DNA of 64,000 bases, taken from IMG/VR virus record IMGVR_UViG_3300035703_000045, positions 1 to 64,000 of that record; one strand, 5' to 3'. Below the pieces are notes generated by a model. That model was not told the DNA's origin, made no database searches, and saw nothing but the letters and a program-made list of their open reading frames with translations. Numbering within the stretch: position 1 is the stretch's first letter; every line of letters begins with the position of its first letter. Origin of the DNA: a virus. This document shows positions 1 through 64,000 of this stretch, piece after piece. The translations under genes were made by a program, and so were the position numbers.

Positions 1-706
1 CAGTTGCTGTGCCGAGTTCAATGTTCTTGTCGTCAACAGTCAGAGTTGTACTGTTGATTGTTGTAGTTGTGCCATTTACAACTAGGTCACCGTTAATAGT
101 TGTAGTGCTGTTTGAGGCACCGATGTTAACGGCAGTAGCCGCACCAGCGAAGTTAACAGTGGTAGCGGTGGTATTGACTAGATCAAACGAGGTAGAAGCA
201 GTTGTGATGCTAGTACTAATGGCTGGTGAGATGCTAAAGACCGCCTTAGCACCACTTGAATAACCAGTCTCATCAGATAGTACTGTTGCAAGTTCGGCTG
301 AGGTAGTTGATGCAAACTGGCTCAGACCGGTGGCTGTTACAGCAATACCGGTAATGACACCACTGTTTCCGTTTACACTGACAACACCGGTTGACGACGT
401 GAGGTATGTGGTGGTGTCAACAGACCATGTTCCTGATCCGTTGGTCTTGAGGAACCCGGATGTCCCCGTAAGTGCGGCGATGGCGGCTAGGTCAGCGTCG
501 TATGGTTGCCAAGTACCAGAGCCACCTGACGATAGTTCTACCCAAGTAGATCCGTTGTAGTATTTAACTTTGTTAACACCAGAACTGGTGTCAAAGTAGA
601 TACCACCAGCCTTAGCACTTGTGCTTGGAGGAGTGCTTAAGTTTTGAAGAACAACATTACGGAGTTCATTACCGTTAAGGTCAACATTATTTAGAAATTT
701 AGACAT
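1..706 (-). CDS. Tail fibre protein, N-terminal part (cut by window edge)
   Basis: The reading frame is open from an ATG at 704-706 to position 1, giving at least 235 residues; the C-terminus lies outside the window. The protein is rich in Thr, Ser, Gly and Asn. It contains a fibre-like segment (FLKTNGSGTWSVDTTTYLT) and, near the cut, a repeat of the NGDLVVNGTTTTINSTTLTV type followed by DDKNIELG. This latter motif is common in long fibres of T4-like and marine phages and often precedes a trimeric shaft or peptidase domain. It probably forms the receptor-binding fibre. It is the last visible gene of a leftward operon, 7 bp after the preceding gene. Confidence 0.85.
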   Translation of the reverse strand, partial: MSKFLNNVDLNGNELRNVVLQNLSTPPSTSAKAGGIYFDTSSGVNKVKYYNGSTWVELSSGGSGTWQPYDADLAAIAALTGTSGFLKTNGSGTWSVDTTTYLTSSTGVVSVNGNSGVITGIAVTATGLSQFASTTSAELATVLSDETGYSSGAKAVFSISPAISTSITTASTSFDLVNTTATTVNFAGAATAVNIGASNSTTTINGDLVVNGTTTTINSTTLTVDDKNIELGTAT

Positions 707-713
707 TTAAACC

Positions 714-1169
714 TCACGATAAGTACGCTTTTCCACCAAACGAGGCAGAAAAGGCGATAGAAACGACATTCAACGATACATATGTTACATCACCCAGAAC
801 TGTATTTCCTCCGCTGTCAACAACAGTAACAGATGGGTAGAAGCCTAAGTTGTGGGTAATTGTCCACGTTGCTGACGAAACATTCTGGCTATGGATGTAT
901 GAACCGGCTGATGGTATTACAAAGTTCAATACTTGGTTGGGAGCGGTACCAGTAATAGTTACATCTAACTCACCGGCCTCTACGGTACCAATACTTAGGG
1001 TGTTTGGTGGACCTGCCGGTCCTTGATCAATTTTCTCTACAACTGAGGTGCGGGGAACACCAATAGTTACAGAAGATCTTGGTTTTTGAGAGTTGACCTC
1101 AACAGTATTAGGACCATTTTTAATGATCTCTACAGATGCTTTGTCATCACTAATCTGTACTGTTCCCAT
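714..1169 (-). CDS. Tail/baseplate fibre-like protein with receptor-binding-type C-terminus
   Basis: A 151-residue protein. A short collagen-like GPAGPP stretch at about residues 50-55 is followed by a beta-rich region and a C-terminal segment (TWTITHNLGFYPSVTVVDS, then VVSIAFSASFGGKAYLS). Such C-termini are common in small phage tail and head-decoration proteins that end in a jelly-roll-like domain. The start overlaps the stop of the upstream gene (TAATG), suggesting translational coupling. Its place between a baseplate-type protein and the tail fibre supports a structural role. Confidence 0.65.
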   Translation of the reverse strand: MGTVQISDDKASVEIIKNGPNTVEVNSQKPRSSVTIGVPRTSVVEKIDQGPAGPPNTLSIGTVEAGELDVTITGTAPNQVLNFVIPSAGSYIHSQNVSSATWTITHNLGFYPSVTVVDSGGNTVLGDVTYVSLNVVSIAFSASFGGKAYLS

Positions 1170-1903
1170 TACGGCATCACCGATACAGAAGGTTCAATTA
1201 CCAAAGTACCTTTTGTAAGCCTGCTCCAGTCTCCTGCGCTGTCCTGAACGAAGATGTCAAAACTATAAGAACCTGCTGATATGGTGTTTGTATTAGAGAT
1301 GTGCAGGATAAGACTTGCTCCAGTTGCTGGGGCTAAGTAACCACGGCGGTTTCCGGTCAATCCAGTAATAGTGGCTTCTGATGGAGCGGAAGAGTACCAA
1401 CGAAGATCAATGACGGTGGCCCCAGCAGTATCCTGTGCCTGCATGTAAGCGTTTTGTACCGACACAATATCCCCGTTAGAGTCACGCCATGTGAAGGTAC
1501 GGTAAAAGTCCTCGCCCTTTCCAAGACGCAATTCCATATAATCAATCTCCTCTAGAGGGGTTATATTGCCCAGTTCTGATACTGATATGATACCTTTTGC
1601 AACAGGGCGAGTTACTGTGGTGCTGTCTCCGTCGTACAATGCTCTCTTTGGAAGAGTTGCTACAACGTCAAACTCAAGATCACCGGCTGGTAGATCCTTT
1701 GTTTCTTCTTCTGTTAAAGAAACTAAGATTCCACCTTCTGGAGTTATGGTGGTACCAAACTCCATGCGCCCAATACTGCTTGTTTTTACAACACCCCAAG
1801 AGTCGGTGGGCTTTATGATGCGGTGAGACCACTTGTCTCTAACAATAATCAATCTTTGCCAAGGAAGTCCCTTGGTAGCATTGTAGGTAAGATAAGTAGT
1901 CAT
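1169..1903 (-). CDS. BppU-like baseplate/tail protein
   Basis: About 244 residues, made of two similar beta-rich halves. In the first, a line ending WSHRIIKPTDSW resembles the N-terminal domain of upper-baseplate proteins. The second begins near MELRLGKGEDFYRTFTWRDSNG and resembles the DUF2479/BppU pattern. I chose the ATG at 1903 because GGGA lies just upstream; an in-frame ATG at 1912 has no visible ribosome site. It precedes two fibre-like genes and probably links fibres to the baseplate. No catalytic motif is seen. Confidence 0.55.
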   Translation of the reverse strand: MTTYLTYNATKGLPWQRLIIVRDKWSHRIIKPTDSWGVVKTSSIGRMEFGTTITPEGGILVSLTEEETKDLPAGDLEFDVVATLPKRALYDGDSTTVTRPVAKGIISVSELGNITPLEEIDYMELRLGKGEDFYRTFTWRDSNGDIVSVQNAYMQAQDTAGATVIDLRWYSSAPSEATITGLTGNRRGYLAPATGASLILHISNTNTISAGSYSFDIFVQDSAGDWSRLTKGTLVIEPSVSVMP

Positions 1904-1932
1904 ACTTCCCATTCTAACTTATATGGAAGATA

Positions 1933-1962
1933 GGGGTGGACCATCCTCGGACAGTCCACCCC
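1933..1962 (-). terminator. Hairpin between lysis-type and tail genes, possible terminator
   Basis: A 9-bp perfect stem (GGGGTGGAC at 1933-1941, GTCCACCCC at 1954-1962) with a 12-nt loop lies in the gap between the 84-aa gene and the tail gene. Downstream on the minus strand it is only moderately T-rich (TATCTTCC), so termination may be partial. Confidence 0.5.
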
Positions 1963-1985
1963 ATTAAAGAGTACTCGTGTATTTA

Positions 1986-2240
1986 TTATACACTCTTTTT
2001 AACGGGTTTACGGACTACCTTCGGCTGTTCCATGTTGGTTACACGCTCGTCAAGGCGGTCAACCTTTGCGTCTATGCGATCCACTTTGCTGTCTAGCCGA
2101 TCTTGTTTACCTTCAATGCGGCTAAGGGCTTCCATGTTTTTACCGTGTTGCTCGGTGTTCCTTTTATCAAAGCGTGATAGGAACCACATGACTGGACCGC
2201 CGATTAGGGCGACGACGACGGGAATGTATACCGGCTCCAT
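1986..2240 (-). CDS. Small membrane protein with coiled coil
   Basis: 84 residues. An N-terminal hydrophobic segment (about residues 4-20, VYIPVVVALIGGPVMWFLS) is followed by a basic turn and a heptad-like coiled coil in which R-x-D-x-K-V-D-R-[IL]-D/E units repeat about four times. The C-terminus is basic. A membrane anchor plus coiled coil fits a holin partner or spanin-like protein, but the sequence alone does not decide this. Start and upstream stop overlap, in a chain of tightly packed small membrane genes. Confidence 0.65.
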   Translation of the reverse strand: MEPVYIPVVVALIGGPVMWFLSRFDKRNTEQHGKNMEALSRIEGKQDRLDSKVDRIDAKVDRLDERVTNMEQPKVVRKPVKKSV

Positions 2241-2551
2241 TACTCAGAGCCATCCTTCTTACCAGACGAGATTGCTCTACCAGCGGCAAGACCAGTGAGA
2301 GCACCACCAATGCTAAACATAAGAGGCTCAAGGATTTTAAGGAATGCCGCATCATTGGGACTTTGCTCCGCAGGTTGGTACACGAAGATAAGTGAATAAA
2401 GTAGAGCACCCACACTTCCTAGTAGGACACTCACTAAGCAGATGATTACAACGGCCCGTGTACGGGCTTCAATCTCTTCTGCTGATAACCGCTTACGATT
2501 ACGGTTGTTGGATGCTGACTGGGTAAGTCGTTGTCTGGTTTCTTGGGTCAT
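2240..2551 (-). CDS. Two-helix membrane protein, holin-like
   Basis: 103 residues from the ATG at 2551, which has AGGA at suitable spacing; earlier in-frame starts lie deep in the neighbouring lipoprotein gene. The N-terminus is basic and polar (about 35 residues). Two hydrophobic helices follow: VVIICLVSVLLGSVGALLYS, and about LMFSIGGALTGLAAGRA. Length, topology and context fit a class II-type holin, but no family signature is recognised. Its first 53 bp overlap the lipoprotein gene in another frame. Confidence 0.55.
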   Translation of the reverse strand: MTQETRQRLTQSASNNRNRKRLSAEEIEARTRAVVIICLVSVLLGSVGALLYSLIFVYQPAEQSPNDAAFLKILEPLMFSIGGALTGLAAGRAISSGKKDGSE

Positions 2552-2642
2552 CTGCTGGATTCCTATACCGGTCTGAACATGCGGATACAAATGTAGCAAA
2601 GGCTGTCAGTGTAAGTATAGACAATAAAATCTTACTAGGCAT
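2499..2642 (-). CDS. Tiny lipoprotein overlapping the holin-like gene
   Basis: 47 residues. A classical lipoprotein signal (MPSKILLSILTLTAFATF then lipobox VSAC, Cys22) is followed by a short polar tail ending in VSIQQP. A strong ribosome site (AAAGGAGAGG) lies 5-6 nt before the ATG at 2640-2642. The gene runs 53 bp into the start of the holin-like gene in a different frame, an arrangement like Rz1-type o-spanins. An actinobacterial host has no conventional outer membrane to bridge, so superinfection exclusion or envelope disruption are alternatives. Confidence 0.65.
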   Translation of the reverse strand: MPSKILLSILTLTAFATFVSACSDRYRNPADDPRNQTTTYPVSIQQP

Positions 2643-2656
2643 TGCAACCTCTCCTT

Positions 2657-2830
2657 TCATTCTACTTCATCTTTACGAAGAGCACCGGCAAGGTGGGCAA
2701 CCAAAGAGATACCTGAAATCCATAAACCTATTGTTTGGGTGGTTCCACTAAGTGTAATTAGTACAAGAGCAGTACCTCCTAAGGTCCAAGCAAGGGAGGA
2801 GGTTTCGGATAGGAGTTTTTTAAACATCAT
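2657..2830 (-). CDS. Small two-helix membrane protein
   Basis: 57 residues, starting at an ATG that overlaps the TGA of the upstream gene (ATGA). A short amphipathic N-terminus (FKKLLSETSSLA) is followed by two hydrophobic stretches (about residues 15-30 and 34-50) and a charged tail (RKDEVE). It could be a holin or antiholin, given three neighbouring small membrane genes. No family recognised. Confidence 0.6.
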   Translation of the reverse strand: MMFKKLLSETSSLAWTLGGTALVLITLSGTTQTIGLWISGISLVAHLAGALRKDEVE

Positions 2831-4023
2831 CGTTTCCTTGAAGTTACGGGGGCTGGAGTGGCAAATGAAGCGGCGGCGGCGGCAACAACCACACGACGTG
2901 CTCCTACGGATATGTTTGATCCGGTTGGTACATAAGTATCAAATTGTCCACCAAAGACGTTGATCTGGGATTCAAATTCTTGTTTTACGTCATCTGGGGC
3001 GTTGGTTAACGCTTCCGACAATGCCTCTGCTTGTTCACCCGTCAGTTCATCGGGGACAATAGAATCAATAAGTTCTACTACCTGATCATCAGATAGTTCA
3101 TTAAGTACTTCTTCGCTGAAGACAGCGGCAATTGATTCCTCGGTTAGTTCACTTACTTCTATAGATTCTACTAGGTCAGCAAGTTCTTCGCTAGATAGAT
3201 CTAAAATCTCTTCTTCAGAAATCTGTGGGCCATTGTCCACAGGTACAGTCGTCGGTATGGTCGTGCTGGTAGACGAACTGGTTGACTCCGGTATGGAGGT
3301 GCTCGTAGATGTTGAGGCGACCGTTGTTGTAGTAGACGTAGTAGGGGGAAGTGTCGGGGGCGTTGCAGGAGGGGCAATAGGGAGTGGTGCGGTCGTCGTA
3401 GTAGTTTCCACAGGGACAGTAGGTGTTACCGGGATAACAGATGTAACAGTCGGGGCCGCAGTGGTTGTCGTAGTCAACTCCACTGTAGTTGTTGTCTCCA
3501 CCACCGTAGTTGTAGTCGTTGTTGGTTCCGTTACAGGGACAGTCGTTTCGGGGACAGTGGTAGTAGTTGTCGTCGTCGGTTCCGTGGATGTTGTAGTTGA
3601 TACCCATGTAGTCGTAGTCTCCGGTACGGTGGTTGTTGGAGTAAGATCAGTTGTTAAGGTATATGACGAACCATACCATGCGTCAGGGTTTCCACAACAC
3701 ACTCCAGTACGCAGTCTATAGGTACCCGGTTGTACAGAAACCCTAAGATATGAGTCCAACCCAAAGTAATCATCATTTTGGGCTACTAAAGTATCTACAC
3801 CGCTACTTTCGTAACGGTAAAACCATAACATAGAGTCAATACCGTACTGCTGGGCGTACGTTCGCACCTCAAAGGTACTGGGTTCAGTAAACGCAAAGTA
3901 AAAATCCTGAGCACCAGTAACAAGGGTATCTGAAGCCTTGGCTGTACTTACGGGGAAAATTGATAAAACTAATAAAGACCACTTTGATATCTGTATGATA
4001 CTTCTCAGTAGTTTTTTAATCAA
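2827..4023 (-). CDS. Exported Thr-rich surface protein
   Basis: 398 residues. A signal peptide ends near STAKAS (about residue 30). A folded beta domain (about 31-128) contains a CC pair and resembles pre-peptidase C-terminal (PPC/DVUA0089-like) domains. Next comes a mucin-like linker of T/P/V/E (about 130-245), an acidic helical segment built on SEEELADL/LSDDQVVEL-type repeats (about 250-350), and a C-terminus with a short hydrophobic A/V run and a terminal RKR. The start is TTG, overlapping the TGA of the upstream gene, with GAGGGAG nearby. It looks like an actinobacterial envelope protein rather than a virion part; role unknown. Confidence 0.65.
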   Translation of the reverse strand: MIKKLLRSIIQISKWSLLVLSIFPVSTAKASDTLVTGAQDFYFAFTEPSTFEVRTYAQQYGIDSMLWFYRYESSGVDTLVAQNDDYFGLDSYLRVSVQPGTYRLRTGVCCGNPDAWYGSSYTLTTDLTPTTTVPETTTTWVSTTTSTEPTTTTTTTVPETTVPVTEPTTTTTTVVETTTTVELTTTTTAAPTVTSVIPVTPTVPVETTTTTAPLPIAPPATPPTLPPTTSTTTTVASTSTSTSIPESTSSSTSTTIPTTVPVDNGPQISEEEILDLSSEELADLVESIEVSELTEESIAAVFSEEVLNELSDDQVVELIDSIVPDELTGEQAEALSEALTNAPDDVKQEFESQINVFGGQFDTYVPTGSNISVGARRVVVAAAAASFATPAPVTSRKR

Positions 4024-4157
4024 TACACTCCCTCACAACATGCATCTCGCCTACCACAATCTTTACACTTGTAGTGTGCATGTTCTGGGACAAGTTCTCC
4101 ACCACAGTAGACACACTGGGTAGATAAATCACACTGTATATCAGTTTCTTTGCTCAC
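4020..4157 (-). CDS. Zinc-ribbon miniprotein
   Basis: 45 residues if translation begins at the GTG at 4155-4157 (GTG AGC AAA GAA). Two CxxC pairs (CVYCGG and CKDCGR) plus an HAHYKC segment and a trailing CC indicate a zinc ribbon. A longer reading of the frame would start inside the tRNA gene and is unlikely. It probably acts as a small nucleic-acid or protein-binding module. It overlaps the next gene by 4 bp. Confidence 0.5.
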   Translation of the reverse strand: MSKETDIQCDLSTQCVYCGGELVPEHAHYKCKDCGRRDACCEGVY

Positions 4158-4173
4158 TAATACAGTATAACAG

Positions 4174-4247
4174 TACCGGGTACGGGAATTGAACCCGTCT
4201 ACGAGTGTATATAAGACACCTTGCGTCAACCAGACGCACCACCCGGT
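4174..4247 (-). tRNA. tRNA-Ile(UAU)
   Basis: 74 nt fold as a complete cloverleaf on the minus strand. The 7-bp acceptor stem is ACCGGGT/ACCCGGT with discriminator A at 4174. The D stem is TGCG/CGCA with GG in the loop. The anticodon stem is GGTGT/ACACT with loop CTTATAT, giving anticodon UAU (4211-4213). The T stem is ACGGG/CCCGT with loop TTCAATT. CCA is not encoded. It would read the rare AUA isoleucine codon. Confidence 0.9.
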
Positions 4248-4254
4248 GAGTTCT

Positions 4255-4830
4255 TTATGCTCGGCAATGTATGGCGAATTGCCAATACCACTTGCCTACA
4301 ACAGGCCAGTTGATATTTGTTGATGGGTCTTCCCACCATTTAGAAGTCGCATTATTTGGAATGCGATCAAAGTAGTCTTCAATCTGTGTAAAGCCAAGTT
4401 TCTTTACTATTTCTTCAACACGTTGGTGATGACAGTTCCAATGGTGTGTTGCGCCATCCCACCATTGGTGCTCTCTGTCGGGTTGATAGTTGTGTTCTTG
4501 ATGCTCCATTGTAGAAAGAACCATTTCCCAAGGCTCTAGGCCGTCTTTCCAACGCTGAATAGTTTTATGCACATCAGGACCAACAATAAGTATGGGAGCA
4601 TTAGGTTTTGCCATTCGCTTCATGTCTTGAAGGAACGGAACAACTTTGTCCCAGTCAATGTGCTCAATCACATGTCCAAGGTAAATGGCATCAAAGTAAG
4701 AGTCTTCAAAAGGATATGGTTCATCAGGGGTTACTTGCACGTCGGGCTTTGTGTGCTCATCTACCCATACATCACAGTTAACCCAACCGTTTGCGTAATG
4801 TGTCCCGCACCCAGCGTTAAGTAGTTTCAT
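4255..4830 (-). CDS. SAM-dependent methyltransferase (class I)
   Basis: 191 residues. The N-terminal LLNAGCGTHYANGWVNCDVW matches the first motif (LNxGCG...GWxNxD) of a methyltransferase group often found beside glycan-modification genes. Further motifs are FDAIYLGHVIEHID (motif II/III region) and PNAPILIVGPD. The C-terminus is rich in H and W. The substrate cannot be told. It overlaps the upstream oxygenase by 1 bp, so the two are probably translated together and may modify the same glycan, nucleotide or small molecule. Confidence 0.75.
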   Translation of the reverse strand: MKLLNAGCGTHYANGWVNCDVWVDEHTKPDVQVTPDEPYPFEDSYFDAIYLGHVIEHIDWDKVVPFLQDMKRMAKPNAPILIVGPDVHKTIQRWKDGLEPWEMVLSTMEHQEHNYQPDREHQWWDGATHHWNCHHQRVEEIVKKLGFTQIEDYFDRIPNNATSKWWEDPSTNINWPVVGKWYWQFAIHCRA

Positions 4831-5612
4831 CAGTCTTTACCGTAATACATTGTAAGATCTGTTTGCAAGGGAAAGTAGTAACCACCATTTGGTGATTTGA
4901 CCGCAGGAGGCATATCAGGGCGATGATTAATCCCAGAGTAGTGAGCGATGAGGGACCGCCGTTCCATCCCCGGTACGGTTGGCGCAGAACCACGGTGCAT
5001 GAGTCGCCCGTGCCAGATCAAGACATCACCACGGTTGGGAAGGTAGGAGACAACATTGTCACCTTCCTTCATGATTTTATCCTCAAAAATGGGAGTCAAG
5101 ATTCGCTCTGAGAACTTGGGCCAGCGATGGTCACGTTCTTCAGGTGACAGAGCCTGAAGAATGCGCTCTCGTGTTACTTGTCGCCATCTATGGGACTTTG
5201 GGACAAACTGAAACGGACCAGAATCTGGGTGAATCTTTCCTAGAGCAATCCATACTGCGGCGTAGTAATCGCCAACATGTGGAGGGTTCAGGTAAGAGTC
5301 TTGGTGCCAATCACGCTGAGTTGACCGCCATCCGGTCAAATTCAAATGAAGACCGGCAGGTTCTCCAATAAGTTTCTCCAACTGGTCTGCTAATGGTTTG
5401 TAAGTAAGAAGATCCAACAACTCTGGATGGCGTGTATAGGGAATAGGGTCAGGCCAACCCATTGGACGTTCTGCGTTTTCCCGTAACCAACATTCCTCAT
5501 ACTTGACCATTAGGTCTTCGGGAAAGAAATTGGAAAGAATAACAACACCGTCACTGTTCCAGTCTGCTGGAGACTTTTCGGGTGCTGGTACTGTTAGTTC
5601 TTCAAATGTCAT
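4830..5612 (-). CDS. Phytanoyl-CoA dioxygenase (PhyH)-like 2-oxoglutarate/Fe(II) oxygenase
   Basis: 260 residues, the usual PhyH length. The metal triad is visible: HxD in DWHQDSY (H103, D105), the distal His in WHGRLMHRGS (about H206), and the 2-oxoglutarate-binding Arg in MERRSLIAHY (about R218). AAVWIALGKIHPDSGPFQFVPKSH is the characteristic core. Such oxygenases hydroxylate lipids, antibiotics, sugars or nucleobases; the substrate here is unknown. The gene sits directly upstream of the methyltransferase, which suggests a two-step modification. Confidence 0.8.
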   Translation of the reverse strand: MTFEELTVPAPEKSPADWNSDGVVILSNFFPEDLMVKYEECWLRENAERPMGWPDPIPYTRHPELLDLLTYKPLADQLEKLIGEPAGLHLNLTGWRSTQRDWHQDSYLNPPHVGDYYAAVWIALGKIHPDSGPFQFVPKSHRWRQVTRERILQALSPEERDHRWPKFSERILTPIFEDKIMKEGDNVVSYLPNRGDVLIWHGRLMHRGSAPTVPGMERRSLIAHYSGINHRPDMPPAVKSPNGGYYFPLQTDLTMYYGKD

Positions 5613-5824
5613 TACTTACGCCAAACTGATGGAGAGTGAGCCGCCTCAACGGCATCACGGTGGTCATTGTCTTCATACAACCGAATGACGTGGATACAAG
5701 GATCTCCCTCGTAATACTCATCCAGTTCTGCTTCTGACATGGGCAATCCGTCGTGTGTGTAGCACACAGCAGGACCGCACCAACCGTTGTTCATTCCTGT
5801 TTTTAACCATTCATTAAAGTTCAT
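5612..5824 (-). CDS. Conserved small phage protein of unknown function
   Basis: 70 residues from an ATG giving MNFNEWLKTGMNNGWCGPAV. A GTG three codons upstream is possible. The NGWCGPxVCYTHDG and GDPCIHVIRLYE blocks resemble a short family I know from several aquatic and actinobacterial phages and that has no assigned function. Three Cys and two His could bind metal. It overlaps the oxygenase start (TAATG). Confidence 0.55.
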   Translation of the reverse strand: MNFNEWLKTGMNNGWCGPAVCYTHDGLPMSEAELDEYYEGDPCIHVIRLYEDNDHRDAVEAAHSPSVWRK

Positions 5825-5855
5825 GAGTGCCACTGTACCATCATTTAGATGACTG

Positions 5856-6119
5856 TCAAATCAAGTTACGGGCCTTTTGTTCCTCACGAATGTCGTAACG
5901 ACTTACGTTGTAATAAGACGGAGCATTGTCACGGAACAGGTCGTCATCAGGAACGTCTTGCAACGCCTGATTACTAATCTCATAAAGACGTTGGGACACA
6001 ACACTATGTGGGCTGATATCACTTTCAAGGTACAGCCCTCTAGGACCATACTTTTTACGATCATCAGGGTTTCTCCTAGTAGAGTCACCTATAACATATC
6101 CACGATGATTAATTGCCAT
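5856..6119 (-). CDS. Hypothetical protein
   Basis: 87 residues, charged, without hydrophobic segments or recognisable motifs. The C-terminal part is rich in N, Y and R (YYNVSRYDIREEQKARN). It lies 8 bp downstream of the 137-aa gene in the same leftward operon. Function unknown. Confidence 0.5.
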   Translation of the reverse strand: MAINHRGYVIGDSTRRNPDDRKKYGPRGLYLESDISPHSVVSQRLYEISNQALQDVPDDDLFRDNAPSYYNVSRYDIREEQKARNLI

Positions 6120-6127
6120 AATTTATC

Positions 6128-6541
6128 CTAACTAAAGCAGTTGCATCCAGCATTAAAATGTAAAGAACGCTTAGGTTCTTCACTTGGAACTATGACGTTT
6201 CCCTCATCATCTGTGCGTGAGTAAATGTTCTCGTACGCAGGATTCAGTGGATTGAAGTTCTTAGCGTTCCGTGCTCTGGATCGTGTCATATCACGAGCAT
6301 GGTTATCTAACGCCAACTCCTCTTTGGTCATCTTAGAACGACGGTCTTGAATACCCTTTTCAATATCTTGAGCAAAATGAAAGTATTGAAGTTTAAAAAG
6401 ACCGCCAACTTCAGGTCGTACATACCTACGGTCTATGTAGTATTTTTGACCATCACTAGCCTCGTAGTGATCGGTCATTTCTACTTCGCTCTCACGACCG
6501 TGTGGGTATGGGTAAGGAAGATCAATAGGTGGTTTAGGCAT
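6128..6541 (-). CDS. Hypothetical protein
   Basis: 137 residues. The middle is highly charged and probably helical (ARDMTRSRARNAKNFNPLN). The C-terminus has a CNC motif. No domain recognised. It starts 2 bp after the metallopeptidase-like gene ends, so the two are probably coexpressed. Confidence 0.5.
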   Translation of the reverse strand: MPKPPIDLPYPYPHGRESEVEMTDHYEASDGQKYYIDRRYVRPEVGGLFKLQYFHFAQDIEKGIQDRRSKMTKEELALDNHARDMTRSRARNAKNFNPLNPAYENIYSRTDDEGNVIVPSEEPKRSLHFNAGCNCFS

Positions 6542-6543
6542 AG

Positions 6544-8181
6544 TTATTTTACAATTCCGTGCTTTGCAATTATTTGATCAATTTTAGAACGAGTTGCTTC
6601 TGCATGCTCTTCTTTAAAACCTTTTGGTAATTCTGGAAGTTGAGCACCAGACTGACGAGCAAGACCGTAGGCTTTTGCGTACTCAATCTTTTTATCGTAC
6701 ACTAATTTGTCAATCCATTTAGAAATCTCTGGGTGTAGTTCCCCAGATTGGCTCATTCCTGCTATTTCATCACGTTTTGCTTTTTCAGCAGTATGCGCTT
6801 TCAATCTGTCACGAAGGTCTTCTCCTCGTGTGTCCTCATACTTAAACCTTGTTTTACCACCATGAGGATCTTTTACTACGGACATTCCACGTTTATTGAC
6901 ATACCGTTCTCGGGCAAGCACATGTTGATTTCGTGCTTGGCGTTCAATAGTGTGTTCAAACGGTACTTCTGTCCGTGCTCCAGCCAGTAACGCTTCACCA
7001 CGGGGAGACCTAGCAATAGGTGCTCCCGCTGGATTACCAAAGCGGTCAATATCTGGTGCAATGTCTGGGAATAGGGACTGTTGGATATGGTCCCCTTCAA
7101 CCGCTTTGATACGGTTTTGATATTCCGTTTCATGAGGAAGGTCAGTATGTCCCATTTCTTTTTGCAGTAGGTGGGTTGTCATACGATGTATGGCAGATGT
7201 GTCTCGTCTTGGGTTACGCTTACCCTCTAAATTAAGATCGTCCCTTAAAGTACCTGCTAAACGGGTTGCTTCAAGGATAAGGGAAGCAGGAACAACTTTT
7301 CCTGTTTGGTGTGAATAGTCAAAAGCCGTTTGATATGCCTGTGCCGCATCATCGCCACCAACACTTCTAAAAAAGTCAGGACTGTACATGGTATTAAAAT
7401 TACCTTTGCCCTGATACTTAGTACGATACCCCTCGGCAGATCCCTCGGTAATGGGGGTAGCGTTAAAGTGAATTGAGGGTGCTTCTAACTCACGGTAGCG
7501 ACCAGTATCAAAGTGTGCGTATCGGCTAAGGTTTTTACGACCAGATTTTCTAATGGCACTTCTGTCTGGGTTTGTAAATAAAACACCTATACCGCCGTCC
7601 ATAGATTTTGGTGCCTCTAGGTCTGGGGCATTCGCATCATTTTCCCAGATCCTTCTATGTACTTTATGTAATTCTAATTCTAATTGTGATTGGCTTAAGT
7701 CGTGTTGAAGAACGTGCGCTAATTCGTGAACCATGACGGCACGGCGGCTTTCCATAGGAAGGCTTGATTTGTAGGTGACCTCTCCACTTGTTATGTCGTG
7801 GGTGCCACCTACACCCTTAGTTAACGAACTAAAAAAGCCTTTTCCTGAATCAGATACAACAACTGACCCAGCACGTTGTAAATCAGTAACAGGCATATCT
7901 GACAGCCTTAACATGTTTACAACATCATTAGTTGGTTCTGAAAACGAACTACGTTTTCCACGACTCATATTTAAGTTATCGTGGAATAACTCACGAGACA
8001 TGGCCTTACCTAATTGATTTCTATACAAAGAGTTAAACCTATCTCCATATAGATAGTTTTCTTTGATAGTAGATATGCGGAAGTCTTTTTCTGCTTTATC
8101 TAAGTCAACGCCCGGAAGGGTCAATTGGTCAGGATTGTCACCGGGATTACGAGTAATTGAAAATTGTTTACTTAATTCCAT
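6544..8181 (-). CDS. Large protein with HExxH metallopeptidase motif (polyvalent-protein-like)
   Basis: 545 residues. VMVHELAHVLQHD at 150-161 is a zincin signature (H152, E153, H156), and the HELAHVxQ form resembles DUF4157-like and MPTase-PolyVal domains. A downstream TEGSAEGYRTKY (near residue 245) could supply the third ligand. The remainder is helical and charged, with no second domain that I can name. The N-terminus carries NPGDNPDQLTLPG, nearly shared with the ParB-like protein two genes upstream. It sits among ADP-ribosyltransferase-like genes. Inference: an effector acting on host proteins, possibly delivered with the DNA. An inactive structural relative is the alternative. Confidence 0.55.
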   Translation of the reverse strand: MELSKQFSITRNPGDNPDQLTLPGVDLDKAEKDFRISTIKENYLYGDRFNSLYRNQLGKAMSRELFHDNLNMSRGKRSSFSEPTNDVVNMLRLSDMPVTDLQRAGSVVVSDSGKGFFSSLTKGVGGTHDITSGEVTYKSSLPMESRRAVMVHELAHVLQHDLSQSQLELELHKVHRRIWENDANAPDLEAPKSMDGGIGVLFTNPDRSAIRKSGRKNLSRYAHFDTGRYRELEAPSIHFNATPITEGSAEGYRTKYQGKGNFNTMYSPDFFRSVGGDDAAQAYQTAFDYSHQTGKVVPASLILEATRLAGTLRDDLNLEGKRNPRRDTSAIHRMTTHLLQKEMGHTDLPHETEYQNRIKAVEGDHIQQSLFPDIAPDIDRFGNPAGAPIARSPRGEALLAGARTEVPFEHTIERQARNQHVLARERYVNKRGMSVVKDPHGGKTRFKYEDTRGEDLRDRLKAHTAEKAKRDEIAGMSQSGELHPEISKWIDKLVYDKKIEYAKAYGLARQSGAQLPELPKGFKEEHAEATRSKIDQIIAKHGIVK

Positions 8182-8218
8182 TACAATCCCTTACTAACCG
8201 AGGTACCTATAGGATACA

Positions 8219-8743
8219 TCATGAAAATGATGGATTATCCCCTAGACCTTCAAACAACCTTTGGTTCCAACCTTCTGGTCCTCTGAGGTCCATCTTTCCT
8301 TCCCTTGCATACACTAACTGCGCTCGTAAAGGATGGGAGAACCTAAAACTAGGTGCCATGAACTCATCGTCATTCTGAGGCTCATTTTGAAGGTTTAAAA
8401 GATGCTCAGGGGTTGCACGAGGACCATGAATGTTTTTGTCTACCATCCAATGACCCTCAGTCGGGGTAACCCTATAAACATACAAAGACTTTGGTAATCC
8501 ATTGCGACGTGGATAGTTAGCATGAGCCGCCCAAGAAATAGCGGTTCCAAGGTGACTAGTAGCATAGTTGAAGTTCTTACTCATATCCCATATAGGTTTT
8601 GAGGAACTTCTGTAGTCAATGTGTGTCAGATTTGGTTGATCAGTACCATGGTACAAATCACCAAACTGGTCTAGCGACACGGTGGTGTTGTTAGTGAGCC
8701 TTCCTTCTGGGGTAACTCCAAGGTAAAGTAGGGGATTTTTCAT
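8219..8743 (-). CDS. Arr-like ADP-ribosyltransferase
   Basis: 174 residues. The order of motifs matches rifampin-ADP-ribosyltransferase-type folds: LYHGT (H32), NYATSHLGTAISWAAHA (Y60, the Y-x-T...A-I-x-W-A pattern), then YVYRVTPTEGHWMVDKNI (D102). NAD+ would be the donor; the acceptor is unknown. A leading block of about 28 residues precedes the first motif. The gene ends 37 bp before the metallopeptidase-like gene and abuts the ParB-like gene. It may be a drug-resistance-type enzyme, but with four related neighbours a phage effector is likelier. Confidence 0.65.
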   Translation of the reverse strand: MKNPLLYLGVTPEGRLTNNTTVSLDQFGDLYHGTDQPNLTHIDYRSSSKPIWDMSKNFNYATSHLGTAISWAAHANYPRRNGLPKSLYVYRVTPTEGHWMVDKNIHGPRATPEHLLNLQNEPQNDDEFMAPSFRFSHPLRAQLVYAREGKMDLRGPEGWNQRLFEGLGDNPSFS

Positions 8744-9280
8744 TTAGCGCACGTCCCCTAAGTTTGGAAGGTTATCAAAGGTTGTTGGAATAATTGGTCG
8801 CCTTCCCCGATAGTCGTACTCTCCGATAGTTCTAATGTCGTGTTTTGGATCAAAGCGGTCGTACACCAATGGTAGGTATATATCATGGCCTTGTTGCTCT
8901 AAATCAAAAGCCGCCGCAAAACGATGATGACCATTACCCATTTGGAAGTGACGAATACGGCTCATACTTGTTTGTTCTGGGGTCATATACGCCCGTGCTT
9001 TAGGACCGGGGGGCATAAGAACAATAGGTGTTTTAATTCCTTCTAACCGTACGCTATCAACCAGTCCAGAGCGATGTGCTTCTTCTAGTTTTGTTTTATG
9101 TAGTTTTGACGTAGCGTAGCGTTCAGGGGTAATTTCATCCCACTCAAGTTCATTTGAATCTAGGAAACCCCTAAGACGACCTAGTATTTCTGATGGTCGT
9201 GAAAATAACCTTAATTGGTCTGGGTTAGATCCGGGGTCACTACTTAATAGTTGGGGATTAATATGTTCAAATGCGCTCAT
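8744..9280 (-). CDS. ParB/Srx-like domain protein
   Basis: 178 residues. GIKTPIVLMPPG (about 81-92) followed by FQMGNGHHRFAAAFDLEQQG (112-131) is the ParB N-terminal pattern, where the box II G-x-x-R is GHHR here. Such domains bind CTP or act as nuclease or phosphoryl-transfer folds; no HTH is visible, so classical partitioning is unlikely. The N-terminus has DPGSNPDQLRLF, matching the tag on the metallopeptidase-like protein. It lies between two ART-like genes with no or 6-bp gaps. Confidence 0.6.
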   Translation of the reverse strand: MSAFEHINPQLLSSDPGSNPDQLRLFSRPSEILGRLRGFLDSNELEWDEITPERYATSKLHKTKLEEAHRSGLVDSVRLEGIKTPIVLMPPGPKARAYMTPEQTSMSRIRHFQMGNGHHRFAAAFDLEQQGHDIYLPLVYDRFDPKHDIRTIGEYDYRGRRPIIPTTFDNLPNLGDVR

Positions 9281-9286
9281 ACAGAC

Positions 9287-9730
9287 CTACTTAAATTGAG
9301 ACATATAGTCGTTGTACGTCTGGATATCCTCGTCCGTTACGCCTTCCTTACTCACCAGTAGTCGGGCAGGGAAGTTACCAACCACACGAGCACCACTGGC
9401 ATGGCGTGAGTCTGAAATTATGGCATGTCTTGATGAGGTGTCTCTTAGAAGGCGACCAGATGGTTCAACCACATGGATGAACCCTGAAGGAACTGTACTT
9501 TCATTTGCAGAGTCTTCAGGAGTCCATGCGTATTGTAGTGCCGTGATGGGGTGGGGTGTCATGTAAATACGATTGGGCTTATACCCTGTATTTGCCATAT
9601 CACGGGCTTTGATATGTTCTGGAGTACTGACCTTTAGAGCAGGAAGAACCGGCTCACCTACTGGGATACGAATTGGTGACCCGTGTAGCAAATATTTAAA
9701 CTGTGAACTAAGACTTCCTGATGCACTCAT
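9287..9730 (-). CDS. Arr-like ADP-ribosyltransferase paralogue
   Basis: 147 residues. It shows YLLHGSP (H16), RIYMTPHPITALQYAW (Y56) and GFIHVVEPSGRLLRDTS (D97), the same three-step pattern as the 174-aa neighbour but with low overall identity. The N-terminus MSASGSLSSQF resembles MSAKNSLGDQF of the next gene upstream, with which it overlaps by 4 bp. Acceptor unknown. Confidence 0.6.
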   Translation of the reverse strand: MSASGSLSSQFKYLLHGSPIRIPVGEPVLPALKVSTPEHIKARDMANTGYKPNRIYMTPHPITALQYAWTPEDSANESTVPSGFIHVVEPSGRLLRDTSSRHAIISDSRHASGARVVGNFPARLLVSKEGVTDEDIQTYNDYMSQFK

Positions 9731-10209
9731 CCGTTATCTACTTTTTCCATACCAGCGTAACGAACTAGTCCATTTTTGACGGAATCTTTATGGAATATGT
9801 GAGAGATACTTCCGTAGTCTTCTACAGAGTTACGAAACTTAATTGCTGAAGTTGGGTTAACTAAAGAAACATCCGCTGGTTGTGTTTCCCACAATTCAGG
9901 TTGTTCACCACTTTTAAGTCCTAGTGGAGTATCACCTGATTGCATCATGTCGTCACCCCATAGTTCGGGGCGAACCATAGATACAGGAATGTCGTATTTA
10001 TGAATGTAATTTCTGCTAATTAACGACTTAGCCGCCGCTTCCGTACCAGCATAAATAAATCTGCCCTGTGGATTACTCTGAGTTAAGTGACCACTTTTTC
10101 TTATTTTCTGTGCATAGTCATCACTATCTTGCTCATGCACAGGTAGTGGACTATCAGAACTATGGAATACCCGAACGAACTGATCTCCAAGAGAGTTTTT
10201 AGCCGACAT
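9727..10209 (-). CDS. ART-like protein of the VED-GS subfamily
   Basis: 160 residues. VRVFHSSD (H16) and FIYAGTEAAAKSLI (Y53) are followed by IHKYDIPVSMVRPELWGDD and a C-terminal RNSVEDYGSISHIFHK. The last block is shared with two genes further upstream, defining a three-member subfamily. The N-terminal half fits an ADP-ribosyltransferase-like fold. The E in VED might be catalytic, but this is inference; loss of activity is possible. Confidence 0.5.
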   Translation of the reverse strand: MSAKNSLGDQFVRVFHSSDSPLPVHEQDSDDYAQKIRKSGHLTQSNPQGRFIYAGTEAAAKSLISRNYIHKYDIPVSMVRPELWGDDMMQSGDTPLGLKSGEQPELWETQPADVSLVNPTSAIKFRNSVEDYGSISHIFHKDSVKNGLVRYAGMEKVDNG

Positions 10210-10238
10210 CAGTCCCCCATAGACTGTAGTGCTACAAA

Positions 10239-10652
10239 TCAGTAGTTGTAGTCACTACGGTTGCGGATGGCCTCATTAAGGTCTTCTTTAGCCAGTGTGA
10301 CATTCTCACCCCGGTTCCGGGCGGCACGGTACCGATCAAGCATTGGCTGAGTATGGTACTCACTGATGTCATCATCATTTGTGACAGGAACCTTATCGCC
10401 ACCACCGGGGTAGTACGAGGGAAGCGAGTGCTTGCTGTGGAATTCTTCTACTGGGCCGTAGTCTGAAGGAGCAGGCATGTCATTCTCTTCGTACCAATCA
10501 TAATCCTCATGGAGACTCATTGCTGACTCGTTAAAGTAGTTAGCCAGAACACGAGAAAGACGTGGTAGGTCAGAACGACCAATATTCTTATTCATGTCGT
10601 GGGTTACCTTACCAGCGTGTAGGGGTCGGCCTCGGTGGTCGGATGCGGTCAT
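10239..10652 (-). CDS. Hypothetical acidic protein of the effector island
   Basis: 137 residues from the ATG at 10652, which has AAGGAG at 6-nt spacing (an in-frame TTG two codons earlier is worse placed). It is rich in D, E, Y and N (EDYDWYEENDMPAPSDYGPVEE). No domain recognised. An acidic surface could mimic DNA, but nothing else supports that. Confidence 0.5.
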   Translation of the reverse strand: MTASDHRGRPLHAGKVTHDMNKNIGRSDLPRLSRVLANYFNESAMSLHEDYDWYEENDMPAPSDYGPVEEFHSKHSLPSYYPGGGDKVPVTNDDDISEYHTQPMLDRYRAARNRGENVTLAKEDLNEAIRNRSDYNY

Positions 10653-10700
10653 ATTCAACTCCTTAATATTGAGTGCTCGGTCTATAATACACCAAATAAT

Positions 10701-11510
10701 TTAGTTGGGAAAATAACCTCTTGGATCAAGTTTAGCCCAAGTACCAGTTTCAAGATCTACAACATCATGAAAAGTCGTCTTGGGATTAACTGTATGACTA
10801 ACACCTAAAAATTGACCACTTAAATGATGTGGTTTATTTTGTCTGATACTAGATATTTCAGATTCTGGCATGTTAGTAATGAGTTCAGACAGACGTTCAG
10901 AAAGTTCAGGATTTGCGTTTCTTTTTCTATTGAATTCTCCAAAACGTGAATAAATATCGTCTCGTGCATGTAAAAATTTAAAATGTGAATCAGTATCGTG
11001 TGGATCCCAATGACTACTAAGAAGGTCTAGATTAAGTACCCGAGAATCTTTACTTGGTTCAAATACTGCCTTATCAATAGAACCATGCATTGCCTTATCA
11101 CCACTTGCGACTGTGCCAGAAAACGGTTTACGATGAGCGGCTTCATATACAAGGCTTCCATATGCGTCATCTTGTATGGCTTTTCGTAGTCCAACAGTCA
11201 TATTAGTGGGAAATACTGCCGCTTGAAGGATCGCTGATGGGTGAGAAAGCCCTTCTTCCCTCATATCAAAGCGTAGTGTGTCATCGGAGAATATATTTTT
11301 GTGTTTAGTTGGATCAATATTATATGATAATAGATCTTTTCCAATCATATGTGATATTTCTGATCCGGGCCTAATAAGGCCAGTACCCATATCAATACCA
11401 GCATTAAAATGAGACAACCTACGAATATGAAATTCAGGATCCCTTAAATTACCTAATCCTGATCTAAAACGAATATCAGATAAATTAGAGTTTCTAAGTA
11501 ATTCAGGCAT
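10701..11510 (-). CDS. Hypothetical protein of the effector island
   Basis: 269 residues, mixed alpha/beta, many His. A strong GGAGG ribosome site precedes the ATG. Notable segments are LSHFNAGIDMG, VYEAAHRKPFSG and GQFLGVSHTVNPKTTFHDVV. No family recognised. Its base composition is more AT-rich than its neighbours, perhaps indicating separate acquisition. Confidence 0.5.
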   Translation of the reverse strand: MPELLRNSNLSDIRFRSGLGNLRDPEFHIRRLSHFNAGIDMGTGLIRPGSEISHMIGKDLLSYNIDPTKHKNIFSDDTLRFDMREEGLSHPSAILQAAVFPTNMTVGLRKAIQDDAYGSLVYEAAHRKPFSGTVASGDKAMHGSIDKAVFEPSKDSRVLNLDLLSSHWDPHDTDSHFKFLHARDDIYSRFGEFNRKRNANPELSERLSELITNMPESEISSIRQNKPHHLSGQFLGVSHTVNPKTTFHDVVDLETGTWAKLDPRGYFPN

Positions 11511-11601
11511 ACAATCCTCCGAGTATATTCATTTTACTTTAAAATTGTGGTCATATACTACAAGATCTTTATTAGACGGCGATTTTTTGCACTTATACCT
11601 A

Positions 11602-12048
11602 TTAGTTGTCCCACAATGTGGGCTGGTACCTCCCGCCAGACATCACAGTTATAGCATTTGCAATGGCTTGACCGTCTTCTCCACGAAGTTCTTGGAATTG
11701 GGGACCAAGGTGCTTCACATGCTTACCTACAAAGTGGCTAGGGATAACATAGGAGGTAGAACCAACGTCCTCTACGGCGTTTGTGTACGGATAAATACGA
11801 TTAGTTTTGTGCTCAGGAACAATTTTTCCGCCCCTGTTGTATGGGTCTTCCCAATCCTTTACCCGTGAAGTAGGAGCAGTGTCGGGTATTTCATAGGCGT
11901 GTACCGTGGCGATGCCCCCAGACTCCTCCGCTTCATCTAAACGATCCTTAGCGGCCTTACGAGTACCGGCATGAAAGGTCTCTTGATCGTACTCATGGGG
12001 TGGTTTGGACTCAAATGTCCCGTGGTAGACGATCTTAGATGCGCTCAT
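11602..12048 (-). CDS. ART-like protein of the VED-GS subfamily
   Basis: 148 residues. IVYHGTFES (H9) and TFHAGTRKAAKDRLDEA are followed by TVHAYEIPD, with TNAVEDVGSTSYVIP near position 90-105. The Y of motif 2 is replaced by F or H, as in the 144-aa relative. This resembles the HGT...AGT..AA pattern of ART domains in phage polyvalent proteins. Function inferred only from this pattern. A 91-bp gap without a gene separates it from the 269-aa gene. Confidence 0.5.
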   Translation of the reverse strand: MSASKIVYHGTFESKPPHEYDQETFHAGTRKAAKDRLDEAEESGGIATVHAYEIPDTAPTSRVKDWEDPYNRGGKIVPEHKTNRIYPYTNAVEDVGSTSYVIPSHFVGKHVKHLGPQFQELRGEDGQAIANAITVMSGGRYQPTLWDN

Positions 12049-12051
12049 GGC

Positions 12052-12435
12052 TCAATCCTTGAACTGGTCGCCTAGATGTGCTCGTTTTTCCATCTCATTC
12101 ATACGCCAAGAACGTAATTGACGCTCATAATCAGTTGCATGGCTGTGGCGAGGACCAAAAGCGGCAGGAGTGATCTCATGGTCTCCCCGTCCCAGTGCCA
12201 TTGGGCCAGAGCCACGGGGGTCATCATGCAACCAACCTTCGGAAAATCCTAGATTTATGAATGGTCTAGGTCGTTCAATGCCTTCAACACCACCCACAAC
12301 CAATCCAGAGTCAGTTGGAGTCTCAAACCGATGGTGAGGAGTCTCTAATCTAAAGGAGCCAGAACGGATAGGAAGACCACATTCAGCACATGATGGCTGT
12401 ACTAACGTCGGATCTTCAATGGGGAAATCAGTCAT
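12052..12435 (-). CDS. Zinc-finger-like hypothetical protein
   Basis: 127 residues. SCAECGLPI near the N-terminus (C16, C19) and nearby HH could form a partial zinc site. The C-terminal half ends in a charged helix (ERQLRSWRMNEMEKRAHLG). The start codon is preceded by TATTATTGAGCC, the same leader found before the 144-aa gene, suggesting similar expression control. No family recognised. Confidence 0.5.
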   Translation of the reverse strand: MTDFPIEDPTLVQPSCAECGLPIRSGSFRLETPHHRFETPTDSGLVVGGVEGIERPRPFINLGFSEGWLHDDPRGSGPMALGRGDHEITPAAFGPRHSHATDYERQLRSWRMNEMEKRAHLGDQFKD

Positions 12436-12447
12436 GGCTCAATAATA
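12436..12447 (-). promoter_or_regulatory. TATTAT-type leader directly before ATG (copy 1)
   Basis: TATTATTGAGCC ends immediately before the ATG of the 127-aa gene. A -10-like TATTAT at 6 nt from the start codon would place the transcript start at or next to the A of ATG, as in leaderless actinobacterial mRNAs. No good -35 box was found. Confidence 0.4.
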
Positions 12448-12462
12448 CATTAGATTGTAAGG

Positions 12463-12897
12463 TCAGGATAAAGACATACCCATATACTTGATTTTATTAT
12501 CATTTATGTCTTTTTTATGCATAATGTAAGAAATACTGCCCTTATCTTCAACTTGGTTACGATACTGAAGTACTTCTCCGGGTTTAACGTCACGAGGTCT
12601 TACTGGAACTGTTTCCCACAAAGTGGGTCCACTTTTATCGGCAAGTTCCATAACTATGCGTGAGTCTCGTTCTGAGTCCGGGTCATGATCATCATCAGCC
12701 CAGATTTCAGGACGAAGCATACTTACAGGGATTCGGTAATGATGAATAACATCTCTACCTGACTCCATCATACGGTCAATTGCGGCTTGTTCAGTACCAG
12801 CAAAAACATGAGGATGACCATATCGTACATGGGGAGCATTGTTATCCATTGATGCGTGGTACACATCAATAAACTGTGGTCCGTCAGGTATTGGCAT
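12463..12897 (-). CDS. ART-like protein of the VED-GS subfamily, first gene of leftward operon
   Basis: 144 residues. It shows VYHASMD (H14), HVFAGTEQAAIDRM and VIHHYRIPVSMLRPEIWADD, then RNQVEDKGSISYIMHK. It is clearly paralogous to the 160-aa protein (shared blocks I-P-V-S-M-x-R-P-E and V-E-D-x-G-S-I-S). It is the first gene of the leftward operon next to the origin-like region and would enter the transcribed zone early. No Shine-Dalgarno is visible; a TATTAT box lies 6 nt before the ATG, so leaderless translation is possible. Confidence 0.55.
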   Translation of the reverse strand: MPIPDGPQFIDVYHASMDNNAPHVRYGHPHVFAGTEQAAIDRMMESGRDVIHHYRIPVSMLRPEIWADDDHDPDSERDSRIVMELADKSGPTLWETVPVRPRDVKPGEVLQYRNQVEDKGSISYIMHKKDINDNKIKYMGMSLS

Positions 12898-12909
12898 GGC
12901 TCAATAATA
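12898..12909 (-). promoter_or_regulatory. TATTAT-type leader directly before ATG (copy 2)
   Basis: Identical TATTATTGAGCC before the ATG of the 144-aa gene, with no Shine-Dalgarno. A 13-bp direct repeat (CAGAATAGGGCTA) follows further upstream, at about 12911 and 12954. Confidence 0.4.
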
Positions 12910-13021
12910 CCAGAATAGGGCTACATTTGACTTTTGGCAGGTTACCCCCATTGCAGAATAGGGCTATTGCGTAGTTTTGGTGTTATTGGGTGGTTGGCCC
13001 TGCACCATTCGCCGTGAAGCC

Positions 13022-13252
13022 TGTGGATTAACCATGGGGGGTGTGGATATCCCTGTGGATAATGCCGTTATCCACAGCCCTATCTGTGGATAAGTGGTGT
13101 AGTTATCCACATCCCTGTGGGCAATTCTGTGGATAAGTGGCTGTCAAGGGGCAATTGTGTGACATTTGTCATGTGGATAACCCCATTTCCTGTGGATAAC
13201 TATGTGGATAACCCCGAAACCCTGTGTATAACCCATTTCAGCCTGTGGATAA
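13022..13252. repeat. DnaA-box cluster (nine perfect boxes)
   Basis: Nine exact copies of TGTGGATAA/TTATCCACA lie at 13054, 13068(-), 13085, 13103(-), 13128, 13172, 13191, 13203 and 13244. Three one-mismatch relatives lie at 13022, 13042 and 13223. This is the consensus bacterial DnaA box. The density (nine in about 200 bp) equals or exceeds many chromosomal origins. It suggests recruitment or titration of host DnaA; an origin role is inference. Confidence 0.85.
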
Positions 13253-13685
13253 AGATACCCCAAGGGGTACCGTACGCTGGGGAAATGCAAAGTGGGCTTG
13301 TTCATTGACTTTCTGCACGATTTCAGTGCATTTGCCCTGCTCAGAGGCACATTTCGTTGTCCACAGCGATCTGTGGAAATCGCCGTAGAGCCGTTTGGAG
13401 GCTCTGGAGGGGGTGCAGTGCCCCGAAACGCTGGAGGCTGTCAGAGGGCGAAATAGGGGGCAATGAGAGGAAAGTGTCATAACGTGGCATCAGCCCTAGA
13501 AATGGGGCTATGGGTGAGACAAATGTCACAAGTGGGGGGTAGGTGCAGGTATTTGCACTATGCAATCAATCCCCCATCAACTATTTGTACTCTGCAATAG
13601 TTGCACCCTACAAGTATCCCCGTCGCATCCCCCCTATGACCCCCTCTGATATCCCATTCATATATATGTCCAATTTCCGATCCAG

Positions 13686-13717
13686 TTATCCACAGGGGGC
13701 GCAGAAAGTTATCCACA
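13686..13717 (-). repeat. Two further perfect DnaA boxes
   Basis: Exact TTATCCACA at 13686-13694 and 13709-13717, each followed by G. They lie about 430 bp from the main cluster, across a segment with tandem-like TGCAAT repeats that might be the unwinding element. Confidence 0.8.
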
Positions 13718-14054
13718 GACCCCGAATCGTCCCTACAGTGGCAGTGTGAGGTTCGCAGGGGTCACCATCGTCGGTGGCATCTCAGCATGCGTCCCTACCT
13801 CACGGTGATTCCCACCCTGCAAGGTCGCCACGCTCTCCGATGTCGCAAGTTTGACAGTGCGAGCACGACCGATGCCCCAGCGGTGCGCTGGCACGGATGG
13901 GAAGTCACCCCGTGATTACGAAATGCTCCGAACTGGGGGGATCAGAAGTTGGGCGGTCTAGCACCCGTCACCCCTGAATGCATAGCCAGTCCACCGGAGT
14001 ACGCATGCCAATTCCAACGGTCTCAGGTCTCAGGTCTCACAAGGCGCAAGGTCT

Positions 14055-14194
14055 CATCGTCCGTCCCCCATGTATGTGGGGGGCGATGGTCGCAGGGGTT
14101 CGCCCCGTAAAGCGACACCGTTGGGAGATGCCCCACTAGGGGGCGATTCATGAGGTGCGATCCCTCCTCCCAACACTGCTGACATCCCGTCAGC
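14055..14194 (+). ncRNA. Highly structured leader upstream of the early operon
   Basis: Four successive hairpins can be drawn. (a) About 14055-14087, CATCG..CCCCCA pairing with TGGGGGGCGATG. (b) 14089-14116, GTCGC AGGGG, loop TTCG, CCCC GTAAA GCGAC. (c) 14120-14174, GTTGGGAG with CTCCCAAC, enclosing GCCCC-ACTA-GGGGGC. (d) 14178-14194, GCTGAC ATCCC GTCAGC. The 17-bp palindrome (14196-14212) follows directly, 19 bp before the first ATG. It could be a regulatory 5' leader, a small RNA or an origin-associated structure. Its transcription is not demonstrated by the sequence. Confidence 0.5.
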
Positions 14195-14195
14195 C

Positions 14196-14212
14196 TGCGT
14201 TCCCGTAACGCA
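14196..14212. repeat. 17-bp early-operon palindrome, copy 1 (one mismatch)
   Basis: TGCGTTCCCGTAACGCA, differing from the consensus TGCGTTAC-S-GTAACGCA by one base. It ends 19 bp before the ATG of the HTH gene. Confidence 0.8.
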
Positions 14213-14231
14213 CCAACCCGAAAGGACAGCA

Positions 14232-14873
14232 ATGAACACCACCGACAACCGAGGGGTTCTCACCCCCATCCACACCGCCTGCGAGATCGCCGAGTCGGCT
14301 CTCGCTGATGCCAACGAGGTGCTCGCCTGCCTGCCAGTGATCATGGATGCCAGCGAGGGTGTCAGCAATCGTGACATCGCCTACTGGGGCGTGAGCGAGG
14401 GCATGGTTCGCCGGTACAAGGTGCTCGCCACCATCATCGCCTTGGGCGACGACGAGGGTGCCCAGTGCGATCTCTTCACGGCTCGCAAGGTCGTGAACGC
14501 CACGTTCAAGGTCAAGGGCATCACCACCGAGATGATGAACGAGGTCATCGCTGAGAGCGACACCGTGTCGCAGGCGGTCGCTGGTCTTCAGGCTCTCGCC
14601 TTGGCTCCGGTCATGACCGAGGTGGACGAGGACGAGACGGACGGCGACGGCGACGGCGACGAGGATCAGACCCCCGACCCCAAGGACGACCTCGCCAAGA
14701 AGGTCACCAACTGGCTCACGGCTGGTCAGGGTTCGCTTCGCAAGGTCGTGGAGGCGCAGGGCAACGGGTTCGTCCTGACCGATGAGCAGGTCGTCGCTCT
14801 CACCACCCTGACCGACCTCGTCGCTCAGATCAACGCCAACGCCAACGCTCAGAAGACGGTCGTCGCCGTCTGA
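14232..14873 (+). CDS. HTH protein, first gene of the early rightward operon
   Basis: 213 residues. The segment VSNRDIAYWGVSEGMVRRYKVLA (about 44-66) reads as a helix-turn-helix. A D/E/G-rich acidic linker follows (about 133-152), then a C-terminal helical domain. It has a good ribosome site (GAAAGGAC). It is GC-rich with strong C/G third-position preference, unlike the structural genes. It lies next to the DnaA-box region, so an autoregulator of the six palindromes or a replication or partition protein is plausible. It lacks ParB nuclease motifs. Confidence 0.6.
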   Translation: MNTTDNRGVLTPIHTACEIAESALADANEVLACLPVIMDASEGVSNRDIAYWGVSEGMVRRYKVLATIIALGDDEGAQCDLFTARKVVNATFKVKGITTEMMNEVIAESDTVSQAVAGLQALALAPVMTEVDEDETDGDGDGDEDQTPDPKDDLAKKVTNWLTAGQGSLRKVVEAQGNGFVLTDEQVVALTTLTDLVAQINANANAQKTVVAV

Positions 14874-14998
14874 TGACACCGCCAGTAGCAGTGGGGATGC
14901 CACGGGGCATCAGCAATCCCACGGGGGGTTCAACTCCCCCCACTGGCACTGCTGGACGAGTGCACGGGCAACTGTGCGCTCGTCTAGTATCAACACCG

Positions 14999-15015
14999 TG
15001 CGTTACCGTAACGCA
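14999..15015. repeat. 17-bp early-operon palindrome, copy 2
   Basis: TGCGTTACCGTAACGCA, ending 19 bp before the ATG of the DUF6011-like gene, the same distance as copy 1. A TAGTAT box at 14985-14990 lies just upstream, so the palindrome might sit at the transcript start. Confidence 0.9.
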
Positions 15016-15034
15016 CCCGAATGAAAGGACAGCC

Positions 15035-15874
15035 ATGAACCAGCCCAGCGAGAAGCAGATCGGATTCATCCGGTCTCTCGTCAACGAGCGTCGTCAGACG
15101 CTCACCGACCTCAAGCCCGAGTGGCTCACCACTCCGACCACGACCCGTGAGGCGAGCGACATCATCTCCCGACTGATGGATCTGCCCCGTGACCCGAAGG
15201 CTCCGACCGCCGAAGATGCCGACCTCGCCACCGACATGGCAATCCTCAAGAACGGACTGGGCGAATTGTCGGGGCGTGACTTCCACTTCGCCTCGTCGCT
15301 CGTCAAGCAGTACGAAGAGCGTGGCACCCTGTCCGACCGCCAACGGGCGTTCATCCCCAAGTTGTTCAAGGCGATGGACGGTGCTGACAAGCCCGTGCCC
15401 ATGGGCATCCACCGTGCCAGCGACGGCACCATCGTCCTCGTCTACCTGACCAAGAACGGTCGTCAGGCTGGCAAGGTGCTGGACGAGGGCACCTTCATCT
15501 ACGCCAGCGGTGTCATCGCCCGTTTCAACCTGTCCGACGAGACGGTGATCTCGCAGGCGCAGGCTCAGGAGTTCGGGCGCACCCACGGCTTCTGCGTGGC
15601 ATGTGCCAAGCCCCTCACCGACGACCGCTCGCTCGCATCGGGCTACGGCGCAGTGTGCGCTGGCAAGTACGGGTGGCACTACTGCACCCGTGAAGAGGCG
15701 GTGGCGATCTTGGGTCGCCCCGTCGCCTGCCAGCACCAGTGGGAGTTGGTCAAGACGGACACCAACTACTACAACCCCCAATTGGGGACGGGGTCGTGGA
15801 CGGAGCACTACGAGTGCGCCAACTGCGACGAGTGCAAGACGGTCAACATCGTCAACAACCGCTCGGGCGACTGA
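15035..15874 (+). CDS. DUF6011-like zinc-binding protein
   Basis: 279 residues starting at ATG 15035 after GAAAGGAC. The N-terminus (SEKQIGFIRSLVNERR) is a form seen in phage DNA-metabolism proteins. A central domain (about 80-180) precedes FCVACAKPLTDDRSLASGYG..C (about 187-213), the DUF6011-type Cys cluster, then CQHQWELV and CANCDECK. The cysteines suggest zinc binding and nucleic-acid contact. Expressed between the HTH and SNF2 genes. Function unknown. Confidence 0.55.
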   Translation: MNQPSEKQIGFIRSLVNERRQTLTDLKPEWLTTPTTTREASDIISRLMDLPRDPKAPTAEDADLATDMAILKNGLGELSGRDFHFASSLVKQYEERGTLSDRQRAFIPKLFKAMDGADKPVPMGIHRASDGTIVLVYLTKNGRQAGKVLDEGTFIYASGVIARFNLSDETVISQAQAQEFGRTHGFCVACAKPLTDDRSLASGYGAVCAGKYGWHYCTREEAVAILGRPVACQHQWELVKTDTNYYNPQLGTGSWTEHYECANCDECKTVNIVNNRSGD

Positions 15875-15935
15875 TCAGGGGGTGGTATCGGGCAATCTGA
15901 TATCCATCCCATATCCCATCCGACTGCTGGGGGGT

Positions 15936-15952
15936 TGCGTTACCGTAACGCA
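15936..15952. repeat. 17-bp early-operon palindrome, copy 3
   Basis: TGCGTTACCGTAACGCA flanked by GGGG and CCCC, lengthening the inverted repeat with one mismatch. It lies 61 bp after the previous stop and 50 bp before the SNF2 ATG. Confidence 0.9.
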
Positions 15953-16002
15953 CCCCCTAGCCTGACCCTTCCAACCAACCCAACCACCGAAAGGACACCA
16001 CC

Positions 16003-17568
16003 ATGTCGTTCATTGACGACTTCCTCAACGACCTCCAGCCCACCGCTGGACGACCCTCGCCCCAACCTGTGGGCGTGTCCAGCCTCACCGTCCCGACCCT
16101 GCACCTGCCCCTGATGGACTACCAGCAGGAGTCGGTGCAGTTCGCATTGACCCGTCGCAGTGCCTACCTCGCCCTTGACATGGGCTTGGGCAAGACGGCA
16201 GTCGCCATCGCCATCGCCACTGCTGTTGCCCAGCAGGAGCACCGTCAGGTGCTCATCGTGGTGCCCCCGTCGCTCCGTACCAACTGGGTGCGAGAGTTCG
16301 GGAAGTTCAGCCCCGACCTCAGCATCCACGTCTTTGACAAGTCGGCTCCCACGCCGACCATCAGGGTGCCTCGCATGGTCAACGGCTCCCCGTTGACGGT
16401 GGACGGCAAGAAGGTCATGGACGAGGTTCCCAACCCGAACCCTCCGACCCTCCCGACCAGCAACGTGCTCATCGTGGGCGACTCCACCGTGGAGGGCTGG
16501 GCGCACTGGTTGTCCACCTCTCCCCGTCCGGTCGGTGCGGTCATCGTTGATGAGGCGCATCGGATGAAGAATCCGAAGGCGTTGCGAACCAAGGCTCTCG
16601 CCCAACTCATCAAGTCCATGCCCAGCGACGGCGTGAGGATCATGATGTCGGGCACCCCTGCGCCCAACGGTCGTGCGTCGGAACTCGCCACCGCACTGGA
16701 ACTGGTGGACGGCTGGAGCACGGTCTCCAAGGGCACGTTCTGGCACTACTACTGCCCCCCTGCCAAGTTCGGTCGTGAGCATCTGCCCGAGCGTGTGCAG
16801 GAGTTGGGCGAGAAGTGCCGGAGCACGTTCATGCTCCGTCGCCTCCGTGGTGAGGTGCTGACCCTCCCGAACAAGGGACGCAGTGCCATCGCCGTGGAGG
16901 GCAAGGGCACCGCCGTGCGTAAGTACATCAGCGCAGAGGAAGACCTCATTGAATTCCTCAGCGGTGAGGGTCGCTCCACTGAGGGTGCCGGTCGTGCAGA
17001 AGCACTGGTGCGTCTCACCACTCTCCGTGCCCTCGCTGGTCAGGCGAAGGTGGACGGTGCGGTCACCCTCATCAAGGAGATGCTGGAGGACGACCCCTCG
17101 GGCATCCTCGTCATCGCAGAGCATCAGGCGGTCATGGACGCACTGGAGATGGCGTTCATCGGCAAGGCTGTCAGCATCCGTGGTGGCATGACCGACACGC
17201 AGAAGAGCGATGCCGTGGACATGTTCAACGGTGGTCACGCTCAGGTGCTCATCGGTCAGATCACCAGTGCAGGCGTGGGCTTCACCCTGCACGGTGGTGG
17301 TCGCAACCATCGGGTCGTCGTCGTGCAGTTGCCGTGGACTCCTGCTGAACTCCAGCAGGCAGAGGATCGCCTCCACCGCATCGGGCAGACGCACGATGTG
17401 GAGGTGACCATTGTGCTCACGCACATTGATGGCAAGTGGAGCATTGATGAGCGACTGTGGGGTCTCTTGGAGCAGAAGGCGTTCAGTGCCACCGCCATGA
17501 TCAACGGCGAGGGAGAGTTCCTCACGGACAGCGAAATCCGTGAGGGTCTGCTGGACACCTACCGCTGA
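16003..17568 (+). CDS. SNF2/DEAD-family helicase, early copy
   Basis: 521 residues. Q-like motif MDYQQESV (38-45), Walker A DMGLGKT (59-65), motif Ia VVPPSLRTNW, Walker B VDEAHRMKN, motif III MSGTPAPNGR, and a second RecA lobe with ITSAGVGFTLHGGG (motif V) and QAEDRLHRIGQ (motif VI). This is a complete SNF2-type ATPase core; it translocates on duplex DNA rather than unwinding it. A ribosome site (GAAAGGAC) precedes ATG 16003. A second, unrelated-looking SNF2 gene lies at 50-52 kb. Its early position suggests remodelling of host or phage DNA, transcription or defence complexes. Confidence 0.9.
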   Translation: MSFIDDFLNDLQPTAGRPSPQPVGVSSLTVPTLHLPLMDYQQESVQFALTRRSAYLALDMGLGKTAVAIAIATAVAQQEHRQVLIVVPPSLRTNWVREFGKFSPDLSIHVFDKSAPTPTIRVPRMVNGSPLTVDGKKVMDEVPNPNPPTLPTSNVLIVGDSTVEGWAHWLSTSPRPVGAVIVDEAHRMKNPKALRTKALAQLIKSMPSDGVRIMMSGTPAPNGRASELATALELVDGWSTVSKGTFWHYYCPPAKFGREHLPERVQELGEKCRSTFMLRRLRGEVLTLPNKGRSAIAVEGKGTAVRKYISAEEDLIEFLSGEGRSTEGAGRAEALVRLTTLRALAGQAKVDGAVTLIKEMLEDDPSGILVIAEHQAVMDALEMAFIGKAVSIRGGMTDTQKSDAVDMFNGGHAQVLIGQITSAGVGFTLHGGGRNHRVVVVQLPWTPAELQQAEDRLHRIGQTHDVEVTIVLTHIDGKWSIDERLWGLLEQKAFSATAMINGEGEFLTDSEIREGLLDTYR

Positions 17569-17590
17569 CCCCACCCCGACCACGGTGGGG

Positions 17591-17607
17591 TGCGTTACGG
17601 TAACGCA
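17591..17607. repeat. 17-bp early-operon palindrome, copy 4
   Basis: TGCGTTACGGTAACGCA inside a longer perfect inverted repeat: GGTGGGG pairs with CCCCACC, giving 15-bp arms around one base. It lies 22 bp after the SNF2 stop. Confidence 0.9.
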
Positions 17608-17631
17608 CCCCACCGATATCCATATCAAAGG

Positions 17632-17660
17632 TTGCAATATCAGATTGCGACCCCTAGAAT
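17632..17660 (+). promoter_or_regulatory. Sigma-70-type promoter before the CobS-like gene
   Basis: TTGCAA (17632-17637), 17-bp spacer, TAGAAT (17655-17660), about 48 bp before the ATG. The same -35/spacer form recurs at 21275 and, with CTGCAA, at 56295. Confidence 0.6.
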
Positions 17661-17707
17661 CCCAGTTACAAGTTCAGACCAACCCAACCACAAGAAAGGC
17701 AATCAAC

Positions 17708-18934
17708 ATGGCAACCATCCAAGAACTCGCTCTCGCCAAGCGACAGAACAAGCAGGCTCTCGCCACATCGGGAACGATGGAGGGCATGCGGTGCGACATC
17801 ATGTCGGACTCGCTCGTCCCCGACGGACAGCCCAACCAGCGCAAGGTCGCTGTCAAGTGGGAGGACGGCGAGGAGGGCTTCTACCTGCCCCGTCAGTTGG
17901 AGGTCGTGGAGCCGAAGACCCACGCCTTCATCCCGACCGCACAGCCCGTCCTCGTTGGACAGGCACAGCCCCAGCCCGTGGCGTTGTCCAGTGCCCCTGC
18001 CGTCGTGATGGGTGCGCTTCCCAGCCACCCCGACCACGACTTCTACGACGAGTTCCGTCCGTCGCCCGTCGTCAAGGAGATGCACATCGCCCGTCAGGCG
18101 ATGCTGGGGAGCGACCTCAACTCCACCGAGTACCTCATGGAGTGGTGGAACAAGCGTGACGAGTCGGGCTTCAGCAAGCCCCTCGCCCTCGTCGGTGACA
18201 CGCAGGCTGGCAAGACCATGGAGGTGGAGCGTCTCGCATTCGCCATCGCAGAGCGCATGGGTCTCAGCAAGCCCGTCCCCGTCTTCACGGTGATGGGTTC
18301 CAACGGCGTGACCGATCACGATCTGTTCGGCACCACTCGCACTGACCCCATGACGGGTCAGCCCGTGTTCATGCGTGGCACCGTGCAGATGGCTTGCGAG
18401 GCTCCCGTCGCCATCCTCTACTTGGATGAGGTCAACGCCATGGGTGGCAACGTCACCAGTGCCCTGCACCCCATCATTGACGGACGACACAAGTTCACCA
18501 ACTTGCGTCTCCCCGTCCGTACCGAGGCTGGCTACAGCCCCATGACCATCAACGTCTCCAAGGGTCTGTGGGTCATCGCCTCTTGGAACCCTGCCTACGC
18601 TGGCATGAACAAGACCAACGAGGCGTTCACCGCACGGTTCAAGGTGCTGGAGTGGAACTACGACTCCGCACTGGAAGACCACATCATCGGCTCGCCTGCG
18701 CTCCGCATGCTGGCTGACCAGTTGCGGAACCTGCGCTCCAAGCGCATCCTCAACACGCCGGTCGGTATCACCGACCTCAAGGACATCAAGTGGGAGGCGC
18801 ACAAGTTCGGTGCCAAGGTCGCACTGGATTCCTTCTTGGGCAAGTTCATCAGCGAGGCTGAGAAGATGGCGGTCTCGTCGGCAATGACCGACGGCTCCAT
18901 CTATCAAACCCTCCAGTTGGAGGTGAACTCCTGA
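17708..18934 (+). CDS. CobS-like MoxR-type AAA+ ATPase
   Basis: 408 residues. The N-terminal 110 residues are variable. ALVGDTQAGKT is the Walker A (163-170), ILYLDEVNAM the Walker B (about 236-245), and VIASWNPAYAGMNKTNEAFTARF holds sensor 1 and the Arg finger, as in CobS/MoxR-type ATPases. Partner: the metallopeptidase/vWA protein encoded next, a CobS-CobT-like pair. In cobalamin synthesis CobS-CobT drive CobN; no CobN-like gene is seen here, so chaperone-like remodelling of another target is likelier. It has its own promoter and palindrome upstream. Confidence 0.8.
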   Translation: MATIQELALAKRQNKQALATSGTMEGMRCDIMSDSLVPDGQPNQRKVAVKWEDGEEGFYLPRQLEVVEPKTHAFIPTAQPVLVGQAQPQPVALSSAPAVVMGALPSHPDHDFYDEFRPSPVVKEMHIARQAMLGSDLNSTEYLMEWWNKRDESGFSKPLALVGDTQAGKTMEVERLAFAIAERMGLSKPVPVFTVMGSNGVTDHDLFGTTRTDPMTGQPVFMRGTVQMACEAPVAILYLDEVNAMGGNVTSALHPIIDGRHKFTNLRLPVRTEAGYSPMTINVSKGLWVIASWNPAYAGMNKTNEAFTARFKVLEWNYDSALEDHIIGSPALRMLADQLRNLRSKRILNTPVGITDLKDIKWEAHKFGAKVALDSFLGKFISEAEKMAVSSAMTDGSIYQTLQLEVNS

Positions 18935-18948
18935 CAGCCTGAGGTGGG

Positions 18949-18965
18949 TGCGTTACGGTAACGCA
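18949..18965. repeat. 17-bp early-operon palindrome, copy 5
   Basis: TGCGTTACGGTAACGCA within perfect 16-bp arms around one base: GAGGTGG pairs with CCACCTC. It starts 14 bp after the CobS-like stop. The flanks differ from copy 4 yet still pair. Confidence 0.9.
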
Positions 18966-19074
18966 CCCACCTCATACCCCACCCATACCGATATCAACTG
19001 CAAGCAGAACCATCCACTTGCATTTGAACTTCATCACACCCACCCCGTACACTCATCAACAGAGAGGACACATC

Positions 19075-21156
19075 ATGACGAAGAAGCAGTTGACCCCCGA
19101 AGAGATGATGGAGCGCAACGTGCGTCGGCAGATGCAGAGGCACGGTGCCAAGATCCGTGAGCGCATCAAGGCTGACACCGAACTGCACGAAGAGCAGAAG
19201 CGTCAAGAGGCGCAGAAACTCATCGCACAGATGGAGGCGAGTGCCAACCGAGGCACGGTGGAGCACAGCGACTACGACAAGGCGCAGTGGCTGTGCGACA
19301 GCATCAAGCAGATCACCACGGTCGTGGCTCGCTCGTTTGGTCAAGACCAGCCCATCGTGCACAAGTACAGCAACATGATTGCTGACCGCATGTTGATGGC
19401 GTTCACTGACCTGAAGGTGGTGACCATCGGCATCAAGCCGTCGCTCGTTCAATTCTCCAGCGACGAAGAAGTGCGGCGCACCACTGCTGTGATCAAGGGT
19501 GCCACCTACCATGAGTTCGCCCACTGCATGTGGACGAAGCATCTCATCAAGGACTACTTCCCGATTGACGATAACGCCCACAAGAACTTCAAGGCGTGGA
19601 ACCTCTTGGAGGACGGACGCATTGAGGCTCTGCTCATCGTGAAGTCTCCGATCATCAAGAAGTACCTTCTTCCGATGATGTGGGACATCGTCGTGAACGT
19701 CGGTGACGAGAGCACTGATGAGTACGACAGGGTGTACCGAATCGCACGGGCAGTACCTTTCTTGCTTGTTCGCACCTACATTCCAAAGGGCATCCAGCGT
19801 CAGGCTGTCATGAACGTGTGGAAGGTACTGGATCTCTCAAACAGAGACACCCCAGCAACTCGTCAGAATGTCAAGAACATCATCAGCGAGATGCTGTCAG
19901 TGAGCCGTGGGTACAACGCCTGCACGGACATGAATGACCAAATCCCGTTCATCGTTCGGTTCAGCGAGTTGCTCAACGAGTGGGGACAACTGTTCGGTCG
20001 GGTCTTCACCAATGACAGTGCTGGTGACCCCAGTGGTCGTACTGGTGAATCATCGTCGGTGGAATCGGTGGAGTCCCCGTCCGAGTGGGACGAGTCCGAG
20101 TGGGACAACAGCACACCTGCACCCAGCACCTCCGATGGTGACAGCAAGCCGGAGAACTCAGCCAAGGGTGAGTCGCACAAGCCATCTGATATGGATATGG
20201 AATCGGACGATGACTCCGACTTCAGCGTCAAGCCCAGCGCAGACGACAAGGACGACAAGCCCAGCGACTCCGACGACAAGGAGAACGATGGCTCCAAGGA
20301 CGATGAGCAATCGCAGGGGAAGTCATCCGACCACGGTGACGAGTCCAACAACAATCCGCACGAAGAGTTGAACAAGGCTGTCAACGAAGCCGTGAGTGAC
20401 TACGAGTTGTCGGCGGTCATGAAGCACTGGGGTGACACCCTCCGCACTGGGTTGCCCTCCTACACGCAACCTCTCCCCACCGATAGCAAAGTGACCGATG
20501 ACGGAGAGATGGTTCGCATCGGCATGATCAATGCACTGGACACGGTGGTCATGACCGCCAGCCCGTCATGGAAGTACCGCATGGAGACTGGTGCCGTGCT
20601 GGATGTGGATGCCTTCACCAACCGTGAGGTGGGTGACGATGCCTACTGGATGGACAAGGACGACAGTGGTGAGCGTGGTCACGACCTCGCCATCAGCATC
20701 CTGCTGGACTGCTCAGGCTCCATGATGGGCACATACTCCGCACTGGGGTCGTGTGCATACGGAATCCATAGCGCATCACAGTCGCTTGGTATCCCGTGCA
20801 CGACGAGCATCTTCGGGACGCACCAGTACATCCTGTGGGGCGAGGACGAGACCCCGACTCCAGTGATCATGCCCGACCTTGGTGGTACTCAGGTTCGGGA
20901 ATGCTTGGAGTCGCTCCCGACTCAACGAGCAGGCAAGTCACGGCAGATCGTGTTCATCCTCACCGATGGTGATTGGGAGTACGACATCCCCACGCTCCTG
21001 CCCTACATGGATGAGGACGTGCACATCGTTCTGATCGGATTGGGGATGCCCTTGGCAAAGTTGACTCAGAAGTCCCCCAGCCGTGCGATCACCATCAAGT
21101 CGGTGATTGATCTGCCGAAGATGGTTGAGCAGGTCATCGGAGACTTCTTCCGGTGA
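19075..21156 (+). CDS. CobT-like metallopeptidase/vWA protein
   Basis: 693 residues. The N-terminal half contains TYHEFAHCMW (HExxH at 146-150) and NLLEDGRIE (176-184), the pattern of the metallopeptidase-like domain fused to vWA in CobT-type proteins. An acidic S/D/E/K linker covers about 325-430. The C-terminal vWA domain has the MIDAS motif LLDCSGSMMG (DCSGS 545-549), and LTDGDWEYD later supplies the other ligand. The ATG at 19075 has AGAGAGGAC upstream. It probably works with the AAA+ ATPase just before it as a remodelling complex. Confidence 0.8.
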   Translation: MTKKQLTPEEMMERNVRRQMQRHGAKIRERIKADTELHEEQKRQEAQKLIAQMEASANRGTVEHSDYDKAQWLCDSIKQITTVVARSFGQDQPIVHKYSNMIADRMLMAFTDLKVVTIGIKPSLVQFSSDEEVRRTTAVIKGATYHEFAHCMWTKHLIKDYFPIDDNAHKNFKAWNLLEDGRIEALLIVKSPIIKKYLLPMMWDIVVNVGDESTDEYDRVYRIARAVPFLLVRTYIPKGIQRQAVMNVWKVLDLSNRDTPATRQNVKNIISEMLSVSRGYNACTDMNDQIPFIVRFSELLNEWGQLFGRVFTNDSAGDPSGRTGESSSVESVESPSEWDESEWDNSTPAPSTSDGDSKPENSAKGESHKPSDMDMESDDDSDFSVKPSADDKDDKPSDSDDKENDGSKDDEQSQGKSSDHGDESNNNPHEELNKAVNEAVSDYELSAVMKHWGDTLRTGLPSYTQPLPTDSKVTDDGEMVRIGMINALDTVVMTASPSWKYRMETGAVLDVDAFTNREVGDDAYWMDKDDSGERGHDLAISILLDCSGSMMGTYSALGSCAYGIHSASQSLGIPCTTSIFGTHQYILWGEDETPTPVIMPDLGGTQVRECLESLPTQRAGKSRQIVFILTDGDWEYDIPTLLPYMDEDVHIVLIGLGMPLAKLTQKSPSRAITIKSVIDLPKMVEQVIGDFFR

Positions 21157-21160
21157 CCTG

Positions 21161-21177
21161 CCACCCATTTGATATCC
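21161..21177 (+). repeat. 17-bp post-stop repeat, copy 1
   Basis: CCACCCATTTGATATCC begins 4 bp after the stop of the vWA gene. An identical copy starts 4 bp after another stop, at 23079. Confidence 0.75.
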
Positions 21178-21252
21178 AACCCATATCCATCCATATGGAC
21201 GGCACCGCATGCAACTGTGGTGCCGTCCAACTGGACGGTCACTGAAACAGTG

Positions 21253-21269
21253 TGCGTTACGGTAACGCA
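21253..21269. repeat. 17-bp early-operon palindrome, copy 6
   Basis: TGCGTTACGGTAACGCA, the last copy found; none was seen elsewhere in the window. It lies 5 bp upstream of the -35 box of the 21.3-kb promoter. Confidence 0.9.
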
Positions 21270-21274
21270 CTGAG

Positions 21275-21303
21275 TTGCAAGACACGACAAGAACAGATAG
21301 TTT
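21275..21303 (+). promoter_or_regulatory. Sigma-70-type promoter before the small early genes
   Basis: TTGCAA (21275-21280), 17-bp spacer, TAGTTT (21298-21303), about 30 bp before the ATG. The adjacent palindrome is well placed for an operator. Confidence 0.55.
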
Positions 21304-21333
21304 GAAATCAAACACAACTAGGAAGGCACAACG

Positions 21334-21642
21334 ATGACGAACACAACGACAGAAGTAACATCCGACATGCTGTGGGACATGAACTTTGCGACCGGCGAAG
21401 ACATCAAGTTCATCTCTTACAGCGGTCGTGCGATGTACGGCAAGACCTGCTTTGGTGTGGTGCTCCCCTGCGCTGAGGATGCCGTGCTGTGGGCACTCAA
21501 CCTGAGCGCAGAAGAGTTCGCTCCGATCCTGAACAACCCTCGGATTGACAGCATGGGTCGCAACATCGTGGTCTACTTCCCGAACCTCATCATCAGCGAC
21601 GAGACGCTCGCTGAGTGGTCGGACGACGAGGACGAGGACTGA
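21334..21642 (+). CDS. Small acidic early protein
   Basis: 102 residues, with a terminal DDEDED run. TAGGAAGG precedes the ATG. No domain recognised. First of a long series of small early genes with its own likely promoter. Confidence 0.6.
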   Translation: MTNTTTEVTSDMLWDMNFATGEDIKFISYSGRAMYGKTCFGVVLPCAEDAVLWALNLSAEEFAPILNNPRIDSMGRNIVVYFPNLIISDETLAEWSDDEDED

Positions 21643-21647
21643 CACAC

Positions 21648-21965
21648 ATGTACACATTCTTCTACGACGACAACGACAACCACACAGAAGGGAACACCAC
21701 CGTGAAGTACAACGAGAAGGCACTGGACTACGCCATCGGACACTTCCTGTCCGACTGGGACAAGAACATCCCCAACGACAAGTTGCTGGAGATGATGTAC
21801 TCAGGTGAGTACACAGTCAACGAGGATGGCTTGTCCTCCACGGAGACTGAGGATGCGAACGAGTACATCCTGCCGTGGGAGCCATTTGAGTACATGCCCC
21901 TCAACTGGATCGCAGAGCGCATTGAGATGATGGCGTGGTCTCTCACTGGGGAGGACTTCCGGTGA
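21648..21965 (+). CDS. Small acidic early protein
   Basis: 105 residues from the ATG at 21648 (MYTFFYDDND). Acidic, with aromatic residues in the C-terminal half (YILPWEPFEYMPLNW). No family recognised. Its TGA overlaps the GTG of the next gene. Confidence 0.55.
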   Translation: MYTFFYDDNDNHTEGNTTVKYNEKALDYAIGHFLSDWDKNIPNDKLLEMMYSGEYTVNEDGLSSTETEDANEYILPWEPFEYMPLNWIAERIEMMAWSLTGEDFR

Positions 21966-22348
21966 GCGAGTACAGGACAACAATGACCCCTGCCATGAAG
22001 GAGTTTCTCATGAACGACTTTCTGAAGACCAAGAAGAAGGATGGGTCGGGACGCTGGCACATTGAGTACATCGTCCATGTGTATGTGGACGCTGACTCCC
22101 GTGAAGAAGCATTGGAGAAGGGTGCATACCACCTCCATATGCTGGAGATGTCAGGCAACCTCTCGGATCACTGCGAACTGCTGGCAGACGAGATTGAGGA
22201 TGACTCCACTCCCGACTGCTGGGAACCCGACGAGGATGGGAACATCATGTGCTTGGACTGCATGAACCCATACCCCTCCAACGAGATCGTCACCGATCCA
22301 CGCTGGAACGACCCACGGTGCGAAGAGTGCCACTACAAGAGCAAGTGA
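21962..22348 (+). CDS. Small early protein with Cys cluster
   Basis: 128 residues beginning at GTG 21962, overlapping the previous stop (GTGA). The middle (IEYIVHVYVDADSREEALEKG) looks like a small alpha/beta fold. The C-terminus has CLDCMNPY and CEECHYK, a two-CxxC zinc-ribbon-like site, with an intervening acidic stretch. Possibly nucleic-acid or protein binding. Confidence 0.55.
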   Translation: MSEYRTTMTPAMKEFLMNDFLKTKKKDGSGRWHIEYIVHVYVDADSREEALEKGAYHLHMLEMSGNLSDHCELLADEIEDDSTPDCWEPDEDGNIMCLDCMNPYPSNEIVTDPRWNDPRCEECHYKSK

Positions 22349-22358
22349 GGAAACACAA

Positions 22359-22778
22359 ATGATCAACATCATTTCAAAACAAAATCCAGCAGGAACGCCC
22401 CCCAAGTACGACGGGGACGCACTCATTCTCGCCCAATGCGTCCTTGACGCAGGGGCATGGCTCGCATCCTCCGAATTCTCCTATTGGGGCTGTACCTCAT
22501 CGGGCTTCAGCATCACTACAAATCAAGTGAAGTCAGAGGACTCGTTCCTCTATGTTCCTGACGGAACCATGACCCTCCGCTGGTGCGAAACAGACGGAGC
22601 ATTCGCCAATGACCCGATGATGAAGATGTCCTACAAGGAGTCGCTGGCTTTCCAGCGGAACCTTGCCTCCCTGACGGAGGAGATTCTCCGACTCGCCCAA
22701 GAGCGAGGTCTGTCGCTGGAGAACATCAAGGTCGCCCGTGCCCTTGGCAAATACAAGGGAACATACTTTGGTGATTGA
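22359..22778 (+). CDS. Small early protein of unknown function
   Basis: 139 residues. It contains WGCTSSGFSITTNQVKSE and a helical C-terminus (LASLTEEILRLAQERGLSLENIKVARALG). GAGGAAAC precedes the ATG. No domain recognised. Confidence 0.55.
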   Translation: MINIISKQNPAGTPPKYDGDALILAQCVLDAGAWLASSEFSYWGCTSSGFSITTNQVKSEDSFLYVPDGTMTLRWCETDGAFANDPMMKMSYKESLAFQRNLASLTEEILRLAQERGLSLENIKVARALGKYKGTYFGD

Positions 22779-22795
22779 GAACTAGGAGAAGCAAC

Positions 22796-23074
22796 ATGAT
22801 TCAAAAGTCAATTGATATGCCCAACACGGTCATCACTCATGCACCATTCATGATCTCCCATCACTCTGAAGGAGCATCATGGGAGGACAGCCCCGTGCTC
22901 AAAGCACTGCTGAAGCAGACAGTCATCCTCCTTGACGCAACAGGACTGGAGTTCTGTGGCGATGTCGTGGAGATCGCTCAGGAAGGAATCACCCTCATCC
23001 CGTCGCTCCCCAACAGTGGGTGGACGGTGGCGAACATTCGGTGGGAGAACATCAAGCACATCTACTACTGCTGA
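22796..23074 (+). CDS. Small early protein of unknown function
   Basis: 92 residues from ATG 22796, after AGGAGAAGC. The fold seems beta-rich (VVEIAQEGITLIPSLP, WTVANIRWENI). No family recognised. A 17-bp repeat begins 4 bp after its stop. Confidence 0.55.
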   Translation: MIQKSIDMPNTVITHAPFMISHHSEGASWEDSPVLKALLKQTVILLDATGLEFCGDVVEIAQEGITLIPSLPNSGWTVANIRWENIKHIYYC

Positions 23075-23078
23075 CATC

Positions 23079-23095
23079 CCACCCATTTGATATCC
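23079..23095 (+). repeat. 17-bp post-stop repeat, copy 2
   Basis: CCACCCATTTGATATCC identical to 21161-21177, and likewise 4 bp after a stop codon. A second GATATC follows at once (23097-23102). Confidence 0.75.
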
Positions 23096-23132
23096 CGATA
23101 TCAGATAGATAAGAAAGAAATCACAAATCAGG

Positions 23133-23161
23133 TTGCAAACATCTGTGCAAACTGATTGAAT
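23133..23161 (+). promoter_or_regulatory. Possible promoter in the small early gene array
   Basis: TTGCAA (23133-23138), 17-bp spacer, TTGAAT (23156-23161); the -10 is weak. It lies about 34 bp before the ATG at 23195. Confidence 0.4.
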
Positions 23162-23194
23162 ACAAACAGAGAAACCAACAGGAAGGAAACACCC

Positions 23195-23530
23195 ATGAGC
23201 ACAATCACCATCAGCCTCACGGCGAAGAAGCAAATGCCCGAAGACGAGATGTGGGACTTGATCACCGGAAACCCGTGGTTTGAATGGGTTCAGGAAGCCG
23301 AACTCAACGACGGCGTGTTCACTCTCGCAATGGACGATCCTGAGAATCAGGACGCAGTGATCACGCAGTCCTACACCATCACGGATGTCATCAACGGCAT
23401 CGGTCGCATCCCGACCAACACCCCGTGGGGAGAGGAAATCATGAAGGGTTTCTTGGACGAGGACTTGGACATGAACATGCAGGACTGCTTTTGGCAGTTC
23501 ATGCTCTTCAATGAGGTGGTGTACGGCTGA
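23195..23530 (+). CDS. Small acidic early protein
   Basis: 111 residues from ATG 23195 (CAGGAAGGAAAC upstream). The N-terminus alternates beta residues (STITISLTAKKQMPEDEMW); the rest is acidic. No domain recognised. It overlaps the next gene by 1 bp. Confidence 0.55.
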   Translation: MSTITISLTAKKQMPEDEMWDLITGNPWFEWVQEAELNDGVFTLAMDDPENQDAVITQSYTITDVINGIGRIPTNTPWGEEIMKGFLDEDLDMNMQDCFWQFMLFNEVVYG

Positions 23531-23841
23531 TGGACTTCTCCACCGACCTCACCAATTACAACGACGCAGGAATTGATGCGTGGGTGAAGACGCTTGATGG
23601 ACAGGAATGGGTGTTCGCTCTTGCGACTGTCTCCGATCCCGAAATGCAAGACGAAGAATTCACCATTGCTGTTGGATTCGGGGAGCCTGAGAACATTGAG
23701 GACTTTCCTGAGTTGCTTCATTACGACTCGTCATTGATCTCGTTTTGGTTTCACGACCTTTCCGAAGCACTATCAATGATCGGTAAGAACATCTACGACA
23801 ATTGCACACTGGTCGGATTTCATGGAGCGAACAATGAATGA
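23530..23841 (+). CDS. Small acidic early protein
   Basis: 103 residues, acidic with many F/W/Y. Its start overlaps the previous stop (TGATG). It appears distantly similar in length and composition to the preceding 111-aa protein, but I cannot prove homology. No motif seen. Confidence 0.5.
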   Translation: MDFSTDLTNYNDAGIDAWVKTLDGQEWVFALATVSDPEMQDEEFTIAVGFGEPENIEDFPELLHYDSSLISFWFHDLSEALSMIGKNIYDNCTLVGFHGANNE

Positions 23842-24232
23842 TCTCGCAGTCATTGGAGTCACCTACGACGGAATGCAATCACTGTGTTTCCGCTGTGTGG
23901 CAACCCACTACCACGAATACCCCGACTCCGACAAGCGTCAACCTCTGACCACGCTTGAGCACCCCACTGGATTCAAATGCGACTCCTGCTATGACATGAT
24001 CAAACCATGTCCGGTGTACCCGACAATGGTGGTCACTAACACTGGGATCATGCGTAACGGAGACATTGAATTCGTGGTGGAACTCACCGATGAGGAAACT
24101 GGGATGACCACCATGTACACCGGATACGGGCTTGACAACATTCTCCCCGAAGAATGGGGAGGTACACCTTTCTACGATCCGTACCTCAACAAGACAGGAA
24201 GCGAGTACGACCATGACGAAGACCCCTTCTGA
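23834..24232 (+). CDS. Small early protein with Cys pairs
   Basis: 132 residues from ATG 23834, with GGAG 6 nt upstream; an ATG four codons earlier lacks a ribosome site. CFRCVATHYHEY and CDSCYDMIKPC suggest a zinc-binding site in the first half. The second half ends in acidic residues. Function unknown. Confidence 0.55.
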   Translation: MNDLAVIGVTYDGMQSLCFRCVATHYHEYPDSDKRQPLTTLEHPTGFKCDSCYDMIKPCPVYPTMVVTNTGIMRNGDIEFVVELTDEETGMTTMYTGYGLDNILPEEWGGTPFYDPYLNKTGSEYDHDEDPF

Positions 24233-24479
24233 TACCGATCTCATATACCACAACGCACGGATAACGCTGTTCGTTCGTATCCCCGATGGGGTGTATGTGC
24301 CCGAAGAGTTCCAGTTTAGTGAGAGTGACATCCAGCAAGCCGAGCAGGAATTCGGTATCCACTCAACATCCATGTGCCGTGCAGTTGAGGTCAGCGACCA
24401 CATCATCAATGTCATTCAAGGTATGGGGGTTGATGTGGAGGGATGGGCTGTCTCCGATGTGTACGAGGTGCAAAAGTGA
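24213..24479 (+). CDS. Small early protein of unknown function
   Basis: 88 residues from ATG 24213, within the end of the previous gene. The segment FVRIPDGVYVPEEFQFSESDIQQAEQEFG is followed by a V/D-rich C-terminus. The start is not strongly supported by a ribosome site. Confidence 0.45.
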   Translation: MTKTPSDTDLIYHNARITLFVRIPDGVYVPEEFQFSESDIQQAEQEFGIHSTSMCRAVEVSDHIINVIQGMGVDVEGWAVSDVYEVQK

Positions 24480-24853
24480 CCGAGTGCCCGTGGTGTTCAA
24501 CAGAACTATCAGATCAGTTTGATACCTACCATATGGGTGGGGAGTGCATCGGTAACTCGTACAACCAAACCCCTCACCCGTTCAGTCGGGAGTGGTGTGA
24601 CCCTGAATGGCGAAGCAAATGGTTGATTGATCTAGATGATGATCAACTGGAGTCACTCAGTGATGGGCAGTTGAGAGACATTCTTCCTGCCTTTGAACTA
24701 GTTGGTCTTCACCGTGTGTTCGGTCAACACGCAGTAGCGGTCAGACAAATGATTGAGTCAATCATCAATTTCAAAATGGTGAATACCATGACATTCAATG
24801 ACTTCAAGAATTACAAACAAGGTCTAGATCTACTCAGTAGTAGGAGTAAGTGA
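24476..24853 (+). CDS. Small early protein with CPWC motif
   Basis: 125 residues starting at GTG 24476, overlapping the previous stop (GTGA). The N-terminus TECPWCSTELSDQFDTYH is zinc-ribbon-like with a single CxxC and a later C. Acidic middle (WLIDLDDDQLESLSDGQL). Function unknown. Confidence 0.5.
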   Translation: MTECPWCSTELSDQFDTYHMGGECIGNSYNQTPHPFSREWCDPEWRSKWLIDLDDDQLESLSDGQLRDILPAFELVGLHRVFGQHAVAVRQMIESIINFKMVNTMTFNDFKNYKQGLDLLSSRSK

Positions 24854-25203
24854 TGTCAGACATCAGCAAGTCCCAGTATGAAATTTCTCACGATGAGAAG
24901 ACCATGCGTAGGTTGAAGCATCTAGAAGAGCAGAAGCAAAAGCGGGCTTTCATTAATGAGATGGAGAACATTAAGAAGATGGAGAAACGTGATTATTTAT
25001 CCATGCCGTTCTCCAAGCCGAACGAGCCACGACTTCCTGACTTCCCCATGCAGAACAAGCAGTTTCGTAGTTGTCTCGCACTTGTACTTGAGGCAATTGT
25101 GGCAGAGGTTGACAAGCACGGGTTGGATTCAGTCCATCCGTCTCTTATCCTTGCTTATGGTCTTTCATACAACACACTCAACAACAACGGAAAGAATTAC
25201 TGA
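24853..25203 (+). CDS. Small basic early protein
   Basis: 116 residues from ATG 24853 (GGAG 8 nt upstream). The N-terminal half is a charged helix (KTMRRLKHLEEQKQKRAF). The C-terminal half (FRSCLALVLEAIVAEVDKHG) looks globular. No family recognised. Confidence 0.5.
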   Translation: MSDISKSQYEISHDEKTMRRLKHLEEQKQKRAFINEMENIKKMEKRDYLSMPFSKPNEPRLPDFPMQNKQFRSCLALVLEAIVAEVDKHGLDSVHPSLILAYGLSYNTLNNNGKNY

Positions 25204-25205
25204 TC

Positions 25206-25352
25206 ATGCAGATGTTTGACATCATGGACAACCAAACATTCGCTGGACTCCTGATCTACATCGTGTTCTGCGGTTGCAAGTTCGCAGGATGGGCTGTGGA
25301 ACAGTTGAAGTACGAAGAAGAAGAGATCTCGGCGGAAACCAACCGCCGGTGA
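25206..25352 (+). CDS. Single-span membrane miniprotein
   Basis: 48 residues. A hydrophobic segment TFAGLLIYIVFCGCKFAGW is followed by an acidic tail (KYEEEEISAE). It starts 2 bp after the previous stop. A small membrane protein made early could affect host envelope functions or superinfection; this is inference. Confidence 0.4.
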   Translation: MQMFDIMDNQTFAGLLIYIVFCGCKFAGWAVEQLKYEEEEISAETNRR

Positions 25353-25379
25353 AATACAAACACACGGGAGATATACCAA

Positions 25380-25718
25380 ATGGATATCAAGACAATCATC
25401 AACCTCTTGACTGCGGGTCAGATAGAAGCCACGAAGGCGGTGGAACTGATCGCTATTGAATGCGACACAGACCCAGCCGTACTCATCACGGCACTCAAGA
25501 AGATCCACACGACCAAGACCTCAACTCGTTTCACCCCACAGGATATTGCTAGTGTCATCTCCATGTGGCAGAACGGCGCAACAAAGGGTCAGATCGCCAA
25601 GCAACTCGGGCGTGACCGCATCAGCATCAACAACCTGATCGCTCGTCTTCGCAAGAAGGGCATTGACCTTCCCGTGCGCCCCATCCGCACAGCCGACAAT
25701 CAGTTGAGCCTGTTCTGA
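25380..25718 (+). CDS. HTH DNA-binding protein
   Basis: 112 residues. FTPQDIASVISMWQNGATKGQIAKQLGRDRISINNLIARLRKKG in the C-terminal half is a clear homeodomain-like or Hin-type helix-turn-helix. The N-terminal half is helical and may dimerise. It probably regulates phage early genes. GGAGATATACC precedes the ATG; the stop overlaps the next start. Confidence 0.65.
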   Translation: MDIKTIINLLTAGQIEATKAVELIAIECDTDPAVLITALKKIHTTKTSTRFTPQDIASVISMWQNGATKGQIAKQLGRDRISINNLIARLRKKGIDLPVRPIRTADNQLSLF

Positions 25719-25951
25719 TGATCCTCTCGTACATCACTTTCCACGACACCGACACGGGCGAGATGTATCGCTACGACGGTGGTGAGTGGATTGAGTACTG
25801 CGAAGGCGGTATCAAAGCCGAATGGCAGAACCTCATCTATGTGATGGACGAGGAGGGTAACCCAGCGATTGATATGGATGTTCGTCATGTCGCTGGTGCC
25901 ATCGCCTCGTATCTTGAATACGCAGATTCAGAAGACGAGGACGAGTCGTAA
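25718..25951 (+). CDS. Small acidic early protein
   Basis: 77 residues. ITFHDTDTGEMYRYDGGEWIEYCEGG suggests a small beta-hairpin domain; the C-terminus is DSEDEDES. Unknown function. Confidence 0.5.
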   Translation: MILSYITFHDTDTGEMYRYDGGEWIEYCEGGIKAEWQNLIYVMDEEGNPAIDMDVRHVAGAIASYLEYADSEDEDES

Positions 25952-26006
25952 GGAAGACACATTGGGGCGACGGATTATCTAGTCCTTTCTATCTGTCGGT
26001 CTTTCT

Positions 26007-26040
26007 CCCCCACCTCTGTGGTTGTTCGCAGGGGTGGGGG
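26007..26040 (+). terminator. Strong GC hairpin in 123-bp gap
   Basis: CCCCCACCTCTG pairs with CAGGGGTGGGGG (12 bp, one G-T), loop of 10. No T-run follows, so it may be a U-less actinobacterial-type terminator or an RNA-stability element. Confidence 0.4.
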
Positions 26041-26074
26041 CGACACCCATCACGAAACAACAAAGGGGAATCAC

Positions 26075-26284
26075 ATGGCTCGCACACACGGTTCAAAGGA
26101 AATGAACAACCTTCTAAAGGACATCAAGAAGGCTGGGTTCACGGTGGAAAGATTGAAGAATGGGGTGTTCATCATCACGCCCCCTTCCCATATCAAAGCC
26201 CCGTCATATAAGACGCACGGCACACTCAAGGCGATCAAGCCGATCAAAGCGGATTTCCGCAAGATGTATGGAGTGGAGTTGTAG
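26075..26284 (+). CDS. HicA-like small protein
   Basis: 69 residues from ATG 26075 after AAAGGGGAA. The arrangement MNNLLKDIKKAGFTVERLKNGVFII is similar to the dsRBD-like HicA toxin fold, where L-x-x-x-G-F is followed by a glycine turn, but the conserved catalytic His of HicA is not in its usual place. No antitoxin-like gene adjoins. A related phage RNA-binding protein is the more careful call. Confidence 0.35.
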   Translation: MARTHGSKEMNNLLKDIKKAGFTVERLKNGVFIITPPSHIKAPSYKTHGTLKAIKPIKADFRKMYGVEL

Positions 26285-26340
26285 GCTGGACATGCCAGCC
26301 ACAAACTGTGGCGTTGTCCAATTCACAGAAAAGAGGGGAA

Positions 26341-26811
26341 ATGAAATTATGTCGTGCACCGCTGTGCAGTAAACCAGTGGTAGCCAAGGAGTTGTGTTCT
26401 GCCCACTACAAGCAGATGCAACGAGACGGTCGTCTTCACATCATTGAAGAGTTCAAGAACACCGAAGACAAGTTCTTCAAGAACATCCGCAAGGATGACA
26501 ACGGGTGCTGGGTATGGACTGGATCGGTGGACAAGGGATATGGTCGCATGTACATCGGGAGCAAGGCGTTCCAAACGCACCGCTGGTCGTACGAGCATCA
26601 CATGCATGTCTCGCTCCCCCGTACCGACACTCTTGACCATCTGTGCCGTAACACGCTGTGCTGTAACCCTGAGCACCTTGAGCGTGTGTCTCTCCTAGAG
26701 AACAACGAACGCAAGCACCTATACCGTGCGTTACAGGCAGAGATTGATCGGTTGCGTTTGTTCATCACCGATCTTGGATACAACCCCGACACCTTCATGA
26801 AGGAGATGTGA
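26341..26811 (+). CDS. HNH endonuclease (HNH_3 type)
   Basis: 156 residues beginning at ATG 26341 after AGAGGGGAA. An N-terminal Cys cluster (CRAPLCSKPVVAKELCSAHY) is a small zinc site. The nuclease core is VWTGSVDKGYGRMYIG, then LDHLCRNTLCCNPEHLERVS, typical of free-standing phage HNH homing enzymes. The C-terminal helix probably contacts DNA. It sits in the middle of the small early genes and may be a mobile insertion. Confidence 0.8.
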   Translation: MKLCRAPLCSKPVVAKELCSAHYKQMQRDGRLHIIEEFKNTEDKFFKNIRKDDNGCWVWTGSVDKGYGRMYIGSKAFQTHRWSYEHHMHVSLPRTDTLDHLCRNTLCCNPEHLERVSLLENNERKHLYRALQAEIDRLRLFITDLGYNPDTFMKEM

Positions 26812-27047
26812 TGAAAATTAGTGAACTGAAAGAGATTATCAATACTTTGGGTATGAAAGATGATGACGAAGTGTGTGTCATCTTGTACCACAAATCGGCG
26901 TTTAACTACGACGAAGACGACGACATCGTGCTTACCGACGATGCGTGGGGCGAGGTCGTCAAATCATTTGAGGAGCAATCCTTTTATGATTTGTACGAAT
27001 CAGTAAGCATGGCATGTGCGGAGTTCGCAGAAATGAAAGAGATGTGA
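26811..27047 (+). CDS. Small acidic early protein
   Basis: 78 residues from ATG 26811 (AAGGAG 5 nt upstream). An acidic helical protein with NYDEDDDIVLTDDAWGEVV. No domain recognised. Stop and next start overlap. Confidence 0.5.
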   Translation: MKISELKEIINTLGMKDDDEVCVILYHKSAFNYDEDDDIVLTDDAWGEVVKSFEEQSFYDLYESVSMACAEFAEMKEM

Positions 27048-27253
27048 TGTCGGGTCATGTAGGAAAGTCTTTCCAACTGCCGACCACCGGCGGCGAGTTC
27101 ATCACAGCGGTGATTCTCGCTGATATCAAATGGGATATGGATAGGTATGCCGTAGTTGCATATGAGCAACAAAACTATCCGAATGTATTTCTTTGGCATT
27201 GGAATTCAGTTGAACAGTTGATAGCATGTGAAGTGGAGGAAGACAATGATTGA
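27047..27253 (+). CDS. Small early protein
   Basis: 68 residues from ATG 27047, overlapping the previous TGA. Mainly beta by appearance (FITAVILADIKWDMDRYAVVAYE). No family recognised. Confidence 0.45.
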   Translation: MSGHVGKSFQLPTTGGEFITAVILADIKWDMDRYAVVAYEQQNYPNVFLWHWNSVEQLIACEVEEDND

Positions 27254-27749
27254 CAAAGAAGCAATGATCACGACGATCAGGAAGAGCAAGAAGATCTCAG
27301 AAGACAAGGTCACGATCAGTGACGCAGGTATTGAATTCGTCAACTTCAAGGACGGACAGTTCATGCCCGACGATCTCATGAAGTTGACCAACTACTACCA
27401 CGATCTGTGCAAAGAGAACATGATCCATTTCGTGAGCACTGGGGAACGAGTCCCCTCAATCACAAACTTCCATAGGATCACGGCTGAAATCCAAGTGGAT
27501 GCTGACCGACTGGAGTCGTTCCTGTTCACTGGTGAGATGCTCTGCTGGCAGGACGCTCTCTATGAGATGAGTGATGAGGAATACGATCAGGCATGCAAAG
27601 AGGTGTATTGCCCTGAAGAATATGAACTTGAGGAAGAAGATATGAATGATCTTCAAGAGCACATGAAAGCCATGGTGCTAGACCTTGAGAAGCGAGAAGA
27701 AGAAATTGACATGTTGAACAAGATGTTCTCGGAAGGAGAAGATCAATGA
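27246..27749 (+). CDS. Early protein of unknown function
   Basis: 167 residues from ATG 27246 (GGAGGAAG upstream). The C-terminal third is a long acidic coiled-coil-like helix (EEEDMNDLQEHMKAMVLDLE). No catalytic motif seen. Confidence 0.5.
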   Translation: MIDKEAMITTIRKSKKISEDKVTISDAGIEFVNFKDGQFMPDDLMKLTNYYHDLCKENMIHFVSTGERVPSITNFHRITAEIQVDADRLESFLFTGEMLCWQDALYEMSDEEYDQACKEVYCPEEYELEEEDMNDLQEHMKAMVLDLEKREEEIDMLNKMFSEGEDQ

Positions 27750-28087
27750 GTAAGTACGACCAGTGGTTGGAGTCTCCGTATCAGGACGACTACCGCAATG
27801 GGGGCGCATTGGAAGCATATGAGGCTCAATACTTGGAGTCCGACGAATTCCGTGATGCCTTTGAGATTTGGCAACAGGATGACTTGCCTGAATTCCAACC
27901 GATCAGCGCATCCCCTTTGGACATCTACATGGACACCACCTCCTATGAGCGTGGACTGACCGCATACATTGAGGCTCGGGTGGAAGCACAAGCGGAGTGG
28001 GAAGAGACTATGTTCTCCGAAGACTACGCCGAAGAGACTCGCACCAATTTCCTTGCTGGGATTCTTAGGAAAGTGGCTGGACGATGA
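27746..28087 (+). CDS. Early protein of unknown function
   Basis: 113 residues, acidic, rich in Y, E and Q. It overlaps both neighbours by 4 bp (ATGA), indicating coupled translation. No motif recognised. Confidence 0.5.
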   Translation: MSKYDQWLESPYQDDYRNGGALEAYEAQYLESDEFRDAFEIWQQDDLPEFQPISASPLDIYMDTTSYERGLTAYIEARVEAQAEWEETMFSEDYAEETRTNFLAGILRKVAGR

Positions 28088-28308
28088 CGAACATGGCTGT
28101 TGATACCCCGTATCATGAGTTCCTGTACCAAGTACAGCAGATATGGTTGGAGGGTTCGTGGCGGTATGGACAGGCTTTGTTCAACTGCCTTCACACATTC
28201 CGACCCGACTTGGCTGACAAGGTACGGACAACCCCTCTTGATCCTTTCTACAAAGACCACTCTGATATCAACCCCGAACTGTGGGTATTCCTGATGGAGA
28301 ATTGGTGA
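28084..28308 (+). CDS. Early protein of unknown function
   Basis: 74 residues. YHEFLYQVQQIWLEGSWRYGQALFNCLHTFRPDL looks like a helical pair. Its stop overlaps the next start by 1 bp. Function unknown; possibly related to the adjacent glycosylase. Confidence 0.5.
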   Translation: MTNMAVDTPYHEFLYQVQQIWLEGSWRYGQALFNCLHTFRPDLADKVRTTPLDPFYKDHSDINPELWVFLMENW

Positions 28309-28727
28309 TGCAGACATTCGTACCTCTTGGATCAGACTTTGCTGGCAATGCCAAAGTGCTGGACATGAAGCGACTTGGTAAACAGCGTGTGGAGGGTCTT
28401 CAGATCCTGCGTACTCTGACAGGTGTTGGCAAAGGCTGGGAGAACCACCCCATCGTGAAGATGTGGAAAGGTCATGAGTATGTACTCGGCTTGTACACCA
28501 TTGCGATGTGTGATGAATGGATATCCAAGGGGTACAAAGATACCTGTAGAGATCAGATCATATCAATAATGGAGTCGTTTGATATGCCCAAGGTGACACC
28601 CATGTGGCTTGAGGATCCCGAACTCAAACTATCTCACAAGTCCAACCTCATTCGGAAGATGCCCGACCACTACGGGAAACTGTGGGCTGGTGTGCCTAAC
28701 GATCTTCCGTACAAATGGGTTGCCTAG
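28308..28727 (+). CDS. Pyrimidine-dimer DNA glycosylase-like protein
   Basis: 139 residues beginning MQTFVPLGSDF. The segments VLDMKRLGKQRVEGLQILRTL, HPIVKMWKGHEYVLGLY and LSHKSNLIRKMPDHY match the Pyr_excise family found in actinobacteria, related to phage T4 DenV endonuclease V. This family removes UV photoproducts. It is the last gene of the rightward operon and overlaps the convergent deaminase gene by 4 bp. Confidence 0.75.
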   Translation: MQTFVPLGSDFAGNAKVLDMKRLGKQRVEGLQILRTLTGVGKGWENHPIVKMWKGHEYVLGLYTIAMCDEWISKGYKDTCRDQIISIMESFDMPKVTPMWLEDPELKLSHKSNLIRKMPDHYGKLWAGVPNDLPYKWVA

Positions 28728-29116
28728 AGTAATACCCCTTCTCGCAGACGGGACTTCCCCCACCCGTCTGTCTCTGTCCACACAGCCCTGTGAATGCCGT
28801 TCTCCATCAGGAGTTCTTGGCAGTTGGGACACGGTTTTGCCATCCCGATATAACCGCTCTTGGTGATGCGAGCAACGTAGATAGTGGCTCCTCTGACATC
28901 CCCAGCACGGCGTATGGCTACCTGTTCGGCGTGGTATGACACGCCATTGAGTTCAACCTGAGACGGGTCGTTTCGGTACCGGTTAAACCCGACACCAAGC
29001 ACCCTCCCCCCACCGACAATGACGGCTCCTACACGCCATTTGTCGTGGGGGGCGTTGGATGCCTGAGCGGTGGCTACGGCGAGCCACCTGAAGTCAGAGA
29101 CGCTCAGTGCTGGCAT
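28724..29116 (-). CDS. Cytidine/dCMP deaminase-family protein
   Basis: 130 residues. The zinc site is HAE (62-64) and PCPNC (95-99). It resembles dCMP or cytidine deaminases; the substrate cannot be settled from motifs. It would supply dUMP for thymidylate synthesis, although no ThyA/ThyX is visible here. It overlaps the WhiB gene by 23 bp upstream and the convergent glycosylase gene by 4 bp. Confidence 0.8.
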   Translation of the reverse strand: MPALSVSDFRWLAVATAQASNAPHDKWRVGAVIVGGGRVLGVGFNRYRNDPSQVELNGVSYHAEQVAIRRAGDVRGATIYVARITKSGYIGMAKPCPNCQELLMENGIHRAVWTETDGWGKSRLREGVLL

Positions 29117-29540
29117 TTGCGATCAAGTGCTTGGCTTTGGCAACCGACACACCCAGCACCTCAGCAAAGTGCTGAATGAACGGAGTCTTGTGGTTCTTCC
29201 CTCGTACCTTGCGGAGATCCTTGATGATCGTGGACACCGGCATGGTGTGATCAAGGTTGTTGATATCCAACTTGCGACGTTCACGGGGAACCACGCCACC
29301 CCAAATGCCTTGGTGCTCTCCGTTCTCAAGAGCGAACATCAGACAATCACGGCGCACCGTGCAGGTGGCGCAGGTGAGACGGGAGGTAGCAATCTGATAG
29401 GAGCATGCGGAGTGGTTGTCCTTGGTCGGAAAGAACGTGTCGGGGTTGACCCCTGCACACGCTGAGTGCTTGCGCCACTCCCCATTTCCCCAGTTTCGTA
29501 GCATCGGTAGTTCAATCAGGTTTGGATTCTGTTCGTTCAT
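29094..29540 (-). CDS. whiB: WhiB-family transcription factor 1
   Basis: 148 residues. Four Cys (C28, C57, C60, C66) in the C-x(n)-C-x2-C-x5-C spacing bind a 4Fe-4S cluster, and GIWGG (78-82) contacts sigma. A basic RERR follows. The C-terminal extension (about 95-148) contains a helix-turn-helix-like segment (FIQHFAEVLGVSVAKAKHLIA) that ordinary WhiB proteins lack. It is diagnostic for an actinobacterial host; phage WhiB can redirect host transcription. Confidence 0.9.
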   Translation of the reverse strand: MNEQNPNLIELPMLRNWGNGEWRKHSACAGVNPDTFFPTKDNHSACSYQIATSRLTCATCTVRRDCLMFALENGEHQGIWGGVVPRERRKLDINNLDHTMPVSTIIKDLRKVRGKNHKTPFIQHFAEVLGVSVAKAKHLIANASTERL

Positions 29541-29578
29541 GTTATGAATCTTATCGGGTGGGTGCTTGGTTTACCAAA

Positions 29579-30649
29579 TTACCAATTTGTCAGAACATCA
29601 ATTAGGTTCTTTGCCCCAATTGAGATATCTCGTTGGCGAACCAGATCTTGGAACTGACTCCCCAGATCCGTGCGGAGAGAGGGGTCACTAAGAGATTTGA
29701 TACCCCGTATCCAATCATGTGCATTCTTTGCTACCAACCCAATACCATAGTCATTTGCAAGGGACTTGTATGACGAGGTGTCTTGGGCGATGAATGGAAC
29801 ACCGGCTGAAGCGTACTCAAGACCTTTGATGTCGGACTTGGCTTCGTTGAATGGGATCTTGTTGAGAGGAACCACTCCGATATCCATATCCATTAGGTAT
29901 GGATACTCCTCCGCTGGCACCGAATTGCGGGTTCTCACCAACTCCTCAGAGACCCCAAGTTCGGAAGCAAAGGTGGGGGCAGACTCATGGTGACCACCGT
30001 GGTACAGATGTACAGCACCGTTCTCTGCCATGGGCTTCAGCCATCCCGACATCGTTTGGATGTCTTGGCTACGGTGCGCCGTGCTACCCACCCACCCCAC
30101 CGTAGGGGTAGTGCTTCCTGAATCGGTATGACACCCCTTGAAACGGGCGACATCCACATAGTTAGGTAGGACGATTATGGGGCACCGTACAAACTGCTTG
30201 ATACGGTCAGCAAGGTACGGGGTGCTGACAGTAACAAAGTTTGAACGAGCAATGACACCTTTGTAATGGTTGGTGTTCTCTGTCGGATTCTTGGAAGGGT
30301 GGTTGATCCAGTACGCCTGATTGGTGACACTCAGTCCCCAATACCAGTCGTCTAGATCGTTGATGATGATCTGACCGGCTTTCTGCGCCATGGGGATGTG
30401 GGTGAGAAGACCCTGATGCATGAGGCGTTGCATGTAGATGACATCTACATCGTGAACTCCCCCAGCAATATCAACGATGAAGAACCTGTTGGATATCCAA
30501 GTCAGAACCCCGACATGTGTTTCAAATGGAAATAGGGACACATACTGTCCCATCCGTGCCCATCCGCTACCGCCCCAATGGGGTTTGTCGCTATTCAGTT
30601 TCTTCGGATGGATCCAATCCCCCGACGCTATTCCTAGACGCACGGACAT
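29579..30649 (-). CDS. Glycosyltransferase, GT-B (GT4-like)
   Basis: 356 residues from ATG 30649, which has AAAGGG upstream; an in-frame start 16 codons earlier is less likely. It has the two-domain GT-B layout. IINDLDDWYWGLS and FVTVSTPYLADRIKQF form the N-domain; PTVGWVGSTAHRSQDI, then DIGVVPLNKIPFNEAKSDIKGLEYASAGVPFIA, form the C-domain with an E-x-A-S-A-G-V-P donor-site signature. It could glycosylate phage DNA, virion or host surface. Confidence 0.8.
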   Translation of the reverse strand: MSVRLGIASGDWIHPKKLNSDKPHWGGSGWARMGQYVSLFPFETHVGVLTWISNRFFIVDIAGGVHDVDVIYMQRLMHQGLLTHIPMAQKAGQIIINDLDDWYWGLSVTNQAYWINHPSKNPTENTNHYKGVIARSNFVTVSTPYLADRIKQFVRCPIIVLPNYVDVARFKGCHTDSGSTTPTVGWVGSTAHRSQDIQTMSGWLKPMAENGAVHLYHGGHHESAPTFASELGVSEELVRTRNSVPAEEYPYLMDMDIGVVPLNKIPFNEAKSDIKGLEYASAGVPFIAQDTSSYKSLANDYGIGLVAKNAHDWIRGIKSLSDPSLRTDLGSQFQDLVRQRDISIGAKNLIDVLTNW

Positions 30650-30815
30650 TCCCTTTTCGTTCCATGACAAATGATTTACGGTTCTTGATGGTGTCACCCT
30701 TCTCTGTCATGGCTGAACACCTGTGGATAGGTGCCTGAGTCATGGGAACAAAGATACTTGTCGTTGCACGACAATTAGGGCACACATAGCGACCAGCAGG
30801 GAATGTCTCACTCAT
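30591..30815 (-). CDS. Zinc-ribbon-like small protein
   Basis: 74 residues from ATG 30815. YVCPNCRATTSIFVPMTQAPIHRC provides one CxxC and a later H/C. It overlaps the glycosyltransferase start by 59 bp in another frame, unusual but with no better start. The N-terminus resembles transcription-factor-like zinc ribbons that bind RNA polymerase. Confidence 0.45.
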   Translation of the reverse strand: MSETFPAGRYVCPNCRATTSIFVPMTQAPIHRCSAMTEKGDTIKNRKSFVMERKGNVRASRNSVGGLDPSEETE

Positions 30816-30853
30816 ACAAGACATTCTACACTACTGGTCGCTTAGTGCAACAG

Positions 30854-31069
30854 TCAGACTGTCTTGGTGCGAGGTGCCCGACGCTTCCAAGTAGCCTTGA
30901 ATGCCTCAATGTGGCGACGATCCCACAGAGGAGTGGCACTCAGGTTTCCGATGGGCATGGGGAAGTTCTTCCGCTTGCGGAGCGCATGGATCTGTTGCTT
31001 GGGGCATTCCAAGATTTCAGCGACTTCTGCTGTTCCGCAAAGGTCGGAAAGTTGGTAGGACTCTTCCAT
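30854..31069 (-). CDS. MerR/AlpA-like DNA-binding protein
   Basis: 71 residues. GTAEVAEILECPKQQIHALRKRKNFPMPIG, followed by PLWDRRHIEAFKATW, is a winged-HTH of the excisionase/AlpA/MerR type. Probably a transcriptional regulator or DNA-bending factor. A ribosome site (AAGGAGAAT) precedes the ATG. Confidence 0.75.
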   Translation of the reverse strand: MEESYQLSDLCGTAEVAEILECPKQQIHALRKRKNFPMPIGNLSATPLWDRRHIEAFKATWKRRAPRTKTV

Positions 31070-31144
31070 TGGATTCTCCTTGTGTACGATATGTATATCA
31101 ATGGTGATACAAGACTACACCATAGGGCATGGTGTTTACAACTC

Positions 31145-31684
31145 TCACGGCTTATTTAAGTACGCCCACGGAGACCAACCCGAGGAATCCTGAAGCATGA
31201 CGGCAAAACGGAGGTTGGTTGCTGGGTCGTAGAGGGCATCACGGCTGATGCCAAGATCGGTCAACCACTTGCTGTGGACTTTGTAGTAGATCTGTGTGAG
31301 ACCGACGCAGTCCCCGTTGTCAGCGGTGGGGATACACCGGCTCTCAGTCCATAGGACTTGAGACCAAGTGCCCCAGTCTTCAAGGTCGCCTCCGACCTCT
31401 AGAAGAAGGGGCAACCATTCGGCACAGCGTGGATAGATGGTTGCGTAGTTATTGACCTGTTCCTGATACGCAATAACCATGGGGTCAATAGTTGTGGTGG
31501 TTACTTCAGTGGTAGTAGTTGGTGGAGGTGTGATGACAACGGTTGCACGGGGTTGGGCAACTGTTGTGGGTGTAGCAGTAGTGGTCGTGGGACTTGGGGA
31601 CTTTGGTGTTGATGCAAGAGTGATGATGGCGAGTGTGGTTGCAAGTGATATAGCAATGATCGTGAATGATTTATTGATGCTCAA
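31145..31684 (-). CDS. Membrane-anchored lytic transglycosylase (endolysin candidate)
   Basis: 179 residues with TTG start at 31684 (AAGGAG, 5-nt spacer); upstream in-frame ATG is less likely. A signal anchor (about 5-24) is followed by a T/P-rich wall linker (about 28-66). The catalytic domain has WTESRCIPTADNGDCVGLTQI (E114; GLTQI 128-132), the SLT/goose-lysozyme signature. It cleaves peptidoglycan glycan strands. It is the only peptidoglycan hydrolase visible and could serve as endolysin, or as a host-like wall enzyme. The terminator of the next operon lies 19 bp upstream. Confidence 0.8.
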   Translation of the reverse strand: MSINKSFTIIAISLATTLAIITLASTPKSPSPTTTTATPTTVAQPRATVVITPPPTTTTEVTTTTIDPMVIAYQEQVNNYATIYPRCAEWLPLLLEVGGDLEDWGTWSQVLWTESRCIPTADNGDCVGLTQIYYKVHSKWLTDLGISRDALYDPATNLRFAVMLQDSSGWSPWAYLNKP

Positions 31685-31702
31685 GGTGACTCCTTGACTA
31701 GG

Positions 31703-31737
31703 GGATAAAAGCAATGCCCGACTACAAGAATCGGGCA
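31703..31737 (-). terminator. Intrinsic terminator after the second WhiB gene
   Basis: Minus-strand stem TGCCCGA/TCGGGCA (31715-31721 with 31731-31737), loop 9, followed by TTGCTTTTAT. It separates the second WhiB gene from the transglycosylase. Confidence 0.7.
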
Positions 31738-31772
31738 CCCTTCTAGTTTACCAAACGGTTACGGTTTGGCAA

Positions 31773-32153
31773 CTACTTACTTGACATCCTAAACACGACA
31801 TCATCAAGTTTGTAACTCTCTCCTTGTCGTGGAATAGAGTCAATTGATATCGGTAACGATATGTCCTTGGAACAACACGCAGAACAAGAACAACCGAATC
31901 GTTTACTTTCAATAGTTCCATGAGGAACACGATTTGGGTTTCGTCTTTCTTGCGGGGTTAGCCCACCCCAGCATCCCCACACTTCTTCGTTCTTTGTTCC
32001 GTATTCCAAACAGTCTTTCCACACTGGGCAGGAATAGCAAAGAGACTTACCAATCCGGTAATAGGCATTCTGATTTGGTGCTTCCAAAGGTGGGAACCAA
32101 AAGTCGGAATGAAGACCTTTACAAAGAGCGTCTTGCATCCAATCTAAATTCAT
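31773..32153 (-). CDS. whiB: WhiB-family transcription factor 2
   Basis: 126 residues. Cys at 11, 39, 42 and 48 match the iron-sulphur ligands; GCWGG (60-64) is the signature turn, then TPQERR. A second Cys cluster (FGCSCSACCSKD, about 86-97) is unusual and may bind another metal. A distinct subfamily from the first WhiB. The two together suggest redox-linked control of host sigma factors. Confidence 0.85.
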   Translation of the reverse strand: MNLDWMQDALCKGLHSDFWFPPLEAPNQNAYYRIGKSLCYSCPVWKDCLEYGTKNEEVWGCWGGLTPQERRNPNRVPHGTIESKRFGCSCSACCSKDISLPISIDSIPRQGESYKLDDVVFRMSSK

Positions 32154-32449
32154 TGATCAAATTCACGACGGAACAAACATAGAGCAATGACGGTGTAAGT
32201 AGCGATGTCAAGAAGACTGTCTTCAACGCCTTCATTCTGAAGAGTTGATCCGTTGGCATAAGCCTGAAGGCGAACGATCTTGTCGTTCGCTCGCATCATG
32301 GCACCGATCCAAGGGCTGATACCCCATTCTGCTGATGCGCTGACGTTCGCAAAGAAGTCGTGATCCCGACCGTAGTCGGCACCTTTGCGTTGGTGCATCT
32401 CAAGAACTTCAGAGATGACTTGCTCAAATTCAGGGTTATTTCGTCCCAC
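32150..32449 (-). CDS. MazG-like/DUF1599-type nucleotide protein
   Basis: 99 residues. RKGADYGRDHDFFANVSASAEWG and EDSLLDIATYTVIALCLFRRE give the E-x-x-x-D pair and helical layout of all-alpha NTP pyrophosphatase-like or nucleotide-modification-associated proteins. It may hydrolyse unwanted dNTP or (p)ppGpp-like alarmones. It overlaps the WhiB start. Confidence 0.6.
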   Translation of the reverse strand: MGRNNPEFEQVISEVLEMHQRKGADYGRDHDFFANVSASAEWGISPWIGAMMRANDKIVRLQAYANGSTLQNEGVEDSLLDIATYTVIALCLFRREFDQ

Positions 32450-32633
32450 GTCGCTCCTCTGCGATGATGTCTAGAACGTGGGCAACTGCCAATGGCAGAA
32501 AGGATGCTGTCGCAAACAACAGCAGGGTTGATGCCACGTCTCGGTTTGACTGATGAATGGATTCCGTGATGGTAAAGAACACCGTCACGATGAAGGCAAG
32601 TGTGTACCGCCGTCTGTGCTGATAAGTGTTCAC
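32436..32633 (-). CDS. Small two-span membrane protein
   Basis: 65 residues: TM1 TLAFIVTVFFTIT, TM2 STLLLFATASFLPLAVAHVLDII, then a charged tail. It overlaps neighbours by 14 and 4 bp. Role unknown. Confidence 0.5.
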   Translation of the reverse strand: MNTYQHRRRYTLAFIVTVFFTITESIHQSNRDVASTLLLFATASFLPLAVAHVLDIIAEERRGTK

Positions 32634-32860
32634 GATGACTTCTTCGTTCCGTACATGGCGACCGACTGAATTTGGTCAAGAAGCCATGCTGATGCCTCGT
32701 TAATACCATCCTGTGAAACAATGTCCCAACTCTGCCAAAGAGTGCAGTGCTTCTCCTTCAACCACTCCCTGATCAGATCTTGGGTGATGGATACATCTTG
32801 GGTTTCGTTAAGTACGTCGTCCATGGACGGGAACTTATCAATTATCTTGGCTGATGTCAA
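32630..32860 (-). CDS. Hypothetical protein
   Basis: 76 residues if started at TTG 32860; a shorter start (ATG 32824, giving MDDVLNETQ) is equally possible. Charged and helical. It overlaps the terminal part of the 478-aa gene by 23 bp. No motif recognised. Confidence 0.45.
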   Translation of the reverse strand: MTSAKIIDKFPSMDDVLNETQDVSITQDLIREWLKEKHCTLWQSWDIVSQDGINEASAWLLDQIQSVAMYGTKKSS

Positions 32861-34274
32861 TCACTGATTGAATAAAACGGTCAGTTTGATTTGCGTTCAT
32901 ACCGCCACCATCCAGTTGACGGGCGGTATCCCCTGCTCGTTGACCAAACAGCCTAGAAAGTACTCCTGAACTTCCACGGGCTTCAACTTCAATACGCATC
33001 ATATCCCGACTATCAGATATGTTCTTAAACCTATCAATGAGGGAGAACAGGCGATCCATCTCCGAGGATAGGGCTGGGTCAATACCCTGACCCTCCAGTT
33101 CTTCAGCAAACCGAGCGAACAAAACACGGCTTGCCTGCATCTCAATCATGGCTTGCAGTACTGCGGTCAACTGATCCTTTGTACGGATCTCAACAGGTAG
33201 ACGAAACCCACATTCTGAATTCTCTTGGAATGCAGGACAACGGCTGGCTAGATAGCAACTATTGCACTGTCGCAGAGGGTTGCTCTGATACCTAATAACA
33301 GGTGTCTCTTGAGGGTCAATTTCTATTAATTCTCCCTGCTCAGAGTGGGTTTGTGTACCCATTGAGAGCAGGTGTTCAATACCCATAACCGGTAGCAACA
33401 TACGGTCACTGTCGTGCCTCTTTTGTACTGGGGGTATATCAACATTTGTACCCTTCGGAACCATAGAAAGCCCACTTGGGGTTGAGGGGGATATATTAAC
33501 TATTTCCCCATCTTCAGAGTTTACAAACTCATTCTCATCATCCGCTGGGGATGGGTCATAGCCCCCAAATGTACGCTCCTCCCACTGCAACCACGAGCGG
33601 ATTGCAAGGGTTCCCACAGCGTCAACACTGTCCTCCATAACGGCTTCGTAGTCCACTCCGAGGCGCATGATGTCGGGGCGATGCTTCTTGCGTGATGACT
33701 CTTTCTGCTGGGCTGGGTACCGTCGTAGACCATGACCATCCCATACCTGAGTCTCGCCGTACCGGATAGCAGATGTCCATGATCCGACGACCACAACCTC
33801 CCATGGCAGGGCTTCAATGATGTCAGGTTTACTTGTTAAACCGAACAACTTGGTGTCCCAGCGGTTTGAAAGCGAACGAATGCGAGGAAGAGTTTTAGTA
33901 TCAATAGCCTTATCAGATATAGCAACACGCCCATATCGCTGGCATATCCAAGCGAGACGCTCTAAATCGTCACCGGCGTTCCAAACTGGGATGTACTTGT
34001 CTCCAAGCCAGTCGCCGTCCATGTCGGGGCGACCAATTACATAGGTCAAATAGTCGGCGTACTCACGCACAAAGTCTGTATACCCCGTCAGGTTCTCGTC
34101 ACCTTCGCTGGTGTAGACCAGCAGTTCCGCTCCAGCAAACACAACAGAAGGGTCAAACTCTTTCCGTTTGGGAACAGGGAGATGAGTGACATTGACACCC
34201 ATTCTTTGTACATTGTTAGCAATCAGGAGGTTTCTGTGGGTGCCTTTCTCGGCTCCACCTAGAAAGATTCTCAT
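32838..34274 (-). CDS. Large hypothetical protein with Cys cluster
   Basis: 478 residues from ATG 34274 (GGAG 6 nt upstream; overlapping ATGA). An N-terminal Rossmann-like part (MRIFLGGAEKGTHRNLLIANNV) resembles nucleotide- or TIM-type starts, and DTKLFGLTSKPDIIEALPWEVVVVGSW is an alpha/beta unit. A low-complexity acidic linker covers about 245-290. CNSCYLASRCPAFQENSEC (near 360) could bind zinc. The C-terminus is helical. I know similar long proteins from actinophages without assigned function. Confidence 0.5.
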   Translation of the reverse strand: MRIFLGGAEKGTHRNLLIANNVQRMGVNVTHLPVPKRKEFDPSVVFAGAELLVYTSEGDENLTGYTDFVREYADYLTYVIGRPDMDGDWLGDKYIPVWNAGDDLERLAWICQRYGRVAISDKAIDTKTLPRIRSLSNRWDTKLFGLTSKPDIIEALPWEVVVVGSWTSAIRYGETQVWDGHGLRRYPAQQKESSRKKHRPDIMRLGVDYEAVMEDSVDAVGTLAIRSWLQWEERTFGGYDPSPADDENEFVNSEDGEIVNISPSTPSGLSMVPKGTNVDIPPVQKRHDSDRMLLPVMGIEHLLSMGTQTHSEQGELIEIDPQETPVIRYQSNPLRQCNSCYLASRCPAFQENSECGFRLPVEIRTKDQLTAVLQAMIEMQASRVLFARFAEELEGQGIDPALSSEMDRLFSLIDRFKNISDSRDMMRIEVEARGSSGVLSRLFGQRAGDTARQLDGGGMNANQTDRFIQSVIDISQDN

Positions 34275-34744
34275 TCTTCTCTCCACGCTTTCTCAGCCAT
34301 CTTTACTGCCTGATTGTCCATTTCCTCAACCATGGTATCCCATTCTTTGATGACACGCCCACCGTCCCATTCCGGTCGGATGATGTACGGGCAGGCAACT
34401 AGGAGAGTAGGAATGCCCAGTCTCAAGGTTTCGGCGCAGGTACGGGGGTCATTGTCAATGTACCAATCAACCTTTCCAAAGACAGCAGAGATTCGGTGAA
34501 CCTTCTCAGCCCTCAAGTTGGGGCTTGGTTCATCAAGGATCTCATAGAAGGAAGGCTTGAACCCCTCCTTCTTTAGCCAGTGCTCAATGATCGGACGTTC
34601 GTAGTCTTCATTGATAATGACGCACATACGCCCTATGGAGTTATCAAATAGGGCATTCCATATCTTGCGTCCGTCAGGATCAGGCTGGCGTAGAGCGAGT
34701 GTCTCAGCAGGGCGAGCCAGTACGGAGAAGTTGAACAGAATCAC
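34271..34744 (-). CDS. HAD-like hydrolase-type protein
   Basis: 157 residues. VDWYIDNDPRTCAETLRLGIPTLLVACP reads as the third/fourth acidic motif of a HAD phosphatase, but the N-terminal DxDx nucleophile is missing, so activity is uncertain. GTG start. It overlaps the 478-aa gene by ATGA. A similar protein lies in the replication block at 54 kb. Confidence 0.5.
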   Translation of the reverse strand: MILFNFSVLARPAETLALRQPDPDGRKIWNALFDNSIGRMCVIINEDYERPIIEHWLKKEGFKPSFYEILDEPSPNLRAEKVHRISAVFGKVDWYIDNDPRTCAETLRLGIPTLLVACPYIIRPEWDGGRVIKEWDTMVEEMDNQAVKMAEKAWREE

Positions 34745-35199
34745 CCGTCATACATCCCTTTGGCAAGGCGGTTCTTGTGAGTTACGAAAGCAGATGCTGG
34801 GCAGTAGTGGCAAAGGTATTGGCGGTTTTCCTTGGGAACGCCAATCTTACGACCGATGGTCTTCTCTTCGTTCTCATAGTCAATGCACATACCCTTAGGG
34901 GCACCATGTCGTTGGAAGCACTTCAGGGCTTCAACCTTGAGATCGTCACGGAGTTCCCGTACCGCCCACTCGTTCTTCAGGAGTTCCTTCTGAACGGCTG
35001 TCTCATCACCAAGTTTCTCCCATGTGGCTTCGTCCACACGGAAGATAAGGGACTGATGGGAATCAGGGTTCTTATCCTGAGCCTGACCAAGGTGACGGTT
35101 GATCAGTTCCTGAAGTTCCATGTCGTAGTCAGGTGACCCTGTGTAGTCACGCATTTTGTACATGGTACCGCATGAACGGCAGGCTAGAAGTCTAGGCAT
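34741..35199 (-). CDS. Zinc-binding hypothetical protein
   Basis: 152 residues. CRSCGTMYKM (N-terminus) and CHYCPASAFVTHKN (C-terminus) flank a helical middle with another Cys pair; a composite zinc site is likely. The family appears in several large actinophages but no role is assigned. It overlaps the HAD-like gene by 4 bp. Confidence 0.55.
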   Translation of the reverse strand: MPRLLACRSCGTMYKMRDYTGSPDYDMELQELINRHLGQAQDKNPDSHQSLIFRVDEATWEKLGDETAVQKELLKNEWAVRELRDDLKVEALKCFQRHGAPKGMCIDYENEEKTIGRKIGVPKENRQYLCHYCPASAFVTHKNRLAKGMYDG

Positions 35200-35234
35200 G
35201 TTGTGCTCCTTGTAAGTGTTACGAATAGTCTAGA

Positions 35235-35432
35235 TCAGTTGTATGGTGCTGTTTGGATGACACCCATCTTCAGATCACTAATGTTGTACTGAGGCTGAAG
35301 AAGAGTGGCTCGCTCATGGATATTCTGCATGTCCACATCTCCACCACGATCAGGGGCAAGACTCTTAAAAGCACCATCGTCTACACCGAGGCGAAGGTCT
35401 TTATTCATTGAACGATATACATTTTTAGCCAT
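35235..35432 (-). CDS. Small hypothetical protein
   Basis: 65 residues, polar, no motif. Between the zinc protein and the low-complexity virion-like block. Confidence 0.45.
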   Translation of the reverse strand: MAKNVYRSMNKDLRLGVDDGAFKSLAPDRGGDVDMQNIHERATLLQPQYNISDLKMGVIQTAPYN

Positions 35433-35473
35433 ATCAATACTTTACCATATCTATGTCGGTCGTTTGGTAACGA

Positions 35474-36712
35474 CTATTTTCTGGGGAACCGACCTTTTGA
35501 ACGACGACGGTCAGCGAGGGACGGTCGTGGTGCAGGGGGTGCAGGGGGGATTAGTCCACCGCCTAGAGCCTGTGTGTTTGTCCCCTTGTCATATTGCTTG
35601 GGCTGGGGGAACGGGCTAGAAGGACCGGATGGTGGTTGGTTGGGGTTAGGAACGATTGGGAAAGAAGGGAATGACCCTCCTCCCCCTCCGGGGGCGGTAG
35701 GCATTTGTGAAGGGGAAGGTAGAGCAGGTGCTCCACCACTACCTTGACTGGCATATGCCTCGTCAAGGCTCTCAAGAAGTTTACGATTGGCATCAGAAAC
35801 ATTGGATGGTAATGCTCCCATGCTTCCTGCTTTACCGGTGGGTCCAAGCATCCCGTATGGAGAACCTTCAGGGGTTATTGAAGGATCGGTGACGGTGGGG
35901 ATCCTACTGCGTGTACCGGCAAACCTTTCGGCGTTGCGCTCATTGATAACGTCCTGAATGGTGCGACTACCTTCGGGGCGGTTTGCGTTGGCTTCTGCGG
36001 CGGCGGCTTGTGTCTCAAGGGTATTGAGACGACCCATAGCCATGCGATTAGAAGAAGTAACCGTGGGTTCAAGGACATTGGCAGGGTTGGTTCTGTCTCT
36101 AGTAACACTGGCTACCACATTGGGGAGGTTTCCCTGAACCCGTGATGCAATATCTTGTTGGCGCAACTGTGCTTGTGACTGTCGTGATTGTTCACGCATA
36201 CCAGCAAGGTTCTTATTGATTTCTATCGTTTCTTTAAGGTTGTCATATTGCTGACCAACCTGCGCCTGTTGTTTATCAAGGTCACTTAGGCGTTGAACAT
36301 CTGCACCGTACTGCTTGTTAAATTTGTAGTTACCGTACAACTTTTGTGCCAGAGGAATACCCTCTTTGGCAAGAGGTCCAATAGTGGACCCCATGCGACC
36401 TTCTTCTCCACCTTCTACAGGTGGTGTCCCAAAGTTCTGTGGGGCAGTGAGTTGGCGTGGAGCAGGAAGCCCACCACGAATTGGGGCACGGCGAACCATC
36501 TCGGACGTTGGGGCGTTGACAGGAAGACGGGTACGGGCTTCCGATGTTGGCAAGTTAACGCCACCGCCACCAACGTCATTGAAGTTGGGGCGACTTCCAC
36601 GAGCAAACTCGTTTTTGTACATGAACTGAAAGCGAGCATTATGGAGATCGCTAAGAAGGTCAAATGGGTCTTTGAATTGGAAGGAACTCATTCCCCCTTG
36701 TGGTTGAGCCAT
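35474..36712 (-). CDS. Low-complexity Gln/Asn/Gly/Pro-rich protein, perhaps virion-associated
   Basis: 412 residues. The N-terminal 100 residues are G/N/P-rich. A coiled-coil region at about 130-180 (DLDKQQAQVGQQYDNLKETI) is followed by disordered sequence and a P-rich C-terminus (PPAPPAPRPSLADRRRSKG). No enzyme motif. It is next to several small basic proteins with repeated N-termini, as in structural or internal virion protein clusters. Start overlaps the upstream stop. Confidence 0.5.
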   Translation of the reverse strand: MAQPQGGMSSFQFKDPFDLLSDLHNARFQFMYKNEFARGSRPNFNDVGGGGVNLPTSEARTRLPVNAPTSEMVRRAPIRGGLPAPRQLTAPQNFGTPPVEGGEEGRMGSTIGPLAKEGIPLAQKLYGNYKFNKQYGADVQRLSDLDKQQAQVGQQYDNLKETIEINKNLAGMREQSRQSQAQLRQQDIASRVQGNLPNVVASVTRDRTNPANVLEPTVTSSNRMAMGRLNTLETQAAAAEANANRPEGSRTIQDVINERNAERFAGTRSRIPTVTDPSITPEGSPYGMLGPTGKAGSMGALPSNVSDANRKLLESLDEAYASQGSGGAPALPSPSQMPTAPGGGGGSFPSFPIVPNPNQPPSGPSSPFPQPKQYDKGTNTQALGGGLIPPAPPAPRPSLADRRRSKGRFPRK

Positions 36713-37008
36713 TATGCACCTCCCAGACTGTTCATGGAGTACCGACCGGAGCCGGAGAACTCACCTTGATTGAAGTAATTTTGCATGACGGGCATACCGG
36801 ATACCCACGACCTATATGATACCCCATAGCGAGACATATTAAAGATGCTGTCCAAGGTTGGTTCCTGTTTGATCATCCCTCTGGATTGGGGAAACAACTG
36901 TTGTGGAACAGCAGGGCGAATTTGACGTATGGTCTCAGGGTCACTGATAGCGGTCTCAAGGGCGATATCAACCAACATCTCCTGACGGGATTGCCATGGT
37001 TTAGCCAT
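36712..37008 (-). CDS. Hypothetical protein, possible virion component
   Basis: 98 residues from ATG 37008 (GAAGG upstream). MAKPWQSRQEMLVDIALETAISDPETIRQ suggests a helical start; the C-terminus is G/S-rich. No family recognised. Confidence 0.45.
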   Translation of the reverse strand: MAKPWQSRQEMLVDIALETAISDPETIRQIRPAVPQQLFPQSRGMIKQEPTLDSIFNMSRYGVSYRSWVSGMPVMQNYFNQGEFSGSGRYSMNSLGGA

Positions 37009-37165
37009 TGTCGCCATCCTTCGGGTTGGTTGTTAGATCGTAAAAGTTAGAAGCGTCCTTGTATCGGAAGAACCGTGCAGGGTGATCATCCATAGAGAGA
37101 GGGTAGGGGTGACCTTGCGGAGTTCCATCTTCGCTAATCAGCCTCAAGTCAGGCTTGATAGGCAT
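37001..37165 (-). CDS. Small hypothetical protein
   Basis: 54 residues. MPIKPDLRLISEDGTPQGH, then DDHPARFFRYKDASNFYDL. It overlaps the next gene by 8 bp and starts 2 bp after the preceding one. No motif recognised. Confidence 0.5.
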   Translation of the reverse strand: MPIKPDLRLISEDGTPQGHPYPLSMDDHPARFFRYKDASNFYDLTTNPKDGDNG

Positions 37166-37166
37166 A

Positions 37167-37487
37167 TCAGTTCTTCTTAGTTTTGATAACCGGTCGCTTC
37201 ATACCCATGGGAGGGGCTGGATCTGGTTCTGTGTACGGAGTACCACCAACTGCTGTGGAGTCCATAGCCTCTGCTCCTCGGGTGACACTGCCACCGTAAA
37301 CCATCCCTTTTATTCCCTCAGCAATGGTTTTACCCATGCGACTTACTTGATTGCTGACAGGGAGGCGAGGTCGTACCATACCTTGTGGGTTGGCATTATC
37401 GGATGACTCCATCCGTGCCCTCAGCGATAATGATGGTCTGTCCACTTTACGAGACGGATGGTTTGATGAGTCTTGACCTTTAGCCAT
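37167..37487 (-). CDS. Small basic protein with MAKGQDS N-terminal tag
   Basis: 106 residues. The N-terminus MAKGQDSSNHPSRKVDRPS is shared with the 144-aa protein (MAKGQDSGLDPSRKV). The rest is G/P/R-rich and probably disordered. Suggestive of virion-internal or DNA-associated proteins. Confidence 0.5.
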   Translation of the reverse strand: MAKGQDSSNHPSRKVDRPSLSLRARMESSDNANPQGMVRPRLPVSNQVSRMGKTIAEGIKGMVYGGSVTRGAEAMDSTAVGGTPYTEPDPAPPMGMKRPVIKTKKN

Positions 37488-37489
37488 GT

Positions 37490-37717
37490 TCAGTCTCGCA
37501 GTGTGGGTCCGGGTTGACGCAAGTAACCTTGGTTGCCCTTCATAGATTGGTCAGTAATACCCTTTTCCCACTTTTGGCTGGTGCTCATACCACCCTGATC
37601 TGACATAGACCATTCAAGATCACGGGGAGATTTAACTTGAAATGGGTTGCTGGAAGATTGGGTCAACTCTTGGGGCTGTAGGGGTTGAGCAAACTGTGGT
37701 CCACTGGGGGAGGGCAT
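37490..37717 (-). CDS. Small low-complexity protein
   Basis: 75 residues, rich in Q, P, S and G, probably disordered. Packed tightly between two genes with the shared MAKGQDS tag. Confidence 0.45.
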   Translation of the reverse strand: MPSPSGPQFAQPLQPQELTQSSSNPFQVKSPRDLEWSMSDQGGMSTSQKWEKGITDQSMKGNQGYLRQPGPTLRD

Positions 37718-37722
37718 GGTTA

Positions 37723-38157
37723 TCAGTCATCCAGTTGTGAGTTATGGGGACGAAGAGTCCAATGCATTGATTGACCGGAATCTGCACGAATACCGTTTGG
37801 AGCCATCCTGCCCTCGGCTACCCACTTTGCACCTGCACTTGGGTTGTTAGGGTTCGTGCCAAAGAATTTGTTGAAATGGTGGGCTGACCCAGAGTCCATA
37901 TAGGGGTGTTTGAAAGGAATGGAATGACTATCGGTGGCTCCTCCACCAGTGGATTCAGCCGTAAAATGGATGTTTCCGTCACCTTTAGCACCTGTGAACC
38001 CAGCAATACTTCCGCTGAACTTAGCGGTGCTATGACCGGTTACCCATTGCTTGGGTACTCCCATGCGTGTTGCCCACTCAGTATGCATCTTGTCCATATG
38101 CGCTTCGTGGGTTACTTTACGACTTGGGTCTAATCCTGAGTCTTGACCTTTAGCCAT
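37723..38157 (-). CDS. MAKGQDS-tagged protein with beta-rich body
   Basis: 144 residues. After the shared tag, VTGHSTAKFSGSIAGFTGAKGDGNIHF and GGGATDSHSIPF look like a compact beta structure rich in His and Gly. Function unknown; virion part suspected from context. Confidence 0.5.
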   Translation of the reverse strand: MAKGQDSGLDPSRKVTHEAHMDKMHTEWATRMGVPKQWVTGHSTAKFSGSIAGFTGAKGDGNIHFTAESTGGGATDSHSIPFKHPYMDSGSAHHFNKFFGTNPNNPSAGAKWVAEGRMAPNGIRADSGQSMHWTLRPHNSQLDD

Positions 38158-38190
38158 GTTACTTTCCTACTTTCGTAATTAAAATCTTAA

Positions 38191-38565
38191 TCAATCAGCG
38201 AAATGATTTCCCAAGAGAGATTTTCCAAGGCTGTTTAATTGAGGTTTTCCACTCGGTGCTTTTGCTGGTTTTGAAATACTATTTAGTTTCTTACCAGCAT
38301 CTTCGTGGGCTTGAGAACGCTCACCAAAGGGACTAGCGAAAGATGATACGTCTGTTCCAGAGATACCAGTCCACATATTCCGTTGCCCTGCCATATCCGC
38401 ACGAATTGCACCAAGGTTCTTTCGTACCTGACGACCAGTCAAGTTGTAAGCGTTCTTACCGTGCAACATTTCAGCGGCTGTTGGTGTTTTAGAATCGCCA
38501 CCGTGAGGGGAATCTCCACGCTTTCCGTAAGAACTGGATGAGGGTTTACGCTTAAATAGAGCCAT
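38191..38565 (-). CDS. Small basic protein, disordered N-terminus
   Basis: 124 residues from ATG 38565. S/K/G-rich N-terminus (FKRKPSSSSYGKRGDSPHGG), then a helix near YNLTGRQVRKNLGAIRADMAG. The start lies 1 bp from the upstream stop region (ATGTCAT). Unknown function. Confidence 0.5.
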   Translation of the reverse strand: MALFKRKPSSSSYGKRGDSPHGGDSKTPTAAEMLHGKNAYNLTGRQVRKNLGAIRADMAGQRNMWTGISGTDVSSFASPFGERSQAHEDAGKKLNSISKPAKAPSGKPQLNSLGKSLLGNHFAD

Positions 38566-38566
38566 G

Positions 38567-38731
38567 TCATTTTCCTCGCTTTTTAATGGAAGAGTTCGCA
38601 ATACGGACAGCCTTTGCATCGTCCCCTGTAGATTGTAGCACTTTATTGGCTACCTTTGCCCATTGCTTTTTCTCAGCAGGTGTATCGGCTTTTTTAGTCT
38701 TTTTACTGGCATCTTTAGGTTTCCAAGGCAT
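38567..38731 (-). CDS. Small basic conserved protein (MPWKPKDA...KKQWAKVAN)
   Basis: 54 residues. MPWKPKDASKKTKKADTPAE followed by KKQWAKVANKVL and KAVRIANSSIKKRG. It resembles a short phage/bacterial family in which KxxWAxVAN and ARIANxxVKK recur; its function is not known to me. Highly basic. Too short for standard ORF filters. Confidence 0.6.
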   Translation of the reverse strand: MPWKPKDASKKTKKADTPAEKKQWAKVANKVLQSTGDDAKAVRIANSSIKKRGK

Positions 38732-38733
38732 AT

Positions 38734-39243
38734 TTATCTCCACGGTGGTGTTAGTGATTTCAGCATTGACCTACGCTGTAAATCAATCACTTCTTGGTCA
38801 GGGCGGGACAGCCCACGGGGGATACCTCGTGGTCCAACCTTTCCGTCATTTGTCAAACGTACTGGTTCAGCACCAACGGGGGCATACTTCTTTCCCTTGG
38901 ACTCCATTTGGAGACCGGTATATAGGTTGAATTCAGCAGGCCAGATGTAATCGCCAGCGTTGATTCTCTCACCCTTGTGAACACCTCTTGAGTAAGAACG
39001 TGTGTTCGTACGCATGACTGCTTTAGTCAACTTGTCATCACGGCGGTTGCTGGACATTGTGCCCAGATACCCATCGGGGTATTGAACGTCAGGGGAGGCT
39101 CCCCAAGAGGCTAGTTGAGCATCCTTGGCTGTGCGGAATACCGGACTGGGTCCGATGGCTGGCTGTGTTTCGGGGGTATACGGATCATAACCACCGCTCC
39201 AGTTATTGAAGGTCTGCTGGTTACCACTAGCCACGACCGTCAC
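38734..39243 (-). CDS. Hypothetical virion-like protein
   Basis: 169 residues with GTG start at 39243, overlapping the previous gene in another frame. Rich in Y, P, G and S with few motifs: NNWSGGYDPYTPETQPAIGP. Possibly structural. Confidence 0.45.
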   Translation of the reverse strand: MTVVASGNQQTFNNWSGGYDPYTPETQPAIGPSPVFRTAKDAQLASWGASPDVQYPDGYLGTMSSNRRDDKLTKAVMRTNTRSYSRGVHKGERINAGDYIWPAEFNLYTGLQMESKGKKYAPVGAEPVRLTNDGKVGPRGIPRGLSRPDQEVIDLQRRSMLKSLTPPWR

Positions 39244-39388
39244 CTGTGCCCATACCAGTCAGAGTAGTACCTGCTCTACCGCCTCCATATGCTGATATGG
39301 GGCGTGGCGATACCTGCTTCTTACCTTTAACTTTATCCGACTTGACAGTCTTGTCAAGTTTCTTAGTAGATTTCTTTTTTGAAGCCAT
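39227..39388 (-). CDS. Small lysine/glycine-rich protein
   Basis: 53 residues. MASKKKSTKKLDKTVKSDK, then ISAYGGGRAGTTLTGMGTG. A K-rich head with a G-rich tail, probably disordered and DNA-binding. It overlaps genes on both sides. Confidence 0.45.
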   Translation of the reverse strand: MASKKKSTKKLDKTVKSDKVKGKKQVSPRPISAYGGGRAGTTLTGMGTGDGRG

Positions 39389-39527
39389 GCTTTTGATGCT
39401 TACCTTTACGGATGTCTTTGACTTCCTTAATTATCTCTTTTTCAAGTAGATCGTCGTATTCATCATCAAAGTCATCCCCGTATTGGTTAGCCATTTTACG
39501 GAGATCTTCTTTTTTAAGGTTTCTCAT
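39363..39527 (-). CDS. Small charged protein
   Basis: 54 residues, alternating basic and acidic (DDFDDEYDDLLEKEIIKEV). Its start overlaps the stop of the upstream gene (ATGA), suggesting coupling. Confidence 0.5.
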   Translation of the reverse strand: MRNLKKEDLRKMANQYGDDFDDEYDDLLEKEIIKEVKDIRKGKHQKHGFKKEIY

Positions 39528-40816
39528 AGTTCAACGATTGGGTATCCTGCCATTGGGGTTTTGTCCAAGATCCGGTCATGGGTCTCAAGCGGATTATTGA
39601 TGTTGCGTGAGATGATGACGTTACGTCGTTGGTGGTCTTCTAACGGAGAAATGCGACCGTCTGGCAATTGGACTCCCAGACGTTGTCCAACATCTAGACG
39701 TGTGTTTATAGAAGGGGTTAGTCTGTAGCGATTTAGTCGCTTCTCGTTGTATTTGTCAAGTTCTTCTTGTTCTGCTTTTCGTGCCGCTAGACGTGCAAGG
39801 TTGGCTTGCTTTTCTTCTGGTGTGTCTTCTTTCATCACGGGTGGTGCTTCCTCTACTCTAGGTGGTGTATCAAAGTATGGCATAGGTGCCTTACTAACTT
39901 TAGGTGCTGGCTTTGGAGCAAGTTCTCTCTCTAATTGCAATCTTATTGCTTCTTTGTAGGATTCGGGTGTATGTATTGAAGGATCATACACGATACCCGG
40001 TACATGTTTGACATCAACAGACTTCGGAGTTTTTGGAGTACTTTGAACCGTACGTTCGGCACTTCGTTTTTCAAATTCCTTTTCTGCTTTAACTGTTTTT
40101 TCGCTAGGCGGGATTGCTTCTCCAGCCGACCGAGCCGCACGTTCTCTATCCATAGTAGGGGTGACATTAAGGGACTCGTTATCAATTGTAGGTCGTGTCT
40201 TTTTGTTTTTGAGGCGGTCAGCCAAGGAATCACTAACCAAGGAATCAGTAATAGAAGTCATAGGGGTACGCCCATGAACCATCATTTTACTCATTAGATC
40301 ATGGAGAGTACTGGCTTCGTCAAAGAGACGGGCTTCTTCACCAGTAAATATGCGTTGACCCTCTGCTGAACGATCAGCCTCTTGTGCAAGAAAACGTGTT
40401 GCCTCGTTGGTAGTCTTTCCTTCTGATGTTATCCGCATGGTTTGCCCAACAGGAAATCCGAAATACTGAGAAGTATTACGAATGTGTTTAAGGGCATCTC
40501 CAACAGTTCTAAATCCTGTTAAACCAAACTCTGCTAAAGCATCAGCGACATGTGGTTGTATAGGTGTTGTGCTGGTTGTGGGATGAATAGTTGTCATGTC
40601 TCCCATTGCCCACCGCTGGGATAATGTTGGTGCAGGATCGGGAAGTTTGATACTGGCACCAATGTCTCCGGCGAGGTTTGTGAAGGCTTTAGTTTGATTT
40701 CCAAGAAGGACATTTCTTGCCTTCTCTTGCTTCCAGTTGTGCTGTTCGTCAGGGTGCCACGAATCAAACCCTTCAGGGAACGGTTCTCCGTAGGCTGATA
40801 TTGGATCAATAGACAT
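39524..40816 (-). CDS. Large charged protein, perhaps virion-associated
   Basis: 430 residues, hydrophilic, with long disordered K/E/P-rich stretches (about 220-350) and no recognised domain. PISAYGE near the N-terminus echoes the PISAYGG of the 53-aa protein two genes downstream. The size, disorder and surrounding small basic genes suit an internal virion or scaffold protein, but nothing decides this. Confidence 0.5.
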   Translation of the reverse strand: MSIDPISAYGEPFPEGFDSWHPDEQHNWKQEKARNVLLGNQTKAFTNLAGDIGASIKLPDPAPTLSQRWAMGDMTTIHPTTSTTPIQPHVADALAEFGLTGFRTVGDALKHIRNTSQYFGFPVGQTMRITSEGKTTNEATRFLAQEADRSAEGQRIFTGEEARLFDEASTLHDLMSKMMVHGRTPMTSITDSLVSDSLADRLKNKKTRPTIDNESLNVTPTMDRERAARSAGEAIPPSEKTVKAEKEFEKRSAERTVQSTPKTPKSVDVKHVPGIVYDPSIHTPESYKEAIRLQLERELAPKPAPKVSKAPMPYFDTPPRVEEAPPVMKEDTPEEKQANLARLAARKAEQEELDKYNEKRLNRYRLTPSINTRLDVGQRLGVQLPDGRISPLEDHQRRNVIISRNINNPLETHDRILDKTPMAGYPIVEL

Positions 40817-40873
40817 ATATCAAACACTTCCCATAGTAAGCATACGTCAATGATACCATCTACTCGTTAGTAT

Positions 40874-41155
40874 TTACCGAGGTACTGGCTTGAAGGATAT
40901 GGCAGAAATGGTATCTCCATTCTCTCCTTCAATATCATCAAATCCGATTACAAAGCAAAGGTCAACACCACGGGGGGCGACGAAACCACGGGCAATAGCA
41001 CAAGCCTTAACGGCTTGGTTAACGGCACTTGCTCCGATGGCTCGCATCTTTGGTGACTGACCGGCGATAACCGAACGGGCGACAATAGACCCTACTGACT
41101 GAGGGTTGCTACTTCCCGATACCTTGACGACATCGTCTACTGAATCTTGTGACAT
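40874..41155 (-). CDS. SpoVS-family protein
   Basis: 93 residues. VVKVSGSSNPQSV, IGASAVNQAVKACAIARGFVAP, and a closing beta strand line up with Stage V sporulation protein S along its length. The start is ATG 41155, where GGAG lies 6 nt upstream; an ATG four codons earlier has no ribosome site. SpoVS is a small Alba-like nucleic-acid-binding protein; a phage could use it to affect host development or nucleoid structure. Confidence 0.85.
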   Translation of the reverse strand: MSQDSVDDVVKVSGSSNPQSVGSIVARSVIAGQSPKMRAIGASAVNQAVKACAIARGFVAPRGVDLCFVIGFDDIEGENGDTISAISFKPVPR

Positions 41156-41197
41156 AGTGTACTCCATAAGTTAAAGGTTGTTTCCAACCCTTAAATT

Positions 41198-41563
41198 TTA
41201 AGAGTACCCACCCTCAGATAACAGGGTGACAAAGTCATCTAAGCGCATAACAACGTAAGTATCACCCAATGCTTTTTCACCTTTACCAGCACGTTTAACA
41301 ACTAAAGCAGGTAAAGACTTACCGAGACGGGCGGCTTGTTCAACTGTGGCATCCAGCCACCCGCTGAGATCAAACTTTCTTTGGTTCTTGCATTGGATTG
41401 CTAGGTGGCGTTCTGCACAGAAGTTGAGAATACCGTTGATATCCCCAGTGTCACCGCTCCCCTTTAAGGTGGTTCTTGATGCCTTTACGAAACCCTTACT
41501 GTGTAAGTAGTTAACAATAAGTGTCTCAAAGGCGGTACCCTTTTGTTTTGCTCTGTTTGCCAT
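41198..41563 (-). CDS. Holliday-junction-resolvase-like endonuclease (PD-(D/E)xK, Hjc type)
   Basis: 121 residues. E in KGTAFETLIVNYL, D in SGDTGDINGIL, and Q-x-K in LAIQCKNQRKFDL form the PD-(D/E)xK core. The S-G-D motif and short length match archaeal-type Hjc and phage relatives. It would resolve recombination intermediates generated by RecA and replication. Overlap and spacing place it in the recombination block. Confidence 0.75.
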   Translation of the reverse strand: MANRAKQKGTAFETLIVNYLHSKGFVKASRTTLKGSGDTGDINGILNFCAERHLAIQCKNQRKFDLSGWLDATVEQAARLGKSLPALVVKRAGKGEKALGDTYVVMRLDDFVTLLSEGGYS

Positions 41564-41564
41564 A

Positions 41565-41786
41565 TCAAACCTCTTTACTTACGATGATACTAATGCCAGT
41601 ATCAGTAAGTATGGGGTGCATATTAGATGTGAATAATTCACATGAAAGGATACACTCCTGTAAGGGGGTGTCATCCCGTATACCTAATTCTTCAAGTCGG
41701 TGCAACCACAGACGAACGTCATTAACCGTCTTACCGTTTTCAAGGGAGACCCAGATACTAGCGGTGTTAAGAATTGTCATGTTCAA
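41565..41786 (-). CDS. Small hypothetical protein
   Basis: 73 residues from TTG 41786 (AAGG 6 nt upstream), or 71 from ATG 41780. MTILNTASIWVSLENGKTVNDVRLWLHRLEEL is followed by a beta C-terminus. No family recognised. Confidence 0.5.
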   Translation of the reverse strand: MNMTILNTASIWVSLENGKTVNDVRLWLHRLEELGIRDDTPLQECILSCELFTSNMHPILTDTGISIIVSKEV

Positions 41787-41931
41787 TAACAGCCTTTGTT
41801 AGGGAGTCTATTGACTCTTTAATACCAATAAGAACATTCTTTATATCACGAAGGATATCGTTCTGTGTGAAGGCGGCGTTTTGCATGGAACGCTGTCGTA
41901 GATCTTCGTTGAGTTCACGAATGCTCGTCAT
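41767..41931 (-). CDS. Small helical protein
   Basis: 54 residues from ATG 41931, with AAAGGA 5 nt upstream. Two helices (ELNEDLRQRSMQNAAF, ILRDIKNVLIGIKESIDSL). Unknown function. Confidence 0.5.
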   Translation of the reverse strand: MTSIRELNEDLRQRSMQNAAFTQNDILRDIKNVLIGIKESIDSLTKAVIEHDNS

Positions 41932-41932
41932 G

Positions 41933-42109
41933 TTATTCCTTTGTCTGTTGCTCAAACAATGCTGAACGCAAGCGAATGCGGTCTATCAGGGTATCCACAC
42001 GGTTCGGGGCTGGTGGATTCAATGCCTCCAGAATTGCTTGGCTTACGGCGGTGTCCCATTTGTATTGAATGCTCTCAAAGACTCGCCAGTCATTTAAGTT
42101 GTTAAGCAC
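41933..42109 (-). CDS. Small helical protein
   Basis: 58 residues with GTG start at 42107-42109, GGAG 6 nt upstream within the end of the preceding gene. WRVFESIQYKWDTAVSQAILEAL and RVDTLIDRIRLRSALFEQQ form two amphipathic helices. Unknown function. Confidence 0.5.
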   Translation of the reverse strand: MLNNLNDWRVFESIQYKWDTAVSQAILEALNPPAPNRVDTLIDRIRLRSALFEQQTKE

Positions 42110-42610
42110 TTATGCTCCAAATCGTTGGGTACGTTGTTCTTTACTATGTAGACCGATACGACGGCTGAGTTCACGAGACAGCAACTGCGAACTACGCTCG
42201 CACGATTCAAACATTGCCTCTACGAGTTTTCTATAGGCACGGGCAACTCGGTAACGCTCCTGCTGGTCAACGACCTCAGGGGTCACATCCCTCTTTGCTT
42301 TAGCGATAGTTACACGATCACCTTTGGAATCAGCACCCCATTGTTTGATTAGGGTTTGGGCTTCTGTAACACGGCACAGGTTTGATTCCCGATCCTCGTC
42401 AATCTCAGCCTTGACCAGTTGCGCTTTCATGTAGGAAACCCATGACATGAACTGAGTGTACAAGTCCATCAAGCCACTGTCGCTAAGGTCGTCTAGATGA
42501 TCAGGGATATCCGGTGGGTAGTCATCTGGGCGTACGGGAAGGGCAAACGACTTGTTAAACTTCGCAATAGCAGGATCTTCCGAACCATCTCGGGGAATGA
42601 CACGACTCAT
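42110..42610 (-). CDS. Hypothetical replication-block protein
   Basis: 166 residues from ATG 42610. The middle forms a long helical region (LMDLYTQFMSWVSYMKAQLVKAEIDEDRE), with basic C-terminus (SRELSRRIGLHSKEQRTQR). The family is known from actinophages next to Cas4-like nucleases, with no known function; it may be a DNA-binding cofactor. Confidence 0.55.
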   Translation of the reverse strand: MSRVIPRDGSEDPAIAKFNKSFALPVRPDDYPPDIPDHLDDLSDSGLMDLYTQFMSWVSYMKAQLVKAEIDEDRESNLCRVTEAQTLIKQWGADSKGDRVTIAKAKRDVTPEVVDQQERYRVARAYRKLVEAMFESCERSSQLLSRELSRRIGLHSKEQRTQRFGA

Positions 42611-43482
42611 GCCCAGCACACTTTCTTGTAAGGACAGTACTTACAACCATTTGCTGTGGACGTGGTAGCCCATTGAGGGCGATCAGGAACGATATCCATA
42701 TCAAGGTGCTCTATTACCGACTTGCAACCATCAAGTACCGGCTGAATCAGTTCTTGTTGAAACTCAACGGTGAACTCTTTGACCTCTTGGGTTGGCTTCC
42801 ACTCATACACAAACACGATTGTGTGGATACCTGTGCACAACATGTACAAACTACCCTGACGGATGTGGGAGGCAAAGGGCTTCTTTATGTTTTTGAACAA
42901 GTCCTCAAACTTGACCTCACCTGATGTGTAGGCATTGAACAGTGTTGGATTCTCCCAACGAAGGGAACCCAAACCAACGCTCTTTATTTCAAGTAGGGCT
43001 TTTCCTTGAGCGTCTTGTATCTCCCCATCGGCGTGTCCAATGATCCGATATTCATCGCTGTGTATAGGGACTTCACGATATACAACGTCAAGATAACCGC
43101 ACCCGTGGCAACTATCAGGAGACACTGCATACCAACGATCACCGCATCCCATACATTCCCACGAACCTGCGAGGACACCGGCTTCTCGGAGCCACCCTTG
43201 CCACTTTTCGTGAATCGCATGACCCTCCTCAAAGATATTCAGGCGACCAAACGACATTGAGTCTTCAGTACCTTCGTACCCTTTTATTTTATACCAAGAT
43301 GAACGTGGACACCAGTCCTTCTTAGAGATCTCCGAAGGATGAAGATGCTTAGTGTCACGATGTGAGTTACGGTCAGCGGTCTTGTTTGCTAGAACCTGAG
43401 AAACAACAGGGAGTAGCCGACCTTTTGACTTCAAGGAGTCCTTAAAGTTCTGCTTATACCATTCTGTCGTGGGGTTACTCAT
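42607..43482 (-). CDS. Cas4-like/RecB-family exonuclease
   Basis: 291 residues. IIGHADGEIQDAQGKALLEIKSVGLG is the PD-(D/E)xK core (D, E-x-K), preceded by a CxxC zinc-finger insertion (CMGCGDRW...CHGCGYLD). A C-terminal CKYCPYKKVCW supplies iron-sulphur-type Cys. This is the Cas4/AddB-type arrangement of a 5'-3' or ssDNA exonuclease for recombination or host-DNA degradation. It overlaps its neighbours by 4 bp each. Confidence 0.75.
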   Translation of the reverse strand: MSNPTTEWYKQNFKDSLKSKGRLLPVVSQVLANKTADRNSHRDTKHLHPSEISKKDWCPRSSWYKIKGYEGTEDSMSFGRLNIFEEGHAIHEKWQGWLREAGVLAGSWECMGCGDRWYAVSPDSCHGCGYLDVVYREVPIHSDEYRIIGHADGEIQDAQGKALLEIKSVGLGSLRWENPTLFNAYTSGEVKFEDLFKNIKKPFASHIRQGSLYMLCTGIHTIVFVYEWKPTQEVKEFTVEFQQELIQPVLDGCKSVIEHLDMDIVPDRPQWATTSTANGCKYCPYKKVCWA

Positions 43483-43862
43483 TCAAACTTCCATAACTGA
43501 TCAGGGCAGAAATTGAGAACTGCGGAGGCAGTCAATGCGATAAGCATCTTCTGAGTGTAGTAGTCAGTTGCAGACTGGTCTAGTGCGGTGGCAACATCCC
43601 ACGCCTGAGCACCGTTACGAAGTGAGTCGCACACAAGGTAGCCGGTCTCAAGGAGGTCACGGTCACTCACACCTGTGTTACCAACCTCATTCTGAATGTC
43701 GTAGAGGAACTCGTCCTCAGCAGTCCATGAGGCAATTGGTGCGTCGGTGGTCTTGACAACCTTGGTAGTTGTGTCAGGAGCCTCTGTTGCGGTGATGTAC
43801 ACAGTCTCGGTACCACCACACGCTGTTAACAGCAGTGCTCCAATTAGTAGTGTCTTCTTCAT
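43479..43862 (-). CDS. DUF732-like lipoprotein
   Basis: 127 residues. The signal ends in lipobox LLTAC (C15). A T-rich spacer precedes a helical domain with Cys in CDSLRNGAQAWDV and NFCPDQ, matching the DUF732 pattern of mycobacterial exported proteins. A membrane-tethered protein inside a replication cluster is odd; it may serve superinfection exclusion. Confidence 0.7.
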   Translation of the reverse strand: MKKTLLIGALLLTACGGTETVYITATEAPDTTTKVVKTTDAPIASWTAEDEFLYDIQNEVGNTGVSDRDLLETGYLVCDSLRNGAQAWDVATALDQSATDYYTQKMLIALTASAVLNFCPDQLWKFE

Positions 43863-44200
43863 GGTTCCCCAATCATTAGTTGAAAGTCTTCTTCGGTTAG
43901 TACTACATAGTGATGACCTGCAAGATCAAACTGTAGTACGGGTATCCGATCTTGAAGAATCGCACGTTCGTTCAATTCTTTTAAATCGTTGTACTTGAGC
44001 GTATAGGACTTTGTGTTGGTCGTCAACTTGTTTTCAATTAAGAAGTCATGAGACCGTACATCATTTTTACGCAACCAACCAGAACCCGATCCAGCGTTAC
44101 GGCTTCCCTTGTAAATCTTTGCTGACCGTTCCTCCTGCTTTCGGGAGGCTTTCATGATTGAACGGTGCTTGTCCTTTGGGTCTTCCCGACCAAAGATCAT
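43859..44200 (-). CDS. PD-(D/E)xK-like nuclease, Hjc/RusA-type
   Basis: 113 residues. SRKQEERSAKIYKGSRNAGSGSG, DVRSHDFLIENKLT (E-x-K), and a C-terminal VVLTEEDF match small phage Holliday-junction-resolvase-like nucleases. If right, there are two such enzymes in this block. It overlaps RecA by 4 bp, so the two are coupled. Confidence 0.6.
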   Translation of the reverse strand: MIFGREDPKDKHRSIMKASRKQEERSAKIYKGSRNAGSGSGWLRKNDVRSHDFLIENKLTTNTKSYTLKYNDLKELNERAILQDRIPVLQFDLAGHHYVVLTEEDFQLMIGEP

Positions 44201-45213
44201 AGGAAATGCTCCGTTGCCTTCTGCTTCAGTTCATTTTGAAGATCAAGGTCTTCACGAACGGCTAGGAGAAGTGCCTCTTTACCCTGCCACTTCTGACCGT
44301 TGTAGTTGTAGTACGCACCAGTTCGGTTGACAACCTCAATCGCAATGCAGATGTTGACAATGTCCTTGATGGTATCAAACTCTCCCATATGGAAACCACC
44401 ACTATCGGCAAAGTAGAAGTCCACTTGGGCGACCTGCTGGGGGCGGTAGGTCTTGTTCTTCATGGTACGAGCACGAATTGTCTGACCCACCGGCTCGTCC
44501 TTTTCCTTAATCCACTCGTCACGCTTGACTTCAACACGGGCAAAGTAGTGAAAGTTTTTAGCACGACCACCGGGTGTTGTACGGTTGTCTCCATACATCA
44601 CACCGATCTTCTCACGCCATTGGTTAATGATGAGACCAGTACATCCACGGTCGTCATCAATCATGGAACGCTTCTGTGAACTAGAAGACTTGCGGAGAAA
44701 CTTACCAGTCAGACGTGCGCCAAGACCAACGGTGAACTCTTCCATCATCTTCTCTGCCTCATCGTTAGGGACAAGGGCAGGTAGGGAGTCAATGACGATG
44801 CAGTCAACAGCACGGTTCTCAAGAGCACGGAGAATCAGGTCATATGCCTGCTCCATGATATTGGTTTCAATAACCCATAGGCGGTCAAGGTCAACACCAA
44901 TTGACTGTGCATACTCTGGAACGAACTCTTCTGCGGCGATCCACATGGCAGTCCAGTCAGGATCAATAGCCTGATTGGACGCAATTGTTTTGTAGGCAAG
45001 GGCGGTCTTACCTGATGACTCATCACCGATGATCTCTGACCATTGGTTCATGGGCCACCCACCACCTAGCATAAGGTCGTAAGCCAATATACCGGTGGTA
45101 ATACGGGGCAGTTCTTTCTTTACAAAGGAACCTTGAACAATTGTGTTGTTCCCGTACTTCTTGTTGATAGATGCGACAATAGATTGCCACGTTTCGTGTT
45201 GATCAGTTTTCAA
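44197..45213 (-). CDS. recA: RecA/UvsX-family recombinase
   Basis: 338 residues. Walker A GDESSGKT (63-70), Walker B DCIVIDSLPAL (about 137), RGCTGLIINQWREKIGVMYGDNRTTPGGRAK (L1/L2 region). It lacks the long acidic C-tail of bacterial RecA and resembles phage recombinases. It drives strand exchange in recombination-dependent replication with SSB, polymerase and Cas4-like nuclease nearby. The stop of the gene overlaps the nuclease gene. Confidence 0.9.
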   Translation of the reverse strand: MKTDQHETWQSIVASINKKYGNNTIVQGSFVKKELPRITTGILAYDLMLGGGWPMNQWSEIIGDESSGKTALAYKTIASNQAIDPDWTAMWIAAEEFVPEYAQSIGVDLDRLWVIETNIMEQAYDLILRALENRAVDCIVIDSLPALVPNDEAEKMMEEFTVGLGARLTGKFLRKSSSSQKRSMIDDDRGCTGLIINQWREKIGVMYGDNRTTPGGRAKNFHYFARVEVKRDEWIKEKDEPVGQTIRARTMKNKTYRPQQVAQVDFYFADSGGFHMGEFDTIKDIVNICIAIEVVNRTGAYYNYNGQKWQGKEALLLAVREDLDLQNELKQKATEHFL

Positions 45214-45225
45214 TTTGGCTCCTAG

Positions 45226-45636
45226 TTATGCCCAGTTTGTTTCTATACCTTGGTCGTATATGCCATTCCAACCGCACTCAAAGCATCGTGGGGCTGGGGC
45301 TTTTCCGTTGATGGTGGTGTTACCGCCTTTAGCGACACGGTGGAACACATTTGAACTACCGCATTCGGGGCATCGCAGATCGCCTTGCTTACGCATAGCC
45401 TCGCCACCTTTCCACATGCGGATAGCACTGCCCATATCAATCTGGGCATCAGCAGGCTGGGACTCATCAAGGAGGCGTTGGTTACCAACAGTCTGTGAAT
45501 GTTGCTGATACACAGGCTGTTGCTGTTGCGGTGGGAACCGCAAGGGAGGAGAGGTCGGGGGAATTGATGAAGGTTGTGATCTCTGTACAGGTTGGTTACC
45601 AGAGATGCGCCGTGACCACCAATCAGCGTTACTCAT
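45226..45636 (-). CDS. Zinc-ribbon protein, Q/P-rich N-terminus
   Basis: 136 residues. A disordered Q/P/S-rich N-terminus (about 10-65) precedes a ribbon with LRCPECGSSNVFHRV and APRCFECGWNG. It could bridge replication proteins to DNA or RNA polymerase. Starts within the end of the 148-aa gene. Confidence 0.6.
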   Translation of the reverse strand: MSNADWWSRRISGNQPVQRSQPSSIPPTSPPLRFPPQQQQPVYQQHSQTVGNQRLLDESQPADAQIDMGSAIRMWKGGEAMRKQGDLRCPECGSSNVFHRVAKGGNTTINGKAPAPRCFECGWNGIYDQGIETNWA

Positions 45637-46075
45637 CTTCTATATCCTCGTCATCCTCATCGTATTCGTCTGCTGGAACGATTGTTAAGAACAAACCCAT
45701 GAAGTCCATGAAGTTCGTCTTTAGGTTATCAGGGTTGTGTGCCTCAGGGTTGATTAACACAATCTCACTGTCTATTAAATGAGACAGAAGACCAACACCA
45801 AATGAAACGATGATGTTGTTTATATTTTCTTTCTCTTCTGCTTCCCATTCATTGGTGTCCTCCAACATGTCTAACATCCAGTTGGAGCAGGCTTTTATGG
45901 ATTCAAGGGCACCTATTCCAGAGAGGGTGATCCATCGTTGTATAATGTCAAGTAATTCGCTCTCTTGAACCTCTGGTGAGGGTATGGAAAATCCAGCAGA
46001 GTGCGCTAACTGTTGACCTTCTAATACTGATAAGGTCAAATAGAAGTTGCGTTGCTCTACTGGGCTGTACCCCAT
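45629..46075 (-). CDS. Acidic hypothetical protein
   Basis: 148 residues, helical, strongly acidic C-terminus (ADEYDEDDEDIEDE). No motif recognised. It overlaps DNA polymerase by 1 bp, suggesting a replication-related role. Confidence 0.5.
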   Translation of the reverse strand: MGYSPVEQRNFYLTLSVLEGQQLAHSAGFSIPSPEVQESELLDIIQRWITLSGIGALESIKACSNWMLDMLEDTNEWEAEEKENINNIIVSFGVGLLSHLIDSEIVLINPEAHNPDNLKTNFMDFMGLFLTIVPADEYDEDDEDIEDE

Positions 46076-48165
46076 TACTTGCCTTTAGCCTCTGACCAAC
46101 TAGATGCAGAGTGGCAAGAAACCTTGAGGGGGATACCTTGATGGATTTCTCCATCTCCCATCGCTGTAATTAGTAATGGCATGTAGGTGTCTACCTCGTC
46201 CTCAGGAACTATGACCACCAACTCGTCATGGACTTGCACCAAGAGTTTTGCTGGTGTGTTATAGAAGGTATCATACACCCTAACCATAGCCTTTTTACAT
46301 ATATCAGCCGCTGATCCTTGAACAACAGCGTTTACTGCTTGACGTTCGGCTCGTGCACGAAGTTCATTACTATCGGACCTAAGGTCAGGCAAACGGCGAC
46401 GGCGACCAGAGAGTGTCTCTACATACCCCTTCTTAGCCCCGTCACGGATCACCTGCTGTTTCCACTTGGTGATACCGGAAAACTGCTGGTAGTAACGATC
46501 AATTACAAACTTGGCGTGATCCAAGTCAATGCCTGTGGTGTTGGCTAGTTTGTGGGCACCACCACCGTAGGCGGTCAAGAAGTTGACACCCTTACCAAGT
46601 TGGCGTTCTTCAGAAGTAACTTCCTCAACTGGTTTATTAAGTACCAAAGCCGCCGCACCTGAGTGAATGTCTTCCCCAGTTAGGAAGAACTCGCTCATCT
46701 TTTTATCACCGGAGAACATGCACATAACCCGCAGTTCAATCTGGTCGTAGTCAGCCACCAACATTTTGTACCCAGCAGGGGCGACGAATAAACCACGGAC
46801 ACTGCTGTCACGGGGAATGTTCTGCAAGTTGGGGTTGCTGGATGACAGGCGACCAGTAGCGGTGCGATGAAGATGGAACGAGGGGTGAAGCGATCCTTGA
46901 TACAACTTTGTCAATAGGCTGTCAACGTAGGTTGACTTCATCTTTTTCATTTCTGCCCATTGAATAAGCATGGGTACGACCGGATGCTTGTTCTCCATAG
47001 ATCGGAGAACCTCCTCATCAACGGAGGCGGCTCCTGTACCAGTTATTTTGGTGGGCTTGAGACCGAGACCACCTTCACGCTTTTTGTTAAAGAGCAGTTG
47101 CTGTTTGTGCTTGGTGCTATCGGGGTTGAACCCCGGAGGGGCGTAGTCCATCATGGACAGAAGAAGTTCGTTAAGGTTCTTATCAAGTTCTACACCCAGT
47201 TTCTTCATGGACTTTTGATCCACTGGGATTCCGTTGTCTTCCATCTCCATGAGTACATACAGGACTCGCATGTCCTGACGGAGACAGTCAAGTAGTTCAT
47301 TGTTTGAAGACAACTTGGACCATAGTTTGCGGTAAAGCAACCATGTCCAACGAACGTCTAGGTGCACATACTTAGATGCTTTATTGAATGGCTCAAAGTC
47401 AATAGTGGCACCGATCTTGCCGATCTTGCTGTAGGGGTCGTACCCATTGAAGTTGTGGGCGATTAACCCCTGAAGAGAGTACGACGAGAGGTTCTCGTTC
47501 ACGATGTGTTGCATAATCATCGTGTCCAAGAAAGGTTCATTTGGGAGATCTTGGTTGTAGTACTTCCGTATAGAACGGGTATCAAACTTTACGTTATGCC
47601 CTACTTTTGTGATGTCACTAAAGAACAAGGGCTTAAGAATCTCAAAGACATCAGAGCGATTCAGTTGCACGGGGGGTTCTGAGAATACGGCAGGCTTGAA
47701 GTAGCGAGCCTTAGCCATTGATTCTTTACCGTTAGCAAGTAGTTTGCGGTAGCCGGTAGGGGGAACCGTTGACCCATCACCACGCTCTTCAGGAACAATG
47801 ATGTCGCCGTTCCGATGACCCATGGGGATAGCCCATGACATTCCTTCTGTGGCGATGCCAATCCAGAAGATCTCGTTACGCATTGGGTCAAGAGCAAGAG
47901 TTGACCGCCACCGATCCACGATGATCTCACGGGAACGAGCGATGATGTCGTCATTCTTGGTCTTCAAGGTAGAGACATGTGCTTTGCACTCTTGGTCAAT
48001 CCACGCCATGACATCGGGGTGACGTTCCACAACACCACGGGTCTCAACGTCGTATGCAAAGTGTCCGGTTGATTGGCAGATACGAACTACTTCTTGCAGT
48101 TGTTCTACCGTAGAAACAACATGGGGGGCTGTGAAGCCCCCCACGCTGTCATGACTGTTAGTCAT
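46075..48165 (-). CDS. polA: DNA polymerase, family A, with 3'-5' exonuclease
   Basis: 696 residues from ATG 48165; a TTG two codons upstream is possible. The exonuclease domain has FAYDVETRG (Exo I, D-x-E), KVGHNVKFDTRSI (Exo II) and a Y-x-x-x-D line near SKYVHLDVRWTWLLY (Exo III). Polymerase motifs: A DYDQIELRVMCMFSGD; B RQLGKGVNFLTAYGGG; C LVQVHDELVV. There is no 5'-3' exonuclease domain, and the size suits a replicative phage PolA. A gene for the SSB-like protein lies just upstream. Confidence 0.95.
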   Translation of the reverse strand: MTNSHDSVGGFTAPHVVSTVEQLQEVVRICQSTGHFAYDVETRGVVERHPDVMAWIDQECKAHVSTLKTKNDDIIARSREIIVDRWRSTLALDPMRNEIFWIGIATEGMSWAIPMGHRNGDIIVPEERGDGSTVPPTGYRKLLANGKESMAKARYFKPAVFSEPPVQLNRSDVFEILKPLFFSDITKVGHNVKFDTRSIRKYYNQDLPNEPFLDTMIMQHIVNENLSSYSLQGLIAHNFNGYDPYSKIGKIGATIDFEPFNKASKYVHLDVRWTWLLYRKLWSKLSSNNELLDCLRQDMRVLYVLMEMEDNGIPVDQKSMKKLGVELDKNLNELLLSMMDYAPPGFNPDSTKHKQQLLFNKKREGGLGLKPTKITGTGAASVDEEVLRSMENKHPVVPMLIQWAEMKKMKSTYVDSLLTKLYQGSLHPSFHLHRTATGRLSSSNPNLQNIPRDSSVRGLFVAPAGYKMLVADYDQIELRVMCMFSGDKKMSEFFLTGEDIHSGAAALVLNKPVEEVTSEERQLGKGVNFLTAYGGGAHKLANTTGIDLDHAKFVIDRYYQQFSGITKWKQQVIRDGAKKGYVETLSGRRRRLPDLRSDSNELRARAERQAVNAVVQGSAADICKKAMVRVYDTFYNTPAKLLVQVHDELVVIVPEDEVDTYMPLLITAMGDGEIHQGIPLKVSCHSASSWSEAKGK

Positions 48166-48167
48166 GG

Positions 48168-48872
48168 TCAATCGTCCAATTCCTCCACGGCGATCTTCAA
48201 GAGATCCTTGCGTGACGGAATCTGAATGATCTCAGGACCGTAAGCCTGCTTGCGGAGAGCCTTGATATCGGTCTCAGTAAGAGCCTCAATCTTCCACTCG
48301 TCAAGGTCACGCTCCTTGACCAACTGATGGTTGGTTGCGGAGGTGGCACCCTTACCGGAACGGCTGACCGCCCAGTAGTGCTTGGAGAGTGGTCCCTGAC
48401 GGGGATCGGTGTGGAAGTTCTTCAACTGGTCAATGACACGGGGTCCGACCTCGTAGGACTTCAACAGTGGCTCCGTGTCGGGGGACAGGAGAACAACATT
48501 GAACGCAAAGCGTGTTGCAGGGCGGTTGCCAGCCTTGCAGAGGGGGCAGTCCTCAATGTCTGCAATGCAGGTGAATGACTTCTGACCCTGACGCTCCAGC
48601 CAGTGCTGACGGAATGTTGCGTACGGCTCATCCTCAACAAACTTGATGATGGTGGGTTCCTCTGCCACACGCAGACGCTGTGCGAAAGGTGAGTCAGCGG
48701 TCTTTGCCTGTTCCACGGCACCCCATCCACGACGGATGATGCGAGGGGCGTTGGCAGGACGAGCAGGGGCGGTTTCTTCCATCTCATCCTCGTCGTCGTC
48801 AGTGACGGTGCGAGTCTTCGTGTTCTTGATGGGGACTTCGTCTTCGTCGTCGTAATCGTCGTATTTGCTCAT
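48168..48872 (-). CDS. Probable single-stranded DNA-binding protein
   Basis: 234 residues. An acidic N-terminus and D/E-rich linker (about 1-40) precede a core with CPLCKAGNRPATRFAFNVVLLSP, a gp32-like zinc/OB pattern, and a C-terminus ending in acidic ELDD for partner contact. Overlaps the polymerase gene start. The composition (Y/F/W-rich core, acidic tail) and position favour SSB. Confidence 0.65.
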   Translation of the reverse strand: MSKYDDYDDEDEVPIKNTKTRTVTDDDEDEMEETAPARPANAPRIIRRGWGAVEQAKTADSPFAQRLRVAEEPTIIKFVEDEPYATFRQHWLERQGQKSFTCIADIEDCPLCKAGNRPATRFAFNVVLLSPDTEPLLKSYEVGPRVIDQLKNFHTDPRQGPLSKHYWAVSRSGKGATSATNHQLVKERDLDEWKIEALTETDIKALRKQAYGPEIIQIPSRKDLLKIAVEELDD

Positions 48873-48883
48873 GGTCTTCTTTC

Positions 48884-49321
48884 CTATGTGTTGGGCCAGT
48901 TGTCTTTTATGTGTTTGCGGAAGCCTTCCCAGTTAGCCTTCACTGGGTCGTCAATTTGATACCGCTCCGCTCCGGTTAGGACGCAGTCTAACTGCTCAAG
49001 GCTGTAAAGCCTACGCCCTTTTGGGGGTTTTCCAACAATTGTTGGACTCTTTGGTACGGACGTTCTGTAGTTCGCCTTCGGAATCCAACCTTGCTGTTCC
49101 CACATCCTTATGGTCACTGCTTTGCGCCCTAAGGCACGAGCAAACTCTCCCACAGTGAAGAGCACCCTGTCAACTCCATTGATGGAATATACCTTGGATT
49201 TTGCTCCACGGTACCGATCTTCGGCAAGACGTGGCTTTGAACCCTTACGATTCTTTGGTGGAGTCTTGCCGGGGTAATCGGGAAGGTCACCAAACATCCG
49301 CATGATGGGGTCGTCACTCAA
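48884..49321 (-). CDS. MerR-like HTH protein
   Basis: 145 residues. The core LFTVGEFARALGRKAVTIRMWEQQGWIPKANY is a MerR-type winged helix; GRRLYSLEQLD follows as the wing. Basic N-terminal extension. Likely a transcriptional regulator of the replication block. Confidence 0.7.
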   Translation of the reverse strand: MSDDPIMRMFGDLPDYPGKTPPKNRKGSKPRLAEDRYRGAKSKVYSINGVDRVLFTVGEFARALGRKAVTIRMWEQQGWIPKANYRTSVPKSPTIVGKPPKGRRLYSLEQLDCVLTGAERYQIDDPVKANWEGFRKHIKDNWPNT

Positions 49322-49697
49322 AGGGAGTCCACCCCTCGTTGATAAAGGAACGATTGAGAGTACGCAACCATCCCTTTTTGCTCATCAGTTGCCCGTGACC
49401 TCCGGTGATTTCGCAGGTCATGGCACTGATGTGTTCGTACTTCTGGACGATGTTTCGCATCTTCTCTGATACCTCGTTGTTAGACATGTCAGAGATATCA
49501 AAGTAATAACGCAGGGTACCAAACTTCTCTTTTACTTGAACTACTTTGTAGTCAGGGTCTACCGACGACAGTTCACGATCTAGAGATGAGAGAAGATTAA
49601 ACCAACCTTCACCACATGAGATTATGGGTTTTAAGTCTTCACGAAATCTCTTGATAATTGGTTGGATGACCTCAGGATAACTAGTTACATCACTCAC
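49314..49697 (-). CDS. Hypothetical phage protein
   Basis: 127 residues from GTG 49697 (a GTG at 49700 is an alternative; an ATG-like start further upstream overlaps the neighbouring gene). YKVVQVKEKFGTLRYYFDIS and CEITGGHGQLMSKKGWLRTL are conserved-looking blocks that I have seen in other phages without function. Confidence 0.5.
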   Translation of the reverse strand: MSDVTSYPEVIQPIIKRFREDLKPIISCGEGWFNLLSSLDRELSSVDPDYKVVQVKEKFGTLRYYFDISDMSNNEVSEKMRNIVQKYEHISAMTCEITGGHGQLMSKKGWLRTLNRSFINEGWTPFE

Positions 49698-49884
49698 CAC
49701 GCACCGCCTTATCACGGAAGTAGATAACGCCGTCACCGTTCAGTTTCCTGATGACCTTGGACAGCGTGTCAATTTCGGCTTGCAGTCGTTCAATCTCCTT
49801 GATGGCATCGCGTACATCCTGTGGGTCGGGGTGAATCATTTGTAGCGATTCCCGTAGTCGGGTCACGATGTCGTCAGTCATCAC
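49690..49884 (-). CDS. Small coiled-coil protein
   Basis: 64 residues. VRDAIKEIERLQAEIDTLSKVIRKLNG forms a clear coiled coil. Role unknown; overlaps genes at both ends by about 8-11 bp. Confidence 0.5.
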   Translation of the reverse strand: MMTDDIVTRLRESLQMIHPDPQDVRDAIKEIERLQAEIDTLSKVIRKLNGDGVIYFRDKAVRGE

Positions 49885-50290
49885 TGTAATCCTTCTTGGC
49901 TACGACCTTGAAAGCCCAAGTCTCACGCTGGTTATAGAACTCTGGCATCTGTTCTTTTAGTGTGGGATCTTCCCATGCGAGACCGAGCATCTTCTCTTCG
50001 CTCACGAACTCACGAACCTCTTTGACCAAATCCCATTTGCCTGAGGCTTTAGCCCATCCTTCAGCCATGTTTTCATTGAATGAGTTGGACACACGTCGTT
50101 CACGCTTTAACTGAACATCACCAACGGTTAGCCACAGATGACCTTTATCATCGGTATACCCGTGGGCAATAACTGCGTCATTGAGAAGTTGCTTGATCTC
50201 ATCCACACGCTGTTGGGCACGGTTGGCAAACTCCTTTGCCTCTTCAAACTCTTTGGTCAAACGTGCGTAGTAGGCTTCGTCAATTGACAT
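49874..50290 (-). CDS. Hypothetical replication-block protein
   Basis: 138 residues. An N-terminal coiled coil (LTKEFEEAKEFANRAQQRVDEIKQLL) precedes a beta/alpha domain (LWLTVGDVQLKRERRVS, WAFKVVAKK). Similar proteins sit beside SNF2-type helicases in other actinophages, function unknown. Confidence 0.5.
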   Translation of the reverse strand: MSIDEAYYARLTKEFEEAKEFANRAQQRVDEIKQLLNDAVIAHGYTDDKGHLWLTVGDVQLKRERRVSNSFNENMAEGWAKASGKWDLVKEVREFVSEEKMLGLAWEDPTLKEQMPEFYNQRETWAFKVVAKKDYSDD

Positions 50291-51837
50291 TATACTCCCG
50301 ATTCTCGTAAGAAGGTTGAAAGACTGCTGAGGGTGATATCCATGCCACCCTTACCGTCATGGTGTTTACCATCAACAAAGGCTTCGTTGACGGATCGTTT
50401 GTGCTGAAGCATCTCGTATTGGCGTTCTTCAATTGACCCCTGCATAACGAACGTAGCAATCGTAACATGCGGAAACTTGGAAGACAACCTAATAATTCGT
50501 GCTTCTCGTTGTTCCAACTTACCGCTACTCCAAGGTAAGTCATAAGATATCAGGTAGTTAGCCATCGGAAGGTCAACACCGTACCCACCGGCATCCGATG
50601 AAAGGAACAGACGGGTATTGGGATCGGTAGAGAACTGTTGCTTTGCCTCATCACGTTCTTCAGCCGACATGCCTCCCATGAATAAAACACTGTTAGTGAG
50701 TTTGGCTGTTGCCTTTTGTATGAGGCGCAGATTCTCTTTAAAGAATGAGAACAACACCACTTTGTTATCGGGGTGTTGATAAAGAACATCTTCAATGTAC
50801 TCAACGACTGCGTCTAGTTTCGGGGTGGCGGTAACCCCTGTCAGCAACCCAGCCTTGACCAAGGTAGCCGCATAGCGACTTCCCTCGTCTGGCTTGGTGT
50901 TGTCGTTGTACAAACCAGCCGACCTAACGATGAGTTCTGGGTTGTCGCAAAGCATCCTCAAGACGGTGAGACGAGACATGATCTCCCCTTGCGCCTCATT
51001 GGATTGTGGGTCGTTGTAGTGCTTCCAGATGTTGAACGCCCCACCATGCATGCTCATTGCTTGATGGAGATGGTATAACAGATCTTCTGATATCTTACGA
51101 TACAGCCCTGCCCCACGGGTATCATATGGGATCGGAATGGTCTGGTGGACAATGTCCGGCAATTGGTCGGCAATGTCCTCCCGTGTCTTACGAATCATGC
51201 ACTCTGACATGGACTTATGCAAAACAGACAAGTTTCGGTAACGAGTAGGTTTTCCGAAATAGTCTCTGACGATGAAAGTACGGTCAAACTCGTCAAACTT
51301 ACCAAGGACTGTTGGGTCAACAAACTCCATAATAGAATACAGTTCTTCTGGGCGATTCTCAATGGGTTGTCCTGTCAAAGCATACCGGTAGAGGATTGGC
51401 TTTGATATACGTTTGATCATTCGTGATCTCTTACTTGTGCGGGACTTCAACATCGTGGCTTCATCCACTACAATGCATTGACAGGGGGTGCGCTTGAGAA
51501 ACTCTTGGTCTTTGATCAGTGACTCAGGGTTCACGATGATGTACTGAGCCGATACTGCCCCACGCCATGATTTCTCCCGTGCTTTGGGTGAGCCGTCAAT
51601 TAGGGCAACACGGGAATCAGTAAACCTTTCTATCTCACGCTTCCATTGGTACTTAAGGGAAGCAGGGACGACCACCAAGCAACGGTCAATCTCCCCAAGT
51701 TCAAACAAGCGATTTACGGCGGCGATTGTGGTGACCGTCTTACCAGCACCCATGACCAATCCAAGTAGCACTTGACCACGGTCAAGCATCTTCTCAACTG
51801 ATTCTTCTTGGTAGGGATACAGAGTTCCGTTAAACAT
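50290..51837 (-). CDS. SNF2/DEAD-family helicase, replication copy
   Basis: 515 residues. Walker A MGAGKT (about 29-34), motif Ia VVPASLKYQWKREI, Walker B variant VVDEATML (DEAT instead of DEAH), motif III LTGQPIENR, and lobe 2 with SSDAGGYGVDLPMANY and LEQREARIIRLS (motif VI, Q..R). Unlike the 16-kb copy it lies in the replication cluster. It overlaps primase by 8 bp. Perhaps a branch-migration or protein-displacement enzyme like T4 UvsW. Confidence 0.9.
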   Translation of the reverse strand: MFNGTLYPYQEESVEKMLDRGQVLLGLVMGAGKTVTTIAAVNRLFELGEIDRCLVVVPASLKYQWKREIERFTDSRVALIDGSPKAREKSWRGAVSAQYIIVNPESLIKDQEFLKRTPCQCIVVDEATMLKSRTSKRSRMIKRISKPILYRYALTGQPIENRPEELYSIMEFVDPTVLGKFDEFDRTFIVRDYFGKPTRYRNLSVLHKSMSECMIRKTREDIADQLPDIVHQTIPIPYDTRGAGLYRKISEDLLYHLHQAMSMHGGAFNIWKHYNDPQSNEAQGEIMSRLTVLRMLCDNPELIVRSAGLYNDNTKPDEGSRYAATLVKAGLLTGVTATPKLDAVVEYIEDVLYQHPDNKVVLFSFFKENLRLIQKATAKLTNSVLFMGGMSAEERDEAKQQFSTDPNTRLFLSSDAGGYGVDLPMANYLISYDLPWSSGKLEQREARIIRLSSKFPHVTIATFVMQGSIEERQYEMLQHKRSVNEAFVDGKHHDGKGGMDITLSSLSTFLRESGV

Positions 51838-52753
51838 TTTGAATCCACGGTGGCATGACGGTCGCTGTTTTAAGACCGTTCTCTATTTCGTCGTCAGTCA
51901 TATCCCCGATATCCTTTGCTGAGGTTCCAGCATAGTTCCACCACAGCAACCCTTTTCGTGGACGATTCATGAATTTGTACAACTTCTTACTGGATTCAAT
52001 ACCAGCCTCGTCGTTGTCCATAGCCACAATAACACGATCAGCGACATGGGTTACTAAGTGCATCTGGTCTTTTGAGACCTGTGCTCCGAAGGTGGCTAAA
52101 GCCTGTGGCTTTTCAAAGACCCCAGCAAATCGGATGATGTCCAATGGGGACTCCACCAAGATGGCTGTGCGTGAGCGAAAGCGTTCTATACCAAACAGGG
52201 TTTTTCCCTTTTCTACGCCTACGGGGAAGTTGCGTACCCACCCAGTCTTCTTTTCCTGCCAGCCATCTAAACGACCAGTGGCAGACATGATCGGGATCGC
52301 CCACGCCTTTGACTTGGGATTCCAACGGACTCCATATCGGTGTACCAAGTCTGGGTCTAGGTTCTTGAAGGCACACTTGGCATCGGACACACGGTCAAAC
52401 CGAAAGAAAGCATCCCGATCCACATAGACAGTTTCCTCACCCTCTTTGGGAAGGGTGAGATTATTGAAGTTCGTGGAAACCAAGAACTTCTGTATTTCAA
52501 GACCGGCTTCAATCCCAGTCAGTTCTGCCAGTAGTGACGAGAGTGTTCCACGGGCACCGCATGAAAAGCAGATCCATAGACCAGTGTTGGCGTTGATACT
52601 CCAAGAAGGTGAGCGGTCTTCACGCCCCACAGTGCGTATGTGTACTGGGCATTTGCCGGTGATTTCCCGATCACCGACACGCTTTAGTTCTACTCCTACG
52701 GACTGTAGGACTTCTGCGAGGTTAGTCGTATGAGGGGTTGATGTTTGAGTCAT
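51830..52753 (-). CDS. DnaG-like primase
   Basis: 307 residues. A CHC2-type zinc site (CPVHIRTVGREDRSPSW...CFSCGARGTL) is followed by the TOPRIM motifs AILVESPLDIIRFAG (catalytic E) and VIVAMDNDEAG (D-x-D). It is shorter than bacterial DnaG, lacking the C-terminal helicase-binding domain. It makes RNA primers with the DnaB helicase encoded upstream and overlapping by 32 bp. Confidence 0.9.
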   Translation of the reverse strand: MTQTSTPHTTNLAEVLQSVGVELKRVGDREITGKCPVHIRTVGREDRSPSWSINANTGLWICFSCGARGTLSSLLAELTGIEAGLEIQKFLVSTNFNNLTLPKEGEETVYVDRDAFFRFDRVSDAKCAFKNLDPDLVHRYGVRWNPKSKAWAIPIMSATGRLDGWQEKKTGWVRNFPVGVEKGKTLFGIERFRSRTAILVESPLDIIRFAGVFEKPQALATFGAQVSKDQMHLVTHVADRVIVAMDNDEAGIESSKKLYKFMNRPRKGLLWWNYAGTSAKDIGDMTDDEIENGLKTATVMPPWIQNV

Positions 52754-53975
52754 AGTCGTTTATCTCTTCAAACTCCATCGTTGACCAATCCCACTTAACG
52801 TGGACTTCTCCAGTTGGGGCAGTACGAGCGAGCACAACACGGATGATTGCTTGATCATCCATATCTGGGTTGCGCTCCACACCGAGAATCAGGTCAGCAT
52901 CTTGGGCAAACGAAGAGGTGTATCCGATTGCGTCAGCAGTCACCGCACGGGTCTTTCGGTTTTGGAGTTTCCATGAGAGAACCTGAGTGGTGGCTACGAC
53001 AGGAATATCAAACCGTTGTGCTAACCGTTTCAAAGAACGAGTGATGTTGGTCAATGCCTGTGGTGATCCCTTTGGCTCACCTTCCTCGTCGTCCATCAAA
53101 TACACACCGTCAACAAACAGAACGTCAGGGTTGTACTCCTGAATCTTTCCTGCGAGGGCACTAACAGTCGTAAGCGATGATGTGTCTTCACTGAACACGA
53201 AGGGTTGCATGTGCTTGCGTAGCGACAAGGCTTGACGAATCTTCTTCATATCATCCTTGTTAAGGTCACCACTAAGAATGCGTGTGTATGGAACCTTGGA
53301 TATCAGAGAGTCATAACGTGCTTCTTGTTCCTCAATACTCATTTCAAAGGAAACGAAGAGGGGCCGTTTCCCGTGGATGTGTGAGGAATTAGCGAGAATA
53401 AGAGCGAAGAGGGACTTACCACGCTTGGGTTCACCGGCAAAGACGATGAACTGCTGTGGACGTAGTCCGTGGGTAATTCGGTCAAGCCCATGGAATCCGG
53501 TAGGAATGCCACGAAGAGCATTGGGTTGTTGACGCATCTCATCGTAACGAGCAAGGCGGTTCTCCCAGTTCTGAATGATGTCAATGTCACGAAGACGTGA
53601 TGCCTCTACCGAGGATTTCTGAATGGCTGACGACAACGAACTGATAGCAGTGTTGATGTCGTTGTCATTGATTGCTGGAATAGCAGACGACAAAGCGTCA
53701 ACGATGATTCGCTGACGGTAAGAGTCAAACACCTCATCCAGCAGACGGGAGAATGTCTCGTCAGTTGCGTCTTCTAGTTGGATGTCCCCGTACTGTTGGC
53801 TGAACACACGGTCTGTAGGAAGAGCACCATGGGTGCGGTTGAAGTCAAGCAACCATTCCCAGATGGGTGACCACGTTGATGAGAAGTGGTCAGGCTTGAG
53901 TCCTGCACGAACCGGGGTATTGATGTCTTTCTCTTGAATGATCTTTGAGATAAGTAAGAGTTCGCTAGACGACAT
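52722..53975 (-). CDS. dnaB: DnaB-like replicative helicase
   Basis: 417 residues from ATG 53975, with GGAG 6 nt upstream and overlapping the previous TGA. The N-terminal helical domain is followed by Walker A FAGEPKRGKSLF, Walker B PDVLFVDGVYLMDDEEG and the RecA-fold motifs ending QVLSWKLQNRKTRAVTADAIGYTSS. Hexameric 5'-3' helicase of the fork. The loader is encoded two genes upstream. Confidence 0.9.
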   Translation of the reverse strand: MSSSELLLISKIIQEKDINTPVRAGLKPDHFSSTWSPIWEWLLDFNRTHGALPTDRVFSQQYGDIQLEDATDETFSRLLDEVFDSYRQRIIVDALSSAIPAINDNDINTAISSLSSAIQKSSVEASRLRDIDIIQNWENRLARYDEMRQQPNALRGIPTGFHGLDRITHGLRPQQFIVFAGEPKRGKSLFALILANSSHIHGKRPLFVSFEMSIEEQEARYDSLISKVPYTRILSGDLNKDDMKKIRQALSLRKHMQPFVFSEDTSSLTTVSALAGKIQEYNPDVLFVDGVYLMDDEEGEPKGSPQALTNITRSLKRLAQRFDIPVVATTQVLSWKLQNRKTRAVTADAIGYTSSFAQDADLILGVERNPDMDDQAIIRVVLARTAPTGEVHVKWDWSTMEFEEINDYDSNINPSYD

Positions 53976-54418
53976 CAAATGCTCCACGGCTTGTCAGGGC
54001 TGACAACTTTACCACGCAATCCAAGAATTGAAGAGTAGTCCTCATGTGGTGTGTAGACAACCGCAATAGAACGGTCGTAGACCAAGTCACTTGCGAACTC
54101 AATAATTGATGGGTACCACAAAACTGGGGTGCTTACACCTTTACGGATTAGCCACTTCTCAATTGGATCAACCGCATCAGGGGAAAGGAAAGTGATGACA
54201 TGAGTAGCGATGCCCCGCCGGTTAACGCAATCAGAGAGCGACCGCATCGGCATATCATGAACAGTCCATAGGGGTATCACAGATGACCAGTCAGATGTTC
54301 GCTTATGGTAAGCACCCTTAACCTTGCCAACGATGGTTGATGGTGGGGATGCAAGAACTCCTTCAAACATGGTGACCTGTTTGATACGGGACACGGGATG
54401 AATGTCGTTCTTTTCCAT
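53975..54418 (-). CDS. HAD-like hypothetical protein
   Basis: 147 residues. ATHVITFLSPDAVDPIEKWLIRKG and IAVVYTPHEDYSSILGLRG resemble a degenerate HAD or nucleotide-sugar-like fold seen in the 157-aa protein at 34 kb. No catalytic pair is clear. It lies between helicase and loader, overlapping both. Confidence 0.5.
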   Translation of the reverse strand: MEKNDIHPVSRIKQVTMFEGVLASPPSTIVGKVKGAYHKRTSDWSSVIPLWTVHDMPMRSLSDCVNRRGIATHVITFLSPDAVDPIEKWLIRKGVSTPVLWYPSIIEFASDLVYDRSIAVVYTPHEDYSSILGLRGKVVSPDKPWSI

Positions 54419-55026
54419 CAGGCGATCCGAATACCCGTCATGTCAGAGACTGCTACGGCAATGCGGTCACCATACCGACGAGTGAAGTCAATCTGTGACA
54501 GCGTCGTGGTGATGATCGTCGTACGAGAGTCCTCATAACGACGACGAATCAAAGAACCCACCTCATGGACTGAGTAATCGGTTTGACGTTCCTGCCCGAC
54601 ACCATCTAGCACCACGACATCAAAGACACCTTGGATGTACTTCAAGAGGTAAGGCATTGAGTACATCTCTGGGAGAAGACCATTGTCTCCTTCAAAGGAA
54701 TCCTTCAGCATGTCAATGTAGCGGTCTGCGCTAATGAACCGACCTGACACGCCTTTTTCACGAATCAGGTACTGAAGGATCGCCTGTGAGGTAACACTCT
54801 TTCCACTGCCGTTGACACCGGTCAGGATCAGTGAGTTACCAAACTCGTAGTTGTGAACCCAGTGGTTGATTGACTTCATCGCCTTGTCGGAAATGGTCAG
54901 GTCATCTAGCCCGATAGAACGCCAACGATTGGGTACCCGAGAATGGAACATGCGTTCGTCTACGGGGCGATTACGCCACCACTTCTCCGACTTCCAGTCG
55001 GTCGGAACAACATATGTCTGTGACAT
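54418..55026 (-). CDS. DnaC/IstB-like helicase loader
   Basis: 202 residues. Walker A ILTGVNGSGKS (70-77 region) and Walker B FDVVVLDGVGQER; sensor-like TTIITTTLSQIDFTRRYG and a terminal R. Size and motifs match DnaC/DnaI-type AAA+ loaders. By analogy with lambda P, it would take DnaB to an origin bound by the neighbouring initiator. Starts 8 bp after the initiator gene. Confidence 0.85.
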   Translation of the reverse strand: MSQTYVVPTDWKSEKWWRNRPVDERMFHSRVPNRWRSIGLDDLTISDKAMKSINHWVHNYEFGNSLILTGVNGSGKSVTSQAILQYLIREKGVSGRFISADRYIDMLKDSFEGDNGLLPEMYSMPYLLKYIQGVFDVVVLDGVGQERQTDYSVHEVGSLIRRRYEDSRTTIITTTLSQIDFTRRYGDRIAVAVSDMTGIRIA

Positions 55027-55034
55027 GGAACTCC

Positions 55035-56303
55035 TTAGTTACGATTGATGCGTCGGTAGTTGTACACAGCAGAAACTATGCTATCTGCCGCTGGTCTAAT
55101 GCTCTGTTTTGTTGTTGACAGCAATTCTTTTGGCAATGGAATATCAGATAATGTTGAATGTATATCTGATACATCAACATCTTCCTCATCCAAATGCCAG
55201 CGAACCAGTGAGTTTAAAGCACTCAACATGGGCTGGAAGTTCGGGGTATCAAACGATGTGTCAATGATACTAGCCACCAACTCAGGGTAGCGGTAGGAGG
55301 CATCTAATCCACGGAGGATGACAGCCTGCTGGATCACACTGTCAAAGGCATCATTCCACGGAAGGTTGATACCTGACCGGTCAAAGTCTGACATCAGGAA
55401 CCGCAGGGTCACTCCCATGTCGTCATCCAACGTGACTGGCATGTTCTCCATGAGACTGGTCTGTACTGACTTGGTGCAAAACATGAGCACGGGGGAGTCG
55501 GCTTTGATGAACCGTTCGTTGGTGAAAAACCGGTCAATCATTCCCTTGATGGTGGGTCGGGTAAGACCACCGTCAAGTAGTAACCGGATGTTGCGCCGAA
55601 GGATGTTCATGTCCTGAAAGGTGTACGAGCAGTTCATGACAGACCGTGGATGGTAGACGAAGTAGTTCGTCAGGTCGTTGACCTCTGGGCGTGGCTTCCG
55701 TTTGGTTTCTGACTGCTTGGTCTGTTCAGGTTTGTCTGGGTCTGCCCCAATGATCATGTCGCCCTCGGCCCTCTTTAATAATTCTCTATGTATCTCTTTA
55801 TCTATTATTACTCTATGGTTTTCGTTTTGCTGGTCACACGCTGGAGTTTCTTTGATTTCAATAGGGTCATGGGTGACCCTATCAACCTCATTGGATAGGG
55901 TCATGGGTGACCCTATAATAGGGTCATGGGTGACCCCATATGGGGTCATGGGTGACCCTATTACCTTCTGTGTATAATGCACTTTATATACCGAAGATGC
56001 GGGGCGTGGTCGTCGTACAATATTAATGATGTGGTGTTGTTCCAACCACTTCAATGACCGCTTAACAGTCTCTTTGGAAGTGCGTGATTTGATGGCGATG
56101 TCGGAAATGGAAGCGTCAATCTCTTTGGTGTTGAGGCTCATCATGGACACCAACGTGACCAGAATCTGCAAGTCTCGGGGTTGCCCGTGCTCGTTGATGT
56201 AGTCCACGGACCACTCAGGAACAGCAATAAATCTACCCCCGAAGACATTACTGGTTCCCATGAGGTGGAGGACGTTATCACCTTTTTTGTCCCTCTGCAA
56301 CAC
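55035..56303 (-). CDS. Lambda O-like replication initiator with winged helix
   Basis: 422 residues from GTG 56303; ATG 56261 (MGTSNVFGGRF) is an alternative without a clear ribosome site. DISISDIAIKSRTSKETVKRSLKWLEQHHIINIVRR-type segments at about 65-100 form a winged-helix DNA-binding domain. A repeat region follows, encoded by four iterons (peptides alternating IGSPMTP/GVTHDPI). The C-terminal part (about 200-422) is helical and may bind the loader. Gene order initiator-loader-helicase resembles lambda O-P. Confidence 0.75.
   Translation of the reverse strand: MLQRDKKGDNVLHLMGTSNVFGGRFIAVPEWSVDYINEHGQPRDLQILVTLVSMMSLNTKEIDASISDIAIKSRTSKETVKRSLKWLEQHHIINIVRRPRPASSVYKVHYTQKVIGSPMTPYGVTHDPIIGSPMTLSNEVDRVTHDPIEIKETPACDQQNENHRVIIDKEIHRELLKRAEGDMIIGADPDKPEQTKQSETKRKPRPEVNDLTNYFVYHPRSVMNCSYTFQDMNILRRNIRLLLDGGLTRPTIKGMIDRFFTNERFIKADSPVLMFCTKSVQTSLMENMPVTLDDDMGVTLRFLMSDFDRSGINLPWNDAFDSVIQQAVILRGLDASYRYPELVASIIDTSFDTPNFQPMLSALNSLVRWHLDEEDVDVSDIHSTLSDIPLPKELLSTTKQSIRPAADSIVSAVYNYRRINRN
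55771..55820. other. AT-rich segment next to iterons, candidate unwinding element
   Basis: About 76% A+T over 50 bp inside the initiator gene, on the side downstream of the iterons in the gene's direction, as in lambda ori. The surrounding block is nearer 50%. Confidence 0.6.
55861..55961. repeat. Four 22-bp iterons inside the initiator gene
   Basis: Copies at 55861-55882, 55895-55916, 55918-55939 and 55940-55961. Each has arms ATAGGGTCA and TGACCCTAT around TGGG; copies 3 and 4 have one or two changes in the outer arm. Each is a 9-bp inverted repeat, so a dimer could bind each. Because 22 is not a multiple of 3 the encoded peptide alternates between reading registers. Confidence 0.9.
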
Positions 56304-56323
56304 ACGTCACAGAGTGATATTCT
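56295..56323 (+). promoter_or_regulatory. Promoter for Dps operon
   Basis: CTGCAA (56295-56300), 17-bp spacer, TATTCT (56318-56323), 26 bp before the GTG start. Same TGCAA/N17 form as the early promoters. Confidence 0.55.
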
Positions 56324-56349
56324 GTAATTTGCCGAGCACTGGAGACAAA

Positions 56350-56784
56350 GTGAAAGATTTAATTAAATCGCTGAAAGTGGTCATGTCCGATGTAGTTACT
56401 TTCTACTTCATGGCTCATGGGTACCATTGGAACGTGGAAGGTCAAGACTTCAGCCAGTACCACTCTTTGTTCTCCGACATCTATGAGGATGTGTACGGTT
56501 CCATTGATCCACTTGCAGAAAACATCCGCAAACTTGACGACTACGCACCTTTCAACCTTCAGAAGTTTATTGATCTACGAACCATTGAATTCAAGGATGT
56601 ACAGCCAAGTCCAAAGGCAATGGCTGGTTCTCTGATGAAGGCTAACGACATCTTGCTTGAGCGTCTTAACGAAGCGTTTGATCAGGCAACTAAAGATAAA
56701 CAGCAGGGCATCGCCAACTTCCTTGCTGACCGCATTGATATGCATATGAAATGGCGTTGGCAACTTAAAGCATCAACGAAATAG
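56350..56784 (+). CDS. Dps-like ferritin
   Basis: 144 residues, GTG start with GGAGA upstream. FYFMAHGYHWNVEGQDFSQYHSLFSDIYEDVYGSIDPLAENIRKL fits the Dps/ferritin-like ferroxidase helices (H, D, E and W conserved). Dps proteins store iron and bind DNA. A phage copy could protect DNA or act within the virion. First gene of a short rightward operon. Confidence 0.75.
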   Translation: MKDLIKSLKVVMSDVVTFYFMAHGYHWNVEGQDFSQYHSLFSDIYEDVYGSIDPLAENIRKLDDYAPFNLQKFIDLRTIEFKDVQPSPKAMAGSLMKANDILLERLNEAFDQATKDKQQGIANFLADRIDMHMKWRWQLKASTK

Positions 56785-56792
56785 GAGTTACC

Positions 56793-57083
56793 GTGGCAAG
56801 TAAAAAAGATCCCCGTCTTGAACGGGCAGGTGTTGATGGTTACAACAAACCAAAGCGTACGCCTGACCACCCAACTAAGTCGCACATTGTTGTTGCCAAA
56901 GAAGGCGACAAGGTAAAGACCATCCGCTTTGGTGAACAGGGTGCCGAGACTGCCGGTAAGCCCAAGGCTGGAGAGTCTGAGCGCATGAAAGATAAACGTG
57001 CGTCGTTCAAGGCTCGTCACGCTAAAAACATTGCCAAGGGAAAGATGTCAGCCGCCTACTGGGCTAACAAGGAGAAGTGGTGA
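56793..57083 (+). CDS. Conserved small basic phage protein
   Basis: 96 residues with GTG start and AGGAG upstream. AGVDGYNKPKRTPDHPTKSHIVVAKEG, then FKARHAKNIAKGKMSAAYWANKEKW is a pattern I recognise from many marine and freshwater phage proteins lacking a known function. Strongly basic; probably DNA-binding. Confidence 0.7.
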   Translation: MASKKDPRLERAGVDGYNKPKRTPDHPTKSHIVVAKEGDKVKTIRFGEQGAETAGKPKAGESERMKDKRASFKARHAKNIAKGKMSAAYWANKEKW

Positions 57084-57274
57084 TGGCTTCTAAAAAGAAG
57101 ACTGAATCAAAGGTTAACGAGGCTGGTAACTACACAAAGCCAGCCCTTCGTAAGCGTCTCTTCAACGAGATTAAGGCTGGCACAAAAGGGGGAGACCCCG
57201 GTGAATGGTCAGCACGAAAAGCCCAACTCCTTGCCAAACGGTACAAGGAAGCCGGTGGTGGGTACAAGGACTGA
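57083..57274 (+). CDS. Conserved small basic protein (related to DUF5872-type)
   Basis: 63 residues from ATG 57083, GGAG 8 nt upstream. SKVNEAGNYTKPALRKRLFNEIKAG and EWSARKAQLLAKRYKEAGGGYK match a short family widespread in phages and some bacteria. Basic; nucleic-acid binding suspected. Overlaps the previous stop. Confidence 0.65.
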   Translation: MASKKKTESKVNEAGNYTKPALRKRLFNEIKAGTKGGDPGEWSARKAQLLAKRYKEAGGGYKD

Positions 57275-57276
57275 CC

Positions 57277-57525
57277 ATGGCTAAGAAAGAACCACAGAAG
57301 GATTTAGACAAGTGGACTAAAGAGAAGTGGCGCACTTCTGATGGTTCAGAGTCAAAGGGCAAGAAGCGGTACCTTCCTGATAAGGCGTGGAATGAATTGT
57401 CTCCACAAGAGAAAGCCGCTACCAATAAAGCCAAGGCTGAAGGAAACAAGAAGGGAAAGCAGTTTGTTCCCCAGCCCAAGAGCATCGCAGAAAAGACAGC
57501 GAAACACCGGAAGGGAGGTAAGTGA
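57277..57525 (+). CDS. Conserved small basic protein (DUF5872-like)
   Basis: 82 residues. DLDKWTKEKWRTSDG, RYLPDKAWNELSPQEKAATNKAK and KQFVPQPKSIAEKT. The pattern of the K-rich, P-rich domain in phage-associated DUF5872-type proteins, often next to the 63-aa type. Function unknown. Confidence 0.65.
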   Translation: MAKKEPQKDLDKWTKEKWRTSDGSESKGKKRYLPDKAWNELSPQEKAATNKAKAEGNKKGKQFVPQPKSIAEKTAKHRKGGK

Positions 57526-57527
57526 TT

Positions 57528-57644
57528 ATGTGTGCATCATGTGGATGTGGTCTCAAGGACAAGAAAGATCCCGGCTACGGCAAGGGACCAAAGAACAGCA
57601 AGAAGGCTTCAGAGAAGAAAGCCGCCCCAAAGAAGAAGAAGTGA
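57528..57644 (+). CDS. Cys/Lys-rich miniprotein
   Basis: 38 residues. MCASCGCGLKDKKDPGYG followed by K-rich tail (KKAAPKKKK). Three Cys near the N-terminus. Last gene before the terminator. Confidence 0.5.
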   Translation: MCASCGCGLKDKKDPGYGKGPKNSKKASEKKAAPKKKK

Positions 57645-57675
57645 ACTCACTGATTACTCACAGTTGTGGGTAATA

Positions 57676-57708
57676 GAAAAACCCCTAGCCGTGCGCTAGG
57701 GGTTTTTC
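57676..57708. terminator. Bidirectional intrinsic terminator
   Basis: Perfect 14-bp stem: GAAAAACCCCTAGC (57676-57689) with GCTAGGGGTTTTTC (57695-57708), loop of 5. A-run on one side and T-run on the other, so it can stop both the Dps operon and the leftward genes ending at 57782. Confidence 0.9.
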
Positions 57709-57781
57709 ATGTGGTGGGGGAACCACGTTTTTTATTTAGCCCAATGTGACTACTCACATCGGTATGTCATGGAGCACTGTA

Positions 57782-58540
57782 TCAGTGGGTAGTGTGACTG
57801 ACAACCATCTTGAACATTTTATTTAAAAGTTCTGGGTCTCCCTTAAACCCAAGTTCAACACCGTTGTTGAACAGCACAATGATTGTGCTGATCTCCCCGT
57901 CGTTTTCCTTTGGGTCTTCCTCATGGGTGTTGTTGCCCACAAGCACACGGATTGCTTCCTCTTTGGTCTTCACATCATGACCGGCATCACGGGCCATCCG
58001 CTTTACAGATGCGGCTGGCATAACCTGAAGGGTCTCTTCATCAAAAGACATCTCCCCAACGCTAGGGAGTTCTGCGTCACTGACAGGCTTCTCAGGCTCA
58101 GACACCTCATCAATAATGATCGGGGTCAGTCCATTGGTGAGTTCTAGTGAAGGGATACCTGATTCAATGCAGGATGTGGCAATCTCAATGGATCGCTCAG
58201 GGTGGCTCTCATCCCAAACGAGCAAAGCAATACCTTTGATATCACGTTCAGCAAGTATGTTGATGATATCAAAGTCAACATCGTCGGACTCAATCGTTTC
58301 CTTAGCCTTGTCCATGAGAACCTTAGGTGGTTTACGCCCCTCGTTGCTGACAACCAAGGAAAACATTGCGTCGTTATCCAACATCCAGTCGTAAACAATC
58401 TCCATGGATGCCGACACTTTCTTGTTGCCGTACCACGGAACGACGTACATAACTTTTGTGGAGACATCCCCCAATGAAGCAATTACTGTGGATGGCTCAA
58501 CCTCATTGGTTGATCCAATAACCCCGTACAACTCTTGCAT
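57782..58540 (-). CDS. Hypothetical phage protein, possible tail-associated
   Basis: 252 residues from ATG 58540 (TAGGAGCAAC upstream). The N-terminal domain is alpha/beta (STVIASLGDVSTKVMYVVPWYG), the C-terminal part contains MPAASVKRMARDAGHDVKTKEEAIRVLV (a Rho-N/SAP-like helical fold) and a final beta region. First gene after the baseplate module; unknown role. Confidence 0.5.
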   Translation of the reverse strand: MQELYGVIGSTNEVEPSTVIASLGDVSTKVMYVVPWYGNKKVSASMEIVYDWMLDNDAMFSLVVSNEGRKPPKVLMDKAKETIESDDVDFDIINILAERDIKGIALLVWDESHPERSIEIATSCIESGIPSLELTNGLTPIIIDEVSEPEKPVSDAELPSVGEMSFDEETLQVMPAASVKRMARDAGHDVKTKEEAIRVLVGNNTHEEDPKENDGEISTIIVLFNNGVELGFKGDPELLNKMFKMVVSHTTH

Positions 58541-58547
58541 GTTGCTC

Positions 58548-58805
58548 CTATCGCAAACTCTTTCGGTGTGCCGCATCCCCACTGAGCGTAAGGAGGCGAT
58601 GAACAGCATGCACTGTACCAGACAGTGAAGCAATCGCCAATCCATTAATCACAAGATTTTCACATCCGATGATTAGTCCAGCAACGTACCCAAGAACGAT
58701 CCCTGCCAAGATCTTTACCCACGGCATTGCTTCTCGGGGAAGAACTGCGTCTATGAATTGGAGCGTTTTATATACCGCTAGTGAGGCTAAAAGTATGCTT
58801 ATCAT
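58548..58805 (-). CDS. Small membrane protein, holin-like
   Basis: 85 residues, with two or three hydrophobic segments: MISILLASLAVYKTLQ, VKILAGIVLGYVAGLIIG and LVINGLAIASLSGTVHAV, followed by a charged tail. It resembles phage holins or tail-associated membrane proteins. Overlaps the tail gene by 4 bp. Confidence 0.5.
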   Translation of the reverse strand: MISILLASLAVYKTLQFIDAVLPREAMPWVKILAGIVLGYVAGLIIGCENLVINGLAIASLSGTVHAVHRLLTLSGDAAHRKSLR

Positions 58806-60493
58806 AATCCCGGTATGTTGTTGTAAGTGACTGTGTACTTCAGGTTTGAAGTTGGAATCACATTACTATAAACAGTACCGGATGTCACCAATTCGGATGC
58901 TGGCAAGATACTGGGGATCAATCTCTTGATCACATTTTTGGTCTTTTGATAGTTAGCCGTGTACACAGAGAACGACGCATTTGGGTTTGCTGGGTCTAAC
59001 CAGCGGTAGTCAGAAATTGTGTTCACTCCGTCAACAAGCCAACCACCAAGACGGGTGTACCCATCAAAGTATTCGCCCTCGTAATTACGCTCTAGTAAGA
59101 GGTACTTAAAGTCGTCAAAGTTATAGTTTACAGAGTTGTAAACAGACGTGAATGTGATCCGTACCTTTGCGTTAGTGTAACTAGAGAAACTGCTGGGTAC
59201 GTCAAGTTTCCAGTATTTAGTTGAACCCACTCTAACTGGAGAGGTGTCCTCGGCAATCAATGCTGAGGCAGAGGTGTACAACCCCACTGATACCACAGCA
59301 TCTTGAACGGGCTTCAAAAGGCTTCCGGTTTGGATAGAGAAGTACAAAGAATCCCCCGAGATAACGGGAACATCTGCTCCTGCTGTTTCCAAAACAAACT
59401 GGGTACCATTAGATGGGTTCGGGTAACCAACCCACTTCTGGGTAGTTACTGTGGCATTGCTTCCACCATCTGTTGGTGTGCCTCCGGTATAAGTAGGGCT
59501 AAACGATACCGTCCCTGCAAGACCTGCGTCGTAAACAGTAACGGAGGTCATGTCAGTAGATGGATAACCACCATCTAGACCCGCCGCTACCCCGTTAACC
59601 AGCATAGGGTCTTTTATTAAGTTACAACGCTGAGTGTAGATTTTAATTGTGTTAGTTGCTGTATCAACTGTTGCTTGTGCCCCAGCCAGCACACTTAGTT
59701 CTTTTTCTATTGACGAAATGGTTCCCTTGCTTCGTCGTATAATGCCTGCGGCATCCATGAGGTTCCGTAGTCGTTCACTACTCAGTTCTGAAGCCGTAAG
59801 GTTGATACCCATTTCATAGGCCAACTTGTTCAAAGTTTCCACTTCGGCTATCTGGGGGTCTTTCATAACGATCATGTAATCAAGTACCGACCGGATATAA
59901 TCCATGTCCCATCCGAATATGGAAAGATATTTGTACAACGGACTTCCGTTTTCTTGATCCAACATTCGGTAATAGGCAGGCACTCGTTTATAGAGTGCAT
60001 CAGTACTTCCATAATTAGTAGGAAGTAGAACCGACAAACGTGCTACAGGTTCGTAGTAATCATCAGTGCCATTAGAAAGGAATCGTACGAACATCGTGTA
60101 GTACGCCCATGTCCCACTAACATCCGTGTGTGTTATCTCCGACTGAGTTCTAGTGTTAATTAGTGTGACACCCTCAGCAATTGTTTCGGGGTGACCAAAG
60201 GGTGAATACACGATGTACACAGAGTAGGGAACAGGGGTAGAGGTTGTTGGGGTCTGTAGGGTTATACCCCAATTTAGATTTACCTTCCCGTAGTCATATG
60301 CGTAAGCCTCAAACAGTTCTGGGCTACTAAGGACAGCACCAACTTCCCCACTCGGGGCAATCTGTATTTCATCACCACGCAGGTATGTAGCAGATGCGGC
60401 TCCTGCCGATGCAGAGGAGTCAGAAGGGTAATACTGAAGGTATGACCCTCCTTCAAATGTGGTTCTGCGTAGGGTAAAGGATTTGCGAGCCAT
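58802..60493 (-). CDS. Baseplate/tail protein I-like (P2 gpI family)
   Basis: 563 residues. A central block YKRVPAYYRMLDQENGSPLYKYLSIFGWDMDYIRSVLDYM, then VETLNKLAYEMGINL and ERLRNLMDAAGIIRRSKGTISSIEKELSVLAG matches the tail protein I domain that links baseplate to fibres. N- and C-terminal parts are beta-rich and look like Ig or carbohydrate-binding domains, perhaps replacing a fibre module. Follows the gpJ-like gene. Confidence 0.75.
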   Translation of the reverse strand: MARKSFTLRRTTFEGGSYLQYYPSDSSASAGAASATYLRGDEIQIAPSGEVGAVLSSPELFEAYAYDYGKVNLNWGITLQTPTTSTPVPYSVYIVYSPFGHPETIAEGVTLINTRTQSEITHTDVSGTWAYYTMFVRFLSNGTDDYYEPVARLSVLLPTNYGSTDALYKRVPAYYRMLDQENGSPLYKYLSIFGWDMDYIRSVLDYMIVMKDPQIAEVETLNKLAYEMGINLTASELSSERLRNLMDAAGIIRRSKGTISSIEKELSVLAGAQATVDTATNTIKIYTQRCNLIKDPMLVNGVAAGLDGGYPSTDMTSVTVYDAGLAGTVSFSPTYTGGTPTDGGSNATVTTQKWVGYPNPSNGTQFVLETAGADVPVISGDSLYFSIQTGSLLKPVQDAVVSVGLYTSASALIAEDTSPVRVGSTKYWKLDVPSSFSSYTNAKVRITFTSVYNSVNYNFDDFKYLLLERNYEGEYFDGYTRLGGWLVDGVNTISDYRWLDPANPNASFSVYTANYQKTKNVIKRLIPSILPASELVTSGTVYSNVIPTSNLKYTVTYNNIPGL

Positions 60494-60494
60494 A

Positions 60495-61964
60495 TTATGC
60501 CGACGTGGTCATTCCACCAGTTGTTGTTACCACTACCGTTCCCTTTTTCAATAGTTCTACAGGTGAGAGTGCCCCAGTTGATATGGGGTTATTACTTGGG
60601 TCATACATTTGGAATGTACTAATAGTGCAGTAATCAACACCTTCAACTGCCATAACCAACTTGTATACATCGGCTACCCGTATTTCTTTTCCAAAGTCAA
60701 CAGAACTAAACGAAAACAGACCATCAAGCGCATCACTTACATCTGATTTAACCCAAGCCGCTACATAATTGTCCGACACTTTTACATCAACGCTGATATT
60801 TAGTTTATTGACAACCAAAGAACTAGCAATAGTGAGGGTGGTACCAAGTACCTTTTTAGGGGTAATTATGCCGGAAACAAGTGATTGAAGATCAGCAGAG
60901 ACGCTAATGCTGTTTGCTGACAGATTGAGGTAGTCACTTACATAAGGAAGTGGGTACACGGTTACTGATGCACCACCTGCTCCTGATGTATAAGAAGCCA
61001 CAGCCTTATACACACCATCTGCCCTAAGTGCGAGATCCTTGTAGTCCTCTAGGGTAACTGCACGGTCTTGTGACCGTACAACTGCCTGTAGAGAGCGTCG
61101 TATTGATTCAACATTCTCTCCGTCTCCACCACCTGTTGCAACAGAGGAACCAGAGATGGAGAGTGAAGCAGATGGGGAACTCTTAAATGATCTGATTGCA
61201 TTTTGCGGTATGTTTCCAAGAGAACCAGACCCAACAGTGTAAGTCACTGTGATGGTGCTACCAGCAACAGGTATACGTCCATTAGCACGGTTACCAAACA
61301 CAATTTCAATCTCGTCATTGGCTGTTAGGTAAAGAACATAACCGGGGGTACCAATTGGAATATCGGTGATGTTTCCGTACCGAATCCACCGTTGTGACGT
61401 TCCCTCTTCAGTAACGTACACTTGGATAGTTGAAGGCACTACTTTTGTAGTTGGTATTTTATACCTTTGGCTTGGTTGACCGGAAGACGATGAAGTCAGT
61501 ACTTGGTCAACGACACGAGTTCCTTCTTTTACAAGAACCGATACAGTGGAGGCACTGGCGGCTGTTACTTCTGAGGTGGCATAGAAGTAAAAGTATTCAT
61601 CGTTTGAGATTCCAACAAACTCTGTGTACTGAGGGATGCTCACCGATGATGAACTGGAGTTTGAAACGTACACAGTTGCTTCAGAAGATGTTTTAAAGTT
61701 TGGCGTATAGTCATACAGATTTGCGTATGCAAGAACGCTCTCTCGCTGTGTAGCGGTCTCAATAAATGCCTCTTGAGATGCCCGATCAATGTAGTAATGA
61801 ATGACATCTCCCATGTACGACCATAGGTCTACAAACATCATTCCAAAGTCAGAGGGGTCACGATCAGTCCACTCGGGAACCGTCGTGGATGCACGGCGCA
61901 ATAGGTCTTGTTTGATATTGGAAAAGTTACGACTTGCGTAATCAAATGCTGGGTTAGTAGCCAT
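60495..61964 (-). CDS. Baseplate J-like protein (wedge)
   Basis: 489 residues. The N-terminus RDPSDFGMMFVDLWSYMGDVIHYYIDRASQEAFIETA and later TVTYTVGSGSLGNIPQNAI, SSVATGGGDGENVESIRRSLQAVVRSQDRAVTLEDYKDLALR are typical of baseplate J/gp6-like wedge proteins of contractile-tail phages. It forms the inner wedge with the gp25-like protein encoded just upstream. Confidence 0.9.
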   Translation of the reverse strand: MATNPAFDYASRNFSNIKQDLLRRASTTVPEWTDRDPSDFGMMFVDLWSYMGDVIHYYIDRASQEAFIETATQRESVLAYANLYDYTPNFKTSSEATVYVSNSSSSSVSIPQYTEFVGISNDEYFYFYATSEVTAASASTVSVLVKEGTRVVDQVLTSSSSGQPSQRYKIPTTKVVPSTIQVYVTEEGTSQRWIRYGNITDIPIGTPGYVLYLTANDEIEIVFGNRANGRIPVAGSTITVTYTVGSGSLGNIPQNAIRSFKSSPSASLSISGSSVATGGGDGENVESIRRSLQAVVRSQDRAVTLEDYKDLALRADGVYKAVASYTSGAGGASVTVYPLPYVSDYLNLSANSISVSADLQSLVSGIITPKKVLGTTLTIASSLVVNKLNISVDVKVSDNYVAAWVKSDVSDALDGLFSFSSVDFGKEIRVADVYKLVMAVEGVDYCTISTFQMYDPSNNPISTGALSPVELLKKGTVVVTTTGGMTTSA

Positions 61965-61972
61965 AGTTATCC

Positions 61973-62374
61973 TTAGAAAGCAGTGTCTTCTGTTATGGTA
62001 CCGGGATAGGCTACTTTGATAGTGGCTAGTTGTGTAACACCAAGTGGCAATCTGTATTCAACGTATACCATCATAACATTTTTGCTCTCCTGTAATGAAC
62101 CCATATTGTTCATGTACATATTACTAATGTTTGCTGTTGATATGTTGTCCTTCAGATCCATAACGGCATCGGTTCGGTAGTCAGAAAAGATTAACGGATC
62201 GTTTATTTCATGAACCATTCCCATGAGTCCAGAGCCGTACGTCGGGATAGACACTCTTTCCAAAGGCTCTGTGACCAGCACATTTGCAATCTTTTGCTCT
62301 GTAATGGTCTCTAAATCTCGGGTTATAGATACCCGACCGTTATCAAATGAGAATGGTATTTTCATAGATTTCAT
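61973..62374 (-). CDS. gp25-like baseplate wedge protein
   Basis: 133 residues; GGAG upstream of ATG 62374. TEQKIANVLVTEPLERVSIPTYGSGLMGMVHEIND resembles the T4 gp25/lysozyme-like W family (R-x-x-x-P-x-Y-G-S-x-L). Essential for sheath assembly initiation in contractile systems. Start of the wedge pair with the J-like protein. Confidence 0.85.
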   Translation of the reverse strand: MKSMKIPFSFDNGRVSITRDLETITEQKIANVLVTEPLERVSIPTYGSGLMGMVHEINDPLIFSDYRTDAVMDLKDNISTANISNMYMNNMGSLQESKNVMMVYVEYRLPLGVTQLATIKVAYPGTITEDTAF

Positions 62375-62384
62375 GGCATCTCCA

Positions 62385-62621
62385 TCAGATCACATTAAGT
62401 AGATAAACTTTATCAAAGTTATTACCCTCAACAGCAACAATAATCTGTGAGTCAACAGGTGGTGCCCATGTCAGGTATTGCCCATTAGAAGGCTTATGTA
62501 GTGCAATACTTTCTGATGGTCCAAGAATGTGGGGTATCTTTACATACACATTTCCCGTTGTTGTGTCAGACTGGACTACCAATGCACGGTAGACATCCAT
62601 ATTTGGTTTAGGTGTACTCAT
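62385..62621 (-). CDS. Small spike/gpV-like OB-fold protein
   Basis: 78 residues from ATG 62621. YRALVVQSDTTTGNVYVKIPHILG and GQYLTWAPPVDSQIIVAVEG match the OB-fold of baseplate spike proteins (gp5/gpV). It is short and lacks a lysozyme domain or beta-helix, so other spike parts may lie elsewhere. Overlaps the hub gene by 14 bp. Confidence 0.65.
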   Translation of the reverse strand: MSTPKPNMDVYRALVVQSDTTTGNVYVKIPHILGPSESIALHKPSNGQYLTWAPPVDSQIIVAVEGNNFDKVYLLNVI

Positions 62622-63768
62622 TAACTTTCTCCAATGATGATACCCATACCCCATTTTTCATTATGGGGGTTGGTGGTTTTATGAAGTTTGATACGTTTGG
62701 TACCTCAGGGTCTTGTGTGTAATCATCATTTTTAAATAACTCTAAATTAGTTACATACTTTTCTTTTCCAATTTTATGGTGAACACTTGAGACATACCAT
62801 AAACCATCAAACGCTGAGTCATACTTATTTAAATTAACGGTACCACCGGGTACTATCCCACCACCAGCGGCTATCTCTGCTTTGGCTCGGTACACACTTT
62901 TGTAGCGTTCACTAGAGGCTATTGCTCTTATGTTTTCCTCCACCGTTTGGTACGGGGTCTTTAGAGGAATAGTAAACTTAGAACTAAGAACTGTCTTATG
63001 GTTAGCAATATCTGTGTTAGTTGCATCCATTTCAAAGACATTTCCTTCACGATCAAGGATCGTGTTGGTTGTTTTACTTGAGTTACCTAGTGATGATAGA
63101 TGACCTAAGTAGGGGGAAAAAGCCATCACAGAGCACGGGCTGTTATTAGAATCAGTTTTCATTGTTAATAAGTCATGGTAAGAAGTGAGCCTTCCAACTG
63201 ACTTATCACGGTCCCATATGTGCATATGTGTTCCATGCACAGACATGGTGTAACCAAATGTATCTATAACCTTACGAAGAAACGACCAGTCACTTTCAGA
63301 CGACTGAACAAGTCGTGTTGGCTTAAATGAATCCTTTGGGTAATCCACACTAAAGTGGTATTTTGCCGCCATCTCTTTAATAATGTTTCCAAGGGTTGGG
63401 TAATCCCATACACGAGATGAAACGGTCTTCATATTTAAGGATGCACCAATACAGTTGAGCCGTGTTATCTGTACCGGACTTCTATTTACTAACCCATTTC
63501 TTGTAACAATTTGTGGTTCAGTTGATATGATATATCCATAAAAAGACTGGCTTCTACCATACCCAGAGTCAACAAGAACGTAAACACCGGCACCAAGGTA
63601 ATCAGTTACGGCTCTTGGGGGTAACCCAACAATGTCTATTGAGAGCATGTCATGCTCATTCTCCGTCAAATACAAATCCATTCCTTGAACGGCGGTGTAA
63701 TCAACGGCTACCCCATCAATTGAAAACTCAACATTTGGGGATAATGGGTGAAGACTTTTGGTAATCAT
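62608..63768 (-). CDS. Late control D/gp27-like baseplate hub protein
   Basis: 386 residues. It contains DYLGAGVYVLVDSGYGRSQSFYGYI, VWDYPTLGNIIKEMAAKYHFSV and AEIAAGGGIVPGGTVNL, a phage late control gene D pattern. It forms the tail-tube-to-spike hub. The stop of the upstream LysM-like gene overlaps its start (ATGA). Confidence 0.8.
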   Translation of the reverse strand: MITKSLHPLSPNVEFSIDGVAVDYTAVQGMDLYLTENEHDMLSIDIVGLPPRAVTDYLGAGVYVLVDSGYGRSQSFYGYIISTEPQIVTRNGLVNRSPVQITRLNCIGASLNMKTVSSRVWDYPTLGNIIKEMAAKYHFSVDYPKDSFKPTRLVQSSESDWSFLRKVIDTFGYTMSVHGTHMHIWDRDKSVGRLTSYHDLLTMKTDSNNSPCSVMAFSPYLGHLSSLGNSSKTTNTILDREGNVFEMDATNTDIANHKTVLSSKFTIPLKTPYQTVEENIRAIASSERYKSVYRAKAEIAAGGGIVPGGTVNLNKYDSAFDGLWYVSSVHHKIGKEKYVTNLELFKNDDYTQDPEVPNVSNFIKPPTPIMKNGVWVSSLEKVNEYT

Positions 63769-64000
63769 ATTGGAATACGCAAAGAACTTCCTGTTGGTAT
63801 TTGGTCAGGCCATTCAATCTGTGGGTTAATATCAGCAATTTCCCAGTACCTATTACTGTCACCGAGGAATTTGACTGCCAACAAATCAAATGTGTCACCA
63901 TCTCTAGATGTGTAGACAGCAAATTTAGTGGATTCCTGCGGCTTGCGATCAGCATAACGCTTACTATCAGTAAGTTTATAGCGGTCTGTAGATAGGTAAC
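63765..64000 (-). CDS. LysM-like baseplate protein (C-terminal part, cut by window edge)
   Basis: The frame is open from the window edge to a TGA at 63765-63767, giving 77 visible residues. KFAVYTSRDGDTFDLLAVKFLGDSNRYWEIADINPQIEWPDQIPTGSSLRIP is the LysM/gp53 or tail-X type pattern (G-D-T-x-x-x-x-A, Y-W-x-I-A-D-x-N, G-x-x-L-R-I-P). The N-terminus lies outside. First of the baseplate run and coupled to the hub gene. Confidence 0.8.
   Translation of the reverse strand, partial: YLSTDRYKLTDSKRYADRKPQESTKFAVYTSRDGDTFDLLAVKFLGDSNRYWEIADINPQIEWPDQIPTGSSLRIPI

Follow-up and report, generated by a model that had tools for sequence, protein, structure and literature searches.

Exact DnaA boxes clustered at a divergent operon junction in an uncultivated myovirus: a possible sink for host DnaA

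Here, I show that an uncultivated myovirus carries a dense array of exact DnaA boxes (TTATCCACA) between two diverging operons. The window, i.e. the whole stretch of 64,000 nucleotides analysed, belongs to a record of 93,044 bp, and its eleven exact boxes all lie within positions 13054-13717; the whole record has one more, at 85274. The region that holds them is tentatively read as a control region acting mainly as a sink for host DnaA, in the manner of an oriC- or datA-like decoy (rough probability 0.4). Titration of host DnaA is thus favoured over DnaA-controlled early promoters and over an auxiliary origin; between titration and DnaA-controlled promoters the sequence cannot decide. Of the interpretations put forward in an earlier note on this DNA, a decoy and an early control region remain, the decoy first, while a second origin is weakened.

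The earlier counts are accurate. Exactly eleven copies of TTATCCACA occur in the window, where 0.72 would be expected by chance (maximum of 3 in 100 shuffles); nine of them, announced as lying in about 200 bp, fall within 199 bp (13054-13252), and the other two, announced as some 430 bp away, follow after a gap of 433 bp as a plus-strand pair (13686-13694 and 13709-13717). Under a first-order Markov model of its own sequence, the 1334-bp intergenic gap is expected to contain 0.015 boxes (maximum of 1 in 2000), and no 9-mer is repeated more often within it than TTATCCACA. The exact boxes divide into seven minus-strand and four plus-strand copies, those of the main cluster being placed at 13054, 13085, 13128, 13172, 13191, 13203 and 13244 (minus) and at 13068 and 13103 (plus). 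There are also four one-mismatch boxes in the cluster region. Two on the minus strand, TAATCCACA (13022-13030) and ATATCCACA (13042-13050), precede the main cluster, and the start once claimed for the array, 13022, corresponds to the former, exact boxes beginning at 13054. The one-mismatch scan also places a minus-strand TTATACACA box inside the main cluster, at 13223.

Other small elements are interspersed with the boxes (related records are referred to here by number, the window being G000). A TGACATTTGTCA palindrome (13160-13171) is of the type TGTGACA-NN-TGTCACA, seen at other junctions; such palindromes, including the shorter form TGACA-NN-TGTCA, resemble sites of the CRP/GlxR type. The TGACA-NN-TGTCA palindromes belong to the junction itself in G000, G001 and G026; in phages lacking the cluster they occur about 1 kb inside the right operon. 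Further on are two small dyads, GCCCTGCTCAGAGGC (13334-13348), which in a three-phage alignment has a counterpart in G001 and a partial one in G026, and TCCACAGCGATCTGTGGA (13360-13377), found by folding, with a TTGTCCACA box beside them at 13357 (within 13334-13377). BLAST of the box region against cultured phages returned chance matches only, and a search of Rfam gave no match. Contamination with host chromosomal DNA was considered and rejected, because the cluster recurs amid the same phage surroundings in six relatives and a search of this phage revealed no dnaA gene.

The phage encodes a tail sheath, baseplate, portal, major head protein and terminase, the last being 46% identical to that of Streptomyces phage BRock, and its polymerase is approximately 34-36% identical to those of the BRock group. 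Its replication genes comprise a family-A polymerase, a DnaB-like helicase, a primase, a UvsX-like recombinase and SNF2-type helicases. No homologue of DnaA was found in the phage; genes neighbouring the helicase loader gene in relatives give weak scores with the DnaA AAA+ family. Judging from its relatives and from the fact that no integrase is seen, the phage appears to be lytic. Two WhiB proteins are encoded, a family that matched only Corynebacterium among 14 control genomes and that serves as an indicator of actinophages (PMC10202952); their presence points to a host that is probably an actinobacterium. A Chloroflexi host, suggested by one terminase match in a Chloroflexi genome bin, was set aside in favour of the WhiB evidence, that match being judged likely misbinned. 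The DnaA box of Mycobacterium tuberculosis and Streptomyces coelicolor is TTGTCCACA (PMC4285127), and TTATCCACA may not be the consensus of the host. Another gene shared with BRock, where it is likewise annotated, codes for a queuine tRNA-ribosyltransferase-like protein (32838-34286), possibly serving 7-deazaguanine DNA modification.

The density of boxes had been called unusual for a phage with an initiator of its own, and a gene for an initiator-like protein is indeed found, with iterons, at about 55.8 kb. The initiator-like gene (55035-56303, minus strand, 422 aa) has weak PHROG matches to replication initiation and DnaD-like families (E 5e-5 to 6e-4) and no Pfam match, and homologues of it occur in 14 of 17 records. 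Inside it lie four 22-bp palindromic iterons, ATAGGGTCATGGGTGACCCTAT (55861-55976), abutted by a TTATACACA box (55969-55977) and flanked by an easily melted segment (55772-55822) that ranks at the 0.01 percentile of the window; a gene for a DnaC/IstB-like AAA+ helicase loader (54418-55026, minus strand) adjoins. The arrangement is widespread: three to four palindromic repeats of about 22 bp are found inside the initiator-like gene in 13 of 13 relatives tested, with or without boxes (in G004 by tandem-repeat search only, while for G017 and G019 the gene concerned is shorter and weakly related), and the melting segment beside them stands at the 0.00-0.36 percentile in all six relatives tested, or seven of seven counting G000. 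A single DnaA box is present at or near the iterons in G000 (TTATACACA) and in G005 and G027 (TTATCCACA). The origin in the lambda O gene follows the same plan: the palindromic iterons are contained in an initiator-like gene, a stretch that melts easily comes next, and a loader gene is adjacent. The 55.8-kb locus is therefore like the lambda origin in these respects, the 13-kb cluster having none of them, and it is predicted to be the phage's own origin, of the lambda-O type. The start of the initiator-like gene is overlapped by a plus-strand ferritin-like gene (56260-56784) in an otherwise leftward replication block.

The homologous junction can be recognised in relatives by a 10-bp element, TAGCCCTATT, which occurs at the same junction in all 13 records analysed (the window included, and some of them fragments) and is rare elsewhere. 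Exact boxes at this junction number 11 in G000, 6 in G001, 4 in G005, 9 in G015 (8 of them within 650 bp), 9 in G026, 5 in G027, and 5 in G028 with one further away; G043 has 2 and G034 has 1, and none is found in G025 or in the mutually near-identical G007, G012 and G013. The check for conservation in related phages thus had a mixed outcome: a cluster is present in most, with at least four exact boxes in 7 of 13 junctions including that of this phage, and is absent from some, with 0-1 box in 5 of 13. In the six other carriers, the 4-9 exact boxes compare with about 0.01-0.02 expected. Leftward genes adjoining the junction are homologous among several carriers and the window. As for descent, the polymerase tree splits carriers cleanly from the one tested clade of non-carriers, and the terminase tree requires two changes to account for the distribution of the cluster; seven carriers are, however, a small sample.

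When G000, G001 and G026 are aligned, identity is 0.66-0.69 in box columns versus 0.48-0.53 elsewhere, although the aligner may favour boxes, and the box islands are supportive of conservation rather than proof of it. Across the sequences compared, the box itself is kept while the intervening DNA and the number, direction and position of boxes change. Within any one cluster the boxes are mostly in one direction; relative to the operons, the dominant direction is minus in G000, G001 and G026, and plus in G005, G015, G027 and G028. In box-less G025, TTACCCACG is found at the same place near TAGCCCTATT, apparently as decayed boxes. The actinobacterial form TTGTCCACA forms no clusters in the relatives that are without TTATCCACA clusters. 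A different kind of site accompanies the boxes of G026, in which three copies of GTTCCACGTGGAAC, a parS-like site, lie in the same gap as its nine boxes (L271, 11570-11929) and nowhere else in that record; they are absent from all other records tested.

Since the cluster is far from the predicted own origin, it more likely captures or senses host DnaA than copies the virus. Over time, the control region would have gained high-affinity sites for the host initiator; host DnaA would bind these boxes, which would exceed the free DnaA as phage genomes multiply, and fewer initiations at the host oriC would then free replication capacity for the phage. The number and purity of the boxes, the junction clusters in six relatives, the identity of box columns and an own origin elsewhere have been counted in favour of titration, as have the missing melting element in 5 of 7 carriers and the parS-like GTTCCACGTGGAAC sites of G026. 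The arithmetic is permissive: 20 phage copies would bring 220 exact boxes, to be set against approximately 200 DnaA monomers per origin in E. coli (PMC5835720), so that titration is possible if the host resembles that species. Furthermore, where the boxes lie and which way they point with respect to TAGCCCTATT varies by lineage, as expected if it is mainly the number of sites that matters.

The closest bacterial parallel to a DnaA sink is datA of E. coli, a compact cluster of high-affinity DnaA boxes outside the origin, and the phage region likewise combines 11 exact consensus boxes with a predicted origin that lies elsewhere, at 55.8 kb. E. coli datA is also distinguished by DnaA-ATP hydrolysis dependent on an IHF site. 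It differs from the phage region in its content, with two consensus boxes and four of one misfit versus 11 exact and four one-mismatch boxes, and a cluster on a phage would act in many copies. The comparison is apt in that plasmids carrying DnaA boxes raise the initiation mass of E. coli and, in multicopy, lower the available DnaA and delay initiation (PMC5835720). An extended form of the decoy reading, rather doubtful on present evidence, sees in these phages a lytic lineage whose DNA would imitate the host origin and, relying on its many copies rather than on an inhibitor protein, sequester host proteins of both replication and segregation; it draws on the perfect-box arrays, joined in one relative (G026) by the parS-like sites.

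Several points count against titration. For a pure decoy any location would serve, yet it is the strand switch that the boxes occupy. The function is evidently dispensable, given the five junctions with 0-1 box and the lack of a cluster in the BRock-group phages tested; the box of M. tuberculosis and S. coelicolor is TTGTCCACA, and the host is inferred from WhiB only. In addition, a box 16-18 nt from TAGCCCTATT in G005, G015, G027 and G043 hints at regulation.

The latter points lead to the strongest rival, a possible reading though a less probable one, in which DnaA bound at the strand switch would activate or repress both operons, allowing the phage to read the growth or cell-cycle state of its host. 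The cluster was said to lie exactly between diverging operons, and so it does: the intergenic control region (12898-14231; 1334 bp, GC 0.54), which holds all the boxes, is bounded on one side by the leftward operon, whose first gene is 12463-12897 (minus strand, 144 aa, with a distant homologue on the same junction side in L274), and on the other by the rightward operon, whose first gene is 14232-14873 (plus strand, 213 aa), nearly all genes of the record being leftward outside approximately 14-29 kb. Every cluster in the relatives is also located at a divergent junction. Two copies of TAGCCCTATT (12914-12923 and 12957-12966, both on the minus strand), detected by pattern scan, read toward the leftward operon, and the element is probably a phage promoter element. 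Close behind the element, G001 and G026 both have a TANNNT hexamer as well as a start codon, which suggests a phage promoter with a short leader or none.

For promoter control speak the strand-switch position and the box at 16-18 nt from TAGCCCTATT in four relatives, which keep it a strong rival, together with the decayed-looking TTACCCACG at that place in G025. There is also a precedent in the host regulator CtrA, which controls genes of Alphaproteobacteria phages (PMC9437464). However, the place of the boxes relative to TAGCCCTATT, fixed in those four relatives, is variable in the others: they start on the other side of it, 56-97 nt away, in G000, G001 and G026, and about 300 nt away in G028, so there is no shared promoter geometry. 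Moreover, up to 11 exact boxes exceed the need of a promoter, and TAGCCCTATT is retained in box-less relatives. Next to the region, the rightward operon opens with a jump in GC content, 0.45 giving way to 0.63 (14001-19000), and the value is back down by 24 kb; the early genes of this GC-rich operon may have a separate history.

An auxiliary DnaA-dependent origin, used early before the phage initiator is made, is a less likely explanation of the cluster than either titration or promoter control, and must be regarded as improbable. It would suit the strand-switch site, as nearly all genes are co-directional with forks leaving there, as well as the shared direction of most boxes within a cluster and the small, partly conserved dyads between them. 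The size would also be appropriate to an actinobacterial oriC, that of Streptomyces being about 950 bp (PMC4285127). The likeness to bacterial oriC, especially the long actinobacterial ones, extends to many boxes over several hundred bp, mostly of one direction and in two groups, but the cluster has no dnaA or dnaN neighbours in sight, lacks a melting element in most carriers, and consists of TTATCCACA where Streptomyces and Mycobacterium have TTGTCCACA. In G000, the lowest stability over 51 bp in the gap is equalled or beaten by 74% of segments of the same length, and unusually weak DNA was not found at the junction of 5 of 7 carriers (G000, G001, G015, G026 and G028); in the other two, G005 and G027, the gap does include a weak segment, near a gene edge.

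GC skew, proposed earlier as a check, does change sign at 13 kb (+0.012 to the left of the gap, -0.009 to the right), yet the change is accounted for by gene direction. The coding-strand GC3 skew is alike in all three sectors (-0.11, -0.09 and -0.10), leaving no switch beyond the gene-direction effect, and nearly all genes are co-directional with a fork leaving 13 kb, so the test is not decisive and was discarded as uninformative about a second origin. The second DnaA-dependent origin of the earlier note is weakened by the lack of a melting element at 13 kb and by the iteron origin at about 55.8 kb, which is conserved in carriers and non-carriers of boxes (with its melting element in all seven tested for one) and makes a DnaA-dependent origin unnecessary. 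Box-less relatives, furthermore, share the same polymerase and initiator-like gene.

It is very unlikely that the 9-mers are bound by a phage protein sharing the DnaA consensus, such as the adjacent 14232-14873 product, a small, fast-evolving protein whose place is kept, for it diverges strongly between phages (37% identical in G026, with no detectable similarity between most phage pairs) while the 9-mer stays exactly TTATCCACA, and the same 9-mer forms clusters in unrelated viral contigs. A pattern scan yielded no relatives of this protein, and its single-sequence AlphaFold model gave no usable fold (pLDDT 38).

DnaA-box clusters are already known, and so is the use of host regulators by phages; their combination in a phage that also has a predicted iteron origin of its own is, as far as the literature was searched, undocumented. 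No equivalent DnaA-box cluster in a lytic phage was found in the openly searchable literature, which leaves most subscription journals outside. Phages are known to halt the replication of their hosts by means of proteins. A sponge made of nucleic acid, if real, would be a different way of doing so that needs no gene. The host could hardly evade such a DnaA sponge, since neither DnaA nor its box can be dispensed with, and a single DNA fragment would suffice for an easy test; the box clusters of several unrelated viral groups might also be accounted for in this way. Should the region instead be a DnaA-responsive promoter region, it would mean that the phage senses the replication cycle of its host. 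In this respect it resembles the CtrA sites of Alphaproteobacteria phages, where a cell-cycle regulator of the host likewise has its binding sites gathered between phage genes, except that the regulator would be DnaA; the survey of those phages found CtrA sites and no asymmetry of DnaA sites (PMC9437464).

The closest cultured relatives by terminase and polymerase are Streptomyces phage BRock (Borockvirus) and its group, which have a similar plan of gene directions and WhiB, and no DnaA-box cluster of either box form is present in BRock, Alone3 or pSt2308. BRock (NC_048650.1) has a 221-bp terminal repeat (PMC7453282), which sits where the corresponding divergent junction seems to be; by analogy, phages of the present family could have their DnaA cluster close to a physical end of the genome.

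Beyond this family, a search for closely spaced triplets of boxes retrieved at least 119 stretches of viral contigs. The 80 listed (L148-L227) include several unrelated groups, and some may be host DNA. In the two largest groups among the matches listed, the cluster is near terminase genes in the representatives, and several contigs end near it. No box clusters were seen in a few cultured or complete relatives of other box-bearing groups (L297-L301). In one contig (L196) the cluster reaches 16 exact boxes within 300 bp and adjoins a sigma-factor-like gene.
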